A DNA stretch of 64,000 nucleotides. Source: Polyangia bacterium (GTDB taxonomy: Bacteria; Myxococcota_A; Polyangia; Nannocystales; Nannocystaceae). Below the pieces are notes generated by a model. That model had not been told where the DNA came from. It was given only the letters and a program-made list of their open reading frames with translations, and did not search any database. Location of the stretch: NCBI GenBank assembly GCA_030424595.1, contig JAUHWG010000002.1:248001-312000 (forward strand), in the 5' to 3' direction. Position 1 is the first letter of the stretch. The number at the start of each line of letters is the position of its first letter. The position numbers and the translations under genes were made by a program. This document shows positions 1-64,000 of the stretch, piece by piece.

Positions 1-299
1 CGGCGACGATCGTTGAGGAGAGGCCGGCGGCGGGCACAGGCGGCCTCTCACTGTAGCGAGCGCTGCTACGGGCGAGCAAGGGGCATCGCGTGAGATGCGC
101 GAAAAGGACGGTCGCGCGTCCGTGGGATGAACCGTCCCGCGTGCCGGCCGCGGCGACGGGCGTCGAGGACGCGGCGCGTGCGGCCATCAGACAGCGTTCG
201 CCGGTCTTGACGCCTGCCGCGGGTGGATGCGCGGAATGTACGGCGAGCGGCCCGTCGATACCCGTCGCCCATGGGGCGGCGCGCGGGCCCTATCGAACA

Positions 300-351
300 C
301 TCCGAAGCCTGCAAGGCCTGAGCAGGGGACTTTCGCCGCAGGCTGCTAGGC
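300..351. repeat. Terminal fragment of the dispersed palindromic repeat
   Basis: A GGGACTTTCGCCGCAGGCTGCTAG string ending near 351 matches the conserved end of the repeat copy at 8606-8770 (GGGACTTTTGCC...GGGCTGCTAG). Only one end is recognisable. Its presence argues that the open frame upstream of about 380 is not really coding. Confidence 0.45.
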
Positions 352-383
352 CAAGACGGGGGACCTGCGGCACACTCGCCCGG

Positions 384-3300
384 TTGGCGGCGAGGCGAGG
401 ACTGGGCGCGAGACAAGAGCGACGCTGGGGGGTCCTGGCGGCCGCTGGCCTCATCGCCCTAGGCATCGGCGGCCCCGCGACCGCCGAGCCGCCCAGCGGG
501 CGCGAGTACAGCGGCCCAGAGGCCTCATGGGTGGCCCCAGACGTTGTTCCGGAGGGGAGAGGAGCCGCTGACGGATCGTCCGCTGCCGCCGCGGCCAAGA
601 CCGACGAGAGCGCAGGGCAGGGGGCTACGCATGCGGCCGACGATCCTGCTCCCCGAGCGGAGCTGGGAGTCGCGTCGGTCTCGGTCAAGCTCCGGGTCTT
701 CCGCGGCGGTGATCGCCTGCCAGGCGGCGAGAGGCTCCGACGCAGCCGCGGCGCCGTCGATGGCGAGGCCCACTACACCCTCGCGCGCCCGGCCAAGGCG
801 GGAGAGACGATCCATCTCCTGAACTTCGCCGAGACCCTCCGCGAGGAGCCCGAGGGGCTCGACACGATCACCCTCTCGACCTACCTCGACGGCCCCTTTG
901 ACCGCGGGCGCATGGAGGTCGAGGCCGACGCAGGCGTCCAGGCGCTGACCTACAGCCCTGACCGCGAGCTCCTCACCGTCTCCCTGGAGCCCGGGGCGAC
1001 GCGCTTCGTCGTCCGCTACCGGGTGAAGGTCCCGCACCGCTACTGGCCCTTCGGCTGCGCCCGCCGTCGCTGCTCCCTGAGCGGAGCCGTCGCGCCCCTG
1101 CCCGCGACGCCGGCGAAGGGGGGGCGCTATCTCCCCGAGGGCGGCTGGGTGATCGCGCCGGCGCGCTGGAGCGTCGACGACGTCCGCTTCGCCGAGGTCC
1201 CGACCTGGAAGCCCGGAGCCGAGCCGACGCCGGCGGAGGCTGAGGCCCTGCGCGGTCAGGAGATCGTCGTCGCCGACGCGCCGCTGAGCGGCCGCGGCCT
1301 CGCGTCCTACCCCTCGGTCTTCTGGGGGCCGAAGTGGCGACGGACCGCCGAGATCCACAACGGCGTCCGCCTGGAGTTCCTCCACACGCTCTGGCGACCC
1401 CGCGATCATGTGCCGGACGAGCGCCGAGCCCAGCTCTACCGCGACGTCCCCGGACACATCATCGAGGCGCTCAAGGACGCGCTCGACGTCGCCGCCACGA
1501 CCGCGATCGAGCCGCCGCCGGACAGCCGGATGCTCGTCGTCCAGGGGCCGCTGCGCTCGACCTTGGCGGAGGCGCACCCGACCACGCTCCTCATCAGCGA
1601 TCAGATCTTCCAGATCTTCCCGGTCGAGCGCTTCCTGGAGTTCCACTCGGAGATCGTCGCCCGCAGCGGCTTCGACGTCCTCACCCACGCCTTCTTCGCC
1701 GGGCGCCACGAAGCATCGGTCGACCTCTGGCTCCAAGGGGCGCTCGCCATGGCCCTCTTGGATCTCTGGCGGGCCCGTCGTGCGCACCGCGACGAGTTCG
1801 CCAGCGATCTGCTCGGGCGTCTGACCTTCGTCCCCGCCGTGGACAACTTCCTCTACGCGGGCCAGGCCGAGTTCACGGCCGCCTACTTCCGCGGCAGCGA
1901 AGACACCTTCGCGATCCGCAACCATCCTTGGCTCGCCTTCAACGCCCTGCCGACCGGGCGCCGGATCTACGAGAAGCTCCGCGATCTCCTGCCGGCGAGC
2001 GCGACCGCCGAGCTCTACGCGAGCCTGACGCAACGACCGGACGGGGATCCCGTGCGCGCCGCGGAGGAGGCCTACGGCCGCACCCTGGGCTGGTTCTTCG
2101 ACCAGTGGCTCGGGCCCTACCCGGAGGTCGACTACCGGATCTCCGCGGTCGAGAGCAGCCCCGTCGGCGACGGCTGGCGCCACCGGATCACGATCCGCCG
2201 CGACAGCGATGTCCCGCTCGTCGAGCCGGTCCAGGTGCTCGCGACCGACCGCGCCGGCGAGAACTACTTTCTCGTCTGGAACGGCGAGGCTGACGGGCAC
2301 GGGGCGGGGCAAGGCGAGGGTCTCGACGCCGAGCCAGCCTCAGGCGAGCACACCTTTGTCATCGAGACCAAGGCCCGGATCGCGGCTGTCACCGTCGATC
2401 CGCGCAGCCGCCTGCACGAGGTCGCCCGGCCGCCGGTCGACAACGTCGATCCTCTCTTCAACAACCGCAGGCCCGCCGCCGCCCGCTTCCTCTACACCGG
2501 CTTCGGGCTCAACCTCGCGATCTCCGAGTTCCTCAGCGCGACCTCGCCGGCATCACGCCTAGGCGCGGTCTCCGGCTTCGCCTTCTTCGAGGCCAGCCGC
2601 CGCCGCGACATGCGCGCGACGGGGCACTTCATGATCTACCGCGACCGCGAGACAGCCGCCGGTCTCGGCGCCGGCACCAACATCTGGGTCGGCCGCAAGA
2701 AGAACCGCAAGCGCCGGGTCGGCCGGGTCCGCCTCTTCTCGAACCTCGAGCTCCTCACCGACGAGGGGCTCGATCCGCGCGGTGGGCTGCGGATCTCCGA
2801 GCTCGTCGCCTACGTCCACGACACCCGGCGCTTCTCGCTCTGGCCCGATCGCGGCCGACGGATCTACGGGCTCATCGGCTCCTCGCAGGTGCTCCGGCTG
2901 GACGGCGTCGGCGACGACAACCGCTACGCCATCTCGGCCGAGGCCGGCTGGGTCGAGCTGTGGCCGCTCGCCCACCGCCACGTGCTCGCCTCCCGCCTGG
3001 AGGCTTCGGCGATGCTCCCGATCGGCTCCGAGCCGGAGTTTCGCAGCCTCCTCCGCGCCGGCGGGATCGGCGAGCTCGGCGGCTACAGCGGCAACGAGAT
3101 CTTTGGCCGGGCGATCGCCAAGGCCCAGCTCGAGTACCGCCACACCTTCTACGACAACCTCAACGTCAACCTCGGCCACCTTGCCTGGCTGCGCGGGGTG
3201 GGGGGGACCCTCTTCGCCGGGACCGCGAGCGTCTCGAGCTGCGACGACTACAGCGGCATGTTCGGCCGGGAGAGCTGGTACGGGCAGGTCGGCTACGGCG

Positions 3301-3497
3301 TCACCGCCTTCCTCCGAGTTCTCGGCGTCACCCCCCAGTTCTTCCGCGTCGATCTGACGGTGCCGCTGGTCCGTCGGCGCACCCTCTGCCTCGGCAACGC
3401 GCTCCCGGACTATCTCGCCGAGCAGCAAGGCCTCGCCGACCCCGAGGTGCTCCTGCCGCCGGTGAGCGTCAACGTGACCTTCCTGCAGCCCTTCTAG
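384..3497 (+). CDS. Outer-membrane protein with degenerate M1-peptidase-like domain and C-terminal beta-barrel
   Basis: About 1,037 residues from a TTG at 384; the frame stays open to a GTG at 90, but a signal peptide (VLAAAGLIALGIGGPATA) begins just after 384 and a repeat fragment lies at 300-351, so the short form is preferred. The middle resembles gluzincin M1 aminopeptidases: DLWLQGALA (about 1720-1746) occupies the DLWLNEGFA position and FFDQWLGPYPEVDY (about 2094-2140) the usual FFDQW...YP block. The HExxH zinc motif is missing (FHSEIVARS instead) and the third zinc-ligand Glu is gone, so it is probably catalytically dead. The last ~330 residues have alternating aromatic strands and end in Phe, typical of an outer-membrane barrel of the surface-antigen type. 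Start uncertain; role unknown. Confidence 0.7.
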   Translation: MAARRGLGARQERRWGVLAAAGLIALGIGGPATAEPPSGREYSGPEASWVAPDVVPEGRGAADGSSAAAAAKTDESAGQGATHAADDPAPRAELGVASVSVKLRVFRGGDRLPGGERLRRSRGAVDGEAHYTLARPAKAGETIHLLNFAETLREEPEGLDTITLSTYLDGPFDRGRMEVEADAGVQALTYSPDRELLTVSLEPGATRFVVRYRVKVPHRYWPFGCARRRCSLSGAVAPLPATPAKGGRYLPEGGWVIAPARWSVDDVRFAEVPTWKPGAEPTPAEAEALRGQEIVVADAPLSGRGLASYPSVFWGPKWRRTAEIHNGVRLEFLHTLWRPRDHVPDERRAQLYRDVPGHIIEALKDALDVAATTAIEPPPDSRMLVVQGPLRSTLAEAHPTTLLISDQIFQIFPVERFLEFHSEIVARSGFDVLTHAFFAGRHEASVDLWLQGALAMALLDLWRARRAHRDEFASDLLGRLTFVPAVDNFLYAGQAEFTAAYFRGSEDTFAIRNHPWLAFNALPTGRRIYEKLRDLLPASATAELYASLTQRPDGDPVRAAEEAYGRTLGWFFDQWLGPYPEVDYRISAVESSPVGDGWRHRITIRRDSDVPLVEPVQVLATDRAGENYFLVWNGEADGHGAGQGEGLDAEPASGEHTFVIETKARIAAVTVDPRSRLHEVARPPVDNVDPLFNNRRPAAARFLYTGFGLNLAISEFLSATSPASRLGAVSGFAFFEASRRRDMRATGHFMIYRDRETAAGLGAGTNIWVGRKKNRKRRVGRVRLFSNLELLTDEGLDPRGGLRISELVAYVHDTRRFSLWPDRGRRIYGLIGSSQVLRLDGVGDDNRYAISAEAGWVELWPLAHRHVLASRLEASAMLPIGSEPEFRSLLRAGGIGELGGYSGNEIFGRAIAKAQLEYRHTFYDNLNVNLGHLAWLRGVGGTLFAGTASVSSCDDYSGMFGRESWYGQVGYGVTAFLRVLGVTPQFFRVDLTVPLVRRRTLCLGNALPDYLAEQQGLADPEVLLPPVSVNVTFLQPF

Positions 3498-3504
3498 GGG
3501 GCTG

Positions 3505-3625
3505 TGGTGAACGTCCCGTGGGCTCTCCTCGATCGCTGGCCTCCAGCCTTCGACGGGATCCCGACGTACGCCCGCCGTACCCCATGTTCCGGCCGCCGCT
3601 GCGGGCTACGAGGGCCAAGAGAGGG
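3505..3625. repeat. Degenerate copy of the dispersed palindromic repeat
   Basis: After the stop of the barrel gene the sequence GTCCCGTGGGCTCTC...CTTCGACGGG...CGCCGTACC follows the same order of blocks as the copy at 8606-8770 (GTCCCGC...GCTCTC...CTTCGACGAAACGCCG...CCGTACC), with many mismatches. Confidence 0.35.
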
Positions 3626-3641
3626 CGCGTGGCTTCGCGCT

Positions 3642-3657
3642 CTGACATCGATGTCAG
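3642..3657. promoter_or_regulatory. Perfect 16-bp palindrome CTGACATCGATGTCAG
   Basis: A perfect inverted repeat in non-coding DNA; its half site GATGTCAG recurs in direct orientation at 3693-3700. This is the layout of a dimeric repressor operator with an accessory half site. No flanking start codon identifies the controlled gene; the nearest candidate is the small ORF at 3816. Confidence 0.35.
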
Positions 3658-3815
3658 GGGGGCGATTGCGCTAGAGGTCCGCGCCGGACACGGATGTCAG
3701 GCCGGCCGTCGAGCTGAGTCCAACCCGCGACGAGAATCGTTACATTTCAAGGTCTTACAAAGACGGCCCCAACTCTGCATCACTAGGCGGCATCTGAGCT
3801 AGTCGGTCAAACACA

Positions 3816-3974
3816 GTGCTTCGAGACCTTCGTCGATCCCCGCCCCATAACTCCGAACTCCGGTGGGCTCGACACGCACCGAAACTCCTTATCGCGTTCT
3901 TCCTCGGCATCTTTCTCGGCGCGCTCTTCTGTCTCTGGCTCTCCTCCAACGCTCTCTTTCCTACGTTGGCTTAA
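3816..3974 (+). CDS. Candidate 52-residue single-pass membrane protein
   Basis: A short frame from a GTG at 3816 to TAA at 3972-3974. It reads as a basic N-terminus (VLRDLRRSPPHNSELRWARH), a strong hydrophobic helix (LLIAFFLGIFLGALFCLWL) and a short tail, i.e. the pattern of a small inner-membrane protein with positive-inside orientation. There is no convincing Shine-Dalgarno sequence. It sits between the palindrome at 3642 and the low-GC tract that follows. It could be chance, but a clean 19-residue helix after an Arg-rich start is suggestive. No family recognised. Confidence 0.3.
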   Translation: MLRDLRRSPPHNSELRWARHAPKLLIAFFLGIFLGALFCLWLSSNALFPTLA

Positions 3975-4345
3975 CCTCTTCATTCGTAACCCGCTGGACT
4001 CTGCCAGCGGATTAATCTCTAGACTTAACCTGCCTTGGCCTAGCCGCTTATCCTACGAGTTCACGCGCCGTCGCCAACTCTTCCTAACCTAAACGACGGT
4101 CCGAGCGCTCCCTTAGCTTCCTATCCCTAAGACCCTGACGAACACATAGCCTAGCTTAGCTTGCTGTCCCGCTTACCTTATCCGAGCGCGCCGCCATACC
4201 CATTACCTCGGCGTCTCGACCCCCACTCTCGTAGTCCTTACCTAAACTAACCTAGCAGCGCCACCCTAACTTACCTACGGTGCGTCATTACCTAACCTAC
4301 GCGGTCCATCAGCAGCCGCCCGTGACCTAACACTGACCTTAGCCG
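3965..4345. other. Low-GC non-coding tract full of TTAxC/CCTAA motifs
   Basis: Hand counting 3961-4140 gives about 54% GC, far below the neighbouring genes. Short related words recur irregularly: TTAACC (3971, 4025), CCTAACCTAA (4083), TTACCTTATCC (4173), TTACC (4203), TTACCTAAACTAACC (4238), CTAACTTACC (4265), TTACCTAACC (4288), CTTAGC (4338). The strand is pyrimidine-rich and full of stop codons, so it is not coding. No regular repeat period is visible. Function unknown. Confidence 0.5.
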
Positions 4346-4574
4346 GCGCGCACTCTTTGCACGCCTCGCTGCGTCCCAGGACGCGAGCCCCGATGACGAG
4401 CGGCTGCGACCGGAACGGCACCCCTGCCGCCCGGTCGCAGCCGCCCGTTTTCCAGGGGGGAATCTCGCGCTAGGCTCCTCGGGACCCGTCTGCGGCGACC
4501 TCCCGCTCCGAATCGGACGAAACCGCCGATGAGCCCGCCGCGGCGCTCCCCGGCCATCCTTCACCGACCAGGCA

Positions 4575-5573
4575 ATGCTCCCTCGTCTCCCCAAGCTCGC
4601 CCTCGTATTCACGTCCTCAGCGCTCCTCCTCGCCTGTCCTGGACCCGAGCCTGAGCCCGAGTGGGAGACGAGCCTCAACCTCGACGCCGACGTCGGCGCG
4701 CTCCTGTCGATCTGGGGCAGCAGCCCCTCCGAGGTCTACGCCGTCGGCGGCAACCCGGACGCCGGCGTCATCTATCGCTTTGACGGCGCCGAATGGGCGC
4801 CCGAGAGCCTCCCGCCGGAGACTCCGCTGCTCAATTGGATCGACGGCCAGAGCGGCGATGTCTGGGTCGTAGGCAACGAAGGGGTCGCCCTCCGCCAGAC
4901 CACCGACGGCTGGGAACGCCTCGACACCGGCCTCGATGTTCCGCTCTGGGGCGTCTGGGGGGCGAAACAGGACGATCTATGGGCTGTCGGCGGCGACGCA
5001 GGCGCGACCGGAGATCCACCGCCGACCCCGGTCATCGCCCACTTCGACGGCGCCGCCTGGTCGGAGGTGCCGATGCCCGCTCTAGACCGACCGAGCCGGG
5101 CCCTCTTCAAGGTCTGGGGCACCTCCAGCGATCACGTCTTCGCGATCGGCCAGGGCGGGATCATCCTCTACTACGACGGCGCCGCCTGGGCCCAGGTGCC
5201 CTCCGGCACGACCAAGGATCTCATCAGCCTCTGGGGCACCGGCCCCGACGAGATCGTCGCGGTCGGCGGCCGCAGCAACGGCGTCATCGCCCGCTGGGAC
5301 GGCGCGGAGTGGACGACCTCCGTGATCGGCGAGTCCCCGGGTCTCAACGGCATCTGGCTGAGCCCCGCCGGCGAAGCCTGGGTCTGCGGAGTGCTCGGGG
5401 TCACCGGGGTTGTGAGCGCCGGCGACGACACCTTCGCGCCGGAGACCGTCACCGGTTTCACCCTCCACGCATCGTTCGGCTTCGACGACGGCCCGAACTT
5501 CGCGGTCGGCGGCACGCTCGATCGCTCCCCCCCCTGGCAAGGCGTCGTCATGAGCCGTGGAGTGACACCATGA
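4575..5573 (+). CDS. Beta-propeller lipoprotein
   Basis: 332 residues. The signal peptide ends in the lipobox LLLAC (Cys about residue 21), so it should be a lipoprotein. The body is made of blades carrying the phrase IWGSSPSEVYAVGG or close variants (GVWGAKQDDLWAVGG, KVWGTSSDHVFAIGQ, SLWGTGPDEIVAVGG) followed by FDGAxW, a repeat common in secreted myxobacterial proteins and consistent with a WD40/YVTN-like propeller. Its stop overlaps the start of the following CxxCH protein by 4 nt (ATGA), implying translational coupling and perhaps a joint role in the envelope. The ligand is unknown. Confidence 0.8.
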   Translation: MLPRLPKLALVFTSSALLLACPGPEPEPEWETSLNLDADVGALLSIWGSSPSEVYAVGGNPDAGVIYRFDGAEWAPESLPPETPLLNWIDGQSGDVWVVGNEGVALRQTTDGWERLDTGLDVPLWGVWGAKQDDLWAVGGDAGATGDPPPTPVIAHFDGAAWSEVPMPALDRPSRALFKVWGTSSDHVFAIGQGGIILYYDGAAWAQVPSGTTKDLISLWGTGPDEIVAVGGRSNGVIARWDGAEWTTSVIGESPGLNGIWLSPAGEAWVCGVLGVTGVVSAGDDTFAPETVTGFTLHASFGFDDGPNFAVGGTLDRSPPWQGVVMSRGVTP

Positions 5574-7870
5574 GGAAGACAACGACACCTTCGCGGCGAA
5601 CCCTCCAAGCCCTCGCGCTCCTCGGTGTTGTCGGCCTCGCCAGCTGCACCGGCGACGACATGCCCCCCCTCGCGGAGGACGTGTACGGCCCCCTCGGCAG
5701 CATCCGCCCCGACGCCACCGCTGAGCAGAAAGAGACCTTTGACCGCGGCGAGGCCGTCGCCAAGCGCCGCTTCACCCCGGAGGAGGGGCTCGGACCGCTG
5801 GTCAACGTGACCTTCTGCGGCGCTTGCCACGAAAAGCCGGTCTTTGGCGGATCTGCGGGGCATTACCGCGACTTCTACCTGACGGCGACCGAGCTCCCCG
5901 ACGGAGGCGTCCTGGCCGGGGCCCACGGCGGAGTCCTGACGGCCTACGACCTGGCCGGCGAGTCGCCGCGCCCCGGGCTGCAGGAGGGGGTCAACGTGAT
6001 CACCCACCGCAACCCGATCCCCTTCTTCGGGATCGGCCTCCTCGCGGAGCTCCCGGAGTCGTCGATCCTCGCCTACGCGGACCCCGACGACGAGGACGGG
6101 GACGGCATCTCCGGCCGGCCGAACTACGACCGCGGCTTCGTCGGTCGCTTCGGTCGCAAGGCCCAGACCGTGAGCATCGAGGGGTTCATCCGCGGCCCTC
6201 TCAACAACCACCTCGGGATCACCAGCAACCCGCTCACCGAGGAGGAGAAGGCTCGCCTCCCGGTCCGCTCCGACACCGCCTCGGCGACCCAGACCCGGCA
6301 AGCGGCGGCGCCGGACGAGCCCCTCACCGACAAGGACGACGCCCCCGACCCGGAGCTCAAGTCGGACGAGCTCTTCGACCTCGTGAGCTGGGCGATGCTC
6401 CTCGCCGCGCCCGAGCCTGCCCCCTTGACCCCGGCGGCCAAGGCCGGGCGCGACAGCTTTGAGGCCACCGGCTGCGCCGACTGTCATGTACCGGCCCTCG
6501 AAGGCCCGCGCGGCATGATCCCCGCCTACAGCGACCTCCTCCTCCACGACATGGGCGAGGAGCTCGCCGACCGCCTGGAGATGGGCGTCGCGACCGGCAG
6601 CGAGTTCCGGACGACGCCCCTGTGGGGGATCAGCGCCGTCGGCCCCTACCTCCACGACGGTCGCGCCGACACGCTCGACCAGGCGATCACGATGCACGCC
6701 GGGGAGGGCGAGAAGAGCCGCCAAGCCTACCTCGCCCTGAGCGACGCAGAGCGCGGCGATCTCCTCGAATTCCTCGACGCCCTGGGCGGCCTCGACCAAC
6801 GGACCGAGGGTCTGCTCCCGCCGAACTCACCGATCCCGGCGCACGGCGAGCCCGGAGCGCCCTTCGGCCTCACGACCGACGAGGAGCGCGCCCTCTGGCT
6901 CCGCGGACGCGCCTTCTTCGACCGCGACATCCCGATCGGCGACGGCCTCGGGCCCTACTTCAACGGCGACAGCTGCCGCGCCTGCCACTTTGATCCGGTG
7001 ATCGGCGGCTCCGGGCCGATGGACGTCAACGTCATGCGTCACGGCACCCGCGACGCCAACGACGACTTCCAGGCTCCCCTCTACGGGACGATCCTGGCCA
7101 AGCTCTCGACCCCCGGGCTGCCGCGCCGCGAGGCGACCTCGGCCCACAACACCTTTGAGCCCAGGCAGACGCCGACGACCTTCGGCATCGGCCTTATCGA
7201 GACGATCGCCGACGACGACATCAAGGCGCTCGCCGACCCTGACGACCTCAACGACGACGGGATCCGCGGCATCGCTTCTATGCTCGGCGACGGCCGCCTC
7301 GGGCGCTTCAGCTGGAAGGGCGGGATCCCGAGCGTCGCGGAGTTCGCCCGCGACGCCCTCTCCAACGAGATCGGTCTGACCGTCCCCCCCGTCGACGGCC
7401 TGACCTTCGGCTTCGTCAGCGATGACGATGAGACAGCCGACCCAGAGGTCAGCCGCGACGATCACGACGCGCTGATCTTCTACCTCGAGCACCTGGAGGC
7501 GCCCGCGCCGTCCCACGAGGTCCCCGGCGGCCTCGAGCTCTTCGAAGAGATCGGCTGCGACTCGTGCCATATCCCGGAGCTGCCGGGATCCCAGGGCCTC
7601 GTGCCGCTCTTCAGCGACCTCCTGCTCCACGACGTCGCGGCCGACGACTACTTCGGCGTCCCCGACGGCATCGCCGACGCGCGCATGTTCAGGACGCCGC
7701 CCCTGTGGGGGATCCGCAGCACGGGGCCCTTCATGCACGACGGTGCGGCGGAGACGATCGAGGCGGCGATCCTCGCCCACGACGGTGAGGCAGCCGCTGT
7801 CCGCGACGCCTTCGAGGACCTGCCGGCGGTCGACCGCGAGCTCCTGCTCGAATTCCTCGGGTCGCTCTAG
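5570..7870 (+). CDS. Duplicated di-haem oxidoreductase-like (DUF1111 type) lipoprotein with four CxxCH motifs
   Basis: 766 residues from the ATG at 5570, which overlaps the upstream stop; signal peptide with lipobox GLASC. Two homologous halves follow. Each has an N-terminal haem motif (FCGACH near 83, SCRACH near 468) followed by a glycine-rich VFGGS/VIGGS turn, a block FGIGL...ALADPDD...DGIxG, and a second haem motif (GCADCH near 302, GCDSCH near 663) followed by the nearly identical FSDLLLHD, FRTxPLWGI and HDGxAxT blocks. This matches the CxxC di-haem oxidoreductase family related to MauG/cytochrome-c peroxidases; one such unit normally makes a whole protein, so this is a tandem duplication giving a predicted tetra-haem protein. 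Likely a periplasmic redox enzyme; substrate unknown. Confidence 0.85.
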   Translation: MRKTTTPSRRTLQALALLGVVGLASCTGDDMPPLAEDVYGPLGSIRPDATAEQKETFDRGEAVAKRRFTPEEGLGPLVNVTFCGACHEKPVFGGSAGHYRDFYLTATELPDGGVLAGAHGGVLTAYDLAGESPRPGLQEGVNVITHRNPIPFFGIGLLAELPESSILAYADPDDEDGDGISGRPNYDRGFVGRFGRKAQTVSIEGFIRGPLNNHLGITSNPLTEEEKARLPVRSDTASATQTRQAAAPDEPLTDKDDAPDPELKSDELFDLVSWAMLLAAPEPAPLTPAAKAGRDSFEATGCADCHVPALEGPRGMIPAYSDLLLHDMGEELADRLEMGVATGSEFRTTPLWGISAVGPYLHDGRADTLDQAITMHAGEGEKSRQAYLALSDAERGDLLEFLDALGGLDQRTEGLLPPNSPIPAHGEPGAPFGLTTDEERALWLRGRAFFDRDIPIGDGLGPYFNGDSCRACHFDPVIGGSGPMDVNVMRHGTRDANDDFQAPLYGTILAKLSTPGLPRREATSAHNTFEPRQTPTTFGIGLIETIADDDIKALADPDDLNDDGIRGIASMLGDGRLGRFSWKGGIPSVAEFARDALSNEIGLTVPPVDGLTFGFVSDDDETADPEVSRDDHDALIFYLEHLEAPAPSHEVPGGLELFEEIGCDSCHIPELPGSQGLVPLFSDLLLHDVAADDYFGVPDGIADARMFRTPPLWGIRSTGPFMHDGAAETIEAAILAHDGEAAAVRDAFEDLPAVDRELLLEFLGSL

Positions 7871-7907
7871 GTGGACACCAGGAAGCCTGTGACACCCGCG
7901 AGGCGAT

Positions 7908-7960
7908 CTCCCCCTGCGCTGATCCTGGACCGCCGCTGCACGGCCAGGGGGAGGCTTCTT
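7908..7960 (+). terminator. Terminator-like hairpin after the CxxCH protein
   Basis: Perfect 9-bp inverted repeat CTCCCCCTG (7908-7916) / CAGGGGGAG (7945-7953) followed by GCTTCTT, 38 nt after the stop codon. The long loop and short T-tract make it an imperfect intrinsic terminator. Confidence 0.5.
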
Positions 7961-8047
7961 GGGCCCGCGCAGAGCTCTGGCCTCAGGCGAAGGTCCCTCA
8001 CTCACCGCTCGCCGCCCCCGCTCCGACTCGCGGCGCACCTCGGGCTC

Positions 8048-8608
8048 ATGTCCGTGAACCCCCGCAGAGCTCTCGCCTCAGGCGAAGGTCCCGGCTCGCT
8101 CGCCGCTCGCCGCTCGCCCGCGCCTTGGCTCCGACTCGCGGCGCTGCTCGGGCTCGGGCTCGGGCTCGCAAACCTCGCGACGGCCTGCGATGGCGGGAGC
8201 TGCGAGGAGGACATCCGCGCCCAGGTGCTCGACGCCCGCGCCACGATCGAGATCGGCGATCAGCAGCTCAACGCCGAGGTCGCGACGACCGAGGTCGAGC
8301 GCGAGCGCGGCTGGAAGCACCGCCGCTGCGCGCTCGAGGGGCTCGCGCTCATCGCCCCCGAGGACGGCGAGCTGAGCCTCTGGGGCTGCGGTCTGCGCGA
8401 GGCGGTCGACGTCCACTGGATCCGCGACGGCCAGGTCCTCGGCACGCATGGCCCCCTGGAGCCCTGCGCGGAGCCCTGTGGCGCCTGTCCGATCGTCGAA
8501 GCCGGAGCGCCCGTCGACGCGGCTATCGAGGTCCCGCACGGCGCCCTCGAGGTCCGCGCCGGGGACACGGTCACCGGCCTCGCGCAGTGGCTCCCTGGCG
8601 CGCCCTAG
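8048..8608 (+). CDS. DUF192-family lipoprotein
   Basis: About 186 residues from the ATG at 8048; the open frame runs on to 7871 but the extra part lies in duplicated non-coding DNA. A hydrophobic stretch (LRLAALLGLGLGLANLATAC) ends in a lipobox. The mature part shows the DUF192 pattern: RERGWKHR near its start, then VHWIRDGQVLG, PCAEPCGACPIVEAG and a final ALEVRAGDTV block. DUF192 proteins are small exported proteins of unknown biochemical role. The N-terminus before the signal (MSVNPRRALASGEG) is coded by a segment similar to 7960-8000, so the true start may lie later. The TAG stop falls in the CTAG that begins the palindromic repeat. Confidence 0.7.
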   Translation: MSVNPRRALASGEGPGSLAARRSPAPWLRLAALLGLGLGLANLATACDGGSCEEDIRAQVLDARATIEIGDQQLNAEVATTEVERERGWKHRRCALEGLALIAPEDGELSLWGCGLREAVDVHWIRDGQVLGTHGPLEPCAEPCGACPIVEAGAPVDAAIEVPHGALEVRAGDTVTGLAQWLPGAP

Positions 8609-8770
8609 CGGCCCGCCGCAGAGCATCCCGCACGCTCTCGCGCCGCAATCGTTGGCCCTCTTGGCTTCGACGAAACGCCGCTGTACTGGGCCGTACCGCA
8701 AGTTTCGGCGGGGCCGAGAGGGGCGACGATTGCGGCGCGAGAGCGCGGGACTTTTGCCACGGGCTGCTAG
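8606..8770. repeat. Dispersed palindromic repeat, best full-length copy
   Basis: A ~165-bp imperfect inverted repeat. The inner arms GCTCTCGCGCCGCAATCGT (8634-8652) and its exact complement (8726-8744) are perfect over 19 bp, and outer arms run to CTAG at both ends, so the transcript could fold into one long hairpin. Blocks of it recur at 8766, 9811, 11885, 26885, 38285 and 53215. The left CTAG contains the stop of the DUF192 gene. Confidence 0.85.
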
Positions 8771-8995
8771 CAGCCCGCCGCAGAGCATCCCGCACGCTCT
8801 CGCACCGCAATCGTCGGCCCCCCTTGGCGTCGACGAGACGCCGCTGTGCCGGCCTCGACAGCACGTCTTGGCGGACGGCCGACGAGGTCTGGAGAGCGCG
8901 CAGATCTCTCGCCGCGAGCAGCTGACGACAGCGCCCCTCGCAGCGGACCCACATGCGGGCAGGTCCACATGCGGGCCCACACGCAGGACCGCTAG
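8766..8995. repeat. Second, adjacent copy of the palindromic repeat
   Basis: Begins at the CTAG that ends the previous copy and repeats its left arm almost exactly (CCGCCGCAGAGCATCCCGCA and GACGCCGCTGTG). The right arm is diverged and the copy appears to end at the CTAG at 8992-8995, which holds the stop codon of the minus-strand reductase gene. Two copies thus fill the whole gap between convergent genes. Confidence 0.7.
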
Positions 8996-9750
8996 AGACC
9001 TGCGCGACGGAGCAGCTCGGCGTGGACGGGGGTCGCTATCCTGTGCTCGCCCGCCGCGTCGACGAACCACCCGTTGCGCCAGCGCCACTCCTTGACCGCC
9101 CCCTGGTAGTCCGCGATCGACCGCGAGTAGGCGCAGAGCCGCTCCACGAGCGGATCGAGATCGAGCTCGGCGCCCATCGCCACGGCGCCGACTCGGGCCA
9201 TCTCTGCGACCAGCGACCGCAGCTCCTCTCCGTGGAGAGCGACGATCTCGCCGACCGGCGCGTCATGGACCTGGCAGAGGAGGCCGAAGGCGCAGTTCCA
9301 GATCAGCTTCTCCAGCTCGAGCTCCGCGAAGCGCGACGAGGTGACGACCTCTGCCGGGAGATCGAGCGCGCTCAGCCAAGCGACCACGGCGGCCGCATGG
9401 GGGCCGGTGAAGGGGCTGACGCCGCCTGGATCGACCGGCGCGCCGCGCTTTGGCACGGCGAAGAAGAGGAGCCCGCGGGTCGCCTCGTCGAGGCCTCGCT
9501 CCGCGATCCAGGGCCGCAGCATCCCGTTTTGCACGAGCACGAGATCCGGACGGCGATGCTCCGGAGTCCGCTCAAACACAGCGGCGAGATCATCGTTGCG
9601 AACAGCGACGAGGATCGGCGCCCCGGCTTCGACATCGAGCGCCTCCCAGCCGCGCTCGCGTGTGATCAGGGGACAGGGCGCTCCCTGCTCCGCGCTCCGC
9701 GAGGCGAGCGCCCCTCCAACTCGGCCGGCACCGATGATCGCGATCGTCAT
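8992..9750 (-). CDS. Ketopantoate-reductase-like (PanE/ApbA) NAD(P)-dependent oxidoreductase
   Basis: 252 residues; the ATG at 9750 is preceded by a good Shine-Dalgarno (GGAGG, about 6 nt). The N-terminus MTIAIIGAGRVGGALASR is a Rossmann beta-alpha-beta with GxGxxG. LVAVRNDDLAAVF and LVLVQNGM correspond to the second half of the nucleotide domain, and LELEKLIWNCAFGLL matches the WxKL.N helix of the ketopantoate reductase C-terminal domain, including the catalytic Lys position. It is shorter than typical PanE (about 300), with a compact C-terminal domain, so the substrate need not be ketopantoate. It stands alone; no pantothenate genes adjoin it. Confidence 0.65.
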   Translation of the reverse strand: MTIAIIGAGRVGGALASRSAEQGAPCPLITRERGWEALDVEAGAPILVAVRNDDLAAVFERTPEHRRPDLVLVQNGMLRPWIAERGLDEATRGLLFFAVPKRGAPVDPGGVSPFTGPHAAAVVAWLSALDLPAEVVTSSRFAELELEKLIWNCAFGLLCQVHDAPVGEIVALHGEELRSLVAEMARVGAVAMGAELDLDPLVERLCAYSRSIADYQGAVKEWRWRNGWFVDAAGEHRIATPVHAELLRRAGL

Positions 9751-9810
9751 GGTCGCCTCCTAGCACATGTTCTGTCGACGAGCGTCGTGCCCCGCAGCTC
9801 GAAGGACGCT

Positions 9811-9929
9811 GTCGTGAAAGTCCCGGTGTGCTGACGCGCCGCGACCGTTGGCCTTCCTTGGCCTCGACGAGACACCGCCGGGGGCCAGGCCCGGCCAGCG
9901 CGAGCACGACTCCTGCCGCGGGCTGCTAG
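9811..9929. repeat. Copy of the dispersed palindromic repeat
   Basis: Shares GTGAAAGTCCC, GCGCCGCGACCGTTGGCC, CTTGG, CTCGACGAGACACCGCC and the end CGGGCTGCTAG with the reference copy. The final CTAG holds the stop codon of the CAP-domain lipoprotein gene (9926-9928). Confidence 0.7.
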
Positions 9930-11188
9930 CTGCAGTCGACGAACTCGACCTCGTAGGTGATCGGCGGCTGAACGCCGGTCAGCTCCACCTTGTAGATCTT
10001 GCCGGCCTCGCTCTGCCACCCCTGCGGGATCATCGAGATCGCGTAGGCAGAGCCGTAGTTGGCGAGGAGCGTCGTCACCTTCATGGGCTTGTCCATCCCG
10101 CCGGAGGTGACCTTCACCGTCGCGTTGCCGAGGTTTATCGAGTCGCTCTGGACGGTCCAACCCGTGCTGTCGACCTTGGCCGCGATCGGGAAGGGCCCCG
10201 GCGCAGGCCAAGCCGTGAACGAGCTCATCCCCTGACCGCCGCCGCCGATCACCCACATGCACGAGTAGTTGCTCGTCGAGCCGATGCCGACCGAGCCGAG
10301 GCTGTTCGAGAGGATCCAACGGCGGTGACCGATGGTCGTCGGGTTGCCCGGATCGAGCATGTAGAGGCCGACCGAGGCGGTCCCTGCGGTGGTCGCGATG
10401 TTGCTCTTGCCCGCCGCCGCCGCGCCGTCGGCCGTGTAGCACTTCCACGACATCGGCGGGCTGTGGCTGAGCGTGCCGTTGGCGTGCATCATCAGCGCGC
10501 ACTCCTGGGCCTTCGCGCTGTTGGCCTGGTTGAGGGGCACCGGCGGCAGGTCGGCCAACCACCGATAGAGGTTGACCAGGGTCGTCGAGCTCGACTTGCC
10601 GCCGCCGACGTAGTCGCCCGCGTCGCAGCCCGCGACCGAGCCCGTCCAGCTCCCTGGGGTCGTCGTCGACAGGTCGTAGTTCCAGCGCATGCACACGCCC
10701 TCGGGGGTCGTGTTGTCGTCGCCACCGCCGGAGTCGCCGCCCGTCGTGTCATCGCCCGTGGTCCCGTCGCCGGTCGTGGTCCCGTCGCCGGTCGTCCCGT
10801 CGCCGGTCGTCGTCGTCCCGTCGCCGGTCGTCGTCGCGTCGCCCGTGCTCCCGTCGCCCGTGCTCCCGTCGCTCGCGCTCCCGTCGCTGATGCTGCTCTC
10901 GCCGCTCGTCCCGGTCGAGCCCGCGCTGAGCCCTGAGTCCGAGCCCGAGTCCGAGTCCGAGTCTGAGTCCGAGCTGCCCCCGGACTCCGTCGCGCCCGAG
11001 CTCGCAGTCCCCGGTCCGCTCGCCGTCGACGCGCTCGCGCTCGCTGACGAGGTTTGCTCCGCGGTCTCGCTGGCGCCGGTCGAGAGGCCGTCTCCGTCCA
11101 CGCCGACATAACAAGCAGCGCAGACCAGCGCCGCGATGAGGGGCAGGTCGCGCAGGCGGGGGAGGGGGGAGCTCGAGATACTTGTCAC
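9926..11188 (-). CDS. CAP/SCP-domain lipoprotein with long Ser/Thr/Asp/Gly linker
   Basis: 420 residues from a GTG at 11188; the frame is open further upstream but the signal peptide (PLIAALVCAAC, lipobox Cys about residue 23) sets the start. About 120 residues of low-complexity linker follow, including SDSDSDSGSD and repeated DGTTTGDGTTG units. The C-terminal ~270 residues form a CAP-like domain: LVNLYRWLADLPPVPLN, the region around ECALMMHANGTLSHSPP (His of the CAP site) and GHRRWILS (second His). CAP proteins are secreted and diverse in function; here it is presumably tethered to the envelope by the linker. The repetitive linker codons are a likely site of length variation. Confidence 0.75.
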   Translation of the reverse strand: MTSISSSPLPRLRDLPLIAALVCAACYVGVDGDGLSTGASETAEQTSSASASASTASGPGTASSGATESGGSSDSDSDSDSGSDSGLSAGSTGTSGESSISDGSASDGSTGDGSTGDATTTGDGTTTTGDGTTGDGTTTGDGTTGDDTTGGDSGGGDDNTTPEGVCMRWNYDLSTTTPGSWTGSVAGCDAGDYVGGGKSSSTTLVNLYRWLADLPPVPLNQANSAKAQECALMMHANGTLSHSPPMSWKCYTADGAAAAGKSNIATTAGTASVGLYMLDPGNPTTIGHRRWILSNSLGSVGIGSTSNYSCMWVIGGGGQGMSSFTAWPAPGPFPIAAKVDSTGWTVQSDSINLGNATVKVTSGGMDKPMKVTTLLANYGSAYAISMIPQGWQSEAGKIYKVELTGVQPPITYEVEFVDCS

Positions 11189-11884
11189 AGCAACGATTCG
11201 GCACAGCCCTCCGATCGCTGTCAAGGGTCGCCGGCCCCCAAGCCCCCTGCGGCGACGGTCGCGACCCGGCGCTCGTAGATCCCGTCGGCCGCTTGTCCTC
11301 GTCCTCGGGTCGTCGATCGCCGGGTCGCCGATCGCCGGCTCGTCAGCAGCGCCGAGAGGGCCGCGTCGCGGCGGTCGTCGGCCTCGAGATCGCCGAGCCG
11401 ACGAGCGGCGCTCGCCTCGAGGCGGCGGTGAGCGCCAGTCGACGATGTGGGGCGGCCGGTCGAAGCGGGGCCTCCACAGCATCGCGGGATCGGAGAACGC
11501 AGGGGCGCCAGCGTCGCGGACGACAACGTCGACAGGCTCCGGCAAGGGTGAGCTTCCGCTCGTCCCCAAACGTCGACGCCGGCCCGCTGCGGGGTTCTCC
11601 GAGGGCTCGCGGCATCACCTAGGTCGGTCGGCCCTCGCGGGGGCTCGATCGTCGGAGATTCGCCGCACAGGGCCTCGCTTGACGGTGCCCGCGGGACGCT
11701 GTCACACAGCTGTCACACTCTGCCCCATCGCCCGATGCGAGCCCGATGAGCGCCTCTCAGCGGGAGGATCCTCGACCTACGAACGCCCCGGGCAACGCCC
11801 GAGCCGCGCCCGAGCGACGCTTCCCCGACCACCGCAGGGTTGACGCTTCTGCCGACCTCTGCGGAGGCCCTGCACACCGCGGCG
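11189..11884. other. Non-coding gap with a TGTCACAC direct repeat
   Basis: About 700 bp between divergent genes without a convincing gene; the open frames here have no recognisable domain or signal. TGTCACACAGCTGTCACAC at about 11700-11718 is a tight direct repeat of TGTCACAC and could be a regulator site. Confidence 0.35.
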
Positions 11885-12035
11885 AGTGTCTCGTGTGCTC
11901 AGCGCCGCAGTCGTGGGTCTCGCGGCTTGGCTTCGACGAAACGCCGCTGAACCGGGCTGTGCCGCGAGTTTGGGCGGGGCCGAGAGAGCCTACGAAGGCA
12001 GGAGAGCCCGCGGGACTTTTGCCACGGTCTGCTAG
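11885..12035. repeat. Copy of the dispersed palindromic repeat
   Basis: Shares TTCGACGAAACGCCGCTG on the left and GGGACTTTTGCCACGG...CTGCTAG on the right with the copy at 8606-8770. It lies between divergent genes, unlike most other copies. Confidence 0.75.
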
Positions 12036-12130
12036 GGGGTCGCAGACGGGCTTTGGCGGCTTGACAGCCCCCCCCCGGTGCATCACTGTCTGCGCGCCCG
12101 CGCCCCCCGCGGTCACTGGAGAACACGGCT

Positions 12131-13537
12131 ATGACTAAGACCAAGCATTGGATTGACGCCCTGATCGTAGTGCCAGTCATCACTGGCGCCCTCGCGTGCA
12201 GCATCACGAGCGGCACGACCGACTCTGACTCGGCGACCGACAGCAACGGTACCGACTCCGAGAGCAGCACCGGCGCCGACGGTGACGGCGTCACGATCTA
12301 CGAGATCCAGCAGGGGATGGTCCCGGTCGACTCGATCGTCCAGGTCAACAACGTCGTCGTCACCACCCCGGTGCAGGCGGATGAGTCCGCGGTGTTCGTC
12401 CAGGAGATGGCCGGCGGCGAGTTCTCGGGCATCTACCTCTACATGTACGACGAGGTGATCATGGGCCTCGACCTCGCGCCCGGCGATGTCATCAACCTCA
12501 AGGGCGAGTACACCGAGTTCTACGACTTCTCCGAGATCACGGTGAAGAACCCAGGCGACATCGAGATCGTCTCCTCCGGCGCCCCGCCGGCCCCCGCGGT
12601 CGTCAGCGCCGCTGACGTCGCCACCGGCGGCGCCAAGGCTGAGGCCTACGAGAGCGTCCTGGTCGCCGTCGACAACGTCACGGTCTCCAACGGCGACGCC
12701 GGCTTCGGCCAGTTCGAGGTCGACTCGACCCTCCTGGTCACCGACTTCTTCTTCAAGATGAACGGGCCGAAGTTCCAAAACGGCGCGTCGATCGATCGGA
12801 TCACCGGGGCGATGATGTACGGGTTCAACGAGTTCAAGCTCGCCCCGCGCAGCGTCGACGACATCGAGGGCGGCTCCGTCTCGACCACCGACACGGCGAC
12901 CGCGACCGACACCGCCACCGACACCGCCACCGACACCGACACCGGCGGCGACACGGTCACCATCTACGACCTCCAGCAGGACAAGGTCTCCTGGAACACC
13001 CCGGTCGAGGTCGTCGACGTCGTCGTCACCACCGGCCTCACCTACAAGGGCGACGTCTTCTTCGTCGAGGAGATGGCCGGCGGCGAGTACTCCGGGATCG
13101 CGGTCTACGTCAAGGACCCGACCGGGCTCTCGGTCGTCCCCGGTGACATCGTCACCCTCACCGGCGTCTACGACGAGTTCTACGACAACTCGCAGATCGA
13201 GCTGGCCGACACCTCGGGGATCGAGATCACCGGCTCCGGCACGGTGCCGCTGCCGGAGCTCGTCAACAGCGGCGACATCGCCACGGGCGGCCCCAAGGCG
13301 GAGGCCTACGAGGGCGTGCTGGTCGAGATCGAGGACGTCGAGGTGACCAACCCCGACCTCATGAACGGCGAGTTCGAGGTCACGGGCGGGCTCCGCCTCG
13401 ACGATCTCTTCTTCACCAACATGGACTGGCCGACCGTGGCGATGGGCGACACCTTCTCGTCGGTCATCGGCGTCATCGACTACTCCTTCGACAATCACAA
13501 GCTCGCGCCGCGGAGCGCGAACGACCTGACCAACTAG
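12131..13537 (+). CDS. Lipoprotein with two OB-fold-like repeats
   Basis: 468 residues; ATG at 12131 with GGAG about 9 nt upstream. The signal peptide ends in GALACS (lipobox). A Ser/Thr/Asp linker precedes two homologous ~190-residue repeats, each starting with VTIYxxQQ, then VxVNNVVVTT / VEVVDVVVTT, VF(F)VQEMAGGEFSGI, PGDVxxLxGxYxEFYD, xxVxTGGxKAEAYEGVLV and ending in KLAPRS. A second linker of ATDTATDT repeats separates them. The repeats resemble the OB-fold domains placed N-terminal to extracellular nucleases of the YhcR/ExeM kind, but no nuclease domain is present. The next gene codes for a secreted SNase homologue. A nucleic-acid-binding role is inference. Confidence 0.7.
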   Translation: MTKTKHWIDALIVVPVITGALACSITSGTTDSDSATDSNGTDSESSTGADGDGVTIYEIQQGMVPVDSIVQVNNVVVTTPVQADESAVFVQEMAGGEFSGIYLYMYDEVIMGLDLAPGDVINLKGEYTEFYDFSEITVKNPGDIEIVSSGAPPAPAVVSAADVATGGAKAEAYESVLVAVDNVTVSNGDAGFGQFEVDSTLLVTDFFFKMNGPKFQNGASIDRITGAMMYGFNEFKLAPRSVDDIEGGSVSTTDTATATDTATDTATDTDTGGDTVTIYDLQQDKVSWNTPVEVVDVVVTTGLTYKGDVFFVEEMAGGEYSGIAVYVKDPTGLSVVPGDIVTLTGVYDEFYDNSQIELADTSGIEITGSGTVPLPELVNSGDIATGGPKAEAYEGVLVEIEDVEVTNPDLMNGEFEVTGGLRLDDLFFTNMDWPTVAMGDTFSSVIGVIDYSFDNHKLAPRSANDLTN

Positions 13538-13811
13538 ACAGGTATGATCGACACCGCCGCTCGCGGCGGAGAGCTCCTGCGCGGCCGCGCTCACCTCGGT
13601 GGGCGCGGCCGTGCGCACGTTCAGCGGACGAGCTCGCGCCGAGCTTTCGGATCCACGCCTGAATTCCTGCGCGGCCGCGCTCTGCCGCGGCGCGTCTGCG
13701 CTCTGCTCCCGCGCACAAGCGCACTCGGAGCGGCGGCGTCAGAGTCCGCACAAAGCGGAATAGATGGGCCTCAAGCGTTGTTCCGTCGTGAAATCGTCAC
13801 ATTGATGACCG
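13538..13811. other. Intergenic region with GC-rich hairpins and a 17-bp direct repeat
   Basis: Just after the stop lies CCGCCGC-TC-GCGGCGG (about 13555), a short stem that could help termination. TCCTGCGCGGCCGCGCT occurs twice, near 13573 and 13666, each with NotI-like GCGGCCGC; the first can also pair with GCGCGGCCGTGCGC about 30 nt later. No gene seen. Confidence 0.4.
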
Positions 13812-13841
13812 TTGCGCCCTGTGATCGATTCCGGTCATAAT
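13812..13841 (+). promoter_or_regulatory. Sigma-70-type promoter giving a leaderless SNase mRNA
   Basis: TTGCGC (13812-13817), 18-bp spacer and CATAAT (13836-13841), with the GTG start at 13847 only 5 nt after the -10 box. The predicted transcript start is at or next to the start codon. Confidence 0.45.
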
Positions 13842-13846
13842 GGGCC

Positions 13847-14869
13847 GTGGCCGATCGCCCCTGCAAACGTAGACCTCGCGCACACGCCGGAGGAATCCGG
13901 CGCTCGCTCTTGACCGCGCTCGCCGGCTTCGCGGTCGCAGCTCTCTGCCTCTCGCCGTCGGGCGATACCGAGGCAGGCGAGGCCCGCTCCAAGGTGTTCC
14001 TCGACGGTCAGCCCGTCGCGGTCCACTTCAACGACGGTGACTCGTTCCGGGTCGTCAACGGCTCGGCCAACGGCACCAAGGCGCGGCTGATGGGCTTCAA
14101 CACCCTCGAGTCCTACGGCCCTGTGCACCAGTGGGGCACCTGGACCGCGAAAGAGATGTTCGTCCTCGCGAAGATGGCGACGCTCAACGCCCGCCGCGGG
14201 GTGTGGACCTGCGAGAACACCGGCGAGGTCGACACCTACAACCGGGCCCTGATCTACTGCCCGGGGCTCGCCGAGGACCAGATCCGCAAGGGCCTCGCCC
14301 ACGTCATGAGCGTCGACGACGAGCCCGGCATCCCCGAGCTGGTCGCCGCACAGCAGGACGCGATCGCCAACCGCCGCGGCATCTGGGCCCACGGCGTCCC
14401 CGAGTACGTGATGACCTCGCTGCACTCGATCGACGAGAGCATCGACCGCAAGCAGCGGGAGCGGAACTACAACCGCCTGGTCTCCTCGGCCGACGGCCAC
14501 TCGGTGAAGTGGAAGCACCAGGACGTCTACAACGAGTGCCAGAAGGTCTGTCACCAGGTCTACGAGGTCGACGAGGCGCGCGTCGACGAGGTCTCCCGCG
14601 AGGTCCAGGCCGACCCCAAGCTGACGGCGCTCTTCTCCGGGCTGAGCCCGGAGCAGATCCGCAAGGTCGTCCGCGACTTCGCCCGTGACCGCCACATCAA
14701 CCGCTCGATCCCCGAGGACGAGCGGGCCGGCCTCAAGGCGCACCTCCAGGCGCTGGTCGACAAGGGGAGCTTCGGGCCGAAGGCGACCGTCGGCAGCGAC
14801 TCGACCTGCGTGATCCATGCGCCCTTCAAGCGGCGCTACGGCGGCGGGAAAGCGGCGTGCCTCAAGTGA
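13847..14869 (+). CDS. Secreted staphylococcal-nuclease (thermonuclease) homologue with altered calcium site
   Basis: 340 residues from a GTG at 13847. After a basic start there is a signal-like segment (LLTALAGFAVAALCLSPSG). The SNase fold region is residues about 50-170: DGDSFRV supplies the first acidic ligand (D65, equivalent to D21 of SNase), KARLMGFNTLE has the catalytic Arg (R80, = R35) and Glu (E88, = E43), and TYNRALIYC the second Arg (R133, = R87). The usual VDTPE Asp (D40) is Asn (N85), so one calcium ligand is changed. A C-terminal ~170-residue extension, rich in charged residues, is not recognised. The next gene overlaps its 3' end. Activity may be weakened or metal-altered. Confidence 0.75.
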   Translation: MADRPCKRRPRAHAGGIRRSLLTALAGFAVAALCLSPSGDTEAGEARSKVFLDGQPVAVHFNDGDSFRVVNGSANGTKARLMGFNTLESYGPVHQWGTWTAKEMFVLAKMATLNARRGVWTCENTGEVDTYNRALIYCPGLAEDQIRKGLAHVMSVDDEPGIPELVAAQQDAIANRRGIWAHGVPEYVMTSLHSIDESIDRKQRERNYNRLVSSADGHSVKWKHQDVYNECQKVCHQVYEVDEARVDEVSREVQADPKLTALFSGLSPEQIRKVVRDFARDRHINRSIPEDERAGLKAHLQALVDKGSFGPKATVGSDSTCVIHAPFKRRYGGGKAACLK

Positions 14870-16233
14870 CCCGGCGGCTGGTCATGGCCTCTTCAGCCTG
14901 GGTCGTCGCCCTCGGGACCTCCCTCCTCGTCGGCCTGAGCTGTCGCTACAACGCGCCCGAGTACCCGGTCTACGGCCACGAGAACAACGATCAGGCCTGC
15001 GCCGACGGCTTCGACAACGACAACGACGGCCTCTACGACTGCGACGATCAGGACTGCCTCGTCCTCTCGCACATCTGCGGCGAGCACATCCCGGTGGATC
15101 CGCCCTACGAGCGCGAGGACTCCTACCTCCTCTGCATCGACAAGGTCGACAACGACAACGACGGCCAGTGGGACTGCGGCGACCGCAAGTGTCAGGGCAT
15201 CCGTGAGGTCTGCTGTTCGCGCGAGAACACCAACGAGACCTGCTCCGACGGCATCGACAACGACGGCAACGGCTACATCGACTGCGGCGACTTCGCCTGC
15301 CGCAACAGCCCCTATGTGACCTTCTGCGACGGTCGCGAAGACTCCGAGCTGACCTGCGACGACGAGCTCGACAACGACGGCGACGGCGACGTCGACTGCG
15401 ACGACGACGAGTGCGTCGGCATCGGCCCCTGCAGCGCCCCCGAAGAGGGGTTGGAGGCCTGCTCCAACCAGGTCGACGACGACGGCAACGGCTTCACCGA
15501 CTGCAACGACTTCGCCTGCGCCAACAGCATGGACCCGCAGGTGATCGAGTACTGCGCCAACGTCCCGACCGAGGACACGCTGGAGACCTGCTCCAACAAG
15601 ATCGACGACGACGGCAACGGCTTCACCGACTGCGAGGACTTCTCCTGCTCGGACAGCATGGACCAGGCGATCCTCGACTACTGCGCCAGCCTCCCCGGTG
15701 AGGACACGCTGGAGACCTGCTCCAACAAGATCGACGACGACGGCAACGGCTTCACCGACTGCGAGGACTTCTCCTGCACCGGCAGCATGGATCAGGAGGT
15801 CGTCGACTACTGCGACTCGATCCTGGAGACGAGCCTGGAGAAGTGCTCGGACGGCGTCGACAACGACGAGAACGGCTTCGCCGACTGCGCTGACTTCTCC
15901 TGCAGCGAGAGCTTTGACCCCGAGGTCGCCGAGTACTGCGAGGCGTTCTCCGAGGCGACCGCAGAGAAGTGCTCCGACGGGATCGACAACGACGGCAACG
16001 GCTTCATCGACTGCGCCGACTTCTCCTGCACCCAGTCGACGGACATCGAGGTGCTCGGCGTCTGCTACGAGAGCCTCGGCCTCGCCAACCCCGCCCTCGT
16101 CGACGAGCGCTGCTCCGACGGCAAGGACAACGACGGTGACGGCTTTGTCGACTGCGAAGACTGGGACTGCCGCCACAACCCTGAAGCGACGGTCTGCGAC
16201 GACGCACCGCTTATCTGCGACGCCTGGATCTGA
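14857..16233 (+). CDS. Lipoprotein of tandem cysteine-rich DxDxDG repeats
   Basis: 458 residues. The GTG at 14857 overlaps the SNase stop by 13 nt and gives a signal peptide with two Arg before the core and a lipobox (VGLSC); an ATG at 14884 would lose the positive charges. About nine repeats follow, spaced 30-45 residues, of the form CSDGIDNDGNGFIDCxDFxC. Each joins an EF-hand-like calcium loop (DNDGNGFIDC) to paired cysteines. Such repeats occur in large surface proteins of Nannocystaceae and probably form calcium-stabilised, disulfide-linked rods. The porin-like protein downstream carries three repeats of the same type, suggesting that the two products work together at the outer membrane. 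Confidence 0.8.
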   Translation: MPQVTRRLVMASSAWVVALGTSLLVGLSCRYNAPEYPVYGHENNDQACADGFDNDNDGLYDCDDQDCLVLSHICGEHIPVDPPYEREDSYLLCIDKVDNDNDGQWDCGDRKCQGIREVCCSRENTNETCSDGIDNDGNGYIDCGDFACRNSPYVTFCDGREDSELTCDDELDNDGDGDVDCDDDECVGIGPCSAPEEGLEACSNQVDDDGNGFTDCNDFACANSMDPQVIEYCANVPTEDTLETCSNKIDDDGNGFTDCEDFSCSDSMDQAILDYCASLPGEDTLETCSNKIDDDGNGFTDCEDFSCTGSMDQEVVDYCDSILETSLEKCSDGVDNDENGFADCADFSCSESFDPEVAEYCEAFSEATAEKCSDGIDNDGNGFIDCADFSCTQSTDIEVLGVCYESLGLANPALVDERCSDGKDNDGDGFVDCEDWDCRHNPEATVCDDAPLICDAWI

Positions 16234-16313
16234 GCCCTCTCAGCTCTCCGCCCCTCAGACCCCCCCTCCGCTAGCGTTCCACCGCGTTCTCTACGCTCAC
16301 CCGAAGGCACTGA

Positions 16314-18089
16314 GTGATGACCCACAAGGGCTCTGTCTCCTCGCGCTCTGCGACCTCGATCACGGCGATCGCCGCCGCTGCGCTGCTCGCTCTCCTCTCA
16401 CCGGACGCCGCTGCGGCGGCGATCCAGCCGACCGATCGCAGCGCCGACACCACCGTGGTCGAGTCCCCGGCTCAGCCTGCGGCCGCGTCAAGCGCTGCGA
16501 GCTCCGCGAGCGCGACCAGCTCGGCGACCTCCACGGGCGCCACGACCGAGACGGTCTGCGACGACGGGATCGACGATGACGGCGACACCGTCGTCGACTG
16601 CGCCGACCACGACTGCGCGGCGTCCCCCGCCTGTCGCCCGGACGGCCAGATCGAGTCGACCGAGGCTCGCTGCTCGGACTGGGTCGACAACGACAGCAAC
16701 GGCTTCTCCGACTGCGACGACACCAACTGCGACGGCACCAAGGTCTGCATGGGCTCCTGGGACCTCCAGGCCGCGGGCGAGCCCGTCGAGTCGGGTGAGC
16801 CGTCGATGGGCGCGGGGACGACCACCTCCGGCGCCCAGCGGATCATCCTCAAGCCGGGCGAGAACCCCGACGATCTCCTCAACCGCGACGGCCTCGACGC
16901 CGGCGGCGAGCGGACCAACCTCTTCTGCTCGGACGGCATCGACAACGACGGCGACGGCCTCACCGACTGCGAGGACATCGGCTGTCGTCTCAGCTCCGAG
17001 GTCTCGGTCTGTCAGCCCACCGGCAACATCCGCTTCTCCGTGGTCGCCCGCGTCGGCCACAACATGGAGATGCCGAGCAACGTCAACGCCAAGGCGTTCA
17101 ACCAGAACACCTCGTTTGACGCCCTCCAGCTCCGCGCCCTCGGCCAGCTGCCCTTCATCCAGAACTCGTTCTTCCTCCTCTCGACGCGCTTCGAGAAGTC
17201 ACCGCGAATGACCTTCGCGATGTTCCAGATCCCGATCAAGAACGGGCACTACTTCAACGTCAACAGCGGCGGCGGCGGCCTCTCCCTGGAGCTGGTCCGC
17301 TCGGTCCACAAGCGCCTCCTCGTCGACCCGGCGTACTACGTCTACAACGCCTTTGAGCAGGGCAACGGCGCCGCGCTCGAGTTCGGCGGGCCGCTCGACA
17401 AGCAGAGCAAGTTCCTCTACCGGACCTACTTCGCCGGCGGCAGCGGTCGCTACGCGGGTAACGTCGGCGGCAACTTCTTCCCCGACAACAACCGCAACTT
17501 CACCTACTCGGCCGGCGCCCAGATCCACATGAACCTGCTGGGCTACTACAGCCGGTTCGACTCGCCGATGCTCTACACGCCGGTGCCGCTGACCCTGACG
17601 CTGACCGCGGGCGGCAAGTTCGACCAGCGCGCGGCGGAGCGCTACCCCGCGGTCAACATCCAGTCGGTCTTCCGCTGGAAGCGCTTCCAGGTCATGGGCG
17701 AGATCTACGGTAAGCGCGAGCTGGTCTTCAAGAACTGGCAGATGGCCTACAACATCCAGGTCGGGGTCTTGGCGATCAAGCGTCGCCTCCTCCTCGCCGC
17801 CGACTTCGGCCAGTACCTGGCGACCGACTTCGAGAACCCGCCGGACCCGGGCAACCTCCCCTACGATCTCCGCCGCCAGACCCAGGAGATGCAGTACCGG
17901 ATCGCCGCGCACGTCTACCTCTGGCGCGACATCTGGCTCCTCCAGCTCGCCTGGCAGGATCGCCGGGTCGAGAACACCATCGGCAGCGTGACCAACACGT
18001 TCACCGGCGAGCGGATCGAGCTCGACACGATGGAGAACCCCACCTTCAACTACCAGACCCTCCGGCTCCTCTTCCTCTACCGCTTCTAG
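16314..18089 (+). CDS. Outer-membrane porin-like barrel with N-terminal DxDxDG repeats
   Basis: 591 residues (GTG 16314, or ATG 16317). A signal peptide ending in DAAAAA is followed by an Ala/Ser/Thr linker, three repeats of the type seen in the preceding lipoprotein (CDDGIDDDGDTVVDC, CSDWVDNDSNGFSDC, CSDGIDNDGDGLTDC) and a ~360-residue barrel with alternating aromatic strands ending in LLFLYRF. Motifs such as FAMFQIPIKNGHYFNVNSGGG and the length are those of phosphate-selective-type or general porins. The shared repeats and close spacing (80 bp) to the lipoprotein gene imply one operon and a joint surface structure. Confidence 0.75.
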   Translation: MMTHKGSVSSRSATSITAIAAAALLALLSPDAAAAAIQPTDRSADTTVVESPAQPAAASSAASSASATSSATSTGATTETVCDDGIDDDGDTVVDCADHDCAASPACRPDGQIESTEARCSDWVDNDSNGFSDCDDTNCDGTKVCMGSWDLQAAGEPVESGEPSMGAGTTTSGAQRIILKPGENPDDLLNRDGLDAGGERTNLFCSDGIDNDGDGLTDCEDIGCRLSSEVSVCQPTGNIRFSVVARVGHNMEMPSNVNAKAFNQNTSFDALQLRALGQLPFIQNSFFLLSTRFEKSPRMTFAMFQIPIKNGHYFNVNSGGGGLSLELVRSVHKRLLVDPAYYVYNAFEQGNGAALEFGGPLDKQSKFLYRTYFAGGSGRYAGNVGGNFFPDNNRNFTYSAGAQIHMNLLGYYSRFDSPMLYTPVPLTLTLTAGGKFDQRAAERYPAVNIQSVFRWKRFQVMGEIYGKRELVFKNWQMAYNIQVGVLAIKRRLLLAADFGQYLATDFENPPDPGNLPYDLRRQTQEMQYRIAAHVYLWRDIWLLQLAWQDRRVENTIGSVTNTFTGERIELDTMENPTFNYQTLRLLFLYRF

Positions 18090-18119
18090 CGGGGTGGGGC
18101 AGGGCCGCTCATCGGCAAG

Positions 18120-18156
18120 ACGCCCGCAGCCGCTCCCTGGAGCAGCTCGCGGGCGT
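18120..18156. terminator. Bidirectional hairpin between convergent genes
   Basis: ACGCCCGC (18120-18127) pairs perfectly with GCGGGCGT (18149-18156), and the loop contains a nested GCTCC/GGAGC stem. It lies 31 nt after the barrel gene and before the end of the minus-strand membrane protein gene. Confidence 0.55.
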
Positions 18157-18236
18157 TCTCTGTGGTCGGCATAGCGCAGCCGAACGCCGTCCTAGGGTCC
18201 CCTCGAGTCCACGTCGAAGGCGGGAGGGCGAGCGCC

Positions 18237-18482
18237 TCAGCGAAGGCTCCGTTGCGCCTCTTCGAGCTCTAAGTCCGCGTCGATCCCCTGCTCCCGGCAG
18301 GCCGCGAGGATCTGCTCGGTGAGGTCGTCCTGGACCAGGCTCGCCGACTCCGGCAGCTGGAGAACGATCCGCGGCCGCTTGGCCTCGATCGCGGCCATCC
18401 GCTCCTTGTGGGCGAGGAGTCGGTTCACGAGGGCGACAAAGAACCCCCCGAGAATCGCGACGATGGCGATGAGGAACGGCAT
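18237..18482 (-). CDS. Small membrane-anchored protein with cytosolic tail
   Basis: 81 residues. The N-terminus MPFLIAIVAILGGFFVALVNRLLAHKERMAAIEAKRP is one membrane helix followed by a basic, probably coiled stretch; the rest is acidic and helical (LTEQILAACREQGIDADLELEEAQ). The overall shape recalls PspB-like adaptors, but no family can be assigned. It lies downstream of the dehydrogenase gene on the same strand with a 65-nt gap, so it may be cotranscribed. Confidence 0.55.
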   Translation of the reverse strand: MPFLIAIVAILGGFFVALVNRLLAHKERMAAIEAKRPRIVLQLPESASLVQDDLTEQILAACREQGIDADLELEEAQRSLR

Positions 18483-18547
18483 GGTGGTCAGAGAATAACG
18501 CGAAGCGCGGGCCGGCGCCTCCGCCGAGCCCGCGTCGGAGCGTCGCC

Positions 18548-20131
18548 TCAGCTCGCGGCCGAGCGACGGCCGAGGAGACGGGCGAGTTGGCTCGCGCCGC
18601 CCTGGATCGCCGTCCGCTGCATGTAGAGGTCGAGGCCGAAGGTGCCCCCGAGCTCAGCGCCGCAGCCAGCCCGACCGGGCCCGCCGTGGTTGCCCTGCGG
18701 GAAGACGCAGCCGGGGCTAAAGGCGCCTCCAGCGTTCTTCTCGTCGTTGATCACCAGGCGCCCCAGGTGGGGCGAGAGCTCGGCGACCGCGGCCGCTGTG
18801 AACTTGCGGTCGTCGCTGTAGACGGTCGAGACCAGCGAGCCCTCGCCGGCGCGGATGATCGCCGCCGCGGCGCCGATGCTGCCGTCGTAGGGGAGGAGCG
18901 TCGCGACCGGGGCGAAGACCTCGACCCGGTGGAAGGCGGCGTCCGCACGGAGCGCAGCCTCGCTCGTCGCCTCCAGGAGGATGGGCTCCAGGAAGTAGCC
19001 CTTGCCCTCGGAGACCCCCTCGAAGCCCTCGCGGGCCGGATCGCCCTGGACGATCGTGGCGTCGGCTTGGAGGGCCCGGATCCCCTCGCGGGCGTCCGCG
19101 AGCTGCTGCGCGCTCGCCAGCGGGCCCATCTTCACGCCCTTGACCGTCGGGTCGCCCGTGACGCTCGCGCGGCGGGCGAGACCCTCGCCGATCGCCTCGC
19201 GGACCCCCTCCAGGAGCCCCTCAGGGACGAGGATCCGTCGGGTCGCCGTGCATTTCTGCCCTGTCTTTTGGGTCAGCTCGGTGATCGCGTCGCGGATCGC
19301 CAGGTCGAAGAGCTCCGTCCCCCGCTCGAGATCCGGGCCGAGAACCACCGCGTTCAGCGAGTCGGCCTCGATGTTGACGCGGACGTTGTTGGCGAGGACC
19401 GCCGCGTGACCGCGGATCTTCGCCCCGGTCGCCGCCGAGCCGGTGAAGGCGATGACGTCCTGGGGACCGACGTGGTCGAGCAGGTCCCCCGCAGAGCCGG
19501 CGAGGAACTGGAAGGCGCCCTCGGGGAGGATCTTGGCGTCGACGATGATCTCGGCGATCCGGTGGGCGAGCAGGCAGGTGCTGGTCGCCGGCTTCGAGAT
19601 CACCGGCATGCCGGCGAGGAGGGCGACGGCGGCCTTGCCGATCATCCCCCAGGCGGGGAAGTTAAAGGCGTTGATGTGGACGGCGATCCCGTGCCGCGGC
19701 AGGGAGACGTGCTGCACCCGGACCTTCGAGGTGCGGAAGACCGAGGCCGGCTCGTCGTCGATGATCCAGGGCTGCTCGCCGAGGCCCTCCGCGACCTGGG
19801 CGTAGGCCGCGAGCACGCCCATCGCCCCGTCGACGTCGAACTTCGCGTCACCGCGGGTGCAGCCGCCGCTGACCATCGCCAGGTCGAGGAGCTCCTCGCG
19901 ATGGGCGTAGAGCACCTTCGAGAGGCCGCTCAGGAGCTCGCCGCGGGCCTTGAACGAGAGCGCGCGGAGGGCAGGACCGCCGACCTCACGCCCGTAGGCG
20001 ACCGCTTTGCCGAGGTCGCTCGCCCGCGAGACGTTCGCGAGCGGCTCCTCCGTGGCCGGGTTGACGAGGGTTGCCGAGGGCGCGCCGGCGGGCTGCCAGG
20101 CGCCGAGGAGGTGGCTCGTAAGCGTCCGCAT
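18548..20131 (-). CDS. PaaZ/BoxD-type aldehyde dehydrogenase (3,4-dehydroadipyl-CoA semialdehyde dehydrogenase-like)
   Basis: 527 residues, the length of stand-alone BoxD proteins; the MaoC hydratase domain that makes PaaZ about 680 residues is absent. The start MRTLTSHLLGAWQ, the NAFNFPAWGMIGKAAVALLAGMP block, FTGSAATGAKIR, the general-base Glu region VNIEADSLNAVVLG and the catalytic Cys in TGQKCTATRRI all match this subfamily. It oxidises a CoA-linked semialdehyde to the acid in aerobic benzoyl-CoA (Box) or phenylacetyl-CoA (Paa) breakdown. No other box or paa gene is in the window, so the substrate assignment rests on sequence alone. Confidence 0.8.
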   Translation of the reverse strand: MRTLTSHLLGAWQPAGAPSATLVNPATEEPLANVSRASDLGKAVAYGREVGGPALRALSFKARGELLSGLSKVLYAHREELLDLAMVSGGCTRGDAKFDVDGAMGVLAAYAQVAEGLGEQPWIIDDEPASVFRTSKVRVQHVSLPRHGIAVHINAFNFPAWGMIGKAAVALLAGMPVISKPATSTCLLAHRIAEIIVDAKILPEGAFQFLAGSAGDLLDHVGPQDVIAFTGSAATGAKIRGHAAVLANNVRVNIEADSLNAVVLGPDLERGTELFDLAIRDAITELTQKTGQKCTATRRILVPEGLLEGVREAIGEGLARRASVTGDPTVKGVKMGPLASAQQLADAREGIRALQADATIVQGDPAREGFEGVSEGKGYFLEPILLEATSEAALRADAAFHRVEVFAPVATLLPYDGSIGAAAAIIRAGEGSLVSTVYSDDRKFTAAAVAELSPHLGRLVINDEKNAGGAFSPGCVFPQGNHGGPGRAGCGAELGGTFGLDLYMQRTAIQGGASQLARLLGRRSAAS

Positions 20132-20188
20132 GAGTGTGGACGAAGCTACGCCGCCGTGGGCTGAGCGACAAGGTCGCCCGGGGTGAGG

Positions 20189-20737
20189 CTACGACGAGCG
20201 CGGACCGGCGACGGGCGACGGCGGGGCGCAGCCGTCCCCGCTCACCGCCCGACCCGAAGGGCAGGCCCTCTGCACCGGCGGCTGCGAGCCCGACGTCGTC
20301 TTCGGCACAGACGGCTCCAGACCGCGGAAGGGATCCTTGAGCTCCTCGCTGAGGCGGGGGGGAGGGCGCCCGCTCGGCGTCACGGCAAAGGGATCCACCA
20401 GCGCTCGCCGAGGCGCCGGCTCCAGCGTCGACGAGGCCCGCTGGGCCTGCGCCCGCTCGCGCTCGGGGGGCTGGGCGCCGAAGGGATCTTTGAGCCCGGT
20501 CGCCCTCGCGGTCCGCGGGCTCGCGCGGGGCCCCGCGCTCGCGCCTGCCCCGGTCTCTGCGCCGGTCGTCGTGTCCGTCCTCGCGAAGGGATCGCGAAGG
20601 TCCGAGTGTGGGACGTACGAGCTCCCGTCTGTCGCCGCGCTCGCCCGCCGCTTGGGGGCGGGGCGAAGCACCACCGGCGGCGCCGGTGAGGCCGGGCCGC
20701 TGATCGCGAGCAGCAATGACCACGCGAGGATCATCAC
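20189..20737 (-). CDS. Exported low-complexity protein with four LxDPF motifs
   Basis: 182 residues from a GTG at 20737 (next codon ATG). A hydrophobic start (MMILAWSLLLAISGPASPAPP) looks like a signal peptide. The rest is Pro/Ala/Arg-rich and disordered-looking, broken by four short motifs at ~30-40-residue intervals: LRDPFAR, LKDPFGA, LVDPFAV, LKDPFRG. Regular short linear motifs in a disordered chain suggest multivalent docking to a partner. A TAGAGT hexamer lies 5 nt upstream of the GTG, predicting a leaderless transcript. No family recognised. Confidence 0.55.
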   Translation of the reverse strand: MMILAWSLLLAISGPASPAPPVVLRPAPKRRASAATDGSSYVPHSDLRDPFARTDTTTGAETGAGASAGPRASPRTARATGLKDPFGAQPPERERAQAQRASSTLEPAPRRALVDPFAVTPSGRPPPRLSEELKDPFRGLEPSVPKTTSGSQPPVQRACPSGRAVSGDGCAPPSPVAGPRSS

Positions 20738-20742
20738 GGAAT

Positions 20743-20748
20743 ACTCTA
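20743..20748 (-). promoter_or_regulatory. -10 box TAGAGT placed for a leaderless transcript
   Basis: On the minus strand TAGAGT is followed by ATTCC and the GTG start at 20737. The same hexamer and almost the same spacing occur before the gene at 46284. No clear -35 box. Confidence 0.4.
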
Positions 20749-20797
20749 CACGATCCCAAGCCTCGGCCCCACCGTGATGGGGACGGCCCGCGAGCTG

Positions 20798-22750
20798 TCA
20801 GCTCGCGGGGACGGCCTTCTCCAGCGTGCGCGGGTCGACGAGCTTGCCGCTGACCGCAGACGCCGCAGCGACCGCCGGCGACACCAGGTACACCGGCCCC
20901 GGCGCGCCCATCCGCCGATCGAAGTTGCGGTTCGTCGTGCTCGCCGTGGTCTCTCCCTCGAGGGGGATCCCCGGCCCGTTGCCGATGCAGGAGCCACAGC
21001 CCGGATCGGTGACGACCGCCCCGAGCCCGCGGAAGAGCTCCAGCAGCCCCTCCTTGGAGGCCGCCTCGGCGACATCGTGGCTGGAGGGGGTGACCGTCAC
21101 ACGCACACCCTCGTGGATCGTCCGGCCGCGGAGGACGTCCGCGGCGGCCCGGAGATCCGCCAGGGATCCGCCGGTGCAGGAGGCGATGACGACGTTGTCG
21201 ATCTTCGTCCCAGCGGCCTCGTCGAGCGACTGCCGGTTGCGCGAGTCGCCGGGCGTCGCGACCGTCAGCGGCACCTCGTCGAGGTTCACCTCGATGGTCC
21301 GGACGTAGGTCGCGTCGGGATCCGGGTGGACCATCAAGGGGCTCGCGTCGATGTCACGGCGCTCCCTGAGGAAGTCGAGGATCGGCTGGCAAGGCTCGAC
21401 GATCCCGGTCATCAGGCCGCCCTCGACGGTCATGTTGGTGAGGACGCTGAGCTCGTCGACGTTCCACTGATCGAGCCCCGCCCCGCCGAACTGGATCACG
21501 CAGGTGTCCGTCGGCGACTCGCGCCACTGCTCCTCGCGGAAGTAGGGATCGCCGATGAGGTGGAGGATCAGATCCTTCGGCGAGACGATCTTGCGGGCGT
21601 CGCCGGTGACGACGACGCGGACCGTCTTCGGCACGGTCACCGGGATGAGGCCGGTGCGCAGGGCGAAGGACATCGCCGTCGAGCCGACGCCAAACGCGAA
21701 GGCGTTGAGCACTCCCGCGGTCGGGGTGTGGGAGTCGGTGAGAACGATGATCGTCCCCGGCAGGGCGTAGCCCTCGACGACGAGGCGATGGCAGACGCCG
21801 GGGGGGAAGGGGCGCCCCGGCCCGTGCAGGCGGATGCCGTTCTTCTCGCAGACCTCGACCATCTCCGAGGTCAGCTTGCGGGCGGGCGCGAGGCGCTGGT
21901 TTTTGACCCGCAGGGGGACGGTGTCACGGTCGATGAGGACGAAGTGATCCTCGAAGGCGGCGACCAGCTCGGGGTTGTGGACCGGCGCCTGGCCCCACTC
22001 CTGGGCGTAGAGCGCCATCACCATGCCGGCGGTGTACTCGTGCATCCCGCGGAAGCCCGCGGCGCAGAGCACCTGCTCGCCCGGCGCGACCGCGGCGATC
22101 CCGTCGACCTGATCACAGGCGCCGCCGGTCCAGGCCTGGCGGGCGATGATCTTCTCGACGCAGTTGAGCGGCCGCGGGGCGACCTCGGTCGCGTAGGTCG
22201 GCGAGACCTCCCCGGCGAGCAGCTTGGTCCCGTAGCGGAGGAGCCCGCCGCTGGCGGCGACGGCCCGGAAGAAGGGCGGGAGGCGCTCCGCGAGCGCGGC
22301 GATGTCGACGTCCTCGCCCGCTTTCAGACGGTCGACGACGGTGAAATCGGTGGTGAAGGGAAGCCCAGCGTAGACCGTGTTCTCCTGGAAGATCCGCTGC
22401 AGCGAGCGGGCGACCACGAGCTCGACCCCTGCGCCCTGGTGGGCGACCACGGCGACCTCACGGCTCGATCCAGATCCGTAGGCATCCCCGCCGACGACCA
22501 CCTGAAAGCCGCCCTCCTTGACGCTGTCCTTGCGGACCTGGTCCTTGAAGTTCTCGAGGAAGTAGGGCCCCAAGATCTCACCGGTGTAGCCGAGCGTGCA
22601 GGCTGCGCCGCTGATCATCGCGTCGGTGTTGACCGCAAAGTGGAGCGGCGGGGCCTCAGCAGCGCTGGCGTCGAGGTCGGCGCCGTGGAGCTGCTGACGG
22701 AGCTGCTCAGGATCTTCGGTGAGCCAAAGGATGCGGCCGGTGAGCTTCAT
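20798..22750 (-). CDS. Aconitase-family Fe-S hydro-lyase with swivel domain first
   Basis: 650 residues from the ATG at 22750 (the frame is open 12 codons further). The first ~200 residues are the swivel (LeuD/aconitase domain 4) module with GGDAYGSGSSRE near residue 89-98. The LeuC/aconitase core follows, with DSHTPTAGVLNAFAFGVGSTAM and three cluster cysteines (one in VIASCTGGS near 525, two in PGCGSCIG near 584 and 587), so a 4Fe-4S cluster should form. Swivel-first order is that of AcnB, but AcnB is ~860 residues and has a HEAT-like domain that is absent here. It could act on citrate/aconitate, methylcitrate, isopropylmalate or a homologue; neighbours give no clue. Confidence 0.75.
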   Translation of the reverse strand: MKLTGRILWLTEDPEQLRQQLHGADLDASAAEAPPLHFAVNTDAMISGAACTLGYTGEILGPYFLENFKDQVRKDSVKEGGFQVVVGGDAYGSGSSREVAVVAHQGAGVELVVARSLQRIFQENTVYAGLPFTTDFTVVDRLKAGEDVDIAALAERLPPFFRAVAASGGLLRYGTKLLAGEVSPTYATEVAPRPLNCVEKIIARQAWTGGACDQVDGIAAVAPGEQVLCAAGFRGMHEYTAGMVMALYAQEWGQAPVHNPELVAAFEDHFVLIDRDTVPLRVKNQRLAPARKLTSEMVEVCEKNGIRLHGPGRPFPPGVCHRLVVEGYALPGTIIVLTDSHTPTAGVLNAFAFGVGSTAMSFALRTGLIPVTVPKTVRVVVTGDARKIVSPKDLILHLIGDPYFREEQWRESPTDTCVIQFGGAGLDQWNVDELSVLTNMTVEGGLMTGIVEPCQPILDFLRERRDIDASPLMVHPDPDATYVRTIEVNLDEVPLTVATPGDSRNRQSLDEAAGTKIDNVVIASCTGGSLADLRAAADVLRGRTIHEGVRVTVTPSSHDVAEAASKEGLLELFRGLGAVVTDPGCGSCIGNGPGIPLEGETTASTTNRNFDRRMGAPGPVYLVSPAVAAASAVSGKLVDPRTLEKAVPAS

Positions 22751-22875
22751 GAGCACCGCTCTAGCACCTGCGCCATATGCCCACAAGATGACCGCAGGGG
22801 CGCGCTATGCTGCCTTTCGTGAGTTCGATGCGGATGCCTGACTTCACGGCGACCGATGCTATGGTCTGCGCGCTC

Positions 22876-23796
22876 ATGACCACGTCCCGCGCCCCTCGAC
22901 TCACCCGTCTGCCCATCCTCACGCTCTCCCTCGCGCTGCCCTTTGCGTTGGCCTGTGCGCCGAAGCCGGTGCCGACCGAGACCCCGGAGGAGCCCGCCGC
23001 CGCCCCAGAGGCTGAGGCCAGCGCAGACGCCCCGGTCGGGGGCTCGATCGAGGCGGCGCTCGCCGGCGCGCACCGCTCCGAGGGGAACCGCGCCCGTGAC
23101 GGACAGCGCCACCCGATGGAGACCCTCACCTTCTTCGGCCTCACGCCCGAGATGACCGTCGTCGAGCTCTGGCCGGGAGGCGGCTGGTACACCCAGGTCC
23201 TCGCGGGCACCGTCTACGGCTCAGGCAAGCTGATCACCACCAACTTCGACGTCAACGCCTCGACCGATCCGCAGGACTACCGGGTCCGGGTCGGCACAGC
23301 GTTCGCGGAGATGCTCAAGAGCAGCCCGATCTACGAGGGGGTCGAGACCGTCGTCGTCAGCGACCCGAACAACCTCACGCTCGCTCCGGAGGGGACCGTC
23401 GACATGGTCCTCACCTTCCGCAACAGCCACGGCTGGATCGAGGACGGCACCGCGACGGCGATCTACACCGCGGCATTCACGGCGCTCCGCCCCGGCGGCG
23501 TCCTGGGCGTCGTCCAGCACCGGGCCAAGGCGGACGACGATCGGGACCCCAAGGTCATCGCCGACAGCGGCTACGTCCGCGAGGACTACCTCATCGAGAC
23601 CATCGAGGCCGTCGGCTTCAAGCTCGAGGAGAAGTCGGAGATCAACGCCAACCCGAACGACACCAAGGACTACGAGAAGGGCGTGTGGACCCTCCCGCCG
23701 AACTACCGCCTCAAGGACGTCGACCGCGGGAAGTACGAGGCGATCGGCGAGAGCGATCGGATGACGCTCCGCTTCGTCAAGCCGGCCGCCGGCTGA
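22876..23796 (+). CDS. Lipoprotein with methyltransferase-like fold (COG4798 type)
   Basis: 306 residues from the ATG at 22876, chosen because it gives a compact signal peptide ending in the lipobox FALAC; a TATGCT box 7 nt before an in-frame GTG at 22819 is an alternative leaderless start. The mature protein starts with a Pro/Glu/Ala spacer, then matches predicted exported methyltransferases: RHPMETLTFFGLTPEMTVVELWPGGGWYTQVLA (SAM-binding motif I region, VVELWPGGGW) and VDMVLTFRNSHGW, then LRPGGVLGVVQHRA. SAM is not expected outside the cytoplasm, so its biochemical role in the envelope is unclear. The gene ends 48 bp from the convergent lipoprotein gene. Confidence 0.7.
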   Translation: MTTSRAPRLTRLPILTLSLALPFALACAPKPVPTETPEEPAAAPEAEASADAPVGGSIEAALAGAHRSEGNRARDGQRHPMETLTFFGLTPEMTVVELWPGGGWYTQVLAGTVYGSGKLITTNFDVNASTDPQDYRVRVGTAFAEMLKSSPIYEGVETVVVSDPNNLTLAPEGTVDMVLTFRNSHGWIEDGTATAIYTAAFTALRPGGVLGVVQHRAKADDDRDPKVIADSGYVREDYLIETIEAVGFKLEEKSEINANPNDTKDYEKGVWTLPPNYRLKDVDRGKYEAIGESDRMTLRFVKPAAG

Positions 23797-23844
23797 GCGA
23801 GCGTCTCGTCGGCACTCCTCCGCGAGAGGTCCTCACCCGGTCGT

Positions 23845-24516
23845 TCAGCCCTCCGGCGTCGGCGTGCCCGCAGAGGAGCCCTCGCCGGTCGCTGGCGAGG
23901 CCGCCGACTCCGAGGGGGCCGCCTCTGAATCGGCGCCGCGGCGGGGAGCTGCGCCCTGCGGCGGCGTCAGCGGTGGTGCCTCTCCCCGCAGCCGCTGGTC
24001 GAGCGGCAACCACACGGTCAGCCCGTCGATCTTCCCCACCTGTTTGGGCGTGATCTCGAAGCGTTGGCGGACGAGAACGTTGCCGTCGTCGTCGTGCACG
24101 CTGATCATGTAGTCGCCCTCTTGGAAGGCCCCGGAGAGGCGGTAGCCGCCCTGTGCGTCGGTCTTCGCCCGCGAGATGTCCGCCTCGCCCTCGACGCCCA
24201 AGCGCTGGATCCGAAGCTCGACCTCGGGGACGCCGATCCCTGGGCCGACCTCCTGCTCGAGCATGACCTTGCCGGAGATGTGGACCACCGCGGCCCCGAG
24301 CGCGTCGTCGTAGGAGCAGCGGACCGCGTCCGGCGAGGTGCCGCCGTCGGGGGTCTCCGGGAGCCGCGTCTCCGGACAGGTGAGGGGTGTCCCGTAGGCC
24401 GGTCGACGGGGTTGACTGACGCACCCAGACACCGACGGGAGCGCCCCGCAGAGGACCAGCGCGCCGCCGATACGGAGGAGAGGGGGGAGCTGTGCGAGGA
24501 GAGCCTGGCGAGCCAT
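23845..24516 (-). CDS. Lipoprotein with carboxypeptidase-regulatory-like beta-sandwich
   Basis: 223 residues from the ATG at 24516, which gives a signal peptide (LLRIGGALVLCGALPSVSGC) with lipobox. The middle shows the pattern of a carboxypeptidase-D regulatory-like domain: VHISGKVMLEQ...GVPEVELRIQ, then TDAQGGYRLSGAFQEGDYMISV. Such domains are non-enzymatic beta-sandwiches common in secreted proteins. The C-terminal ~45 residues are Pro/Ala/Ser/Glu-rich and probably disordered. Divergent from the SpoIID gene; partner unknown. Confidence 0.65.
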   Translation of the reverse strand: MARQALLAQLPPLLRIGGALVLCGALPSVSGCVSQPRRPAYGTPLTCPETRLPETPDGGTSPDAVRCSYDDALGAAVVHISGKVMLEQEVGPGIGVPEVELRIQRLGVEGEADISRAKTDAQGGYRLSGAFQEGDYMISVHDDDGNVLVRQRFEITPKQVGKIDGLTVWLPLDQRLRGEAPPLTPPQGAAPRRGADSEAAPSESAASPATGEGSSAGTPTPEG

Positions 24517-24653
24517 GCGAGCGCGCAGCCTACCACCGGCGAGCGCACCGCTCTCCGAAGGTCGGCAAAGCCGCTGCGAAACCCTTGCCGGGGTGCCCAT
24601 GCCCCGCTCCCCGCGCCGCTCTACAAACAGTGACAAAGCCTAATTTGAGAACA

Positions 24654-24674
24654 CACGATCGGCGCCCAATCGTG
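24654..24674. promoter_or_regulatory. Inverted repeat CACGAT-N9-ATCGTG
   Basis: Perfect 6-bp half sites at 24654-24659 and 24669-24674 in the gap between divergent genes, with a further ATCGTG about 20 bp downstream. This fits a dimeric regulator controlling either gene. It lies in a locally AT-richer stretch (AAAGCCTAATTTGAGAAC). Confidence 0.3.
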
Positions 24675-24752
24675 CGTCTCCGGAGCCGATATCGTGACAT
24701 CTCATGCGCCTCGCTTGCGCGCGCGGTAATGCGCGTGCAATCGTCATCTCCC

Positions 24753-26771
24753 ATGGTGCGCTCCGCAGCTCCGCTCCTCGCTCTCCTCCGGCCCTTCGCG
24801 AACATCCCCGCCATGATCATCCCCACGATGATCGTCCCCGTGGCGAGCCTCTCTGTGGTGATGATGGCCGTGGTGACGATGGGCTGCGATCAGGCGGACC
24901 CAAGCCAGGCTCCAAGCGCCGCCCGAGCCGGCCTCGAGGAGCCTGCCTTGGAGGGATCTCCGAGCCCCGCCGAGGCTTCGCTCGTCGACGGCGAGCTCCG
25001 CGGCCAGCCCCTCCTTCGCGCCCGCGACGGGCTCGACCTGGCGATCCCCGGGACACCGCCGACCGCGGTCACCGCAGCGCCGCTCCCCGCCGCCTATTGC
25101 TCGATCGACGTCAACGGCGTCGCCCATGACACCGAGACCGACTACATCGCCCACGTCGTCACCTGCGAGAACGGGGGCGCGAAGCTCGAAGCGCTGAAGG
25201 CCCAGGCGATCGCCGCCCGATCGGTCGCCTACTACGCGATGGCCGAGAACGGGACGATCTGCGACGGTCAGGGCTGTCAGGTCTACACCTGCAACGCCGA
25301 GCCCAAGGCGATCCACTACCAGGCCGCGGCCGAGACCGCCGGGCAGTACCTCTCCTTTGACAACCCGAACAAGGGGAGGGTGCTGACCTACGCGTTCTAC
25401 GTCGCCGGCGACAACGACCAGACCGCGTCGTGCAAGGCGGTCGACCCCAACGCGGGCACCGAGAAGTTCGTCACCTACAACGCCGGCAAGAGCTGGACCG
25501 ACGTCGAGGAGACGACCCTCGGGTTCCAGTTCAAGGACCCGAACAACTACGGCTACGGGCAAAATCGCGGGTGCATGGGCCAGTGGTCCGCGCGCTGCCT
25601 CGAAAACGACCTAGGCTACGACCACGTCGAGATCCTCCGCTACTTCTACGGCGAGGACATCGACATCCTCAAGGCTGAGGGGCCCTGCGTCGGGTCGAGC
25701 AATGAAGCGCCCGAGGGGGTCCTGGAGAGCGCAGGCTGCGAGGGCGTCGTCGGCTGGGCCTACGATCCCGACGTCGGCGAGGACGCGATCAACGTGACCC
25801 TGAGCTTCGGCGGCGCGATCGACGATCCAGAGGCCGTCAGCGCCGAGCTTCCCGCCGGTGTCGCCCGGCCCGACCTCTGCGACGAGCTCGGCTCCTGCGA
25901 TCACGGGTTCGCGATCTCCGGCCCGCGCTCGCTGCGGGACGGCAAGCTCCACCCGGTCCACGCCTACGGCCACGACGACGCCGAGGATGACCTCGTCGAG
26001 CTCGGCCAGAGCCCGACCAATTTCGCCTGCGCCCCGCCGCAGCTGCCGGAGGGCGTGCGCCGAGCGGTCGCTCCGCCGACGATCGAGGCCTGGGACTTTG
26101 ATCCCTTCTGGCAGATGGCGGTCGTCCCGGACGCGGTCGTCGACGGCTACGACGAGTGGCTGCCCCTCGGCGACGAACCCCAGCTGATCCGCGCCGACGG
26201 CTCCGACGAGGTGTGGCTGGTCGACGTGGGCTACCGTCGCCTGATCCCGTCACCGGAGGTCGCGGTGGCCTGGAGCTTCGACCTCGACCAAGCCGCCCTG
26301 TGGCCGACAGAGATGGTCGAGGCCCTCCCCGAGGGCACGCCGGTGCGCTCGCAGGTCTTCCTCCTGCGGGGCGAGGCCGCGACGATCTATGTCATCGACG
26401 ATCCCCAATGTCCCGAGGGCGGGATCCCTGGCGATCCGCTCTGCCCCCAAGCGGGCGACACGGAGGGGGCGACGGACTCCGGCGACACCGACACCACCGA
26501 TCCGACCGGCGCGAGCGGCTCGGGCAGCGACGGCTCCGCGACCCAGGGCAGCGACTCCGGCAGCGACTCCAGCGGCGACGCCAGCGGCGACTCTGCGACG
26601 GGTACGGAGACCGGCGAGCCAGGCAGCATGCCCGGGTTGCCGCCCGGCTACGGCGTCGAGAACGACGAAGACGAGGGCTGCGCATGCTCCACGGCGGCCC
26701 CGAGGGCTCCGCTCGGCCAGACGCTCTTCGGGATCGGCCTGCTCTTCGGCCTCAGGCGCTACCGCCGATGA
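24753..26771 (+). CDS. SpoIID/LytB-domain envelope protein with MYXO-CTERM tail
   Basis: 672 residues from ATG 24753 (ATG 24729 also possible). A hydrophobic N-terminus ends in VVTMGC, a possible lipobox. The SpoIID domain is at about 120-310: a YIAHVVTCEN start and LEALKAQAIAARSVAYYAM, matching the amidase-enhancer/lytic-transglycosylase family acting on peptidoglycan. Then come a module beginning SAGCEGVVGWAYDPD, a block ending in LVDVGYRRLIPSPEVA, and a Ser/Gly/Asp linker. The end (EGCACSTAAP, hydrophobic helix, RRYRR) is a MYXO-CTERM signal, known to be processed by myxosortase. Both C-terminal modules recur in the M23 protein at 39511. Likely a cell-wall enzyme displayed on the surface. 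Confidence 0.8.
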   Translation: MVRSAAPLLALLRPFANIPAMIIPTMIVPVASLSVVMMAVVTMGCDQADPSQAPSAARAGLEEPALEGSPSPAEASLVDGELRGQPLLRARDGLDLAIPGTPPTAVTAAPLPAAYCSIDVNGVAHDTETDYIAHVVTCENGGAKLEALKAQAIAARSVAYYAMAENGTICDGQGCQVYTCNAEPKAIHYQAAAETAGQYLSFDNPNKGRVLTYAFYVAGDNDQTASCKAVDPNAGTEKFVTYNAGKSWTDVEETTLGFQFKDPNNYGYGQNRGCMGQWSARCLENDLGYDHVEILRYFYGEDIDILKAEGPCVGSSNEAPEGVLESAGCEGVVGWAYDPDVGEDAINVTLSFGGAIDDPEAVSAELPAGVARPDLCDELGSCDHGFAISGPRSLRDGKLHPVHAYGHDDAEDDLVELGQSPTNFACAPPQLPEGVRRAVAPPTIEAWDFDPFWQMAVVPDAVVDGYDEWLPLGDEPQLIRADGSDEVWLVDVGYRRLIPSPEVAVAWSFDLDQAALWPTEMVEALPEGTPVRSQVFLLRGEAATIYVIDDPQCPEGGIPGDPLCPQAGDTEGATDSGDTDTTDPTGASGSGSDGSATQGSDSGSDSSGDASGDSATGTETGEPGSMPGLPPGYGVENDEDEGCACSTAAPRAPLGQTLFGIGLLFGLRRYRR

Positions 26772-26884
26772 TCCGCTCGCCGACATGACCTCGCCCCGGC
26801 GGACTCCACCACGTCCCTCGTCCGGATCCGGCGAGTCTTCCTGGGCGACCCGTCGCGCGCCCTTCATCGAAGCCGAGAACTGGA

Positions 26885-26971
26885 CGATCGCGCCCGCCTC
26901 AGCCGGCGGCCGCTCCAGCCGCCGAGAGGGCGACCACGGCGAGGCCTCGGAACGTTCGTGTGGGCGGCTAG
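26885..26971. repeat. Diverged copy of the dispersed palindromic repeat
   Basis: GCCGAGAGGGCGACCACGGC and the end GGGCGGCTAG follow the right arm of the copy at 8606-8770. It lies between convergent genes and its CTAG (26968-26971) contains the stop of the minus-strand gene. Confidence 0.5.
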
Positions 26972-27759
26972 TTGCCGAGGCGGGGGCTTGAGGGCGCCCG
27001 CAGGCACGAAGGCAGGCTGACCATCACCTCGTGGTGCGAGGTCTGAAACTGGATCGCCTCCGCCGTGCCCGCCGAGACGCTTGAGCGCGCCAGAGGGAGC
27101 CCGCGGCCGACCTGCTCGACGAGCCCGAGACCCCGCGAGACGGCGGCGAGGAGCGGGTTTCGCGGCAGCGAGAGACCTCCCCGCTGGGCGAGCTCGGCGA
27201 GGGGGAGCGGCGCCGGCGGTCCGCCGGGGCTGCTGACCTCTAGGCGGTCGTTGAAGATCCGCAGACCGACACGACCCGGGAGCCGCAGATCGCGATGGAC
27301 GAGGGCGTTGACGAGGATCTCGCGGACCGCCGCGATCGGGAACTCTTCCCGGCTCGTGCTCGGGCCGAGGAGCTCGGGGACGCTCTGGCTGTGACTTTGG
27401 ACGAAGTCCAGGCCCTGCTGGAGGAGGGAGGCGACGCTCCCCTCGAAGTCCTCGTGGGCGATCACCGGATCGGCGATGCTGAGCCCCTGGACGCGGATGG
27501 CGCTCAGGCCCCACTCCGGGCGGAAGAGCTGGGGGCAGAGGCCGAACGAGAGGAGCCCGGCGACGGTCGGCGCGATCGCGCCGCCGGAGACCTGGGCGAG
27601 GAGGCCCATCCGGACCGCGAAGGCCTCGACGCCGAGGTTGGCCGCGAAGGCCGGGGAGCGCCGGCGCAGGTAGTCCGCGAGGGACCCCATATCGAGGTCC
27701 TCAACCGTGACCCCGAGCACGGAGGAGCGCTCAAAACCGACGGGAGCCGGCGCTACCAC
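26968..27759 (-). CDS. Schlafen/AlbA_2-type ATP-binding protein lacking its N-terminal AlbA domain
   Basis: About 263 residues from a GTG at 27759; the frame remains open to 28005 but through repeat-like DNA. The C-terminal half is an HATPase_c_4 domain: FPIAAVREILVNALVHRDL, RIFNDRLEVSSPGGPPAPL and RNPLLAAV. The first ~90 residues match the linker region of these RecG-like/Schlafen-like proteins (LADYLRRRSPAF..., PTVAGLLSFGLCPQLFRPEWGLSAIRVQG). In complete members an AlbA_2 nucleic-acid-binding domain of ~120 residues comes first; here its place is taken by a degenerate palindromic repeat (27775-27905). It is probably a decayed or shortened gene. Complete relatives are predicted transcriptional or defence-linked ATP-binding proteins. 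Confidence 0.65.
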   Translation of the reverse strand: MVAPAPVGFERSSVLGVTVEDLDMGSLADYLRRRSPAFAANLGVEAFAVRMGLLAQVSGGAIAPTVAGLLSFGLCPQLFRPEWGLSAIRVQGLSIADPVIAHEDFEGSVASLLQQGLDFVQSHSQSVPELLGPSTSREEFPIAAVREILVNALVHRDLRLPGRVGLRIFNDRLEVSSPGGPPAPLPLAELAQRGGLSLPRNPLLAAVSRGLGLVEQVGRGLPLARSSVSAGTAEAIQFQTSHHEVMVSLPSCLRAPSSPRLGN

Positions 27760-27774
27760 AGACCTTGCCCCACA

Positions 27775-27905
27775 GCGAGCGCCCCGCGGCGAAGGTCCCC
27801 GGTCCCGCGCACCCGTCGGCCCTCTCCTCCACGCGCCGCTGGCCTGGGCTCGATCGCAGGTCTTGGCGGGTCCGAGAGCGCTGGACCGTCGCCACAGGCT
27901 TTGAG
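27775..27905. repeat. Degenerate repeat at the 5' end of the Schlafen-type gene
   Basis: GGCGAAGGTCCC...GTCGGCCCTCTCC...CGCCGCTGG...GTCTTGGCGGGTCCGAGAG keeps the block order of the palindromic family, though the similarity is weak. Its position suggests that an insertion removed the missing domain. Confidence 0.35.
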
Positions 27906-28089
27906 GGGAGACACACGGGCACGATTCACGGCTGCATACTATCAAGGCTGCCTTCGCCGATCCGTGGGCCCGTGAGGCGGGGTAGGCGGGGCCATCTGCC
28001 CCCATGGAGCCCTCCAGCGACGGCGCAGCACTCGGATCCGCCCGCTGAGAAAAATGTGTTAGGGTGGCGGCCCTCTAAGGAAGAGATCG

Positions 28090-28479
28090 ATGCGCTCCAT
28101 GCTCCGGATACTCCCCCTAGTCGTCCTCTCCATGTCCCTCGGCGCGTGCGCGAAGAACAAGTCGAAGGACAGCGCGATGGCTCCATGCGAGGACGGGTAC
28201 GTCCTCCAGGAGAAGCGCTGTGTCCTCGAGAGCGTCGTCGCCTACAACCAGTGCATCGCGGAGAAGGGCGTCAGCCAGGACAGCTCGGATCAGATCGCCG
28301 GGCGCCTCGGTCTCCACTTCTACGGTCCCAACATGGGCCTCCGCCCCGACACCCGCGAGAAGGCCAAGACCTTCTCCTCGCTCTACCCCGACCAGTGCAG
28401 CAACCTGCAGGGCGTCTGGGGCTGCTACCAGCAGGCCACGCGCTCGGCGGATCCGTCCACCGAACCGCTCTGCCAGTAG
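28090..28479 (+). CDS. Small cysteine-containing lipoprotein
   Basis: 129 residues. The ATG is preceded by a clear Shine-Dalgarno (AAGGAAGAG, about 5 nt), unusual among the genes of this window. Signal peptide MRSMLRILPLVVLSMSLGAC ends in a lipobox. The mature chain has seven Cys (CEDGYVLQEKRC, YNQC, QCSN, GVWGCYQQ, LCQ), which may form disulfides. Strong RBS plus a textbook terminator right after it suggest a highly expressed monocistronic lipoprotein. No family recognised. Confidence 0.7.
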   Translation: MRSMLRILPLVVLSMSLGACAKNKSKDSAMAPCEDGYVLQEKRCVLESVVAYNQCIAEKGVSQDSSDQIAGRLGLHFYGPNMGLRPDTREKAKTFSSLYPDQCSNLQGVWGCYQQATRSADPSTEPLCQ

Positions 28480-28520
28480 TCTCGTCGGTCTACCGCGGGT
28501 AGACGCAGTCTCTCAAGCAA

Positions 28521-28554
28521 GACTCCCGAAGGGCTCTGCCCTCGGGAGTCTTTT
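28521..28554 (+). terminator. Strong intrinsic terminator
   Basis: GACTCCCGA-A-GGGC, loop TCT, GCCC-TCGGGAGTC, then TTTT: a 13-bp stem with one bulged A, 41 nt after the lipoprotein stop. Confidence 0.9.
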
Positions 28555-28720
28555 GCGTGGTTGCGGGGCCTCAGCGACGACGCGAGGGATGCCCGACGTG
28601 CGAGGGCGAGCCTGCGTCGATGGTCGGTCCGCTCGGCGAGCTATCGCTCACGCCAAGCCGAAGCGTGCTGTCCGAGCTGGGCTCGGGGAGGCTGGGATCA
28701 AGCTCCGCGAGCTGTACATC

Positions 28721-28829
28721 GACAGCGGCGAGCTCGCCTGTCAGGTGTCGAGGTCTTCCGAGCTGCGGGTACATCAGCAGACACCGGCGAACCCGCCTGT
28801 CAGGCGTCGAGGTCTTCCGAGCTGCGGGT
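28721..28829. repeat. 59-bp tandem duplication
   Basis: 28721-28779 and 28780-28829 share GACAnCGGCGA, CGCCTGTCAGG and GTCGAGGTCTTCCGAGCTGCGGGT. The rest of the ~420-bp gap to the convergent gene holds no recognisable gene. Confidence 0.8.
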
Positions 28830-28979
28830 GCGGAGGCAGTACAGCCCGTCGAGGCCGGTGCGGGCGACGGGCTCGGAGGTCCGCGCCAACGAGAGTCGCC
28901 GGCTCTCGCGGCAGCTCCCGCCGACCAACGTCGGCCCCGAGGGACCGACCGCAGACCTTGGTGTGTCGAAGCGGCGGCG

Positions 28980-30137
28980 CTATTCGACCTGGACGCAGTA
29001 GACGCGGGCGGTCGAGGTGCAGGGCACGAGGCTGTTGCTGTCGGTCCAGCGGGCGTCCTTGTACTTCGACGAGCCGTAGGCCCCGGAGTCCTCGGGATCC
29101 GCCGAGGACCACCCTGCACAGTCAAACGACCCCTTCGAGGAGCCCGTCTTGGTCGTGTTGGTCCAGACCAGCGAGATGGCCAGGTCCTCGCCGGTCTCGC
29201 TCGTCCGGATCTCGCTCAGGAGTTCGCCGCTCGTCAGATCTGCCCAGCTCTCGGCGACCACGACGCCGTTCGAGAGCTCGTAGCGACCCAAGAAGCCCTC
29301 GTCCACGCCGAAGCGGTTCTTCGGCGCAGTCTCCCCTTGGCTCAGCCAGGCCATAAAGAGTCCCGACAGATCCGCGTCGTCTGCGAGGAGCTGACACTGA
29401 GCGTCCGCCTGCTGGACCCCCTCGAATTGGCCGATCTTCGGCGAGAAGTCGCCGGAGAAGCTCACGCTGCTGAGGAAGACACGACGAACCTCGCGCTCAC
29501 ACTTGCTCGTGCAACCGTCACCGTCGTCGAGGTTGCCGTCGTCGCACTCCTCGGTCCCGCCGTTCTCGGTCGAGTAGAGGAAGCCGTCGCCGCAGACGTT
29601 GAGATCGCAGGTCGCGGTGCACGCGTCATCGTCGTCGGCGTTGCCGTCATCGCATTGTTCGCCGAGCGCGTCGACCGAGCCGTCTCCGTCACAATCGGTC
29701 GCAGGGCAGTCCGAGGGGCACGCGAAGGGGTTCTCGAAGGCGCCATCGCAGACCCCGTCCGGCTCACAGCCGCCGCAGTCGTGGAGGCAATCGGCGACGT
29801 GCTCGTCATCGTCGCAGACCCCGTCGTAGTCGCAGATCGGGTCCTCTGTCGTCGACGTGTCGCTGTCGCCCGTCGTCGTGTCCGTGTCGGAGCCGGTCGT
29901 CGAGCTGACCTCGCTGGTCGTCAGCGGCTCCGTTGTCACCGTCGAGGTGGTCGTCCCTAGCGTCGTCGGCGCGGTGTCGTCGGTGGTCGCCTCGGAGTCG
30001 GAGTCCGAGTCCGTGAGCACCGTCGTCATGTCATCGGTAGTCTCGCCGCTCCGCGGCACGCAACCCGAGGAGATCGATGCGACGGCGACAAGAAACGCGG
30101 GGACGAGGAGCTGAGAGGGAGAGATCGTTGCTTGCAT
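28980..30137 (-). CDS. Cysteine-rich repeat lipoprotein with DUF1554 domain
   Basis: 385 residues from the ATG at 30137, which gives a signal peptide with lipobox (ASISSGC). A ~75-residue Thr/Ser/Asp linker leads to cysteine-rich repeats of the myxobacterial disulfide type (CDYDGVCDDDEHVADC, EQCDDGNADDDDACTATC, EECDDGNLDDGDGCTSKC). The C-terminal ~165 residues are a DUF1554-like domain: VFLSSVSFSGDF, AQCQLLADDADL, MAWLSQG, ESWADLTSGELLSEI, VWTNT and the end TARVYCVQVE. The protein at 62190 has the same two-part plan. DUF1554 is known mainly from exported proteins of unknown function; a lectin-like adhesive role is inference. Confidence 0.8.
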   Translation of the reverse strand: MQATISPSQLLVPAFLVAVASISSGCVPRSGETTDDMTTVLTDSDSDSEATTDDTAPTTLGTTTSTVTTEPLTTSEVSSTTGSDTDTTTGDSDTSTTEDPICDYDGVCDDDEHVADCLHDCGGCEPDGVCDGAFENPFACPSDCPATDCDGDGSVDALGEQCDDGNADDDDACTATCDLNVCGDGFLYSTENGGTEECDDGNLDDGDGCTSKCEREVRRVFLSSVSFSGDFSPKIGQFEGVQQADAQCQLLADDADLSGLFMAWLSQGETAPKNRFGVDEGFLGRYELSNGVVVAESWADLTSGELLSEIRTSETGEDLAISLVWTNTTKTGSSKGSFDCAGWSSADPEDSGAYGSSKYKDARWTDSNSLVPCTSTARVYCVQVE

Positions 30138-30289
30138 GGGCGTCCACGCCGAGGTCGCTTGAGAACCCGCGGCGATCCTTCGATACCAACCGAAGAGGTC
30201 AACGCAGAGGTCGTCATGACTCGACGTGCCAATCCTGCTGCAAGGGCCCTGGATCATCAAGCCCGAGCGCCTTCCGCTTCGATCTACGA

Positions 30290-30440
30290 GTGTATTCGGG
30301 AAAGTAACTGCCCTCAACTAAACCCTTCGAAACAGGGCAATTTCAGAATACACATTTTTCAGAAGACCAGCTCATTCAGGGGGCAAACACCCCACACTCT
30401 GGGGGTGCAGACCCCATCATCTGTCCACTCCGCAGGCCAG
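30290..30440. other. AT-richer island with paired GGGG-N7-CCCC elements
   Basis: 30300-30375 is unusually AT-rich (AACTAAACCC, CAATTTCAG, ACACATTTTTCAG) and contains TGCCCT (30309) pairing with AGGGCA (30334). GGGGGCAAACACCCC (30379-30393) and GGGGGTGCAGACCCC (30401-30415) are two similar quasi-palindromes 22 bp apart, followed by CAGACCCCCGGGG. It could be a promoter/operator region for either flanking gene, or a small RNA. The remaining ~640 bp to the next start show no convincing gene. Confidence 0.4.
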
Positions 30441-31080
30441 ACCCCCGGGGCCAGCGGCGCCCTTCGTAGCCGTTGATGCGTGGCCCTGAGAGATCTTCTG
30501 CCTCGCCACGGTTGACCTCGCCAGCTCACGACCTCGACCGAGCGCCCCGCCGACGACTCGCCAGGCAGAGAGCCTGTCTCTTAGGTCACCCACACTGGAG
30601 CGAGCGTACGATCGAGAGAAGATGGTCATGGGGACAGGTCCGCCTCCTCGCCGTGCTCCGATCGCGATCGACCCGCTGCGGAGCACGGACGAACCCCGCC
30701 TCGACGAGGCCTCATCGCCGCCGCAACATTGGGCCGCGACCGCCGAACCAGCTCGGCATGCGCCACGTCCAGGGCAGATCCTCATCCCCCGAGGGGGCTC
30801 ATGCTCCGATCTTTGGCCAGGCGAGAGGTCTGATGCCCGTGAACCCCGGAGCGACCTCCGCTGGCCCTCGCCTCCGCGCGAGCTCGGCGACAGGGGCGAC
30901 GCCGTCCCTCGACCCCGGTCGGCGTAGGGGCCACGGCCTCCGCACCGGCGACGACGACCCCGCCCGCGACAGGCCATGGGAGACTTCGCCGCCCGCTGGG
31001 GGTGACCGCCGCTTGGCAACGATCGACGCTTTGATTACCATCCCGTCGCTGGGGTAAGCCTGGCCGAAGGATCTACCGCC

Positions 31081-32355
31081 GTGACGAGCCCTGTCCTTAG
31101 CGTGCTGCTGTCCACTCTAGTGAGCACTGCTCCGATCGCCGGACCCGCGGACGCCGCAGCGAAGCCCTCCACCGCCGCGGTCGGCACCTCCGCGCGTGGA
31201 GCCCAGGCGACCCGCGAGGAGCAGGCCTTTCAGCTCTACCAAGCCGGCCGCTTCGCCGAGGCGGCGATCGAGTTCGAGGCGCTCTGGGCCGACTTCGCCG
31301 ACCCTCGCTACCTCTACAACGCCGCCTCGAGCCGCTTCGCGGTCGGCCACTTCGCCCACGCCGCAGACTACCTCGCGCGCTACCTCGAGACCCCAGGCCT
31401 CGCCGCCGATGATCGTGGCGACGCCAGCGGCCAGCTCGCGGCGGCCCGAGGTCACCTGGTCGAGCTCCTGATCACGGTCCAGGGACCCGCCGAGGGCGCC
31501 TCCCTCACGGTCGAGCATGTCCCGGAGCTCGCCTCCGATCTGCGCCCCCCCTTGGCGCTAAGGACCGCCTTCGGCGAGACCGGGGGCGAGGGCAATACCG
31601 CGCTCGACCCCGGCCAGTGGCGGGTCCGCCTCTCCGCCCCCGACGGTCGGGAGGTCACCCAAGAGATCGCGATCCGCAGCGGCCCCTCCCAGGAGCTCCG
31701 CCTCGATCTCCCAGAGGCGGAGGCGACCCCCGAGGATCCCCCGTCGATGCGCCCCTACGCCCTCGGCTTCGGAGTCGGCGGGGGCGGCGTGGCGCTCGTC
31801 GGCCTCGGCATGACGATCGGCACCTCGGTCCGCGCCAACCGCCTCCTCACGGGCGACGAGGCCTGCACGATGGAGGCGGCGACCTGCCGTCAGCGCGTCG
31901 TCCGCAACCTCAACGCCCGCGCCTGGGGGACCGGACTCCTGGGCCTCGGCCTGGGCTCGGCGGCGGGGGGCCTCACAGGCCTGATCTCCGACTCCAAGCA
32001 GCGCCGAACGGTCTGGATCGCCGAGGCCGCGACCGGCGGTGCGCTCGTGATCGCCGGCACCGCGAGCGTCTTCCTCGGCGCCAGGATCAGCCGCGGCGTG
32101 ACATCGCCGAGCGACGCGACCTGGAACGACTTTGCGGCCTGGTCCGCGGCCTTCACCGACGAGGGCGCCGGAGGAGCGAGCCTCCACTCGGTCGGCGGCC
32201 TCCTGCTCGGACTCGGCGCAGGGCTGACGACGAGCTCCGTCACCGCGCTCCTGCTCCAACGCTCCGGCGAAGGTCGGTCGCGCAGGTCGACGTCGAAGGC
32301 TCGGCTCGACGTCGGCGCCTCGCTGAGCGGCATCGTCCTCAGCGGCTCTTTCTAG
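31081..32355 (+). CDS. TPR protein with C-terminal membrane helices
   Basis: 424 residues from a GTG at 31081, with GAAGG 8-12 nt upstream. The first ~25 residues (VLSVLLSTLVSTAPIAGPADA) form a signal peptide. Residues 45-110 contain TPR-like helices (AFQLYQAGRFAEAAIEFEALW, RYLYNAASSRFAVGHFAHAADYLARYL). Then comes a small beta domain resembling PEGA/surface beta-sandwiches (LLITVQGPAEGASLTVEHV, DPGQWRVRLSAPDGR). The last ~190 residues have Gly/Leu/Ala-rich probable helices (FGVGGGGVALVGLGMTIG, WGTGLLGLGLGSAAGGLTGLI, TGGALVIAGTASVFLGA). The plan recurs in myxobacterial envelope proteins; partner unknown. Confidence 0.65.
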   Translation: MTSPVLSVLLSTLVSTAPIAGPADAAAKPSTAAVGTSARGAQATREEQAFQLYQAGRFAEAAIEFEALWADFADPRYLYNAASSRFAVGHFAHAADYLARYLETPGLAADDRGDASGQLAAARGHLVELLITVQGPAEGASLTVEHVPELASDLRPPLALRTAFGETGGEGNTALDPGQWRVRLSAPDGREVTQEIAIRSGPSQELRLDLPEAEATPEDPPSMRPYALGFGVGGGGVALVGLGMTIGTSVRANRLLTGDEACTMEAATCRQRVVRNLNARAWGTGLLGLGLGSAAGGLTGLISDSKQRRTVWIAEAATGGALVIAGTASVFLGARISRGVTSPSDATWNDFAAWSAAFTDEGAGGASLHSVGGLLLGLGAGLTTSSVTALLLQRSGEGRSRRSTSKARLDVGASLSGIVLSGSF

Positions 32356-32389
32356 CGGCGTCGCCTCCGGCCCGTGACTGGAGACGCGT

Positions 32390-32442
32390 GTGTGCTCGAC
32401 AGGGGAGATGACGCGGGCCTGCCCCGCATGTGGGTCTGCTAG
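32390..32442. repeat. Possible end of a palindromic repeat copy
   Basis: ACGCGGGCCTGCCCCGCATGTGGGTCTGCTAG resembles the right end GCGGGACTTTTGCCACGGTCTGCTAG of the copy at 11885. It fills the 83-bp convergent gap and its CTAG holds the stop of the minus-strand gene. Confidence 0.3.
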
Positions 32443-33632
32443 GGCTTGAGCCGCGGCACGCACGACCAGCGCTCATCCGCCGCCGCTCGACAGTCCATCG
32501 AGCTTGCGCACCCGCAGTCGCGACAGCAGCTGTTGGAGTCCTCGCCGCCCTCACAGCGACCGTCGCCACAGCGGACCCCGTCGCCCTGCGCCGCCGGGGT
32601 CGCGACCTCAGGCGCACCGCGCAGCTTGGGGATACACCGCCCGTCGGCCGTACAGCGCGCACAGTGGGCAGGGCAGGGGGCCTGCGGGGGATCCGGGACC
32701 TCGACGAGATCGGGCGTGTCTGAGACCCACGGGGTGACGTCCCCGGCGGGCGCCGCGACGGTCGGACGCTCGCCGCAGTCGACCACACAGCGGTCCCCGG
32801 CGCTCTCCTCCCCGGCCTCGCAGCGGCCATTGCCGCACCACTCCCGCTGGCAACGGGCGTCTGGGCCCTCATCGGTGAGCTCGGCCCGGAGGAGCTCGAG
32901 GTGCCGCTCGAGATCGCGGATGTCGCCGTCGACGAGGCGCTCGAACTTCGCCCAGCGGACCCGCCGGTTGCAGTCGAGCACCAGCGTCACCGGAAGCTCA
33001 TCAAAGAAGAGCGGCTGCTGCCCCGGTCGCCCTCGGAGCGCCTGGAGGAAGGGCGCCCCCTGACCGCGATCGGAGAGCCGGATCGTCTCGGCCGGCAGGC
33101 TCTCTGCCCAGTCTTCGTAGGCGATCTTCGGCGCGCTGAGATCGTTGACCTGCACCGCGACAAAACGAACGCTCTCGCCCCAGTCCTCAGCATGTTCGGC
33201 GAAGAGGCGCTGAAAGTCCGGCATCTCCTCCTTACAGGCGCCGCACCAGACCGCCCAGAGGTTGACGACGTGGATCGTCGACGGCGGGAGGATCTTGCGG
33301 TCCCCGACCCGTGCGCTGCGCAGCTCCGCGCCGGCGTCCAGGTGCTGGAGCTCGACCCCCATCGCCGACGAGATGTCGATCCCCTCGTCCCCGAGGTAGG
33401 TCCGATCGCGCTGGACGCGATCCTCGGGCGGCGCCGCCCGAGGGGGCTCGCCGACGCTCGCCGGCGCGGCGCCGGTGCAGGCCAGGGATCGCTCCGTGGT
33501 CCACGCGATGTCCCGCTCTGTCCGCGCGATCTCCTGCCAGAGCACCAGCGAGAGCACGACCGAGCTCGCGGCGATCAGAAGGCAGAGGAACGCGCTGAGA
33601 ACCAGCGGCCTCGACTCAGGGTCGACGGCCAT
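32439..33632 (-). CDS. Membrane-anchored TlpA-like thioredoxin with cysteine-rich C-terminus
   Basis: 397 residues from the ATG at 33632 (Shine-Dalgarno GGAGAGG just upstream; a GTG at 33668 is less likely). One N-terminal helix (LVLSAFLCLLIAASSVVLSLVLW) anchors a periplasmic thioredoxin domain at about 100-255: STIHVVNLWAVWCGACKEEMPDFQRLF has the redox motif WCGAC, followed by FVAVQVND and a FDELPVTLVLD cis-Pro loop. The C-terminal ~140 residues have about 22 cysteines in GNGRCEAGEE-like repeats. It is the last gene of a five-gene operon, overlapping the small CxxC protein by 17 nt. Probable periplasmic disulfide reductant; the Cys-rich tail may be its substrate or a redox partner. Confidence 0.8.
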   Translation of the reverse strand: MAVDPESRPLVLSAFLCLLIAASSVVLSLVLWQEIARTERDIAWTTERSLACTGAAPASVGEPPRAAPPEDRVQRDRTYLGDEGIDISSAMGVELQHLDAGAELRSARVGDRKILPPSTIHVVNLWAVWCGACKEEMPDFQRLFAEHAEDWGESVRFVAVQVNDLSAPKIAYEDWAESLPAETIRLSDRGQGAPFLQALRGRPGQQPLFFDELPVTLVLDCNRRVRWAKFERLVDGDIRDLERHLELLRAELTDEGPDARCQREWCGNGRCEAGEESAGDRCVVDCGERPTVAAPAGDVTPWVSDTPDLVEVPDPPQAPCPAHCARCTADGRCIPKLRGAPEVATPAAQGDGVRCGDGRCEGGEDSNSCCRDCGCASSMDCRAAADERWSCVPRLKP

Positions 33633-33840
33633 CCGCCTCTCCTCGCTGGGCGCTCGGCTCGTCGACACAACAGGGGCAGTGGGCCTTCGCGAGCGCAGCC
33701 AGATCGCGCGCGTCGAGCAGACGCCACGCGAGCACCACCGCCAAGAGGACGCTGCACACGGCGATCATCGCCGCAGCGATCGCGACCGAGCGAAGCATCG
33801 CCTGGCTCGTCGGCTGCGGGGCCTGCGTCTGGACGCTCAT
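33616..33840 (-). CDS. Small single-pass membrane protein with a CPCC motif
   Basis: 74 residues. The ATG at 33840 overlaps the stop of the OmpA-like gene (ATGA) and the end overlaps the TlpA-like gene by 17 nt, so coding in this operon is very likely despite the size. It has one helix (AIAAAMIAVCSVLLAVVLAWRLL) followed by LAALAKAHCPCCVDEPS. The CxxC directly after the helix suggests a thiol relay or metal site at the membrane surface, in keeping with the thioredoxin-like neighbours. No family recognised. Confidence 0.65.
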   Translation of the reverse strand: MSVQTQAPQPTSQAMLRSVAIAAAMIAVCSVLLAVVLAWRLLDARDLAALAKAHCPCCVDEPSAQRGEADGRRP

Positions 33841-34919
33841 CCCCGGTCCCCCTGGAAGCTCGACATCTCCGCCGGATCCCACTCGGTGCCGTCGCAGGGG
33901 ATCGGGATCACGAGCACCACCCGATTGATCGTCCCGTAGAGCCAGCGCCAGTCGTCGATATGCCGGGGATCCAGCTCGCGATCGAGGAGCGCGGCGAGGC
34001 GAGCGTCATCCTTCGCGCTGTGGGTGATCGACGCCCGGGAGTAGAAATTGCGGTAGCGAGAGGGGGTCAGCGGGCTCTCGCTCGCCAGGCTCCAGGCCCG
34101 CAGCGGAACGTCGAGCGGAGCGCCTCCCTCGCCCTCCGCGCTGGCCTCTCGGAGGAGCTCGGTGACGACGTCGATCCGCCGCAGCGCGAGCTCGTAATTG
34201 GCGTCGGGATCTCCGTCCGGGCTCGACCGGCCGATGATCAAGACCTGCTTGGCCCCGACCAGCGCCCTCCGGTGCGCCCGGATAGCCTCGATGTAGTGAG
34301 CGCGGTGGGCCGCGCTGAGCGGCGCCGAGCCCCGCGGCGATCCGGTCGCGAAGTGGATCGAGAGGCGATCGGGGAAGGCCGCGAGGATCGTGTCGAGCTT
34401 GTCCGGATCGATCGCGAGCTTCTTCCAGTCGTCGGCGGAGCAGGAGAGCGTCGACAGGATCGCGTCGCGATCATCGCCAGCGCGGCTGCACTCGCGGGCG
34501 AGGTAGGTCATCGACTCGTGGACGGTCGGCTGCAGGCAGACGTCGCTCGGCGGCGGCGGCTCCCGTCGACACCGGTGGAGGTAGCAGACGAGCTCGCCCT
34601 CGCAGGTGCAGGCGTCACAGATCTCGCCTTCGCCGCAGATCCGCGGCGCCTCGTCGAGCTCGCAGAGACCGCCGACACAGATCTGTCCCGGCGGACATTG
34701 ATCCAGCTCGAAGGAGAGCGGATCGCAGCTCACCGGCGTGACCGCGGCGCCGACGCTAGCCGCGGGGATCTCCCCCTCAGGCGCCCCCGGACCGGCGGTT
34801 GCGACGACGGGCGCCGGTCCTCGGACAAGCGCGACGTAGGCGACGGCGGCGACGACCAGACCCATCAGACAGGTCAGCCCGAGGAGGATCCGGGCTGTGG
34901 GATCGGACCCGCCGCTCAT
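33837..34919 (-). CDS. Membrane-anchored Cys-rich protein with OmpA-like C-terminal domain
   Basis: 360 residues; the ATG overlaps the previous stop by 4 nt (ATGA). One N-terminal helix (ILLGLTCLMGLVVAAVAYVALV) is followed by a segment with 12 cysteines (CPPGQICVGGLCELDE, CGEGEICDACTC) resembling small EGF/dickkopf-like cysteine modules. The C-terminal half looks like an OmpA peptidoglycan-binding domain: LSIHFATGSPRGSAPLS, then LVGAKQVLIIGRSSPDGDPDANYELALRRIDVVTELL, which matches the G.tD..G....N..LS..RA..V motif with some key residues changed. It may hold the operon's membrane complex on the cell wall. Confidence 0.65.
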   Translation of the reverse strand: MSGGSDPTARILLGLTCLMGLVVAAVAYVALVRGPAPVVATAGPGAPEGEIPAASVGAAVTPVSCDPLSFELDQCPPGQICVGGLCELDEAPRICGEGEICDACTCEGELVCYLHRCRREPPPPSDVCLQPTVHESMTYLARECSRAGDDRDAILSTLSCSADDWKKLAIDPDKLDTILAAFPDRLSIHFATGSPRGSAPLSAAHRAHYIEAIRAHRRALVGAKQVLIIGRSSPDGDPDANYELALRRIDVVTELLREASAEGEGGAPLDVPLRAWSLASESPLTPSRYRNFYSRASITHSAKDDARLAALLDRELDPRHIDDWRWLYGTINRVVLVIPIPCDGTEWDPAEMSSFQGDRG

Positions 34920-36223
34920 CGCGAGCCTCCTGCGCCTGTGGGCTCGGCTGGTCGCTCAGCTCGTGGCTCCGAGGGCGGCTCCGAGGGCGAAGCTGCGGCG
35001 AACTCCTCGACCGTCTCGACGCCGGCGGCGCTCGCCAGCTTGCGGTCGCGGGTCGTCGGCGATGGATCTCCGCGGAACGCCTCGACCCGCGCCGGATCCA
35101 GGCGACCCTCACGGACGCCGACGAAGAAGCCGTGGGGCGTCTCGTCGACCCCGTGACGCTCCGCAAATTCGACGTGCGCGAGGACCCTGCGGTGGATCAT
35201 CGCGTTGTTCGAAACACAGCGCAAGAGGCTGCTTTGCGGGTCGTCGACGTCGATCGGCAGGCCGACATCGTAGGCCGCCTGGGCGACCACGGGGGTCGTT
35301 ATCGAGGGATCCGGCGCGCGCTGCCGATCGAAGAGCTCGCCGGCCATCCGGATCCCGAGCCCAGGCGCCAACAGCTCGACGCACTCGACCGCCGCCGCCC
35401 CGAGACAGGCGCCCTCATCGAGCCGGAGCTGCGGGCGCTCACCGCCTGCGACAGCGCAGCCCTCGGCGACCCGCGGGTAGTGATAGAAGCGGAGCTGGGC
35501 CCCGTCCGAGAGCGGCTGAGAGCCGAGCGCCCCGGTGAGTTCGCGGAATTCCTCGCGGCAGGGCTCCGAGGTCAGATCGAGGAAGTAGGCGGCGATCGCC
35601 TTCGGCTTCGCCGCTCCGAAGAGGACGCTCGCCGCCGGCAGATCGAGGATCGCGGGGCGCTCCTTGGGGACGCTCGACGCCCCCCCACGGCTGTGCTGAT
35701 AGCCGAGCGCCGAGGCGCCAGCGAGCGCGATAGCGAGGGCCGACGCGACAAAGAGGGTGTCCACGCGGGACGCCGGACGACGCCGGACGACCGTCCGCCA
35801 GCGACCCTGGCGCATCCCCGGGGAGACCAGGAGGAGCGCCGCACAGGCGAGCCCGCACGCGAGCAGATCGACGGCTCTGCTGGCGGGGCAGGGCGTCTGC
35901 CCGCTGAGATCCGCGAGCCCGACGAGAGCGCCCAAGACCGCGAGAGTGAGGGCCCCGAGGGGCGCAAGCCCGCCGAGCCCGCGCGCCCGCAGTCCCGACC
36001 CGAGGGCCAGCAACGCTGAGGCGCCGGCCGAGCCGATGATGATCGTCGCCGACGGGAGGCCGGCGTACTCCTGCAGAGCCGTGCTCCCGAGGAGCTCGCG
36101 GAGGGCGAAGAGCGCGGTGAAGGATCCGATCCCGACGACCAGCCACGCCCCCCCCGCGTGTCGGAGCGCCTCGGCCTCTCGCCGAGCGCCGGAAGTATGA
36201 TCGGCTCCCTGGACGAGGCTCAT
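34916..36223 (-). CDS. Polytopic membrane protein with DsbA-like domain lacking the CxxC motif
   Basis: 435 residues; start and stop both overlap neighbours by ATGA. The first ~180 residues carry about five or six helices with two pairs of cysteines near or in the membrane (TPCPASRAVDLLACGLAC). The rest is a DsbA-type thioredoxin fold: KAIAAYFLDLTSEPCREEFREL takes the place of the CPxC helix but keeps only the single Cys, followed by a helical insert and VDETPHGFFVGV, the cis-Pro loop and last strand. A monothiol DsbA-like domain cannot do normal dithiol exchange alone; it may bind peptides, form mixed disulfides or work with the membrane cysteines. Confidence 0.7.
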   Translation of the reverse strand: MSLVQGADHTSGARREAEALRHAGGAWLVVGIGSFTALFALRELLGSTALQEYAGLPSATIIIGSAGASALLALGSGLRARGLGGLAPLGALTLAVLGALVGLADLSGQTPCPASRAVDLLACGLACAALLLVSPGMRQGRWRTVVRRRPASRVDTLFVASALAIALAGASALGYQHSRGGASSVPKERPAILDLPAASVLFGAAKPKAIAAYFLDLTSEPCREEFRELTGALGSQPLSDGAQLRFYHYPRVAEGCAVAGGERPQLRLDEGACLGAAAVECVELLAPGLGIRMAGELFDRQRAPDPSITTPVVAQAAYDVGLPIDVDDPQSSLLRCVSNNAMIHRRVLAHVEFAERHGVDETPHGFFVGVREGRLDPARVEAFRGDPSPTTRDRKLASAAGVETVEEFAAASPSEPPSEPRAERPAEPTGAGGSR

Positions 36224-38193
36224 CTCGAAGACCCTCCGAGCGGCAGGAAAGCCGGCATCTCGATCGCGAGATCAAAGGATCCGCCGCCCGCGCTGGCGGG
36301 GTAGTCGACCTTCGCCAGGACCCCCCGGAGGCACGCGACGAGGCCAGAGCTGGCGCCCGCAGGACGTTTGACCGCGACCTGAGCCAGCTCCCCCCCAGCC
36401 CCGACGCTGGCGCTCAGCTTGATCACCCCGGCGACGGAGTGCTTGTCGGCGCACTTGCGCAGGGCCCCGATCTTGCGGCGCGCTCGCTTCGCCGCGTCGC
36501 GGCGACCAAAGGGCGCGGGCTCCTCTGCGGCCGCGGGCTGTGGAGCTGGCGCCGGTGGCAGCTCCTGCGCTCTCTTGTCGGCCGGGTTTTCAGCTGGGTT
36601 CTCAGCCGGGTTCTCAGCCGGGTTCTCGACCTGGGCCACGACCGGGTTGTCGGCCTGGTCCGCGGACCCCGGAGGATCTGCGAGCTCCGCCGCCCCTGCC
36701 GGCGGGTCACCCCCCCTCACGGCCCCCGCGAGCTCGGGCGGGGCGTCTGCGGCGGCGACCTCCGGAAGATCGAGGCCGCCGCCGCGGCGGGGCAGGGGGC
36801 GCAAGGGCGCCGGCGCGGTCACCCACACACCGTCCGCGGGGGGCTCTGCAGCGCCGTCCGCCAGGACCGTGTCGGGTCGCATCATCCCCCAGCCGATCGC
36901 GAAGAGCCCGATCATCGCGACGAGCACCACTCCGCGCAGCGCGATCGCAGAGACCGGCAGGGGGGCCTCCCTGCCGCGTCGCCCGGCGTAGGGGGCGACA
37001 GACATCCCTGGCGTCGCCGCGGTCATCGTCGTCGCGAAGGGCATCGGCGTGCCGTCGCTCAGCTCAAAGCCGTGCCCGGGCGTCTCCTCCGCGTAGTCTC
37101 CGCTCGCCTCCGGACCCGCCTGGTCCCGCTCGCGAGTCTCGTAGTCCTCGACCAGGAGCGCGGGCGCCGAGGTCACGGTCTCGATGTCCGAGCTCGACGC
37201 GCTCGCCGTCGCCGCTGCGCCCTCGAGCGGAGCGCTAGACTCGGCTGTCCGCCTCGGGTTCTTGCGGACCTCGAGCGGCGGAGGACGCTCGCCGGTGGGT
37301 ACGAGCGCGTCGAGGGCCCGGACCACGTCCGCCATCGACTGGAAGCGCGCCTCGGGGCGCTTCTCCATCGCCCGCATGACGAGGGCCTCGAGCTCCGCCG
37401 GGACCTCCGCGGCACCTCGCTGGCTCGGCGGGATGAGCGGGGTGTAGCTGTGGTGATAGTAGTAGTCGACGAGGGTCTCGCCGGCGAAGGGCAGCGCCCC
37501 GGTCAAGAGCTGATAGAGGGTCGCGCCAAAGCTGTAGATGTCGCTCGTGATCTCAGGGTGTCCGGTCGCGGTCAGCTCCGGAGCCATGTACGCCGGAGTC
37601 CCGAGCACAGCGCCCTCTGCGGTCAGGGTCGGGAAGCGCGCGTCGACGTTCTTCGAGATCCCAAAGTCGAGCAGCTTGATGAAGTCCGGGTCCTCATCGC
37701 GAGTGACCCGCATGCAGTTGCCGGGCTTGATGTCCCGATGGATCAGCCCCTCGGCGTGGGTCGCCGCCACAGCCTCCGCGATCTGACGCCCGAGGCGGAC
37801 CGCACGGGGCCAGGGCAGGGCGCCCTCCCGCTCGAGCGTCGCCGAGAGGCTCTCCCCGGCGAGATACTCCATGGCGATGTAGACGTTGCGGGAGGGGAGG
37901 ATCCCGTGACCGAACGCCTCGACCACGTGGGGGTTGGAGACCAACGCCATCGCCTCCGCCTCGCGCAGGCAACGCTTGGCGACCTCATCACGCGCCGCGT
38001 GGAGGATCTTGACCGCACAGGTGCTGCCGTCGGAGGTGTCCTCAGCCCGGTACACCACCGAGATGTCCGTCGCCGCGATCCGCCGCTCCAGCCGATACCG
38101 GCCGGCGATCACGCTGCCGAGCAGGGGATCCGTACGCGGCTCCATCATCGCAGGCGAAGGAGAATACAACAGCGAGGCGAGGAGTGAGCTCAT
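36220..38193 (-). CDS. Membrane Ser/Thr protein kinase with atypical glycine loop and periplasmic AgmX/TonB-like domain
   Basis: 657 residues from the ATG at 38193 (Shine-Dalgarno GGGAGAGG). Kinase domain about 32-300: invariant Lys K62 (CAVKILH), HRDIKPGN with D154, DFG at 176-178 and AYMAPEL. The usual GxGxxG loop is replaced by RIAATDISVVYRA with no glycine, though Lys, HRD and DFG are intact. After a disordered segment comes one membrane helix (GVVLVAMIGLFAIGWGMM), a Pro-rich stretch with ENPAENPAENPA, and a C-terminal ~85-residue domain (ALRKCADKHSVAGVIKLSA...LVACLRGVLAKVDYP) like the AgmX/PglI or TonB C-terminal domain. It heads the thiol operon and may couple redox or envelope state to phosphorylation. 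Confidence 0.8.
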   Translation of the reverse strand: MSSLLASLLYSPSPAMMEPRTDPLLGSVIAGRYRLERRIAATDISVVYRAEDTSDGSTCAVKILHAARDEVAKRCLREAEAMALVSNPHVVEAFGHGILPSRNVYIAMEYLAGESLSATLEREGALPWPRAVRLGRQIAEAVAATHAEGLIHRDIKPGNCMRVTRDEDPDFIKLLDFGISKNVDARFPTLTAEGAVLGTPAYMAPELTATGHPEITSDIYSFGATLYQLLTGALPFAGETLVDYYYHHSYTPLIPPSQRGAAEVPAELEALVMRAMEKRPEARFQSMADVVRALDALVPTGERPPPLEVRKNPRRTAESSAPLEGAAATASASSSDIETVTSAPALLVEDYETRERDQAGPEASGDYAEETPGHGFELSDGTPMPFATTMTAATPGMSVAPYAGRRGREAPLPVSAIALRGVVLVAMIGLFAIGWGMMRPDTVLADGAAEPPADGVWVTAPAPLRPLPRRGGGLDLPEVAAADAPPELAGAVRGGDPPAGAAELADPPGSADQADNPVVAQVENPAENPAENPAENPADKRAQELPPAPAPQPAAAEEPAPFGRRDAAKRARRKIGALRKCADKHSVAGVIKLSASVGAGGELAQVAVKRPAGASSGLVACLRGVLAKVDYPASAGGGSFDLAIEMPAFLPLGGSSR

Positions 38194-38284
38194 CGACTGC
38201 ACCTCTCCCGCCGCCCCCCCCGGATTGGACGTCCCGGTCCGACCCGCCCGAGGGCGCCTGAACCTCCGTGGGGCGCATGCCATG

Positions 38285-38345
38285 GCCGCCGACGAACGAG
38301 AGGGTCGTCGCCCCCTCTCGGCTCCGCCCAAGCCCGCCAGGCAGG
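38285..38345. repeat. Fragment of the palindromic repeat upstream of the kinase
   Basis: On the minus strand TTGGGCGGAGCCGAGAGG, followed by GGGCGACGA, matches the right arm of the copies at 11885 and 8606 (GGGCGGGGCCGAGAG, GGGGCGACGA). Confidence 0.45.
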
Positions 38346-38559
38346 CAGCGGCGCCTCCGCGGGGGCGACCGTGACGACAGCGCGAGAGCACCCGAGGCGG
38401 GCCTCGAGGTGTCCAGTTTTGCCGACACGCCGACAGGACGTCAGAGCGATACGCGCAGAGTTCAGGGTCATAGGCCGTGCCAGCTCTCCCATCCGGCAGC
38501 GCGTGGTCGGCCGCACTTGGCGGTCGTTGCGTTTGCCGATGAGGAGCTGAACGTCCCGA

Positions 38560-38633
38560 TGCCCACAGCAGGAATCGAACCTGCGACCTACGGTTTAGGA
38601 AACCGTCGCTCTATCCGACTGAGCTATGCGAGC
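38560..38633 (-). tRNA. tRNA-Arg (anticodon CCT)
   Basis: A 74-nt cloverleaf on the minus strand. The acceptor arms GCTCGCA (38633-38627) and TGTGGGC pair with two G-T wobbles; the D arm starts TAGCTCAGTCGGATAGAG, the anticodon stem ACGGT/ACCGT encloses loop TTCCTAA (anticodon CCT), and the T arm is GCAGG-TTCGATT-CCTGC. Discriminator A at 38560; the 3' CCA is not encoded. It reads AGG, a rare Arg codon in GC-rich genomes. Confidence 0.97.
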
Positions 38634-38750
38634 GCGGCCGCGTTTGTACTGCCGACCCGAACCCCGGCGCAAGTGGGCGCAACGACCGGTGTTTGCGGCC
38701 GAAAGGACAGGACCACCGCGCTCCCAGAGGAGCGTTCTCGCCCTTTGTCC

Positions 38751-38780
38751 TTGACACGGGCTCGAAAACGCGCAGATTCT
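38751..38780 (+). promoter_or_regulatory. Consensus-like promoter with a leaderless start
   Basis: TTGACA (38751-38756), 18-bp spacer, GATTCT (38775-38780), then AAGGC and the ATG at 38786. The predicted transcript start coincides with the start codon. Confidence 0.55.
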
Positions 38781-38785
38781 AAGGC

Positions 38786-39514
38786 ATGTCGTTCTTTGAG
38801 GATTTGCTTCGCGGGGCGGTTGTCGTCGCGCTCTTCGCGGGCTGTGACTCGGGATCGGCGACGGAACGATCCGCGGCTCACGCCCCAACGCCGACCGCCG
38901 CGGACGAGACCGCGAAGGCTGTCCAAGACTCGGCGACACCCGCGACACCAATAAAGTCGGGCGAGGTGGCCGGGCACTTGCAGCGCGGCAAGCTGCTCGG
39001 CGGTGAGCCGGTGGAGCGCACGCCTGTGTGGCCAGCCGCGGGGGACCCCGACACGGCAGACCCCGACACGGCGGCCGGGATGGATCTCTCTGCCGCCACA
39101 CGACAGGCGATCCAGGTGAGCTCGGTGCCTGTGCTCCTGCCGCTCGGCGACCCATGGTCGGAGGCGCTCCGCGTCATCCCGCTCGGAGACGACGGCTACT
39201 CCCTGCACACCCGGGCAGAGCGGAGCAAGCTCGTCCTCCAGGCCTCAGGCGTCGCTCGGCTCTACGAAGGCCTTCCCGGGGATCGGGGCCGCTCGCAGAT
39301 CCGCGGGCTGCCGGGTCATCTGACGGAGAACGAGGGGATCCTCAGCGCTTCCTGGATCGAGCGCGGCACCTCCTACACCGCAGATCTCGAGTGCGGAGAT
39401 GTCGAGGCTGACGAGTGCAGCGCCGAGGGATTTCTCCGGCTCCTCGACACCCTCGTCTTCGTCGAGGCGCCCCAGGGCAACAGCGACGCTCAGGACCAAG
39501 GAATCGGACAATGA
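38786..39514 (+). CDS. Lipoprotein coupled to the M23 protein
   Basis: 242 residues. MSFFEDLLRGAVVVALFAGC ends in a lipobox; a Pro/Ala/Thr/Asp linker of ~70 residues follows. The C-terminal ~130 residues (VLLPLGDPWSEALRVIPLGDDGYSLHTR..., LVLQASGVARLYEG, ISASW-like ILSASWIERG, YTADLECGD) look like a small beta-rich domain. No family recognised. Its TGA overlaps the ATG of the M23 gene by 4 nt, so it is translationally coupled and may assist, anchor or inhibit that protein. Confidence 0.7.
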   Translation: MSFFEDLLRGAVVVALFAGCDSGSATERSAAHAPTPTAADETAKAVQDSATPATPIKSGEVAGHLQRGKLLGGEPVERTPVWPAAGDPDTADPDTAAGMDLSAATRQAIQVSSVPVLLPLGDPWSEALRVIPLGDDGYSLHTRAERSKLVLQASGVARLYEGLPGDRGRSQIRGLPGHLTENEGILSASWIERGTSYTADLECGDVEADECSAEGFLRLLDTLVFVEAPQGNSDAQDQGIGQ

Positions 39515-41214
39515 CGCGCGACTATCCAAGCCTTGGCCTCGCCCTCTGCGTGCTCCTCCCTGTCGGCGTCGTGGGCCTGCAGCCGACCAACGCAGCGGCC
39601 GACGACTCTTTCTACGAGCCCCCAGGCGCGCTCGTCCCCAAGTCCGGCACCGGCCGGGTCGACGAGAAGGTCTACGAGCCGGGGATGCGCTTCCCCCTGG
39701 AGGCCGGGCCGGCCTATCCCAACTCCCAAGTCTACGGCGTCGGCGGCTACAAGGGTCCGCCTGGGTCGCAGTGTGACGCCAAGAATTACGACTACCCCTG
39801 GCATGACAACTACTGCGAGACGCGGAGCTGGGACATGCCGCTATGCCCCGCAGGACAGGGCCACCAGGGACAGGACATCCGCGCCGCGACCTGCGAGAAG
39901 GGCGTCCACTGGACCGTCGCCGCGGGGGCAGGGACGGTCACCAACATCCCCGAGAACGCCGACGAGTACGCCACCTACATCGCCGGCGCCAACGGCACTC
40001 GCTACGACTATCTCCACGGCACCGGCACGCAGCTCGGCCTCGGCCAGAAGGTCGCCCGCGGCGACAAGGTCGACCGCGTCTCCAACGAATTCGGCAACAC
40101 GTCGACGAGCATCCACACCCACTTCAACCTCAAGCAGGACGTCGGCGGCTACGGCTTCGTCTATGTCCCGCCGTACATGTCCTTGGTCGAGTCCTACAAG
40201 GAGCTGATGGATCTCGGCGGCGAGGCGCCGATCGGATCCCTGGAGCAGAGCGGCTGCGAGGCGCTGATCGGCTGGGCCCAGGATCCCGACGAGCCCGAGC
40301 TCTCAGTGACAGCCCAGCTCTTCTTTGACGGACAGCCGAGCGATCCCGACAACATCGGCCTTGAGGTCAGCGCCGACATCTACCGCGACGATCTGTGCGA
40401 GAGCCTCGGCTCGTGCTCCCACGGCTTCGCCGTCGAGATGCCGCGAAGCCTCCGAGACGGCCTCGAGCACACGATCTACGCCTACGCAGAGGATGACGGC
40501 AATGGACCGACGGCCGAGCTAGAGGCCTCTCCGCAGAGCTTCACCTGCGGCCCGCCGATGATCCCCGAGGGCGTCCGGCGCTGGATCCCAGATCCTGAGA
40601 CCCTCGCAGCCTGGCACCTCTCGCCGTTCTGGGACATGGCCAAGGTCGGCGACGACCAGCTCGCGGCGATCCCCGCCGGCGAGCTGCTCAACTCTGCGCC
40701 GCAGCTGATCCAGGCCGATGACGGCAGCCCGGAGGTGTTCCTCGTCGACTTTGGTTACCGTCGACATGTCCCAACCCCGGAGATCGCCGCCCGCTGGGGC
40801 CTGGATCTCGGCGCTGTTGAAATCTTGCCCCCAGGACAGGTTTACTCGCTAGAGCTAGGACCGCCGTTGCGCAGCGAGCCCTTCATGGTCAAGGGCTCTG
40901 GACCGTGGATCTACCTGATCGACGATCCGTTCTGGACGCCGATCGAGCCGGACACCGACACGGGGTCGACGGGCGGAACCTCAGACTCAGGAGCAGGCGG
41001 AACCTCGGGCAGCGGAAGCGGCGGCCCGGGCTCCGGCGCCGCCAGCGACGCAGACTCCAGCGATCAGGCGACAGGCTCCTCGGGGACCGGCGGGGCTGGG
41101 GCCGATGGCCTGGACGAGGATGGCTGTGGCTGTGTCTCCGGCGAGCGAGACCCCGCACCGGGGAGCCTCGTCTTGGCCGGGCTCGTCCTCGTCGGGCTGC
41201 GACGACGTCGCTAG
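39511..41214 (+). CDS. M23 (LytM-type) peptidoglycan-peptidase-like protein with MYXO-CTERM tail
   Basis: 567 residues from the ATG at 39511 overlapping the previous stop. Signal peptide to about residue 30 (ALCVLLPVGVVGLQPTNAAA). The M23 domain covers about 105-230: H118xxxD122 in HQGQD and H202-T-H204 in IHTHF supply three zinc ligands and the catalytic His. A module starting QSGCEALIGWAQDPD, containing DLCESLGSCSHGFAVEMPRSLRDG, and a block with FLVDFGYRRHVPTPEIAARWGLDL follow; both match the SpoIID protein at 24753. A Ser/Gly/Asp linker and EDGCGCVSGE-helix-RRRR form a MYXO-CTERM signal. Likely a cell-wall endopeptidase sorted to the surface. Confidence 0.85.
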   Translation: MTRDYPSLGLALCVLLPVGVVGLQPTNAAADDSFYEPPGALVPKSGTGRVDEKVYEPGMRFPLEAGPAYPNSQVYGVGGYKGPPGSQCDAKNYDYPWHDNYCETRSWDMPLCPAGQGHQGQDIRAATCEKGVHWTVAAGAGTVTNIPENADEYATYIAGANGTRYDYLHGTGTQLGLGQKVARGDKVDRVSNEFGNTSTSIHTHFNLKQDVGGYGFVYVPPYMSLVESYKELMDLGGEAPIGSLEQSGCEALIGWAQDPDEPELSVTAQLFFDGQPSDPDNIGLEVSADIYRDDLCESLGSCSHGFAVEMPRSLRDGLEHTIYAYAEDDGNGPTAELEASPQSFTCGPPMIPEGVRRWIPDPETLAAWHLSPFWDMAKVGDDQLAAIPAGELLNSAPQLIQADDGSPEVFLVDFGYRRHVPTPEIAARWGLDLGAVEILPPGQVYSLELGPPLRSEPFMVKGSGPWIYLIDDPFWTPIEPDTDTGSTGGTSDSGAGGTSGSGSGGPGSGAASDADSSDQATGSSGTGGAGADGLDEDGCGCVSGERDPAPGSLVLAGLVLVGLRRRR

Positions 41215-41225
41215 CTGGTGTTCAG

Positions 41226-41248
41226 GCCGTGGATTCTCCGGCCACGGC
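41226..41248 (+). terminator. Hairpin after the M23 gene
   Basis: GCCGTGG (41226-41232) and CCACGGC (41242-41248) pair perfectly around a 9-nt loop, 11 nt after the stop. No T-tract. Confidence 0.4.
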
Positions 41249-41305
41249 GAGTGCTGCGCAGAATCGCGCAGCAAGACGCGCGAGGCTTGGGCGTAATCGG
41301 AGCAG

Positions 41306-41507
41306 GCCGCGACGCCGGGACTCAGGGCACGGGACGACGCAGGGACGGCGCCGACATCCCGTGCTGACGCTCGGGCGGCCGCGACGCCGGGGCTCAGGGC
41401 GCGCGGGGCGACGCAGGACGGCGCAGACATCACGTGCTGACGCTCGGGCAGCCGCGACGCCGGGACTCAGGGCGCGGGGCGACGCAGTCCGGTGCTGACG
41501 CTCGGAC
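41306..41507. repeat. About 72-bp tandem repeat, three copies
   Basis: Units start at 41306, 41378 and 41451, each with GCCGCGACGCCGGG, CTCAGGGC, CGACGCAG and GTGCTGACGCTCGG; the third lacks the middle. They lie in the convergent gap after the M23 gene. No direct link to CRISPR: the units have no conserved repeat-plus-unique-spacer structure. Confidence 0.8.
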
Positions 41508-41719
41508 GCCCGGGCTGAACCTCCACGCGGGCGCAGCGGTCTCAGGGCGACTCAATCTCGTCGCTCAGCGGCCCGGGATCAGCGATCTAGTCAGGCACAG
41601 CGTCAGGAAGTGGCCTCTACGGCCTCAAAACGACCCATCGCCTCAACTTGACATAACATACATTATCGGCAAAATCGCGGTGACAGCGCAGGCCCCTGGC
41701 CTCGACGAACCGAGCGATC

Positions 41720-41880
41720 CCTCGGCAGCGACTCGGCAGCGACTCGGCCTTGGTCGATGCGAGCGATCCCTCGGTCAGCGACTCAGCGAATCGGCAGCCA
41801 GAACCGCCGACTCAGCGAACTGGCAGCCAGAACCGACTCAGCGAATTGGCAGCCAGAACCGCCGAAACGGCAGCCAGATC
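41720..41880. repeat. 26-30-bp repeats running into the 3' end of lepB
   Basis: Units TCGGCAGCCAGAACCGCCGA... at 41791-41820, TGGCAGCCAGAACCGAC... at 41821-41846 and TGGCAGCCAGAACCGCCGAA at 41847-41870; shorter CGGCAGCGACT repeats precede them near 41725. The last units are translated on the minus strand as the C-terminal FWLP/IWLP motifs of the signal peptidase. Confidence 0.75.
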
Positions 41881-44177
41881 CGATCCGCGCGGCCCTTCAC
41901 ATTGCCGCGCGGGACGAACGGGCTCGGTCGCTCCGCCGACGGATCGACGAAATTCGAGCTGTCCAAGGCCTTCTCGGCCATCCTGCGCGCGATCGACGCG
42001 GCCTCCTCGCGGCTCTCGCAGAGCCCGCTTCGACACTCCACCTGGATCACGACGTCGGTCTTGGGCACGCCGAACACCAGCGCGTGGCCGGTCGTGGTCA
42101 AGGCGTAGAAACCACCGTCGGCGACGGTGTCGTCCGGCTCGGCGCCCTCATAGGCTGCGGCGAGCTCCGCCGTCGCGGCGGCGAGACCCTGCGCAGGTCG
42201 GAGCCAGGTCCAGACCGCCGCGCTGTAGTCGGAGCTCCGCGTGGTCCCCTCGAGGCGGATCCGGTCGTACTCGTAGCGCGACCGCGGCGGCGCAGGCTCG
42301 CTCTCGTCCCAGCCGTCGCCCACGTCGCTCCCGACGATCATCTCGCTGAGCGCTCGCCGGTCCCGCGCAGCCTCCGGGACCCGATCGATGATCGACTTCG
42401 CCAAGGTCAGCGCGTCCGAGTCCGCGACGCAGCGTCGACGACCGCACTCGAGGACGAAGACCACCCCGCTCGGATCGGCGTAGACCACCCCGGCGACCTC
42501 GTCGTCGCTGGTCAGCCAGGCGTCGCTCCCGAGATCGGGAGACGCCGCGGCCTCGCTCGGGTCCGCGATCAACGCCCGGATCGCGGCGTCGCGGACCAGG
42601 CCTTCGCCCTCGTCCGGCTGACGCCAGACCCGGATCCGCACCGTATCGGCGCGGCTCTCCGGGTCGCCCTTGGTCCGCGTGTAGCTCCGCTCAAAGAAGC
42701 GCTCGGGGCTCCGGCTCGTCCAGTGCTGCGAGTATCGCAGCGCTCGATCCCCCTCGAGGAGCTGGCGTGCGTCCTGCTCGCGGTTGTGGCCGAAGGCGTC
42801 GAGCACCCGGCCCAAACGCTCGACGACGTCGACCTTCTGGCGACAGGCCGCGGCGCCGCAGCGCATCCGCAGCACCGCGTCGGCCTCGGCGAGGTGGACC
42901 ACCGCGGTCAGCCCGAGGTCATCCTTCGCCAGGGTCATCGCCGTGACGGACTCTCCGGCGCGGAGCAGCCGCTCGCGCCGCTCTCCCTTGTTCTTCTCCT
43001 TGTGGTAGCGCTTCGATCGCTCGACGACGTCGGCGAAGGTCCGCTCTTCCCGCTCGCCGCCGAGGGCCGCCACGGCGCCACCGTAGATCGCCGCCGAGCC
43101 GAGCGCCGGTTGCCGCCAGACCTCGAGCTCGAGGTCCAAGCTCGGCGAGCGATGGTCCGCCTTGTAGACCACGTGGTCGTAGCTAGGATCCTCGAGCAGG
43201 CTGCTCTCGGGGCGCACCAGCGAGAAGAGCCGCTCGCTGGTCAGATCCCGGAGATCCTTGATCGTCAGGAGGCCGTCGGCGTTGACCGCCTCGACCGTCC
43301 GCGTCCAGGCCAGGCTGTCATGGCTCTGGTTGCGGTTGTCGCCCATCACCAGCAGATGGCCCTCAGGGACCGTCCACTCGCCCTTTCGCCGCTGCACGCC
43401 GAGGCGCGCGTCGCCGGTCATGTAGCGGACGACGTGGACCCGACCGTCGAGCGTCTCTTCGTAGAGCGCGCAGTTCGGGACCACCCGCTCGCCGGTCTCG
43501 TCGTAGCAGGACTCCGCGAGCTTGTTGCGCTCCAGGACCTCGAACTCGTCCTCCCCCGCCCGCTTGATCGACACCTTGTCGCCGTCGACCGCGATCGTGT
43601 CGCCCTCGAGGCCCATCACCCGCTTGATGAAGTCCTCGCGCTCGTCGATCGGGTAGCGGAAGACCATCACGTCGCCGCGCTCGATCTCGCCGAGGCTCTC
43701 GCCCACCACCGTGTTGGTGAAGGGGATCTGGATCCCGTAGACGAACTTGTTGACGAAGATGTGATCCCCGGCGCGCAGCGTCGGCATCATCGATCCGCTC
43801 GGGATCTTGAAGGGCTCGTAGACGCAGGAGCGGAGGCCTAGGGCGACGAGCACCGCGACCGTGATGTTCTCAAAGGTCTCCCGCAGCGCGCTCTTGCGGG
43901 CGAAGGAGGCGTGGGTGTGCAGGAGCTCGTCGAGCTCCTCGGTCGCCCCCTCGAGCGGGCCCCACTCCTTCGCTTCGCGGAGCCGCTCGACCTCTGCGAG
44001 CGAGCTATGGATCGCCTCCGCGGGCGCCTTGGCGATCCGAGACGCGTGCTTCTTCAGGATCCGCCGGGCCTCCTTGCTCAGGATGGCCGCAGCCGCCCGT
44101 ACCTGCCGCTGGTTGCGCGGACGCTCCGCGGAGCGCTCCTTGGCCGGGTCTTGGTCCTGCTCCTGCTCGTCGGCCAC
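41838..44177 (-). CDS. lepB: Signal peptidase I with ~450-residue C-terminal extension
   Basis: 779 residues, against ~250-330 for ordinary signal peptidases. A charged cytosolic ~100-residue N-terminus is followed by a membrane helix (ITVAVLVALGLRS) and the S26 domain: catalytic Ser in PSGSMMPTL (S129), Lys in DFIKRVMGLEGD (K185) and box E GDNRNQSHDS (279-288). It cleaves leader peptides of exported proteins. Residues ~330-779 form an extracytoplasmic extension with two RLWRQP-like/VxVWRQP blocks and two Cys pairs (MRCGAAAC, LECGRRRC), looking internally repeated; no family recognised. The last ~15 residues are coded by tandem repeats. It lies 29 bp downstream of lepA, the classic gene order. 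Confidence 0.9.
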   Translation of the reverse strand: MADEQEQDQDPAKERSAERPRNQRQVRAAAAILSKEARRILKKHASRIAKAPAEAIHSSLAEVERLREAKEWGPLEGATEELDELLHTHASFARKSALRETFENITVAVLVALGLRSCVYEPFKIPSGSMMPTLRAGDHIFVNKFVYGIQIPFTNTVVGESLGEIERGDVMVFRYPIDEREDFIKRVMGLEGDTIAVDGDKVSIKRAGEDEFEVLERNKLAESCYDETGERVVPNCALYEETLDGRVHVVRYMTGDARLGVQRRKGEWTVPEGHLLVMGDNRNQSHDSLAWTRTVEAVNADGLLTIKDLRDLTSERLFSLVRPESSLLEDPSYDHVVYKADHRSPSLDLELEVWRQPALGSAAIYGGAVAALGGEREERTFADVVERSKRYHKEKNKGERRERLLRAGESVTAMTLAKDDLGLTAVVHLAEADAVLRMRCGAAACRQKVDVVERLGRVLDAFGHNREQDARQLLEGDRALRYSQHWTSRSPERFFERSYTRTKGDPESRADTVRIRVWRQPDEGEGLVRDAAIRALIADPSEAAASPDLGSDAWLTSDDEVAGVVYADPSGVVFVLECGRRRCVADSDALTLAKSIIDRVPEAARDRRALSEMIVGSDVGDGWDESEPAPPRSRYEYDRIRLEGTTRSSDYSAAVWTWLRPAQGLAAATAELAAAYEGAEPDDTVADGGFYALTTTGHALVFGVPKTDVVIQVECRSGLCESREEAASIARRMAEKALDSSNFVDPSAERPSPFVPRGNVKGRADRIWLPFRRFWLPIR

Positions 44178-44206
44178 GCGCTACCCCTGAATTCCCTTGC
44201 GGCCCA

Positions 44207-46030
44207 TCAGTCGAGCTTGAGGATCGCATGGAACGCGCCCTGCGGGATCTCGACGTTGCCGACCGCTTTTAGACGCTTCTTGCCGCGCTTCTGTTTCTCG
44301 AGGAGCTTGCGCTTGCGGGAGATATCGCCGCCGTAGCACTTCGCGAGGACGTTCTTGCGCAGCGCCTTGACCGTCGTCCGAGCGATGATCTTGGCGCCGA
44401 TCGCCGCCTGGATCGCGACCTCAAACTGCTGCTGCGGGATCTCTTCCTTCATCTTGACGCAGAGATCGCGACCGCGGGCGAAGGAATTGCCCCGGTGGGT
44501 GATGAGCGAGAGCGCGTCGACCCGCTCGCCGTTGACCAGGAGGTCGACCCGGACGAGGTCCGCTCGCTCGAGCTCGCCCATCTCGTAGTCGAGGCTGGCG
44601 TAGCCGCGCGAGATGCTCTTGAGCTGGTCGTAGAAGCCGAAGACGATCTCGCCGAGCGGCATCTTGTAGGTGATGTAGACCCGCTTCGGGCTCGGGTACT
44701 TGAGATCTGTCTGGACCCCGCGCCGATCCTGGCAGAGCTTCATGACCACCCCGAGGTGCTCCTCGGGGAGCTGGATCCGCGCCGACACGGTCGGCTCCTC
44801 GATGTAGTCGATCGCGCCCGGCTCCGGCATCTTCGCCGGGTTGTCGATGATCAGGACCTCGCCGTCCTTGGTCTTCACCCGGTACTTCACGCTCGGCGCG
44901 GTGGTGATGATGTCGAGGTCGTACTCCCGCTCGATCCGCTCCTGGATGATCTCCATGTGGAGGAGGCCGAGGAAGCCGAGGCGAAAGCCGAAGCCCAGCG
45001 CGACCGATGACTCGGGCTCCCAGGTCAGGCTCGCGTCGCTCAGCGAGAGCTTGATCAGCGCCTCGCGCAGCGCCGGATAGTCGCCGTTGTCGGAGGAGAA
45101 GACCCCGGCGAAGACCATCGGCTGGACGACCTTGAACCCCGGCAGACGCTCGACCTTGACCGCCGCGGGGGCGATCGTGTCGCCGACCTTGGAGTCCGCG
45201 ACCTCCTTGATGTTGGCCGTGAGGTAGCCGACCTCGCCAGCCGCCAGCTCCGGGTACGAGACCGCGTCTGGGGCGAAGGCGCCGACGTCGAGCACCTCGT
45301 AGGTCTTGTCGGTCGCCATCATCCGGATCCGGTCGCCGACCCTCATCCGCCCGTCCATGACCCGGATGATCGAGATGACCCCGCGGTAGGCGTCCCACCA
45401 GGAGTCGACGATCAACGCCCGCAGGGGCGCGTCGCGATCGCCCTTCGACGCCGGGATCCGATCGACGATCGCGTCGAGCAGCGCGCTGACGCCGATCCCC
45501 GTCTTCGCCGAGACCAGGAGCGCATCCTGGGTGTCGAGGCCGATCGTCTCCTCGATGTCCTCGCAGACCTTGAGCACGTCTGCGCTCGGCAGATCGATCT
45601 TGTTGATCACGGGGATGATCTCGAGGTTGGCGTCGAGCGCCATGTAGACGTTCGCGAGGGTCTGGGCCTCCACCCCCTGGGTCGCGTCGACCACCAGGAG
45701 GGCGCCCTCACAGGCGGCGAGCGAGCGCGAGACCTCGTAGCCGAAGTCGACGTGCCCGGGCGTATCGATCAGGTTGAGCTGATACTCGATCCCGTCCTTG
45801 GTGTAGGTCATGCGGACGGCTTGCGCCTTGATCGTGATCCCACGCTCGCGCTCGATGTCCATCCGGTCGAGGTACTGGGCGGTCTTGTCGCGCTCGCCGA
45901 GGAGACCTGTCTCCTCCATCAGGCGATCGGCGAGGGTGCTCTTCCCGTGATCGATGTGGGCGATGATGCAGAAGGAGCGAGTTCTCTCCTGCGGAGGGGA
46001 CACGGACTCGGTCTTTGACTTCTGGCTCAT
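44207..46030 (-). CDS. lepA: Elongation factor 4 (LepA), back-translocating GTPase
   Basis: 607 residues from the ATG at 46030; the open frame extends upstream but [20 protein letters not shown] leads straight into the GTPase. G1 [11 protein letters not shown]3 DTPGHVDF and G4 NKIDLP are intact; the EF4-specific C-terminus ([35 protein letters not shown] region) is complete. The length is that of the family. LepA is a ribosome-associated GTPase that acts on stalled or misassembled ribosomes. It is upstream of lepB in one transcription unit. Confidence 0.97.
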
Positions 46031-46271
46031 GGCGTCGATCTGGCGTCTCTTCGCGAGCGCGGCCGCGGGGGCCTGGGCGCTGGCGCGAATGCCTACCACA
46101 AGCGCGAGCCAGGTCGAAACTCCGCCGACGGCGACAGGCGGAGCCCGCGGCGACGGCCCCAAAGCCCGGCGAGCTCCAGGTCGTGGATACAGGGCGGCTT
46201 GTGCGCGTTCTCGCGCGATCCCCCTCCCCTACCTTTGCCAGAGAGGCAATGGAGCGGAGATGGAGAGCTGG

Positions 46272-46277
46272 TAGAGT
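46272..46277 (+). promoter_or_regulatory. -10 box TAGAGT for a leaderless transcript
   Basis: TAGAGT is followed by CCTCCT and the GTG start at 46284, i.e. 6 nt. The same hexamer precedes the DPF-protein gene. No -35 box recognised. Confidence 0.4.
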
Positions 46278-46283
46278 CCTCCT

Positions 46284-47291
46284 GTGACCCGAACCGTCGC
46301 GCTCGTCGCCACCGTGCTCCTGGCCCTGCCGGGCTGCGCCGCGAAGAAGAAGCCTCCTCCCCCGAGCGAGCCCGAGCCCTCCGATCTCGCGAAGTTGACC
46401 CAGCCCCCGGGCGCCAAGAACCCGGCGATGCGGCTCCTCGCGGTCGACGCCACCCGCTGCGACCCGAGCGGAAAGCACACCCAGCAGGAGGATCTCAACC
46501 ACGACGGCCGAGCCGACATGATCACGTTGACGATCAAGGGGAGCGGGACCGACAGCGGCAAGGTCAGCTGCAAACAGGGCGACCTCAACCACGACGGCCT
46601 GCTCGACGCCTACATCCACTACAGCACCCGCGGCGACGTCGTCCGCGAGCAGTTCGACCTCGACCACGACGGTCGCCTCGATCTGGGGCGCTACTACGAA
46701 GAGGGGTCGCTCGTCCTCGACGAGCAGGATCTCAACCACGACGGCTATGTCGACGCCTGGCGCCGCTACGACAAGGGCAGGCTCATCCGCGTCGACGTCG
46801 ATCGCGACCACGACGGTCGCCCGGATCAGTTCTCCTTCTTCGTCGCCGGGAGCATCGATCGCGTCGGCTACGACACCAGCGGCGACGGCAAGGTCGACCG
46901 CTGGGACCAGGACATCGCCCGCCGGACCAAGGACGCGCTCGAGGCCCGGCGCCAGCTCTCCAAGGCCGACGAGGCCGAGTACGTCGATGAGGTGGAGGGT
47001 GAGAAGACCGACGAGCCCAGCGAGGACTCCGAGGCCGCCTCCAGCAAGGCTGGCAAGACCGGCAAGTCCGCCAAGGACAAGCCCGCCAAGGGCAAGTCCG
47101 GCAAGGACAAGCCCGCCCAGGACAAGCCCGCCAAGGGCAAGTCCGGCAAGGATCCAGGCGAAACGGCCAAATCCGGGGCCAAGAAGCCCGCAGCGCCCAA
47201 GGACGACAGCGCGAGCGCGCCCTCAGGGGCCGACAAGGCGCCGAAGGGCGCAGACGCGGACACCCCGGTCGCCAAGCCCAAGGGGAAGTAG
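46284..47291 (+). CDS. Lipoprotein with EF-hand-like repeats and Lys-rich tail
   Basis: 335 residues from a GTG. Signal peptide with lipobox (LLALPGC). Residues ~70-205 carry six calcium-loop-like repeats at ~20-25-residue spacing: DLNHDGRADM, DLNHDGLLDAY, DLDHDGRLDLG, DLNHDGYVDAW, DRDHDGRPDQF, DTSGDGKVDRW. The last ~90 residues are Lys/Pro/Ala/Gly-rich (KDKPAKGKSGKDKPAQ and repeats), as in histone-H1-like tails; on a lipoprotein such a polycation could bind polyanions of the surface or matrix. Divergent from lepA. Confidence 0.7.
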   Translation: MTRTVALVATVLLALPGCAAKKKPPPPSEPEPSDLAKLTQPPGAKNPAMRLLAVDATRCDPSGKHTQQEDLNHDGRADMITLTIKGSGTDSGKVSCKQGDLNHDGLLDAYIHYSTRGDVVREQFDLDHDGRLDLGRYYEEGSLVLDEQDLNHDGYVDAWRRYDKGRLIRVDVDRDHDGRPDQFSFFVAGSIDRVGYDTSGDGKVDRWDQDIARRTKDALEARRQLSKADEAEYVDEVEGEKTDEPSEDSEAASSKAGKTGKSAKDKPAKGKSGKDKPAQDKPAKGKSGKDPGETAKSGAKKPAAPKDDSASAPSGADKAPKGADADTPVAKPKGK

Positions 47292-47377
47292 CGCCCGCAG
47301 GTGACGTGCGCGAACGGACGTGCGAGCTCCCCCGCCTCGGGCCACCTCAGAGCTTGGGCGCCCGCCCCGCTCTACGC

Positions 47378-47383
47378 TACCCT
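47378..47383 (+). promoter_or_regulatory. -10 box TACCCT for a leaderless transcript
   Basis: TACCCT, GGGCCG, ATG (47390). TTGGGC at 47354-47359 is a possible -35 at 18-bp spacing. The identical TACCCT-N6-ATG arrangement occurs at 60774. Confidence 0.45.
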
Positions 47384-47389
47384 GGGCCG

Positions 47390-47773
47390 ATGAAAGCCGA
47401 GGACCAGATCGACGAGGCTGAAACGGTGCTCCCGGGCGGCGAGCCGAGCGTCGTCGACTTTGACGACTACGGCCCTCCCTTTGAGGGCCGCTCCTTCGGC
47501 GGCGAATTCGTCTGGGCCGACGCTCCCGGCTTCACCGCCAAGATCCTGCGGGTCCGCCCCGGCGAGATCGTCATCGTCTCGACCCGCGGTCGGACCGACA
47601 TGGTCGCGATGCTCACCGGAGGTCGTGGCGCCCTCGAGATCCGCGACGGCGACAACATCGATCGCGTCGAGCTGATGCCCGCTTCGCCGGTGAAGATCGA
47701 GCCGGGGCCGGACTATCGGCTGATCGCGCTCACCGACGTCGAGCTGATGACGATCTACAGCCGCGCCACGTAG
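47390..47773 (+). CDS. Small cupin-like protein
   Basis: 127 residues from the ATG at 47390 (the frame is open to 47306). No signal peptide, so cytosolic. The sequence looks like a single beta-barrel: EFVWADAPGFTAKILRVRPGEIVIVSTRGRTDMVAMLTGGRGALEIRDGDN, ending in LIALTDVELMTIYSR, the pattern of a cupin with a PGE turn. The histidines of metal-binding cupins are absent, so it may bind a small ligand without metal. Function unknown. Confidence 0.6.
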   Translation: MKAEDQIDEAETVLPGGEPSVVDFDDYGPPFEGRSFGGEFVWADAPGFTAKILRVRPGEIVIVSTRGRTDMVAMLTGGRGALEIRDGDNIDRVELMPASPVKIEPGPDYRLIALTDVELMTIYSRAT

Positions 47774-47824
47774 CGTCCCCGGCGAGTTCATCGTCAGCGA
47801 GGTCGGACATCTGCGGACGGTGCA

Positions 47825-47921
47825 GACAGGGCCTTCTAGACAGGTCCTTTTGGGCAGGGTCTTTTAGACAGGACCTTCTAGACAGGGCCTTCTAGACAGG
47901 GCCTTCTAGACAGACCATCTA
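47825..47921. repeat. 14-bp tandem repeat, six and a half copies
   Basis: Consecutive units of GACAGGGCCTTCTA at 47825, 47839, 47853, 47867, 47881 and 47895, then GACAGACCATCTA. Units 5 and 6 are identical. It lies in the convergent gap between the cupin-like gene and the cytochrome gene; each junction creates CTAGAC. Confidence 0.9.
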
Positions 47922-48009
47922 CTCTGCCTTGGCTCCGATCTGTCAGAGCGAACGGTGTCCCCTGGGACGCCGCCCCTCGGCTCAGCATTCGCGCCCTGGG
48001 CCGCCGCCA

Positions 48010-48044
48010 GAGTGCGCGCGGGACCTCTCGCGACGGCCTCCTAG
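48010..48044. repeat. Possible end of a palindromic repeat copy
   Basis: GCGCGGGACCTCTCGCGACGGCCTCCTAG resembles GCGCGGGACTTTTGCCACGGGCTGCTAG (8743-8770). Its CTAG contains the cytochrome stop codon. Confidence 0.4.
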
Positions 48045-49378
48045 AGGCAGTCGTTGCGCGGGTCCCCCGGAGCATGGCACTTAAGACAGACTCGGTGGTT
48101 ACGGGCCGCGAGCGCCTGACATCGGACGGAGCCGCCAAAGCCGACCCCATGAGGGCTCGACCCGAGCCCCGGCCGCGGCCCCGCGGTCGTCGCGTGGCAG
48201 GCCAGGCAGGAGTCCTCGGTGTGGCAGCTCGCGCAGGCCGTGATGTTGCGCTGGGCCGCGAAAGCGTGGGTCTGCGGGGTCCCTGGCGGGCCCGCGAAGT
48301 CGGCCGGGTGAAAGCGCATCGACGAGCCGACGCCGCCGCTGGCGTCCGGGCCCTCGCCCAGGCCTAGGCGCTGATGGCAGGCCATGCACTCGGTCTGGAC
48401 CCGGTGACAGCTCTGGCAGTCCTGGGTCCCGGCGCGGGCGTCGAGCCCGTGGGTCGTCATGTAGTCGGCTGCGTGGATCCGCATCGGCCTCACCGCGCCG
48501 GTGTGGCAGTCGAGGCACTCGCTCTGGGTGTGGCACTGGGCGCAGAGGCTCGGGTTCGCCTTGGCGATCCCGCGGTGGTCCTCGACGAAGTTGAGGTCGT
48601 GCGCAGCCCCCCATGAGCTCGGCCCCTTGGGCACGAGCATCGGCGAGGTGCGGTCGATGTGATCGCGGGTCAGGAGGCGGCCGTCGCTCTGCGCCGGATG
48701 ACAGGTGGCGCAGCGGTTGGAGGCCTTGACCCCGTCATGGCAGGTCAGGCAGCTCGCCTCGCTCGGGAGCTGGAGCACGGTCGCGAGGCGGACCCGGCTC
48801 ATGTCTCCATGGCAGGAGGTGCAGGTCGCCCCGCGGGCGAGGTGCGCCTTGTGGTCAAAGTGGAGGTTGGGCCGCGGGGCCTGGAGCGTCGCCGTCACCC
48901 GACCCTCGGCCGCGCGGGTGTGGCACAGCTCGCACTGGGCGATCGAGCCGGTCGCCCGCGGGTGCTGAGCCCCGTGGCAGCCGTCGCAGCTGACCCCGCG
49001 CGGGAAATTGTTGTCGGCGCTCTTGGTGCTCTCGCGGATCCCCGTGTGGCAGCGCTCGCAGGCGATCTTCGCGGCGATGTGCTTGCTGTGCTGAAAGCTC
49101 AGCGGGATCTCCTGCTTGGGGTAGACCGCGGAGCCGAGCGAGCGCGGACCGAAGACCCCCAGCGTCGCGGTCAGCTCATGACCGTCGGCCTGGGCCTCGG
49201 CGCCGACAAGATCAGCCAGCGCCCCGAAGCCGCCGAAGAGGCCGCCACCGACGAGCCCGCCTGCGATCCCGACGACGACGAGGAGCACCGCGAGAACGAT
49301 CCCTACGCCGCTCCCGACACCGCTCCCTGGCGGTCGCCCGGGCGCTCCCGGCGTGGCGTTGGCTCGGCGCTCGCTCAT
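48041..49378 (-). CDS. Membrane-anchored 13-haem c-type cytochrome
   Basis: 445 residues from the ATG at 49378, which overlaps the barrel gene's stop (ATGA). An N-terminal hydrophobic segment (VGIVLAVLLVVVGIAGGLVGGGLF) is a signal anchor. Thirteen CxxCH motifs follow (CERCH, CDGCH, CELCH, CTSCH, CLTCH, CATCH, CAQCH, CLDCH, CQSCH, CMACH, CASCH, CLACH, CLKCH), with many extra His (FQHSKHI, LHFDHKAHL) as distal ligands. Close packing of haems would make an electron wire. Coupling to an outer-membrane barrel suggests a transmembrane electron conduit like the MtrAB type. Confidence 0.9.
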   Translation of the reverse strand: MSERRANATPGAPGRPPGSGVGSGVGIVLAVLLVVVGIAGGLVGGGLFGGFGALADLVGAEAQADGHELTATLGVFGPRSLGSAVYPKQEIPLSFQHSKHIAAKIACERCHTGIRESTKSADNNFPRGVSCDGCHGAQHPRATGSIAQCELCHTRAAEGRVTATLQAPRPNLHFDHKAHLARGATCTSCHGDMSRVRLATVLQLPSEASCLTCHDGVKASNRCATCHPAQSDGRLLTRDHIDRTSPMLVPKGPSSWGAAHDLNFVEDHRGIAKANPSLCAQCHTQSECLDCHTGAVRPMRIHAADYMTTHGLDARAGTQDCQSCHRVQTECMACHQRLGLGEGPDASGGVGSSMRFHPADFAGPPGTPQTHAFAAQRNITACASCHTEDSCLACHATTAGPRPGLGSSPHGVGFGGSVRCQALAARNHRVCLKCHAPGDPRNDCL

Positions 49379-51009
49379 CGTTGCATGCTCGTCCGCAGGG
49401 ACCAGTCGACGGTTAGGCTCGCGAGGAGCCGCAGCGCCGAGGTGTAGTAGTTGGTGATCAGCTCTTCGCCGAGGAGGTTGAGGTGGATCCCCCGCCACAG
49501 TTGCACATTCAGCCCCGCCTGGAGGGCGAAGGAGTACCCCCGGCGGGCGTGGGAGATCTCGTCCTGAAAGTAGACGCCGTAGACGCGGCCGTCGATCGCC
49601 AGGCGGTTCCAGGCGACCATCGTCCGGGTGTCGAGGCTGCCGCCCGTGCGTAGCCCGCCCTCACCGCCGAGGGCGTAGCCGTCCGCGCGGAGGGCGAAGC
49701 GCGGGAGTCGATACGCCGCGGTCACGCCGCCGCCGACGCCGACCCGCACCGCGCGGGGCGGCTCTGTCCCGAGCTCGGAGGTCAACGAGTCGCGGAAGAT
49801 CCGATTTTGCGAGCGCGCCGCGAGGATCCAGCGCTGGTTCGGCCGCGACTCAAAGACGACCCGGACGTCCTCAAACGCCTCGTTGGTGAAGACGTTGAAG
49901 ATCGAGTCCAGATCAAACGCGGGGATCGTCCGGATGTAGAGGGCGCGGACGCTCTGCCGCGGGCCCATCGCCAGGTGGAGGCCTGCGCTCACATCGTCGA
50001 GGCGAGCGGTGCCGAGGTTGTAGCGGAGCGCGGTGTAGGGGGTGATCTGGCCCTTTGCCAGGCGGGCCGCGGCGCTCAGCGAGAGGATCTCCTGATCGAC
50101 CGCGCTCGCCAGCCCCTCGCCGCCGTCGTCGTCGGTCGTCTGGCGGTTGAGGCCGTGCGGCGTCCAGGTCCGACGGTAGGCCGCGCGGGCGTCGAGCCAG
50201 GAGATCCGATCGAGCGAGATGCCGGCGCCGATCATCGGCGAGAAGGCCCGGTCGCGGGCGGTGCCCGAGGTCCCGTCGGTCTCGAAGGTCGGGAAGCCGA
50301 AGAGCTGCGCTCCGTCGACCATCAGCCCGCCGAAGGCCTCGACCGCGAGGGGCACGACCGGCAGGTGGATCTTGGTCCAGGCGCCGTCGAAGGCGTAGAA
50401 GTCGAGGCCGCTCATCTCGAACTGACGACCGACGCGGACATCCGCGACGCCGCCGAGGTTCTGTCCCTCGAGATAGGCGAAGAGCACGTCGACTTGGCGG
50501 CCGTCGACGCTCTGCAGGCGCTGCGCCGCCGGGTCCTCCCCCTCGCGGAGGTAGGTGCCGAAGTCGTGGCGCAGGCGCATCGACGTCACCAGGTGGAGCT
50601 GGCCCTCCTCGAACGCTCGGTGGGCGTCGGTCGGCCGCTTCGGCGGCAGGAGGTTGTAGGCGCCGAGGTTGACGTACTGGACCAGGCGACGCCGGCTCAA
50701 GAGATCCGCGGAGTTCGGCACCCGGACCATGTAGGCCTCTCCGTAGGTCCGGCTCGTCACCCGAATCTCGGCGGCGGCAGACTCGTCCGCGACGAGAGAG
50801 ACCCCCGCCCCCAAGCTCAACGCGCAGACCCATCGCGCGGCGCGGGAGAGCGCGGACCGGTCGGGTCGACACGAGCAAACCGAAGGAGTCCAAGCTGAAG
50901 AGGTCGCCCGCTCCGGGGCGAGACTGTCCAGACGCTCTCGCGCGCTCTCCCCTGCCCTCGTCGGCCTCTCGCGCGCCGCCCGGTGCAGCGCGTCGTCGCG
51001 ACCTCGCAT
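49375..51009 (-). CDS. Outer-membrane beta-barrel partner of the multihaem cytochrome
   Basis: 544 residues from an ATG at 51009; the predicted signal (RAARWVCALSLGAGVSLVADESAAA) starts only ~55 residues in, so the start is uncertain. The mature protein has many amphipathic beta-strands: LRHDFGTYLREGEDP, VDVLFAYLEGQNLGGVADVRVGRQF, ITPYTALRYNLGTARL, and the end LRLLASLTVDWSLRTSMQR. Size and strand content fit a ~20-strand or larger barrel such as those sheathing decahaem cytochromes. It is translationally coupled to the 13-haem cytochrome, the main evidence for its role. The terminal residue is Arg rather than the usual aromatic. Confidence 0.75.
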   Translation of the reverse strand: MRGRDDALHRAARERPTRAGESARERLDSLAPERATSSAWTPSVCSCRPDRSALSRAARWVCALSLGAGVSLVADESAAAEIRVTSRTYGEAYMVRVPNSADLLSRRRLVQYVNLGAYNLLPPKRPTDAHRAFEEGQLHLVTSMRLRHDFGTYLREGEDPAAQRLQSVDGRQVDVLFAYLEGQNLGGVADVRVGRQFEMSGLDFYAFDGAWTKIHLPVVPLAVEAFGGLMVDGAQLFGFPTFETDGTSGTARDRAFSPMIGAGISLDRISWLDARAAYRRTWTPHGLNRQTTDDDGGEGLASAVDQEILSLSAAARLAKGQITPYTALRYNLGTARLDDVSAGLHLAMGPRQSVRALYIRTIPAFDLDSIFNVFTNEAFEDVRVVFESRPNQRWILAARSQNRIFRDSLTSELGTEPPRAVRVGVGGGVTAAYRLPRFALRADGYALGGEGGLRTGGSLDTRTMVAWNRLAIDGRVYGVYFQDEISHARRGYSFALQAGLNVQLWRGIHLNLLGEELITNYYTSALRLLASLTVDWSLRTSMQR

Positions 51010-51140
51010 GACGATCGCGCGAGGGCACACGGGGCGTTCGCCACCGCCTGCGAGGGGCTCAGCTGCGGTAGCTGCTCCTGCGCCCGACCGAGAACCGGCC
51101 GGGGGGCGAACGATTGCACCTGCGGGCATGAGCCGGCACC

Positions 51141-53168
51141 ATGCTATTCGATCTGCGGCCGACGATCGCCCTGCTCGGGAACTTCGTCGCCACCCCGCTG
51201 TCCCTCTCCGACGTGCCCGTCGTCTCCGCCGCGCAGCCCCCCCCGACCCCGGCTTCGGCCGCCCACGCACACCGCGCGCACCGTCGCCAGCGGCCCCTCT
51301 CGGGCACCTTTGCGGCGCTGGCCTGCGCCGCGGCGCTCCTCGGCGCCTGTGCACACCGCGGTCAGGGGACGGCCCCTCCCCCCGAAGAGCCGACGGCGCG
51401 CTTCATCGACGCGCCCCTCCTCGGCGCCCAGGGTGCCCCCGTTCTCGACCCCGAAGGGGGAGCCAGCGCCCGGATCGCCCGCCTCGATCGCCTCCTGGAT
51501 CTCTTCGACGCGGCCCGCTTTGCCGGGGACCAAGGCGCGCGAGAGAGCCTCTGGGAGGGGCTCGGCGGCGCGTCGATGGGTCGCGGGCAGGAGGCCAGCC
51601 GCGAAGCCCTCGCCCGCCTCCTCGACGAGGCGCTGGCCCTCGAAGACCTCCCAGAGCTCAGCGAAGACGACCGCGAGTTCGTCGCCTCCGCCCTCCTCCT
51701 CCTGACCTCCGATCTCCACCGGCCGACCGTCGCGGAGGATCTCTCGATCCAGACCGCGGCCTACCGCGAGCTGGTCCAAAACGGCCACCCGCGGATCGCC
51801 GACAACGCTCGCTGGAGGGTCTACGACCATATCCGCGGCTGCCTCGAGGGCGCGATCTCAGCCCCCCCCGAGCGGCGGCCGGAGATCGCGGTCCACAGCC
51901 TCTACACCGCCGAGGAGTCGATCGAGGGTCACCTCGACGACAAGCGATCGACCCACGCCAAGCCGAGCCTGCCGCCGCCCGCCGAGCTCTGGGCGCTGCT
52001 CGACGCGGAGCGCCAGGCCCTCACGTCGATCGCTCGCTGGGCGCCTGTCGTCCAGCGCCGCGCGGCCGACGACGAAGAGCTCCGCAGCACGACCCTCGCC
52101 GCCCTGCCGGCGCCGCGCGACCCCGCCTGGGAGATCGCGGCGATGCCCGCCGGGACCGGCCGCGCCGAGAGCCTCGCGCCGGTGATCCGCGTCGAGGGCG
52201 AGCTCCTGATCATCGACGAGGGCCGCCCGCAGGAGCGCCGCGAGCAGCTCGGCTCCCCGGAGGCCGCTCGCGCCCTGGAGGGCGCTCTTATCGAGGACGG
52301 CCGCGGGATCGTTCTCTTCGTCGCGCCGACGATGCTCCCCTCCCCCACCCTCCGGACCGCCCTCCGCGCTCTGCTGAGCGCCCGGGTGGCGACCGTCGAG
52401 TTCGCGATCCACGAGCCCCGCCTCGGCGACGACGCCGGCGATGTCGTCCTCGCCCTCCCGCTCGAGGTCTTCCGCGAGAGCGATCGCGGCCCCGCCTCCG
52501 TCGCCCTGCGCGAGGCCCGGATCCACGTCCACCTCGACGGTCGGGGACCTCGCCTCGCGATCGACGGCCGGTGGATGGACACCCGCCCGAACGGCGAGCG
52601 TGAGCTCGGCGATCTCCTCGAGCGCCTCGACAGGGCCTTCCCGCGGGAGCGGCTGATCACCCTGACGATCGGCCCCGACGTCCTCCTCCAGCAGCTCCTC
52701 GACCTCATGCGCATGCTGGTCGGCGGCACCAGCCGTCGCTACGACGTCGCCGCCTGGAGCGTCGACCGCGACCCCGCGAGCCTCGCCACGCCGAGCCCCA
52801 AGGACGCCGAAGACCGCCGCGTCGACAGGCGGGCCGCCCTCTACAGCAGCACCGCCAACGCCACGCTCGACCAGCCCTTTCCCCTGCCCAAGGGGGACCA
52901 GCAGCGCCTCGAGACCCTCGCTCGCCAGCTCACCCGCTGCATCCCCGAGGTCGAGGCACCCCTCCCCGCCGCCGGCCTCCGCCTCGACCTCTCCTTTGAG
53001 GAGGGCAAGATCCGCGAGGTCAAGGTCAGCGGCAAGCGCAAGCGCAAGGCCAAGGGCGACGCCGAGCCCTCCGGCGTCGAGGCCTGCGTCGACGCCGAGT
53101 CCCGCGGCTTTCGTCTCCGCGAGCAGCGCGATCCGATCCGCATCGGCGTCGTCCTCAAGCCCTCATAG
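51141..53168 (+). CDS. Large lipoprotein of unknown function with TonB/AgmX-like C-terminus
   Basis: 675 residues. A lipobox (ALACAAALLGAC) near residue 70 follows an unusually long N-terminal stretch; the true start could be a later codon, but no better ATG/GTG is obvious. The middle is helical and acidic. About residues 390-560 contain alternating strands (RVATVEFAIHEPRLGD, ARIHVHLDGRGPRLAIDGRW, LITLTIGPDVLLQQLLDLMRML) resembling ExbD/TolR-type periplasmic domains. The last ~85 residues (LARQLTRCIPEVEAP...LRLDLSFEEGKIREVKVSG...VEACVDAES) match the AgmX/TonB C-terminal pattern also seen in the kinase at 36220. Possibly part of an envelope energy-transduction or motility machine; speculative. 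Confidence 0.6.
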   Translation: MLFDLRPTIALLGNFVATPLSLSDVPVVSAAQPPPTPASAAHAHRAHRRQRPLSGTFAALACAAALLGACAHRGQGTAPPPEEPTARFIDAPLLGAQGAPVLDPEGGASARIARLDRLLDLFDAARFAGDQGARESLWEGLGGASMGRGQEASREALARLLDEALALEDLPELSEDDREFVASALLLLTSDLHRPTVAEDLSIQTAAYRELVQNGHPRIADNARWRVYDHIRGCLEGAISAPPERRPEIAVHSLYTAEESIEGHLDDKRSTHAKPSLPPPAELWALLDAERQALTSIARWAPVVQRRAADDEELRSTTLAALPAPRDPAWEIAAMPAGTGRAESLAPVIRVEGELLIIDEGRPQERREQLGSPEAARALEGALIEDGRGIVLFVAPTMLPSPTLRTALRALLSARVATVEFAIHEPRLGDDAGDVVLALPLEVFRESDRGPASVALREARIHVHLDGRGPRLAIDGRWMDTRPNGERELGDLLERLDRAFPRERLITLTIGPDVLLQQLLDLMRMLVGGTSRRYDVAAWSVDRDPASLATPSPKDAEDRRVDRRAALYSSTANATLDQPFPLPKGDQQRLETLARQLTRCIPEVEAPLPAAGLRLDLSFEEGKIREVKVSGKRKRKAKGDAEPSGVEACVDAESRGFRLREQRDPIRIGVVLKPS

Positions 53169-53214
53169 CTGGGCTGGCTTCACGGCCCAGGGATCCTCCC
53201 CGCGGTCGTCCATC

Positions 53215-53316
53215 ACTGAGCCCGCAGGCCCGCTGTGCCGCTGTACTGCGAGTCTCGGCGGGCCGAGAGGGGCGACGAGGGCTGGAGCGCGCGAGACCCT
53301 TGCCACGGGCTGCTAG
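53215..53316. repeat. Right half of the dispersed palindromic repeat
   Basis: GTCTCGGCGGGCCGAGAGGGGCGACGA and TTGCCACGGGCTGCTAG (17 bp identical) match 8702-8770. It fills a convergent gap and its CTAG holds the stop of the Fur-family gene. Confidence 0.75.
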
Positions 53317-53759
53317 TGCGTGCCCGGAGCGCCCCGTTGGAGGCAGTCCGGGCACTCCCCCCGCAGCTGGACCATCGCCTTCTTCAGCGAGAGGGACCAG
53401 GGGCCCTCCATCGACATCGACGCGGTCAGCTCGGCGGGTAGACATTCGAGGCGTCCGCAGTCCTCACAGACAAAGTGCGGGTGGCGGTGACCGTCTCCGT
53501 AGGCGGGGTCGAGCACGTAGCGATTGACCCCCTCCGCGCGGCTCACGACAGAGGCGAGACCGGCCTCCCGCAGCTTGATCAGGTTTCGGTAGATCGTCGC
53601 CGGATCCCAGTGGTTGTCCCCGAGGCGCCCGCTCACCTCGCTGTTGGAGAGCGGGCTCGTCGCCTCCGAGAGCACGCGAAGGACCGCCAGCCTCGGGGGC
53701 GTCGCCCGCAGACCCTTCGTCCGCAGCACGCTGCGCGCCTCGTCCTCGGTGATGCTCAT
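53313..53759 (-). CDS. Fur-family metalloregulator, probably Zur-like
   Basis: 148 residues. The winged helix is residues ~15-80 (LRATPPRLAVLRVLSEATSPLSNSEVSGRL, then WDPATIYRNLIKLREAGL, the recognition helix). The dimerisation domain has HRHPHFVCEDCGRLECLP and GECPDC, two CxxC pairs for the structural zinc. Fur-family proteins repress metal uptake or peroxide genes when metallated. It is divergent from a His-rich lipoprotein and a TonB receptor, so zinc (Zur) is the most likely ligand, by inference; Fur or PerR function cannot be excluded. Confidence 0.85.
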   Translation of the reverse strand: MSITEDEARSVLRTKGLRATPPRLAVLRVLSEATSPLSNSEVSGRLGDNHWDPATIYRNLIKLREAGLASVVSRAEGVNRYVLDPAYGDGHRHPHFVCEDCGRLECLPAELTASMSMEGPWSLSLKKAMVQLRGECPDCLQRGAPGTH

Positions 53760-53819
53760 GTCAGCTCTCTGGCTCAGGCGATGCCCAGCCGGATCCTAGG
53801 GTATTGAATAAGGGATCGC

Positions 53820-53840
53820 AGACGCAAGCGGCCTGCGTCT
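53820..53840. promoter_or_regulatory. Inverted repeat AGACGCA-N7-TGCGTCT
   Basis: Perfect 7-bp half sites (53820-53826, 53834-53840) between the Fur-family gene and the metal-uptake genes, beside an AT-rich TATTGAATAAG segment that could hold the regulator's promoter. Candidate operator. Confidence 0.4.
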
Positions 53841-53929
53841 ATGCACCTCCCCAGACGCTCCGAGGCCGACCCCGTGGGTGATGGGACCCCCTCTGAGCGC
53901 CCGCTGTCGCCACGTCTGGCCCGACCAGC

Positions 53930-53983
53930 TTGACAATCCGAGCGCCATCGTCGATGTTCCGCCACATGCAAATGAGTTGCGTT
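53930..53983 (+). promoter_or_regulatory. Promoter with overlapping Fur/Zur-box-like sequence
   Basis: TTGACA (53930-53935), 17-bp spacer, GATGTT (53953-53958), then 7 nt to ATG 53966. Directly at the start, GCAAATGAGTTGC (53969-53981 region) has GCAA/TTGC symmetry and the AAATGA core seen in Fur-type boxes. Binding here would block initiation by the adjacent regulator. Confidence 0.4.
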
Positions 53984-54640
53984 AGCGCACTGCGCGCCAC
54001 CCCTCGCATCGCGAAAATCGCCCTCCTGGCCCTCCTCGTCTCCTGCGCCGGCGACGATCACGGCGACGACCACGGCGACGACCACAATCACGACAACGAG
54101 ATCATCTCGCGGGTCGTCCTCACGTTCACCCCCGAGGGCGGCGGTGAGGCCCTCTCCTTCAGCTTTGACGATCCGGACGGCGACGGCGGAGCCTCCGGGG
54201 TCTCCGAGCAGATCGAGCTGACCGAGGGCAGCACCTACGCCCTCGCGCTCACGTTCGAGAACGCGCTCACCGATCCGACCGAGGACATCACCGCCGACAT
54301 CGAGGCCGAGGCCGAGGCTCACTTCATCCTCCTCACGGGGGACCTCAGCGGTCCCGCCTCGACGCCGACGACGTCGCTTCTCAGCCAGGCCTACGCCGAC
54401 CTCGAGTCCGACTACGGGGCCAACGCGGTCGGCGAGGATCTGCCGCTCGGGATCCGACACACGATCACGGCGACCACCGCGGGCAGCGGCTCCCTGAGGG
54501 TCATGCTCCGCCACCTGCCAGAGGTCAACGGCCAGCCGCAGAAGACCGCGTCCCTCCCCGCCGATCTCGCCGCGGGGCTGGACCTGCCCGGCTCCGTCGA
54601 CGTCGACCTCACGTTCGACTTGGTGGTATCGAGCCCCTGA
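53966..54640 (+). CDS. His-rich lipoprotein, probable metal-binding
   Basis: 224 residues from ATG 53966; ATGs at 53954 and 53972 are alternatives, and the promoter predicts a transcript starting near 53966. Signal peptide and lipobox (IALLALLVSC). Directly after the lipid Cys is AGDDHGDDHGDDHNHDN, a short His/Asp cluster typical of zinc or copper scavenging lipoproteins. The rest is a beta-rich domain (VVLTFTPEGGGEALSFSFDDPDGDGG, IELTEGSTYALALTFEN, LRVMLRHLP). It is followed by a TonB receptor and divergent from a Fur-type regulator. Its stop codon lies within a CCTGA repeat. Confidence 0.75.
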   Translation: MQMSCVSALRATPRIAKIALLALLVSCAGDDHGDDHGDDHNHDNEIISRVVLTFTPEGGGEALSFSFDDPDGDGGASGVSEQIELTEGSTYALALTFENALTDPTEDITADIEAEAEAHFILLTGDLSGPASTPTTSLLSQAYADLESDYGANAVGEDLPLGIRHTITATTAGSGSLRVMLRHLPEVNGQPQKTASLPADLAAGLDLPGSVDVDLTFDLVVSSP

Positions 54641-54660
54641 CCTGACCTGACCTGACCTGA
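54636..54660. repeat. CCTGA pentanucleotide repeat, five copies
   Basis: Five exact CCTGA units that include the stop codon of the His-rich lipoprotein and continue towards the TonB receptor gene. Such tracts can change length by slippage; here this would move the spacing but not the reading frame of the upstream gene. Confidence 0.9.
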
Positions 54661-54730
54661 CCTGGGCCTTGCCCGAGGCCGATCGCGCCGCCTCGGACAA
54701 CGCCCGCCACACCTGGCCCGCGCCGCCGCC

Positions 54731-57247
54731 GTGCACCTCGCAGCACTCCTCACCTGGGCGCTCAACGCCGAAGCCGCTCCGCCTCCCCCCCCTGACGCCG
54801 CCGAGTGCGTCGGGAGCTGGGAGGCCTCGGTCGTCGAGGTCGGCACCGGCGAGCCGCTGCCCGGGGTCCGCGTCGAGCTCACCCGCGCCGGCGTCCGCGG
54901 GGTGCTCACCGCCCGGACAGACGCCGAGGGTCAGGTCCGGATCGAGGCCCTCTGCCCCGGCGACGTGCGGATCACCGTCAACGACGAGGAGCACGCCGAG
55001 GCGCGGCTCAAGGTCACTCTAGACGGAGGGGAGACGACGACCGAGATCGCGCTCGATCCCCTGCACGCCCGCCACGGACCGCTGGTCCGGCAGGTGGTGA
55101 TCGGCGGGCACGGGGGGCACCAGACCGGCTCCTCTGCGAGCGAGTCCCTCGCCGGCGACGCCCTCGCCCGCACCCGCGGCAAGGGCCTCGCGGACACGCT
55201 CTCGGAGATGGCCGGGGTCTCGACCCTGCGCGGGAGCGCTGGCGGGATGGGCAAGCCGATGATCCGCGGGCATCAGGGGAGGCGGACGATGATCCTCGTC
55301 GACGGGATCCGTCACGAGGGCCAGGACTGGGGGATCGACCACGCACCGGAGGTCGATCCCCAAGCGGCGGATCGACTGACCGTGATCAAGGGGGCCGGGA
55401 CCACCCGCTTCGGCGCCAAGGCGCTCGGCGGCGTGGTCATGCTCCAGTCCAGGCCCCTGCCCCAGCGCCCGAGCGTCCGCTCCGAGGTCAGCACCTTCGG
55501 CGGCTCCAACCCCCTCGGCGGCGGCGGAGCGGCCCGCGTCGAGATCGCGCCGCCCCGCGCCCGCGGCTTCGCGATCCGGGTCGAGGGCAACGTCAACCGG
55601 CACCGGGCGATCGTCACGCCGACCTACGCCCTCGACAATACGGGCAGCCTGACCTGGAACGCGGGGACGCTCCTCGGCTACAGCAGCGACGCCTTCGATC
55701 TCGGGGTCGGCTATCGCCTCATGCGCTCCAAGGGGGGGATCTGCGCCTGCTTGCGGATCTCGACCCCCGAGGAGTTCGAGCAGAGCGTCGCTCGCGGTCG
55801 GCCCGTCGACGCCGACGCCTATCGGGCTGACTTCGCGATCGAGCGGCCCCGCCAGGAGATCTGGCACCACCTCGCCTATCTCAACACCAGGGTGCGGCTC
55901 GGCCGGCTCGGCGAGCTCCACGGGATCTACTCGTTCCAGTACAACGACCGCGAGGAGTACGGGGTCGTCCGCGAGACCGTCGTCGGCCCCCAGCTCACCT
56001 TCGGGCTCGCGACCCACGCCGTCGATCTACGGCTCGAGCACGCCCGCCTCGAGGTCGGGCGTTGGTCGCAGTTCGGCACCCTGGGCGCGAACTTCAACCA
56101 CCAGAGCAATGACTTTGAGGCTGCGAGCACCCTCATCCCCGACTATAAGCATAACAGCTGGGCTCTCTACAATGTCGAGCGCCTGACCCGAGACCGCGTC
56201 GAGCTCGAGATCGGCGTCCGCTACGAAGGCATGGTCCGCGACACCACGTTGAGCGAGCGCGACTACCTCGGCCAGGTCGCCAGCGATCGGCTCGACACCG
56301 AGGCCTGCGCCGCCGAAGGATCCGGCGGCGCCTGTCAGCACCCCTTCCACGCGGTCTCAGGGACCTTAGGCGCGCTCCTGTGGCCCTCTGTGCGCCTGCC
56401 CGAGATGACCTGGCGCTCGCAGCTCCACTCGTCGGCCCGGATCCCGTCGATCGACGAGCAGTTCATGAACGGAGCCGCGCCCTCCTTCCCGATCCTCGGC
56501 GTCGGCTCCTCGACGATCGGCATTGAGCGCTCGTGGGGCGGCGAGTCGACGCTCGCCTACGACGGCGACTGGCTCTTCCTCGAGGCCGCCGGCTACGCCT
56601 CCTTCATCGACGACTACATCTATTTCGTGCCGCAGCCGCAGCAGGGCCAATGTGCGCCCCTCAGCTGTACGACGCGCGGCCCCCTGCCCGTCTTCGCCTT
56701 CACCCCGACCGACGCGCTCTTCGGCGGCGGTGAGCTGCGCTTTGACGTCAAGGCCCCGCGCCTGCCGCTCAGCATCGCCGGCAGCGCCTCCTGGGTCCGC
56801 GGCCAGAACCTCGTCGACCGGGAGCCGCTCGCGCTGGTGCCCGCCGATCGCTATGTCGCGACCGGCCGCTATCACCTCCCGGAGTCGCGGGTGTCGAGCC
56901 GCGCCTACCTCGAGCTCGGCGGCACCCTCGTCGCCCGCCAGCGCCGGACCCCCCTCGAGATCGAGTTCGCCCCGCCGCCGCCCCTCTACTTCCTCCTCGG
57001 CGCCGGCGCGGGGGCAGAGTTCGCGACCGAGCGCCGCGTCGTCCGCCTCAGCGTCGTGGGCAACAACCTCCTCAACCAGCGCTACCGCGACTACACCAGC
57101 CTCCTCCGCTACTTCGCCGACGAGGCCGGCTGGAGCGTCCAGCTCCGCCTCTCCATCGACCTCGACGTCGAGCTCGGGGAGAGCTCCGGGGAGGTCGCTC
57201 AGCGTCGCCGACGGGGCCGACTTGGGTCGTCGCGACAGCGCGGGTGA
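54731..57247 (+). CDS. TonB-dependent outer-membrane receptor
   Basis: 838 residues from a GTG at 54731. After a signal peptide comes a carboxypeptidase-regulatory-like domain (GTGEPLPGVRVELTRAGVRGVL..DAEGQVRIEALCPGD). The plug (about 115-250) has DTLSEMAGVSTLRGSAGGMGKPMIRGHQGRRTMILVDGIRHEGQDWG and KGAGTTRFGAKALGGVV, and a beta-barrel follows to a charged, Arg-rich tail (QRRRRGRLGSSRQRG), longer than the usual aromatic end. IGGHGGHQTG near the plug start is His-rich, in keeping with a metal-related cargo. Its place after the His-rich lipoprotein and Fur-type gene suggests uptake of zinc or a metal complex. Confidence 0.85.
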   Translation: MHLAALLTWALNAEAAPPPPPDAAECVGSWEASVVEVGTGEPLPGVRVELTRAGVRGVLTARTDAEGQVRIEALCPGDVRITVNDEEHAEARLKVTLDGGETTTEIALDPLHARHGPLVRQVVIGGHGGHQTGSSASESLAGDALARTRGKGLADTLSEMAGVSTLRGSAGGMGKPMIRGHQGRRTMILVDGIRHEGQDWGIDHAPEVDPQAADRLTVIKGAGTTRFGAKALGGVVMLQSRPLPQRPSVRSEVSTFGGSNPLGGGGAARVEIAPPRARGFAIRVEGNVNRHRAIVTPTYALDNTGSLTWNAGTLLGYSSDAFDLGVGYRLMRSKGGICACLRISTPEEFEQSVARGRPVDADAYRADFAIERPRQEIWHHLAYLNTRVRLGRLGELHGIYSFQYNDREEYGVVRETVVGPQLTFGLATHAVDLRLEHARLEVGRWSQFGTLGANFNHQSNDFEAASTLIPDYKHNSWALYNVERLTRDRVELEIGVRYEGMVRDTTLSERDYLGQVASDRLDTEACAAEGSGGACQHPFHAVSGTLGALLWPSVRLPEMTWRSQLHSSARIPSIDEQFMNGAAPSFPILGVGSSTIGIERSWGGESTLAYDGDWLFLEAAGYASFIDDYIYFVPQPQQGQCAPLSCTTRGPLPVFAFTPTDALFGGGELRFDVKAPRLPLSIAGSASWVRGQNLVDREPLALVPADRYVATGRYHLPESRVSSRAYLELGGTLVARQRRTPLEIEFAPPPPLYFLLGAGAGAEFATERRVVRLSVVGNNLLNQRYRDYTSLLRYFADEAGWSVQLRLSIDLDVELGESSGEVAQRRRRGRLGSSRQRG

Positions 57248-57322
57248 GGGCGGCGCCTCGCCAGCGCAGCTCCCGACTTTTGCCTTGGTCGCGGCTCGCT
57301 TGATGGCCCATCCTTGGGGACG

Positions 57323-57943
57323 ATGCACCGGCTCCTGGAAACGCCCGCCCGCGAGCAGATCCAGGGGACCGTACAGGCGATCGAGGGGTCGACCTGCGCC
57401 GAGGTCATCGTCGCCGTCGAGCGTCGAGCGGGGACCTATGCCACCCCGCGGGTGCTCCTCGGGGTCTCGCTGGCGGTCCTCTGCCAGCTCTTCCTCCTCT
57501 TCGCCGAGGTCGAGTTTCCCCTCGACTGGTTTGTCGTCATGCCGCTGGTGGCGGGCCTCGTCGGCGCCCTGCTCGGCTCGACAGGCGCGCTCCAGCGCCA
57601 TCTCACGCCCGCGCCGCTGCGACGACAGCGGGTGTTGCAGGCGGCCCAAGCGGCCTTCTATCGCCATCGCGTCGGCCACACCCGGGAGCACATCGGCGTG
57701 CTCGTCTACTTCGCGTTGACCGAGGGCCAGGTCGAGGTCGTCGCCGACACTGGGGTGCTCAAGGCGCGGCCGTTGGCGGCCTGGGAGCAGGCGAGCGCGT
57801 CGATCGACCGAGCGCTGGCGAGCGGGGGGGATCCCGAGCGGATCGCGGCCGCGCTCTCGGAGCTGGGGCAGGTCCTCGCCCTCTGTCTCCCGGCCACCGA
57901 GGACGATGTCGACGAGCTCAACGACGAGGTGATCTTCGGATGA
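57323..57943 (+). CDS. TPM-domain membrane protein
   Basis: 206 residues from ATG 57323 (a TTG at 57314 is possible). The N-terminal part (REQIQGTVQAIEGSTCAEVIVAVERRAGTY) and the C-terminal part (HTREHIGVLVYFALTEGQVEVVADTGV, IAAALSELGQVL) are the two halves of a TPM domain, interrupted by two membrane helices (LLGVSLAVLCQLFLLFAEV, WFVVMPLVAGLVGALLGS). TPM domains occur in envelope proteins implicated in photosystem or membrane-protein repair and in phosphatase-like roles. The ATGA overlap with the next gene indicates coupling. Confidence 0.7.
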   Translation: MHRLLETPAREQIQGTVQAIEGSTCAEVIVAVERRAGTYATPRVLLGVSLAVLCQLFLLFAEVEFPLDWFVVMPLVAGLVGALLGSTGALQRHLTPAPLRRQRVLQAAQAAFYRHRVGHTREHIGVLVYFALTEGQVEVVADTGVLKARPLAAWEQASASIDRALASGGDPERIAAALSELGQVLALCLPATEDDVDELNDEVIFG

Positions 57944-59622
57944 GGTGGCGACGTCGATGCTCACGGGCGCTCTCCTCGGTCGCCTCGCTCTCGCTTGTCG
58001 GCGGACTCCTGGTCGCCGGGAGCGTCGCCGAGGCGCGGCCAGGCGGAGGACACTCGTTCTCGAGCAGCCGCCCGTCGTCATCGTCATCGTCGTTCTCGTC
58101 GTCGTCGTCGTCGTCATCGTCCTTCAGCTCGTTCGGGTCGTCGTCGAGCTCATCGGGTTCATCGTCCTGGTCGAGCCCCTCGGTCCCCCGCAAGAACTGG
58201 ATCTTCAACGCAGAGACGCCCTATTGGGACGCCGCGATCATCAGTATCTTCGCGACCTTTGCGCTCATTCTCTTCGGTTTTTGGGCCTTCAAGGCGATCC
58301 GCCGCGCTCGCCATGAGAGCGCCGCAGCTCGCCATATGGGGAGCTACGCGGCGTCCGAGATGATGCGCGCAGGGGGCCTTGGGGTCGCGCTCTCAGGCTG
58401 GAGCGCCCGGCCGCGCGGTGCGTCGGCGGAGGCTGGCAAGACGACGCGAGGGGGCGGCGGCAGGAGCCGTCGACGTCGCCCGCAGCGGCTCGAAGAGGCT
58501 GATCCCGACTTCTCGCGGATCGCCTTTGAGGACCTCGCCTATCGGATCTACGCGGCCTCCTATCGACAGAGCTCCCGTGACGGAGACCTCAGCGCGCTCG
58601 CCCCCTACTTGACGCCTGAGATCAGCGAGTGGCTCTTCCAGACCAACCGCAAGGAGGCGATGCTCGGCGGCGTGGTCGTCGGCTCCGCGGCGATCGAGCG
58701 GATCCGCCACCGCGCAGACTACACCTATATCGACGTTCTCTATACGAGCAATGTCTCCTATACCGACATCGACCGCCCCTACACCCTCTACCTGCGCGAG
58801 CGCTGGACCTTTCGCCGGCAGGTCGGCGCGACCACCAAGCCGCCCGAGGAGACCCAAGGGCTCGGCTGCCCGTCCTGCGGCGCGCCCTTTCGCTCGGTCG
58901 ATCTCCGGCGCTGTGGGCATTGCGACAACGTCGTCGCCGACGCCCGCTTTCAGTGGCAAGTCTGCCAACGTGAGCGCCTGGAGCGGCTGAAGAGGCCGCC
59001 GACGCTCGGACACTCGGTGGTCGAGGTCGGCACAGATGATCCGACGATCGTCCAGCGCGGGCTCAAAGAACGTCTCGCCGAGGCCGCGGACGAGTCGCCT
59101 GCGCTGGACCTCGCGGCCGTCACCCGGCGAACCCGGGCGATCTTCAACGACCTGACGACGGCCTGGAACGAGGACGACCTCCTGGGGATGCGGCCCCTCC
59201 TCAGCGACGCGCTCTTTGACTACATGCGCTACTGGCTCGACGCCTACGCGGTGCAGGGCCTGCGCAACCGGCTCGACAAGGCTCGCCTCCTCCGCGCCGA
59301 GCCAGCCAAGCTCCTCCGCGACAGCTATTTCCAGGCGATCACGCTCCGGATCTTCGCCGACGGCCTCGACTACACCCAGGACTCCTCAGGCGTGATCATC
59401 AGCGGCAGCCGGAGCGAGCGGCGGGTCTACTCCGAATACTGGACGTTGATCCGCAGCACCGCCCTCCCGAGCGAGAGCCGCGGCGACACGTGCCCGAGCT
59501 GCGCTGGCCCTTTGTCGCTGACGATGGCCGGCAATTGTGACCATTGCGGGGTTCACCTGACCCTCGGCGCGTTCGACTGGGTCCTGTCAAAGATCGAGCA
59601 GGACGAGGTCTATCGCGGCTGA
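57940..59622 (+). CDS. Tim44-like membrane protein with poly-Ser tract and two zinc ribbons
   Basis: 560 residues; ATG overlaps the TPM gene's stop. Signal peptide (VASLSLVGGLLVAGSVAEA), then a ~45-residue tract that is almost pure Ser with Phe and Gly, a membrane helix (IISIFATFALILFGFWAF) and a basic linker. Two regions resemble Tim44-like lipid-facing domains (LAPYLTPEISEWLF..., MRPLLSDALFDYMRYWLDAY). A zinc ribbon follows each (CPSCGAPF..CGHC and CPSCAGPL..CDHC). Ser-rich segments preceding Tim44-like domains are common in bacterial homologues (for example next to TPM proteins). Probably a membrane-associated factor; exact role unknown. Confidence 0.75.
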   Translation: MRWRRRCSRALSSVASLSLVGGLLVAGSVAEARPGGGHSFSSSRPSSSSSSFSSSSSSSSSFSSFGSSSSSSGSSSWSSPSVPRKNWIFNAETPYWDAAIISIFATFALILFGFWAFKAIRRARHESAAARHMGSYAASEMMRAGGLGVALSGWSARPRGASAEAGKTTRGGGGRSRRRRPQRLEEADPDFSRIAFEDLAYRIYAASYRQSSRDGDLSALAPYLTPEISEWLFQTNRKEAMLGGVVVGSAAIERIRHRADYTYIDVLYTSNVSYTDIDRPYTLYLRERWTFRRQVGATTKPPEETQGLGCPSCGAPFRSVDLRRCGHCDNVVADARFQWQVCQRERLERLKRPPTLGHSVVEVGTDDPTIVQRGLKERLAEAADESPALDLAAVTRRTRAIFNDLTTAWNEDDLLGMRPLLSDALFDYMRYWLDAYAVQGLRNRLDKARLLRAEPAKLLRDSYFQAITLRIFADGLDYTQDSSGVIISGSRSERRVYSEYWTLIRSTALPSESRGDTCPSCAGPLSLTMAGNCDHCGVHLTLGAFDWVLSKIEQDEVYRG

Positions 59623-59658
59623 GACCGAGCGCGAGCGCGGGCGCTCCGAAGTGGACGC

Positions 59659-59805
59659 TCTGATCCGCGCTCCGATCTGTGCTCCGATCTGTGCTCCGAT
59701 CTGTGCTTCGACCTGTGCTTCGACCTGTCTCTTCGATTTATCTCTTCGACCTGTCTCTTCGATTTATCTCTTCGACCTGTCTCTTCGATCTGTCTCTTCG
59801 ATCTG
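59659..59805. repeat. 12-13-bp tandem repeat array
   Basis: About twelve units change gradually: GCTCCGATCTGT (three), GCTTCGACCTGT (two), then TCTCTTCGACCTG or TCTCTTCGATTTA (13 bp, six). The two 13-bp variants alternate before ending in TCTCTTCGATCTG twice. It occupies most of the gap between two same-strand genes. Confidence 0.9.
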
Positions 59806-59907
59806 CGCGCACAACCGGTGCTATCCTCGGCGCCCGAATGCGATCCATGACGCGCCCAGGCCCTACTCCAACCGTGCTCATGGGGCCGCGACCCTGCGGA
59901 GGCCGTC

Positions 59908-60690
59908 GTGCGTGAGCTGAGCTGCCGCGCCTGCGGGGCCGCGCTCGACGGGGAGCAGCTCGATCGTCGCCTGGCGATTATCATCTGCTCGCACTGCGGC
60001 GCGATCTTTGACCTCGCGCGGCGCGACATGGGGGGCGTCGCGCCCGAGACTCCGCCGAGCGCCTCGCCCTCGCAAGGCGACCTCGCGCGCCCCCCCAAGG
60101 GCGCACCCGAGCGCGCGCCCGTGGCGATGCCGAGCCGATTCCGGGTCGAACGCGGGCCCAGCCGCCTCGCTGTCCGGTGGCGCTGGTTCCAGTGGAGCGA
60201 CGTGCTCCTGCTCTTCTTCGCGATCATGTGGGACTCGTTCGTCGTCGGCTTCTACGGGATGGCCGTTGTGGCGAACGCCCCCGGCCCGGTCCGCGTGTTC
60301 ATGTTCGTGCTCCCGATCGCCCACCTCGCCGTCGGCGTCGGGATCACCTACCGAGCCTTCGCCGGGCTGCTCAACACGACCTCGCTGGTCGTCGAAGACC
60401 ACACGCTGAGCGTCCGCCACTCGCCGCTGCCGTGGAGGCCCGCGCCGACGATCCAGGTCGACTCGCTGGAGCAGCTCTACACCAGCAAGGCGGTCCAACA
60501 CGGCAAGAAGAAGACCGCGGTGACCTACGAGCTCCGCGCTGTCACTCGAGACCATCAGGGGCTCCTCTTGCTCCGCGGCCTGCACTCGCTCGACCAGGCA
60601 CTCTGGCTCGAGCAAGAGATCGAGCTGCTCCTGGACATCCGCGATCGCCCGGTCGCGGGCGAGCTCAAGAGCGACGACGCGCAGCTCTGA
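59908..60690 (+). CDS. Zinc-ribbon membrane protein
   Basis: 260 residues from a GTG. The N-terminus is a zinc ribbon (LSCRACGAAL...IIICSHCGAIFDL). A Pro-rich linker, two membrane helices (WSDVLLLFFAIMWDSFVVGFYGMAVV, VFMFVLPIAHLAVGVGITYRAF) and a C-terminal beta-rich cytosolic domain follow (LNTTSLVVEDHTLSVRHSPLPW, QVDSLEQLYTSK, VTYELRAV). The C-terminal part resembles bacterial PH-like membrane domains. A TATCCT hexamer at 59820 could be part of its promoter. Likely belongs with the TPM/Tim44-like genes, given the shared zinc ribbons. Confidence 0.65.
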   Translation: MRELSCRACGAALDGEQLDRRLAIIICSHCGAIFDLARRDMGGVAPETPPSASPSQGDLARPPKGAPERAPVAMPSRFRVERGPSRLAVRWRWFQWSDVLLLFFAIMWDSFVVGFYGMAVVANAPGPVRVFMFVLPIAHLAVGVGITYRAFAGLLNTTSLVVEDHTLSVRHSPLPWRPAPTIQVDSLEQLYTSKAVQHGKKKTAVTYELRAVTRDHQGLLLLRGLHSLDQALWLEQEIELLLDIRDRPVAGELKSDDAQL

Positions 60691-60773
60691 CCCCCACGGC
60701 GCGGACCATGATCGGTCCTACGCGCGCTCTCCCGCCCTCGTGTCCGAGGCGCTCGCGCTGAGAGAGAAGCGGG

Positions 60774-60779
60774 TACCCT
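60774..60779 (+). promoter_or_regulatory. -10 box TACCCT for a leaderless transcript
   Basis: TACCCT, CAGTCC, ATG (60786): same box and spacing as at 47378. Confidence 0.4.
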
Positions 60780-60785
60780 CAGTCC

Positions 60786-62024
60786 ATGCGCCGGTCGCCT
60801 CCTTATCGCTCCGACTCCCCTGTGAAGCTGCTCATCCTCGCCGGCACCGTCGGCATCGGCATCGGCGGATGCGCCGGCGACGACTCCGGCTCGACCACTT
60901 CGTCGACCTCCGCGACGACCGCGACCACAGCCTCGACCGGCACCTCCTCAGGAGGAGAGACCTCCTCAAGCGGTGTCACAGCCTCGACCTCCACGAGCAC
61001 CACCGACGACCCGACATCGACGACCACCGACGCGACCACCACTGGCACGACGGGCACCACCACGACTACGACCACCATGGGGACTACGACCACCATGGGG
61101 ACCACGACCACCATGGGGACCACGACAGGCGGGCTATGCCTCGACGAGCTTCCGAACCCCGCCGGAGACATGGCGATCCTCGCGGAGGAGTATGTCGGCA
61201 CCTATGTCCCCTACGATCTCGGCGCTGTCCCGAAGGAGGGCGGCGGCCTCCTCCCGCGGCTCGGAGGGCTGGTGATCTCGCCTGAGGATCCGGACATCAT
61301 GCTCATCATCGGCCCCTCTGAGGTCCCCGAGGCGGAGCTGCATCAGATCATGGTCGAGCGCGGACCGTGCGGCCACATCGTCGGCTTCGCCGGGACCGCG
61401 ACCAAGGTCCTCACCGCGCCCTACCTCGACCTCATGAGCAACGGCCCCAAGGGCCTCGTCTTCATCTCGCACTACCCGACCAAACAGCTCTCGCAGCACA
61501 TTCCCGGGACGATGGAGCTCGTCGACAGCGTCGACCTCGCGCCGCTCGCCGCCAACCACTCCCCCGGCGGCCTGAACTTCGTCCCCCCGGGCTACGCCGA
61601 CGCCGGGATGCTGCGGGTCATGGGCTTCCCGACCGACCACGTCGACCCCGGCGGTTGGTATCGCTCGACGATCACCTACGATCAGGACCACTACACCATA
61701 GGCCCGCTGACCAAGACCGCGGACATCAGCTACGGACCGGGCGGGTTCGCCTATATCCCGGCTGGCTCGCCGCTCTTCCCCAAACAGCGGATCATGGTCA
61801 CCGAGTGGCTCTCCGACCCGCGCGGCGTCTCGAGCTACGAGGTGGACGACGAGGGGGACCCGAAAGCCGAGACCCGAAAGCCCTTCTTCGAGAGCTTCGT
61901 CAAGCCGTGGGGCTCCTATTTCGAGCCCGAGACCGGTGACTACATGTTCCTCCAGTGGGAGGCCCAGCCGGACCATATCTTCATCGTCCAGGGCTTCGTC
62001 CCGCCACCGCCGATCCCAGGCTGA
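60786..62024 (+). CDS. Lipoprotein with Thr/Ser linker and propeller-like domain
   Basis: 412 residues. Signal peptide with lipobox (VGIGIGGC) and then ~90 residues of Thr/Ser/Gly linker with MGTTTT repeated three times, coded by a 15-bp DNA repeat. The C-terminal ~290 residues show evenly spaced beta-blocks: GGLVISPEDPDIMLIIG, GPKGLVFISHYP, GGLNFVPPGYADAGMLRVMG, GPGGFAYIPAGSPLFPKQRIMVTEW, GDYMFLQWE. These look like propeller blades of the secreted NHL/strictosidine-synthase kind, but no catalytic motif is visible. Function unknown. Confidence 0.7.
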   Translation: MRRSPPYRSDSPVKLLILAGTVGIGIGGCAGDDSGSTTSSTSATTATTASTGTSSGGETSSSGVTASTSTSTTDDPTSTTTDATTTGTTGTTTTTTTMGTTTTMGTTTTMGTTTGGLCLDELPNPAGDMAILAEEYVGTYVPYDLGAVPKEGGGLLPRLGGLVISPEDPDIMLIIGPSEVPEAELHQIMVERGPCGHIVGFAGTATKVLTAPYLDLMSNGPKGLVFISHYPTKQLSQHIPGTMELVDSVDLAPLAANHSPGGLNFVPPGYADAGMLRVMGFPTDHVDPGGWYRSTITYDQDHYTIGPLTKTADISYGPGGFAYIPAGSPLFPKQRIMVTEWLSDPRGVSSYEVDDEGDPKAETRKPFFESFVKPWGSYFEPETGDYMFLQWEAQPDHIFIVQGFVPPPPIPG

Positions 62025-62176
62025 CCTCCGCGCGGAAGATCGCGCGGTCTTGGTCGGGCCCGGTGAGCGAGGCTGCACGACGTCCCTCTCTCCTGCTCAC
62101 GAAGAATGGCGACGAGCGAGCGCTCGAAAACACGCCCCTCCATCTGCTCAATTATCGTGAATTCCCAAAGCCGCCC

Positions 62177-62182
62177 TATGAT
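62177..62182 (+). promoter_or_regulatory. -10 box TATGAT for a leaderless transcript
   Basis: TATGAT is followed by GCCGGCG and ATG (62190), 7 nt. This supports the ATG at 62190 over the earlier ones at 62178 and 62181, which overlap the box. Confidence 0.45.
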
Positions 62183-62189
62183 GCCGGCG

Positions 62190-63428
62190 ATGCGCGCCTC
62201 TGCCCCCATCATGTCGCTGTTGCTCCTCAGCTCGTGCACAGAGCCCAACCCCTACCTCGGGGTCTGCGGCAACAACATCGTCGAGCCCGACTTCGATGAG
62301 GAGTGTGACGACGGCTCCGGCAACGGAGGGTCCACGTGCTCATCCGAGTGCCGCCTCCCGGCCTGCGGAGACGGGATCGTCCAGGCCGGCGAAGAGTGCG
62401 ACCTCGGCGGACAGAACAGCGACGACGGCGAGTGTTCGGCGACCTGCACCCAGCCCTCCTGCGGTGATGGGATCCTCCAGCCCGGCGAGGTCTGCGATGA
62501 CGGCGCTGACAACCGCGCCGCGGACGGCGAGCCTGGCTGCTCGACCCAGTGCGAGCCCCTCCCCTACTGCGGCGACGGCGAGGCCCAGGCCGACCTCGGC
62601 GAGACCTGCGACGACGGCAACGACGTCGACGACGACGCCTGCTCCAACACCTGCACCAGCGCGAGCTGTGGCGATGGTGTGATCCAGCCGGGCGAGGAGT
62701 GCGACGACGGCAACGACGATGACAGCGACGCCTGCACCAGCGAATGCAAGGGCGCCTTCTGTGGCGACGGCATCGTCCTGGAGGGGATCGAGGATTGCGA
62801 TGACGGCAACGAGAGCAACGCCGACAGCTGCTTGAGCACCTGCTTCGCCGCGACCTGTGGCGACGGAGTCCTCTGGGACGGCGTCGAGGAGTGTGACGAC
62901 GGCAACGCTGATCCCAGCGACGGCTGCACACCGCAGTGTGCCCTCAACCGGACGGTCTTCGTCGCAGAGGCCGAGCTCACCGCCGACTTCGGCGGGTTTA
63001 CTGCCGCCGACGCGCTGTGCCAGACCGAAGCCGCGGCGGCCGGCCTCGCCAACGCCGACCGCTACAAGGCCTGGCTCAGCGACTCGCTCCTCTCGCCCGA
63101 GGACCGCTTTGAGGTGCGCAACGCCGCCTATCAAACCCCCTCAGGAGCGCTCATCGCCGACAACTGGGAGGACCTGACCGACGGCGAGCTCGCGAGCCCG
63201 ATCGCCGAGAACGCCAGCGGCGGGGCGATGGTAAACCTAGCCGTCTGGACAGGTACACTTCCGACAGGCCTCGCCCAAGGAGAAGGCCTCTACTGCGACG
63301 ACTGGACGATCAGCGCCGGGCAACCGACCTATACCGGCCTCACCTCGTCCGTCGACGGCTCCTGGACCTACCTCCCGGTCCAGACGAGCTGCGACGACGC
63401 CGCGCGCGTCTACTGCTTCGAGGACTAG
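62190..63428 (+). CDS. Cysteine-rich repeat lipoprotein with DUF1554 domain
   Basis: 412 residues from ATG 62190. A short signal peptide ([16 protein letters not shown]) ends in a lipobox. Seven cysteine-rich repeats follow with the pattern [27 protein letters not shown], the myxobacterial disulfide-repeat type (DUF4215-like). The C-terminal ~155 residues are a DUF1554-like domain: [67 protein letters not shown] and the end AARVYCFED. It is a paralogue of the protein at 28980 but has no Thr/Ser linker and more repeats. Probably a rigid stalk carrying a surface-exposed head. Confidence 0.8.
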
Positions 63429-63678
63429 CGAACGCCATCCACGGCGAGCACCCGCTCGACTCCGTTCTCCTCGGGGGTGACAACGCCGACAACGCCCAGG
63501 AGAACGAGCTCGGATGGTTCCCGGCTGAAACCGCAAACCTCCGCGCCATCAGCGCTTCTGCCTCCACGGGGCTCTGTGTGCCTAAACTCCCGGTTGGTGC
63601 CGCTTGAATGCTCCGCGGATCGTGGCGCAACAGCGGGCCAAGGCGGCCGACCCCCGGGCATGAGTCTGCCCCACGCGC
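63429..63678. other. Intergenic region without recognisable gene
   Basis: About 250 bp between same-strand genes; I see no coding frame with a recognisable domain, no repeat family member and no strong hairpin. Confidence 0.4.
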
Positions 63679-63708
63679 TTGACAGTCCTCGGCCGCGCTC
63701 GCCAACCT
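63679..63708 (+). promoter_or_regulatory. Possible promoter of the terminal kinase gene
   Basis: TTGACA (63679-63684) with a weak CAACCT (63703-63708) at 18-bp spacing and the GTG start 11 nt later at 63720. Confidence 0.35.
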
Positions 63709-63719
63709 GCGGGCTAGCA

Positions 63720-64000
63720 GTGCAGCAACTGGGGAACTACGAGCTTCTGCGGCGTCTTGGGAGCGGCGGCATGGCCGAGGTCTGGATGGCCAGGATGCTG
63801 GCCGGGGATCGGATCACCAAGGCGGTCGCGCTCAAGCTCCTGACGGCGCCGCGGGTCGATGACGAGCGCTATCGGCGGATGTTCGTCGAGGAGGCGAGGC
63901 TGAGCATGCTCCTCGGCCACTCGAACATCGTCCAGGTCTTCGACGCGGGGTCGCAGCAGGGGGTCGCCTATCTCGCGATGGAGTGGGTCGACGGTCTCAA
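63720..64000 (+). CDS. Ser/Thr protein kinase, partial (runs off the window)
   Basis: The first 93 codons from a GTG at 63720. The N-terminal lobe is clear: YELLRRLGSGGMAEVWMARM with the glycine loop, VALKLL with the invariant Lys, an alpha-C helix with RMFVEEARL (Glu) and LGHSNIVQVFDAG, then VAYLAMEWVDGL at the hinge. HRD and DFG lie beyond the window. It is a typical myxobacterial Pkn-type kinase and, unlike the kinase at 36220, has a normal glycine loop. Confidence 0.9.
   Translation, partial: MQQLGNYELLRRLGSGGMAEVWMARMLAGDRITKAVALKLLTAPRVDDERYRRMFVEEARLSMLLGHSNIVQVFDAGSQQGVAYLAMEWVDGL

Follow-up and report, generated by a model that had tools for sequence, protein, structure and literature searches.

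A conserved gene cassette of Nannocystaceae-like bacteria joining a VKOR-DsbA-type protein and a Ser/Thr kinase to a possible endostatin-tipped client

The window analysed here is a stretch of 64,000 nt from Polyangia bacterium (GCA_030424595.1, contig JAUHWG010000002.1, positions 248,001-312,000 of the forward strand). It contains five minus-strand ORFs, coding for a kinase (KIN), a DsbA-like protein (DSB), an OmpA-like protein (OMP), a small cysteine protein (CPCC) and a TlpA-like protein (TLP), all five frames being open and overlapping. KIN and DSB share an ATGA at 36220-36223, DSB and OMP at 34916-34919, and OMP and CPCC at 33837-33840, while TLP, read from the ATG at 33632, overlaps the CPCC gene by 17 nt (33616-33632). 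This chain of overlaps had been claimed in an earlier note on this DNA, and the ORFs and their coordinates bear it out. A longer TLP ORF begins at GTG 33668. A promoter and terminator scan of the locus gave no useful signal. The features are collected in Table 1, together with two further genes, c5 and c0.

Table 1. Window coordinates of the cassette genes, their neighbours and the sites discussed in the text.
Feature	Position	Strand	Basis or remark
KIN, Ser/Thr kinase	36220..38193	-	Pkinase 4.5e-38 (Pfam); one TM helix and extracytoplasmic tail computed; start uncertain (ATG 38193 or 38148)
KIN glycine loop, lost, reads IAATDIS	38059..38079	-	GxGG kept in 27/30 other rows (one of the three others, L066, is not covered at the site)
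KIN TM helix	about 36892-36948	-	computed
KIN tail Cys codons, two	36451-36453, 36331-36333	-	
DSB, VKOR-DsbA-type membrane protein, predicted redox-dead copy	34916..36223	-	homology to L061-type VKOR fusions
DSB VKOR CxxC site, reads CPAS, second Cys lost	35879..35890	-	intact in 21/21 other rows of alignment A1
DSB DsbA CxxC site, reads SEPC, first (nucleophilic) Cys lost	35558..35569	-	alignment
OMP, TM helix, Cys-rich region, OmpA-like peptidoglycan-binding-type domain	33837..34919	-	model pLDDT 80.6
CPCC, small protein, one TM, C-terminal CPCC motif	33616..33840	-	TM by eye
TLP, TlpA/thioredoxin-like, Cys-rich C-terminal part	32439..33632	-	Pfam Thioredoxin 26.6 bits (cut-off 23.5), 6.1e-6
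TLP active site, WCGACK	33231-33248	-	alignment
c5, TPR/PEGA-like, hydrophobic C-terminal half, convergent with TLP	31081..32355	+	HMM family; hydrophobic half by eye
c0, 385 aa, 21 Cys, predicted lipoprotein, myxo_disulf_rpt stalk and endostatin-fold tip	28980..30137	-	signal by eye
c0 C-terminal endostatin-fold domain	about 28983-29489	-	fold and profile

The earlier note held every product to be membrane-anchored, which computation upholds for KIN and the structural model for OMP, the other three being assigned by eye. Its thioredoxin folds stand for TLP (Pfam and CxxC), but in the window DSB the fold comes by way of alignment to relatives, with no CxxC there. The periplasmic domain that it placed on the kinase corresponds to a computed extracytoplasmic tail, with exactly two cysteines in 23 of the 25 kinases that lie upstream of DSB. 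In the kinase alignment the catalytic lysine, HRD and DFG of the window KIN are all present and the glycine loop is lost; this kinase is likely to be weakened.

No Pfam family (E up to 1) and no NCBIfam family was found for the window DSB. Its identity as a VKOR-DsbA type follows from its relatives, of which L061 matches VKOR (1e-21) and Thioredoxin_4 (2.9e-5); a search with the DSB profile brings up VKOR chains, 3kp9 included. The aligned relatives have the VKOR and DsbA redox cysteines in 21/21 rows of alignment A1, which covers 21 of the 34 neighbourhoods described below. Judged by sequence, what had been called a DsbA-like protein is a VKOR-DsbA fusion in these relatives, and the window copy has lost key redox cysteines, both VKOR loop cysteines also being absent from it in A1. 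A copy from the same genus (L032) reads SAPS at the DsbA site, with both cysteines lost. A VKOR search of the window's genome found two VKOR-family genes elsewhere, and the window DSB was not among the matches.

The model of OMP places its TM helix at residues 7-32 and predicts an OmpA fold: an OmpA-like domain is ranked first by Foldseek (best E 2.0e-3, prob 1.00; OmpA, Pal, YfiB and TagL), with no match at E 0.001 or better. For the window OMP neither Pfam (E up to 1) nor NCBIfam gave a family, and its relative L065 reaches 15.5 bits for Pfam OmpA, below the cut-off of 27.2. A wider protein search returned 68 relatives, with a precomputed Pfam domain in 0/68; the few that are named come from Nannocystis, Nannocystaceae or a 'Myxococcales bacterium', one being labelled OmpA family. 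Two further searches of this kind scored only candidates sharing most words and gave back 2 and 1 proteins, and so carry little weight. In TLP the CxxC is intact in the window and present in 21/21 aligned rows, the protein falling below the NCBIfam cut-offs for the TlpA and DsbE subfamilies. In the L068-L072 group, both of the rows that were aligned have in the CPCC slot a protein of 50-51 aa with one cysteine. The domain matches of c5 are weak throughout.

The stalk of c0 matches TIGR02232 in two stretches (30.7 bits, cut-off 20.8). The tip has an endostatin fold (TM 0.77, E 4.3e-10) and matches an endostatin profile at E 4.2e-11 with the four cysteines of endostatin aligned, its Pfam Endostatin score being 13.2 bits, below the cut-off of 29.4. 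PA14 and TIGR04201 are absent from the window c0, for which Pfam at E up to 0.1 gives only DUF4215 and the weak Endostatin match, and NCBIfam only TIGR02232. In the Len proteins of Leptospira an endostatin-type domain is carried on a bacterial predicted outer-membrane lipoprotein. Against the NCBIfam families LenA/B and LenF, c0 scores 15.9 of 400 and 16.7 of 300 bits, far under the cut-offs, and unlike the Len proteins it adds a long Cys-rich stalk and the cassette.

The order KIN-DSB-OMP-CPCC-TLP recurs in 23 of 34 neighbourhoods from the same order, and an alternative order, DSB-OMP-TLP-c5-c0-KIN, in five. Family HMMs, for which many of the counted loci had also served as training data, find c5 in 30/34 and c0 in 26/34; the eight without c0 include some that are cut. 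L075 is cut by the chosen stretch, and contig ends truncate L032 and L091. The CPCC HMM is lenient (E 0.05) and gives extra spurious matches, the kinase HMM would pick up every kinase of this type, which leaves position as the criterion, and the gene calls come from our own caller, which splits the L090 kinase. On these sequence comparisons a conserved block of seven genes, c5 and c0 among them, has the five at its core; the five-gene unit of the earlier note is thus real and recurrent in its order, but larger than described, while the thiol theme that the note saw is borne out by gene co-occurrence, kept order and tail cysteines. DSB, OMP and high-scoring TLP mark the same 11 of the 29 genomes of the order, and where the genes occur their homologues are not mostly apart and the order is not unique. 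Nannocystis genomes carry several paralogous copies each, and DSB and OMP are missing from three partial copies, which retain c0, TLP and c5. None of the papers that literature searches brought up describes the cassette.

A DSB-OMP-TLP cluster is also found in three genomes outside the family, by a search that scored only five candidates per genome and in which OmpA-type matches were disregarded as generic if weaker than 1e-12. Their stretches hold no c0 by the family HMMs. The kinases of two of them (L154, L155) end at the membrane with no tail, and the L156 stretch has no kinase. FHA genes lie near all three, and a PP2C-like gene in one (23.8 bits, cut-off 24). The threonine phosphorylation pathway of the type VI secretion system (T6SS) consists of PpkA, Fha and PppA; like it, the outside cassettes have kinase, FHA and PP2C-like genes nearby, and the fold of OMP is related to TagL/TssL, but unlike it the window's cassette has no FHA by name. 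Hidden cassettes around other VKOR genes were sought in seven neighbourhoods (L187-L193), and none of the seven is such a cassette. Consecutive DSB-like, weak OMP-like (8.2e-6) and TLP-like (4.2e-9) genes, with a kinase in their vicinity, make L189 (G020) a possible distant version; in L187, which belongs to the window's genome, and in L192, a c0-like gene lies near the VKOR gene.

Of the 224 c0-type domains in six Nannocystis genomes, 63 lie within 12 kb (a limit of our choosing) of a cassette or partial copy, versus 2.7 expected, and 27 of 31 cassettes have one nearby. From this linkage c0 is likely to be the client of the cassette. We propose, at close to an even chance, that the cassette would carry out the oxidative folding of the adjacent Cys-rich endostatin-tipped protein and help its display, with the Ser/Thr kinase reporting. 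An intact VKOR-DsbA fusion, whose motifs are seen in the relatives, would pass disulfides from quinone to the client. TLP and CPCC would reduce or shuffle wrong disulfides, a repair that a stalk with 20-50 cysteines would need. The OmpA fold of OMP suggests that it tethers the machinery to peptidoglycan, and c5 may be an envelope scaffold, which is the weakest step. The kinase tail, whose two cysteines could form one disulfide, may sense redox conditions nearby or the state of the client. Since its VKOR-DsbA protein is without redox cysteines, the window copy would be a TLP-driven quality-control unit, with oxidation supplied by one of the genome's two other VKOR-family genes and with a kinase that is probably weakened.

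Several observations count against this folding proposal: the missing c0 at the three outside cassettes and the tail-less kinases of both that have one; the window's own genome, where the cassette has just one of the 29 c0-type domains (0.08 expected, P 0.08); the eight neighbourhoods without c0, some of them cut; and the Cys-poor c0 of L077 (5 Cys, no Cys-rich repeat) and L080 (8 Cys). Furthermore, c0-type domains occur in 26 of the 29 genomes of the order and VKOR genes in 22, far more than the 11 that carry cassettes; a cassette is evidently not required for making c0. Within the Nannocystaceae-like family, the link with a single family of substrates suits a dedicated folding role better than sensing or repair of the general envelope thiol state.

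Several known systems resemble the cassette in part. DsbL/DsbI of uropathogenic E. coli is described, in PMC6067686, as a redox pair possibly dedicated to a specific substrate group, there arylsulfate sulfotransferase. The cassette is likewise a possibly dedicated redox system, and differs from that pair in having a VKOR-DsbA fusion, a TlpA-like protein, an OmpA-like anchor, a kinase and a Cys-rich endostatin-tipped putative client. DSB resembles the VKOR-thioredoxin fusion of Synechococcus (PDB 3KP9), as presented in PMC3853704, in joining VKOR to a thioredoxin-type domain; unlike that fusion its partner domain is larger and DsbA-type with extra conserved Cys, it lies in an operon with a kinase, and the window copy is without redox cysteines. 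TraAB of Myxococcus serves outer-membrane exchange, and TraA has PA14, TIGR04201 repeats and MYXO-CTERM, according to PMC3325183. The cassette shares with that account a lectin-like tip and Cys-rich repeats on one protein, an OmpA-like partner and translationally overlapping genes, whereas c0 shows neither PA14 nor TIGR04201 and has endostatin, and the cassette adds redox enzymes and a kinase.

Alternatively, along the lines of the earlier note, the genes may form a single envelope complex sensing the general state of thiols or oxidants and signalling by phosphorylation. The redox poise of the kinase tail would then be governed by VKOR-DsbA and TlpA, and c0 would be no more than a regulated output. 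The conserved tail cysteines favour this, as do the FHA and PP2C-like genes, expected of a phospho-signalling path, and the redox set without c0 outside the family. However, the kinase or its tail is missing from those same outside cassettes, and the window kinase lacks its glycine loop. In addition, a genome holds several cassettes, each with its own c0, which a client-specific role fits better; we regard general sensing as unlikely.

It is also possible, if rather improbable, that the tandem c0 proteins serve as receptors or adhesins whose stalks stay constant while their endostatin tips can be exchanged, the cassette being their maturation and signalling module. In five of ten tandem c0 arrays the stalks are 88-100% identical and the tips mostly 57-77%, with stalk dS below tip dS; endostatin-like outer-membrane proteins are moreover a named bacterial kind (the Len families, weakly matched), and the likeness to TraAB points the same way. 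Against this, the contrast is weak or absent in the other five arrays, the window has a single c0 beside its cassette, and the tips show no sign of positive selection (tip dN/dS 0.19-0.58). A fuller version, which we hold equally doubtful, would have multiplying cassettes make, fold, anchor and kinase-monitor such receptors for disulfide-gated recognition of neighbours or prey, the tail reading receptor redox or folding state. A diversity-generating retroelement behind the variable tips was considered and rejected: of 38 reverse-transcriptase matches in the four genomes searched, none comes closer than 20 kb to any cassette or c0 array. The nearest is about 27 kb from a partial cassette copy in G014.

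That the window cassette is a paralogue in decay, now without function, is very unlikely: redox cysteines and glycine loop are lost, and both cysteines of the DsbA site are gone from the same-genus copy, but all frames are open and overlapping, the TLP active site is intact, and dN/dS against the same-genus copy is 0.46 for DSB (247 codons), 0.30 for OMP, 0.36 for CPCC and 0.42 for TLP.

If the folding proposal is true, a Ser/Thr kinase would be tied to a client-specific disulfide pathway, and a predatory Gram-negative lineage would supply VKOR-DsbA fusions with a defined client. Surface proteins of endostatin type have already been named in bacteria, as the Len families of Leptospira; what would be new is a disulfide module dedicated to a diversified family of such proteins. 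The intact cassettes of Nannocystis, set against the apparently redox-dead copy in the window's genus, offer a natural experiment.

The five minus-strand genes that the earlier note had described as an overlapping operon, encoding a Ser/Thr kinase (KIN), a DsbA-like protein (DSB), an OmpA-like protein (OMP), a small cysteine protein (CPCC) and a TlpA-like protein (TLP), are present with the overlaps claimed, and a tRNA-Arg gene lies directly upstream of the kinase. With a TPR/PEGA-like protein (c5) and a cysteine-rich, endostatin-tipped protein (c0) they make up the cassette. A Pfam search of the window matched the kinase to Pkinase (4.5e-38) and TLP, the last gene of the five, to a thioredoxin family (6.1e-6); for the DSB and OMP products it matched no family.

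Features of the window and of related gene neighbourhoods (L numbers)
Source	Positions	Strand	Feature
window	38560-38633		tRNA-Arg (CCT)
window	36220-38193	-	KIN
window	34916-36223	-	DSB
window	33837-34919	-	OMP
window	33616-33840	-	CPCC
window	32439-33632	-	TLP
window	31081-32355	+	c5
window	28980-30137	-	c0
L154	3932-5401		FHA gene
L155	1-1474		FHA gene
L156	13063-14732		FHA gene
L154	7931-10945		AAA/TLP ORF
L189	6444-9300		DSB-like, OMP-like, TLP-like row
L187	1799-3553		c0-like gene
L073	8418-11548		region with HAGH-like gene between KIN and DSB
L083	8561-9133		truncated TLP
L194	6799-12554		partial copy
L195	5360-9565		partial copy
L196	4744-8894		partial copy

The five families do occur together, as that note had proposed should be checked. 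When the seven families were mapped by HMM across 34 neighbourhoods, the order KIN-DSB-OMP-CPCC-TLP was kept in 23, and a second order, DSB-OMP-TLP-c5-c0-KIN, was found in five (L074, L077, L080, L092, L093). Six are incomplete: L075 ends at the limit of the stretch chosen, L032 and L091 end at contig ends, TLP was not found in two Nannocystis cassettes (L086, L089), and L076 is rearranged. c5 is present in 30/34 and c0 in 26/34. In a sample of the order (29 genomes, one family, 12 genera, genus g9 being Nannocystis according to named records), the DSB and OMP queries match the identical 11 genomes, from 3 genera; the TLP query matches 27, scoring high in those 11 and, in most others, weakly through its generic thioredoxin part. 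One Nannocystis cassette (L083) has a truncated TLP. In L073 a HAGH-like metallohydrolase gene separates KIN from DSB, and that kinase is missing the HRD and DFG aspartates.

Outside the family, 377 genomes taken from the phylum were searched with the OMP profile, and three matched strongly (E 2.0e-72, 2.6e-46 and 3.3e-32); DSB, OMP and TLP occur together in all three. In L154 and L155 the set is extended by kinases, c5 and, at the CPCC position, a small protein, c5 and the small protein being recognised in L155 by HMM only. These kinases stop at the membrane, without the tail; no kinase was found in the L156 stretch, and the family HMM found no c0 in the fetched stretches of any of the three. 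An FHA gene lies near each, adjoining in L156 a PP2C-like gene that scores just under cut-off. The system is patchily distributed, the OMP profile matching 2/57 genomes in the class of two of the outside genomes. In L154, TLP forms a single ORF behind an AAA/sigma-54-activator-like region (AAA_lid_14 1.1e-11, Thioredoxin 0.0012).

The description of DSB as DsbA-like holds for the thioredoxin-type domain of its relatives, and needs amending in that this domain is fused to a VKOR domain (1e-21) and that the window copy has no redox cysteines. The DSB profile matches VKOR chains in the PDB (best E 1.9e-10); such fusions are already known (PMC3853704). The pair of loop cysteines, the CxxC of VKOR and that of DsbA are kept by 21/21 aligned relatives, whereas in the window the loop cysteines are absent and the motifs read CPAS (VKOR) and SEPC (DsbA). 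Because redox cysteines kept in relatives are lost here, the window cassette is, as judged from its residues, a redox-dead variant of one with motifs intact elsewhere. The sole same-genus DSB copy, cut by its contig, has SAPS at the DsbA site. The window DSB retains C256, C273, C281 and C336 and an open frame, with dN/dS against the same-genus copy of 0.46, well below 1 (OMP 0.30). Two other genes of this genome match VKOR over cut-off; some 2 kb separate a c0-like gene with 35 cysteines (L187) from another gene of the VKOR family in the same genome. In a genome without the cassette, DSB-like, weakly OMP-like and TLP-like genes stand in a row with a kinase gene nearby (L189), perhaps a distant version of the cassette.

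The window kinase retains the lysine, HRD and DFG, and has IAATDIS in place of the GxGG loop kept by 27/30 other rows. Exactly two tail cysteines are found in 23/25 kinases upstream of DSB (those of the window, the first-order loci, L086 and L089; that of L090 is split), the exceptions being L073 and L088. In the second order, where the kinase lies downstream, L074, L077 and L093 have two such cysteines and L092, which is cut by the stretch, has none. A weak similarity links the window tail to the AgmX/PglI C-terminal domain (18.6 of 40 bits). TLP has its CxxC in 21/21 rows (WCGACK in the window), and the OMP model (pLDDT 80.6) matches OmpA, Pal, YfiB, TagL and TssL domains (best E 2.0e-3, probability 1.00).

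c0 is the candidate client. The window copy contains 21 cysteines, and relatives, counting partial copies, contain between 5 and 53. In its stalk the myxobacterial Cys-rich repeat TIGR02232 is recognised above cut-off (30.7 bits, cut-off 20.8), and DUF4215 falls slightly under its own (24.3 of 27). The C-terminal domain (pLDDT 95.3) has an endostatin fold (Foldseek E 4.3e-10, TM 0.77), and the endostatin sequence profile aligns all four cysteines (E 4.2e-11). In endostatin these four form two disulfides. NCBIfam already names endostatin-like outer-membrane proteins (LenF, LenA/B), which two c0 relatives match far below cut-off.

c0-type domains are found in 26/29 genomes of the order. In six Nannocystis genomes (G018, G008, G009 and G010 being excluded from this count), at least 63 of the 224 such domains are no more than 12 kb away from a cassette or a partial one (expected 2.7), and at least 27 of 31 cassettes or partial copies have one within that distance; these are lower bounds, and tandem copies are not independent. 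In the window's genome 1/29 lies at the cassette, which is not significant, yet it is the best-scoring one; since cassette neighbours served to build the profile, this rank is biased, while the totals are unranked. Three partial copies (L194, L195, L196) retain c0, TLP and c5 without DSB and OMP, and L195 keeps a 70-residue kinase remnant.

Tips and stalks were compared in 10 tandem c0 arrays. In five (L198, L199, L201, L202, L204) stalk identity is 88-100% and tip identity 57-77%, apart from one L201 pair at 94%. Stalk and tip are both alike in L197 and L203; most pairs in L200, L205 and L206 have diverged in both. Stalk dS is 0.02-0.34 in the six arrays tested; tip dS is at least 0.38 in the same five, except for one L201 pair (0.15), with one L204 pair saturated, and in L197 it is 0.12-0.35, similar to its stalk. 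With tip dN/dS of 0.19-0.58, this fits homogenised stalks carrying tips that are older and have diverged, with no sign of positive selection. In the four genomes searched for reverse transcriptases, none of the 38 matches lay within 20 kb of a cassette or c0 array.

The closest functional precedent is DsbL/DsbI (PMC6067686). TraAB (PMC3325183) shares a lectin-like tip, Cys-rich repeats and an OmpA partner; despite this common plan, its domains are not those of c0. No description of the cassette was found in the open-licence literature, which leaves out most subscription journals.

Our preferred reading, at slightly less than even odds, is that the cassette is dedicated to folding c0 oxidatively and displaying it, with the kinase as read-out. 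Our confidence in it is tempered because c0 and the kinase tails are missing outside the family, and because bacterial endostatin-like surface proteins have already been named. Two less probable readings overlap with it: that the cassette is a general thiol sensor, close to the sensing or repair of envelope thiols proposed by the earlier note, and, with about the same low probability, that cassette and c0 form a recognition system. The gene set, order, motifs, folds and enrichment are observed; that c0 is a client, the path of the electrons, the anchoring, the display at the surface and the sensing are inferred.
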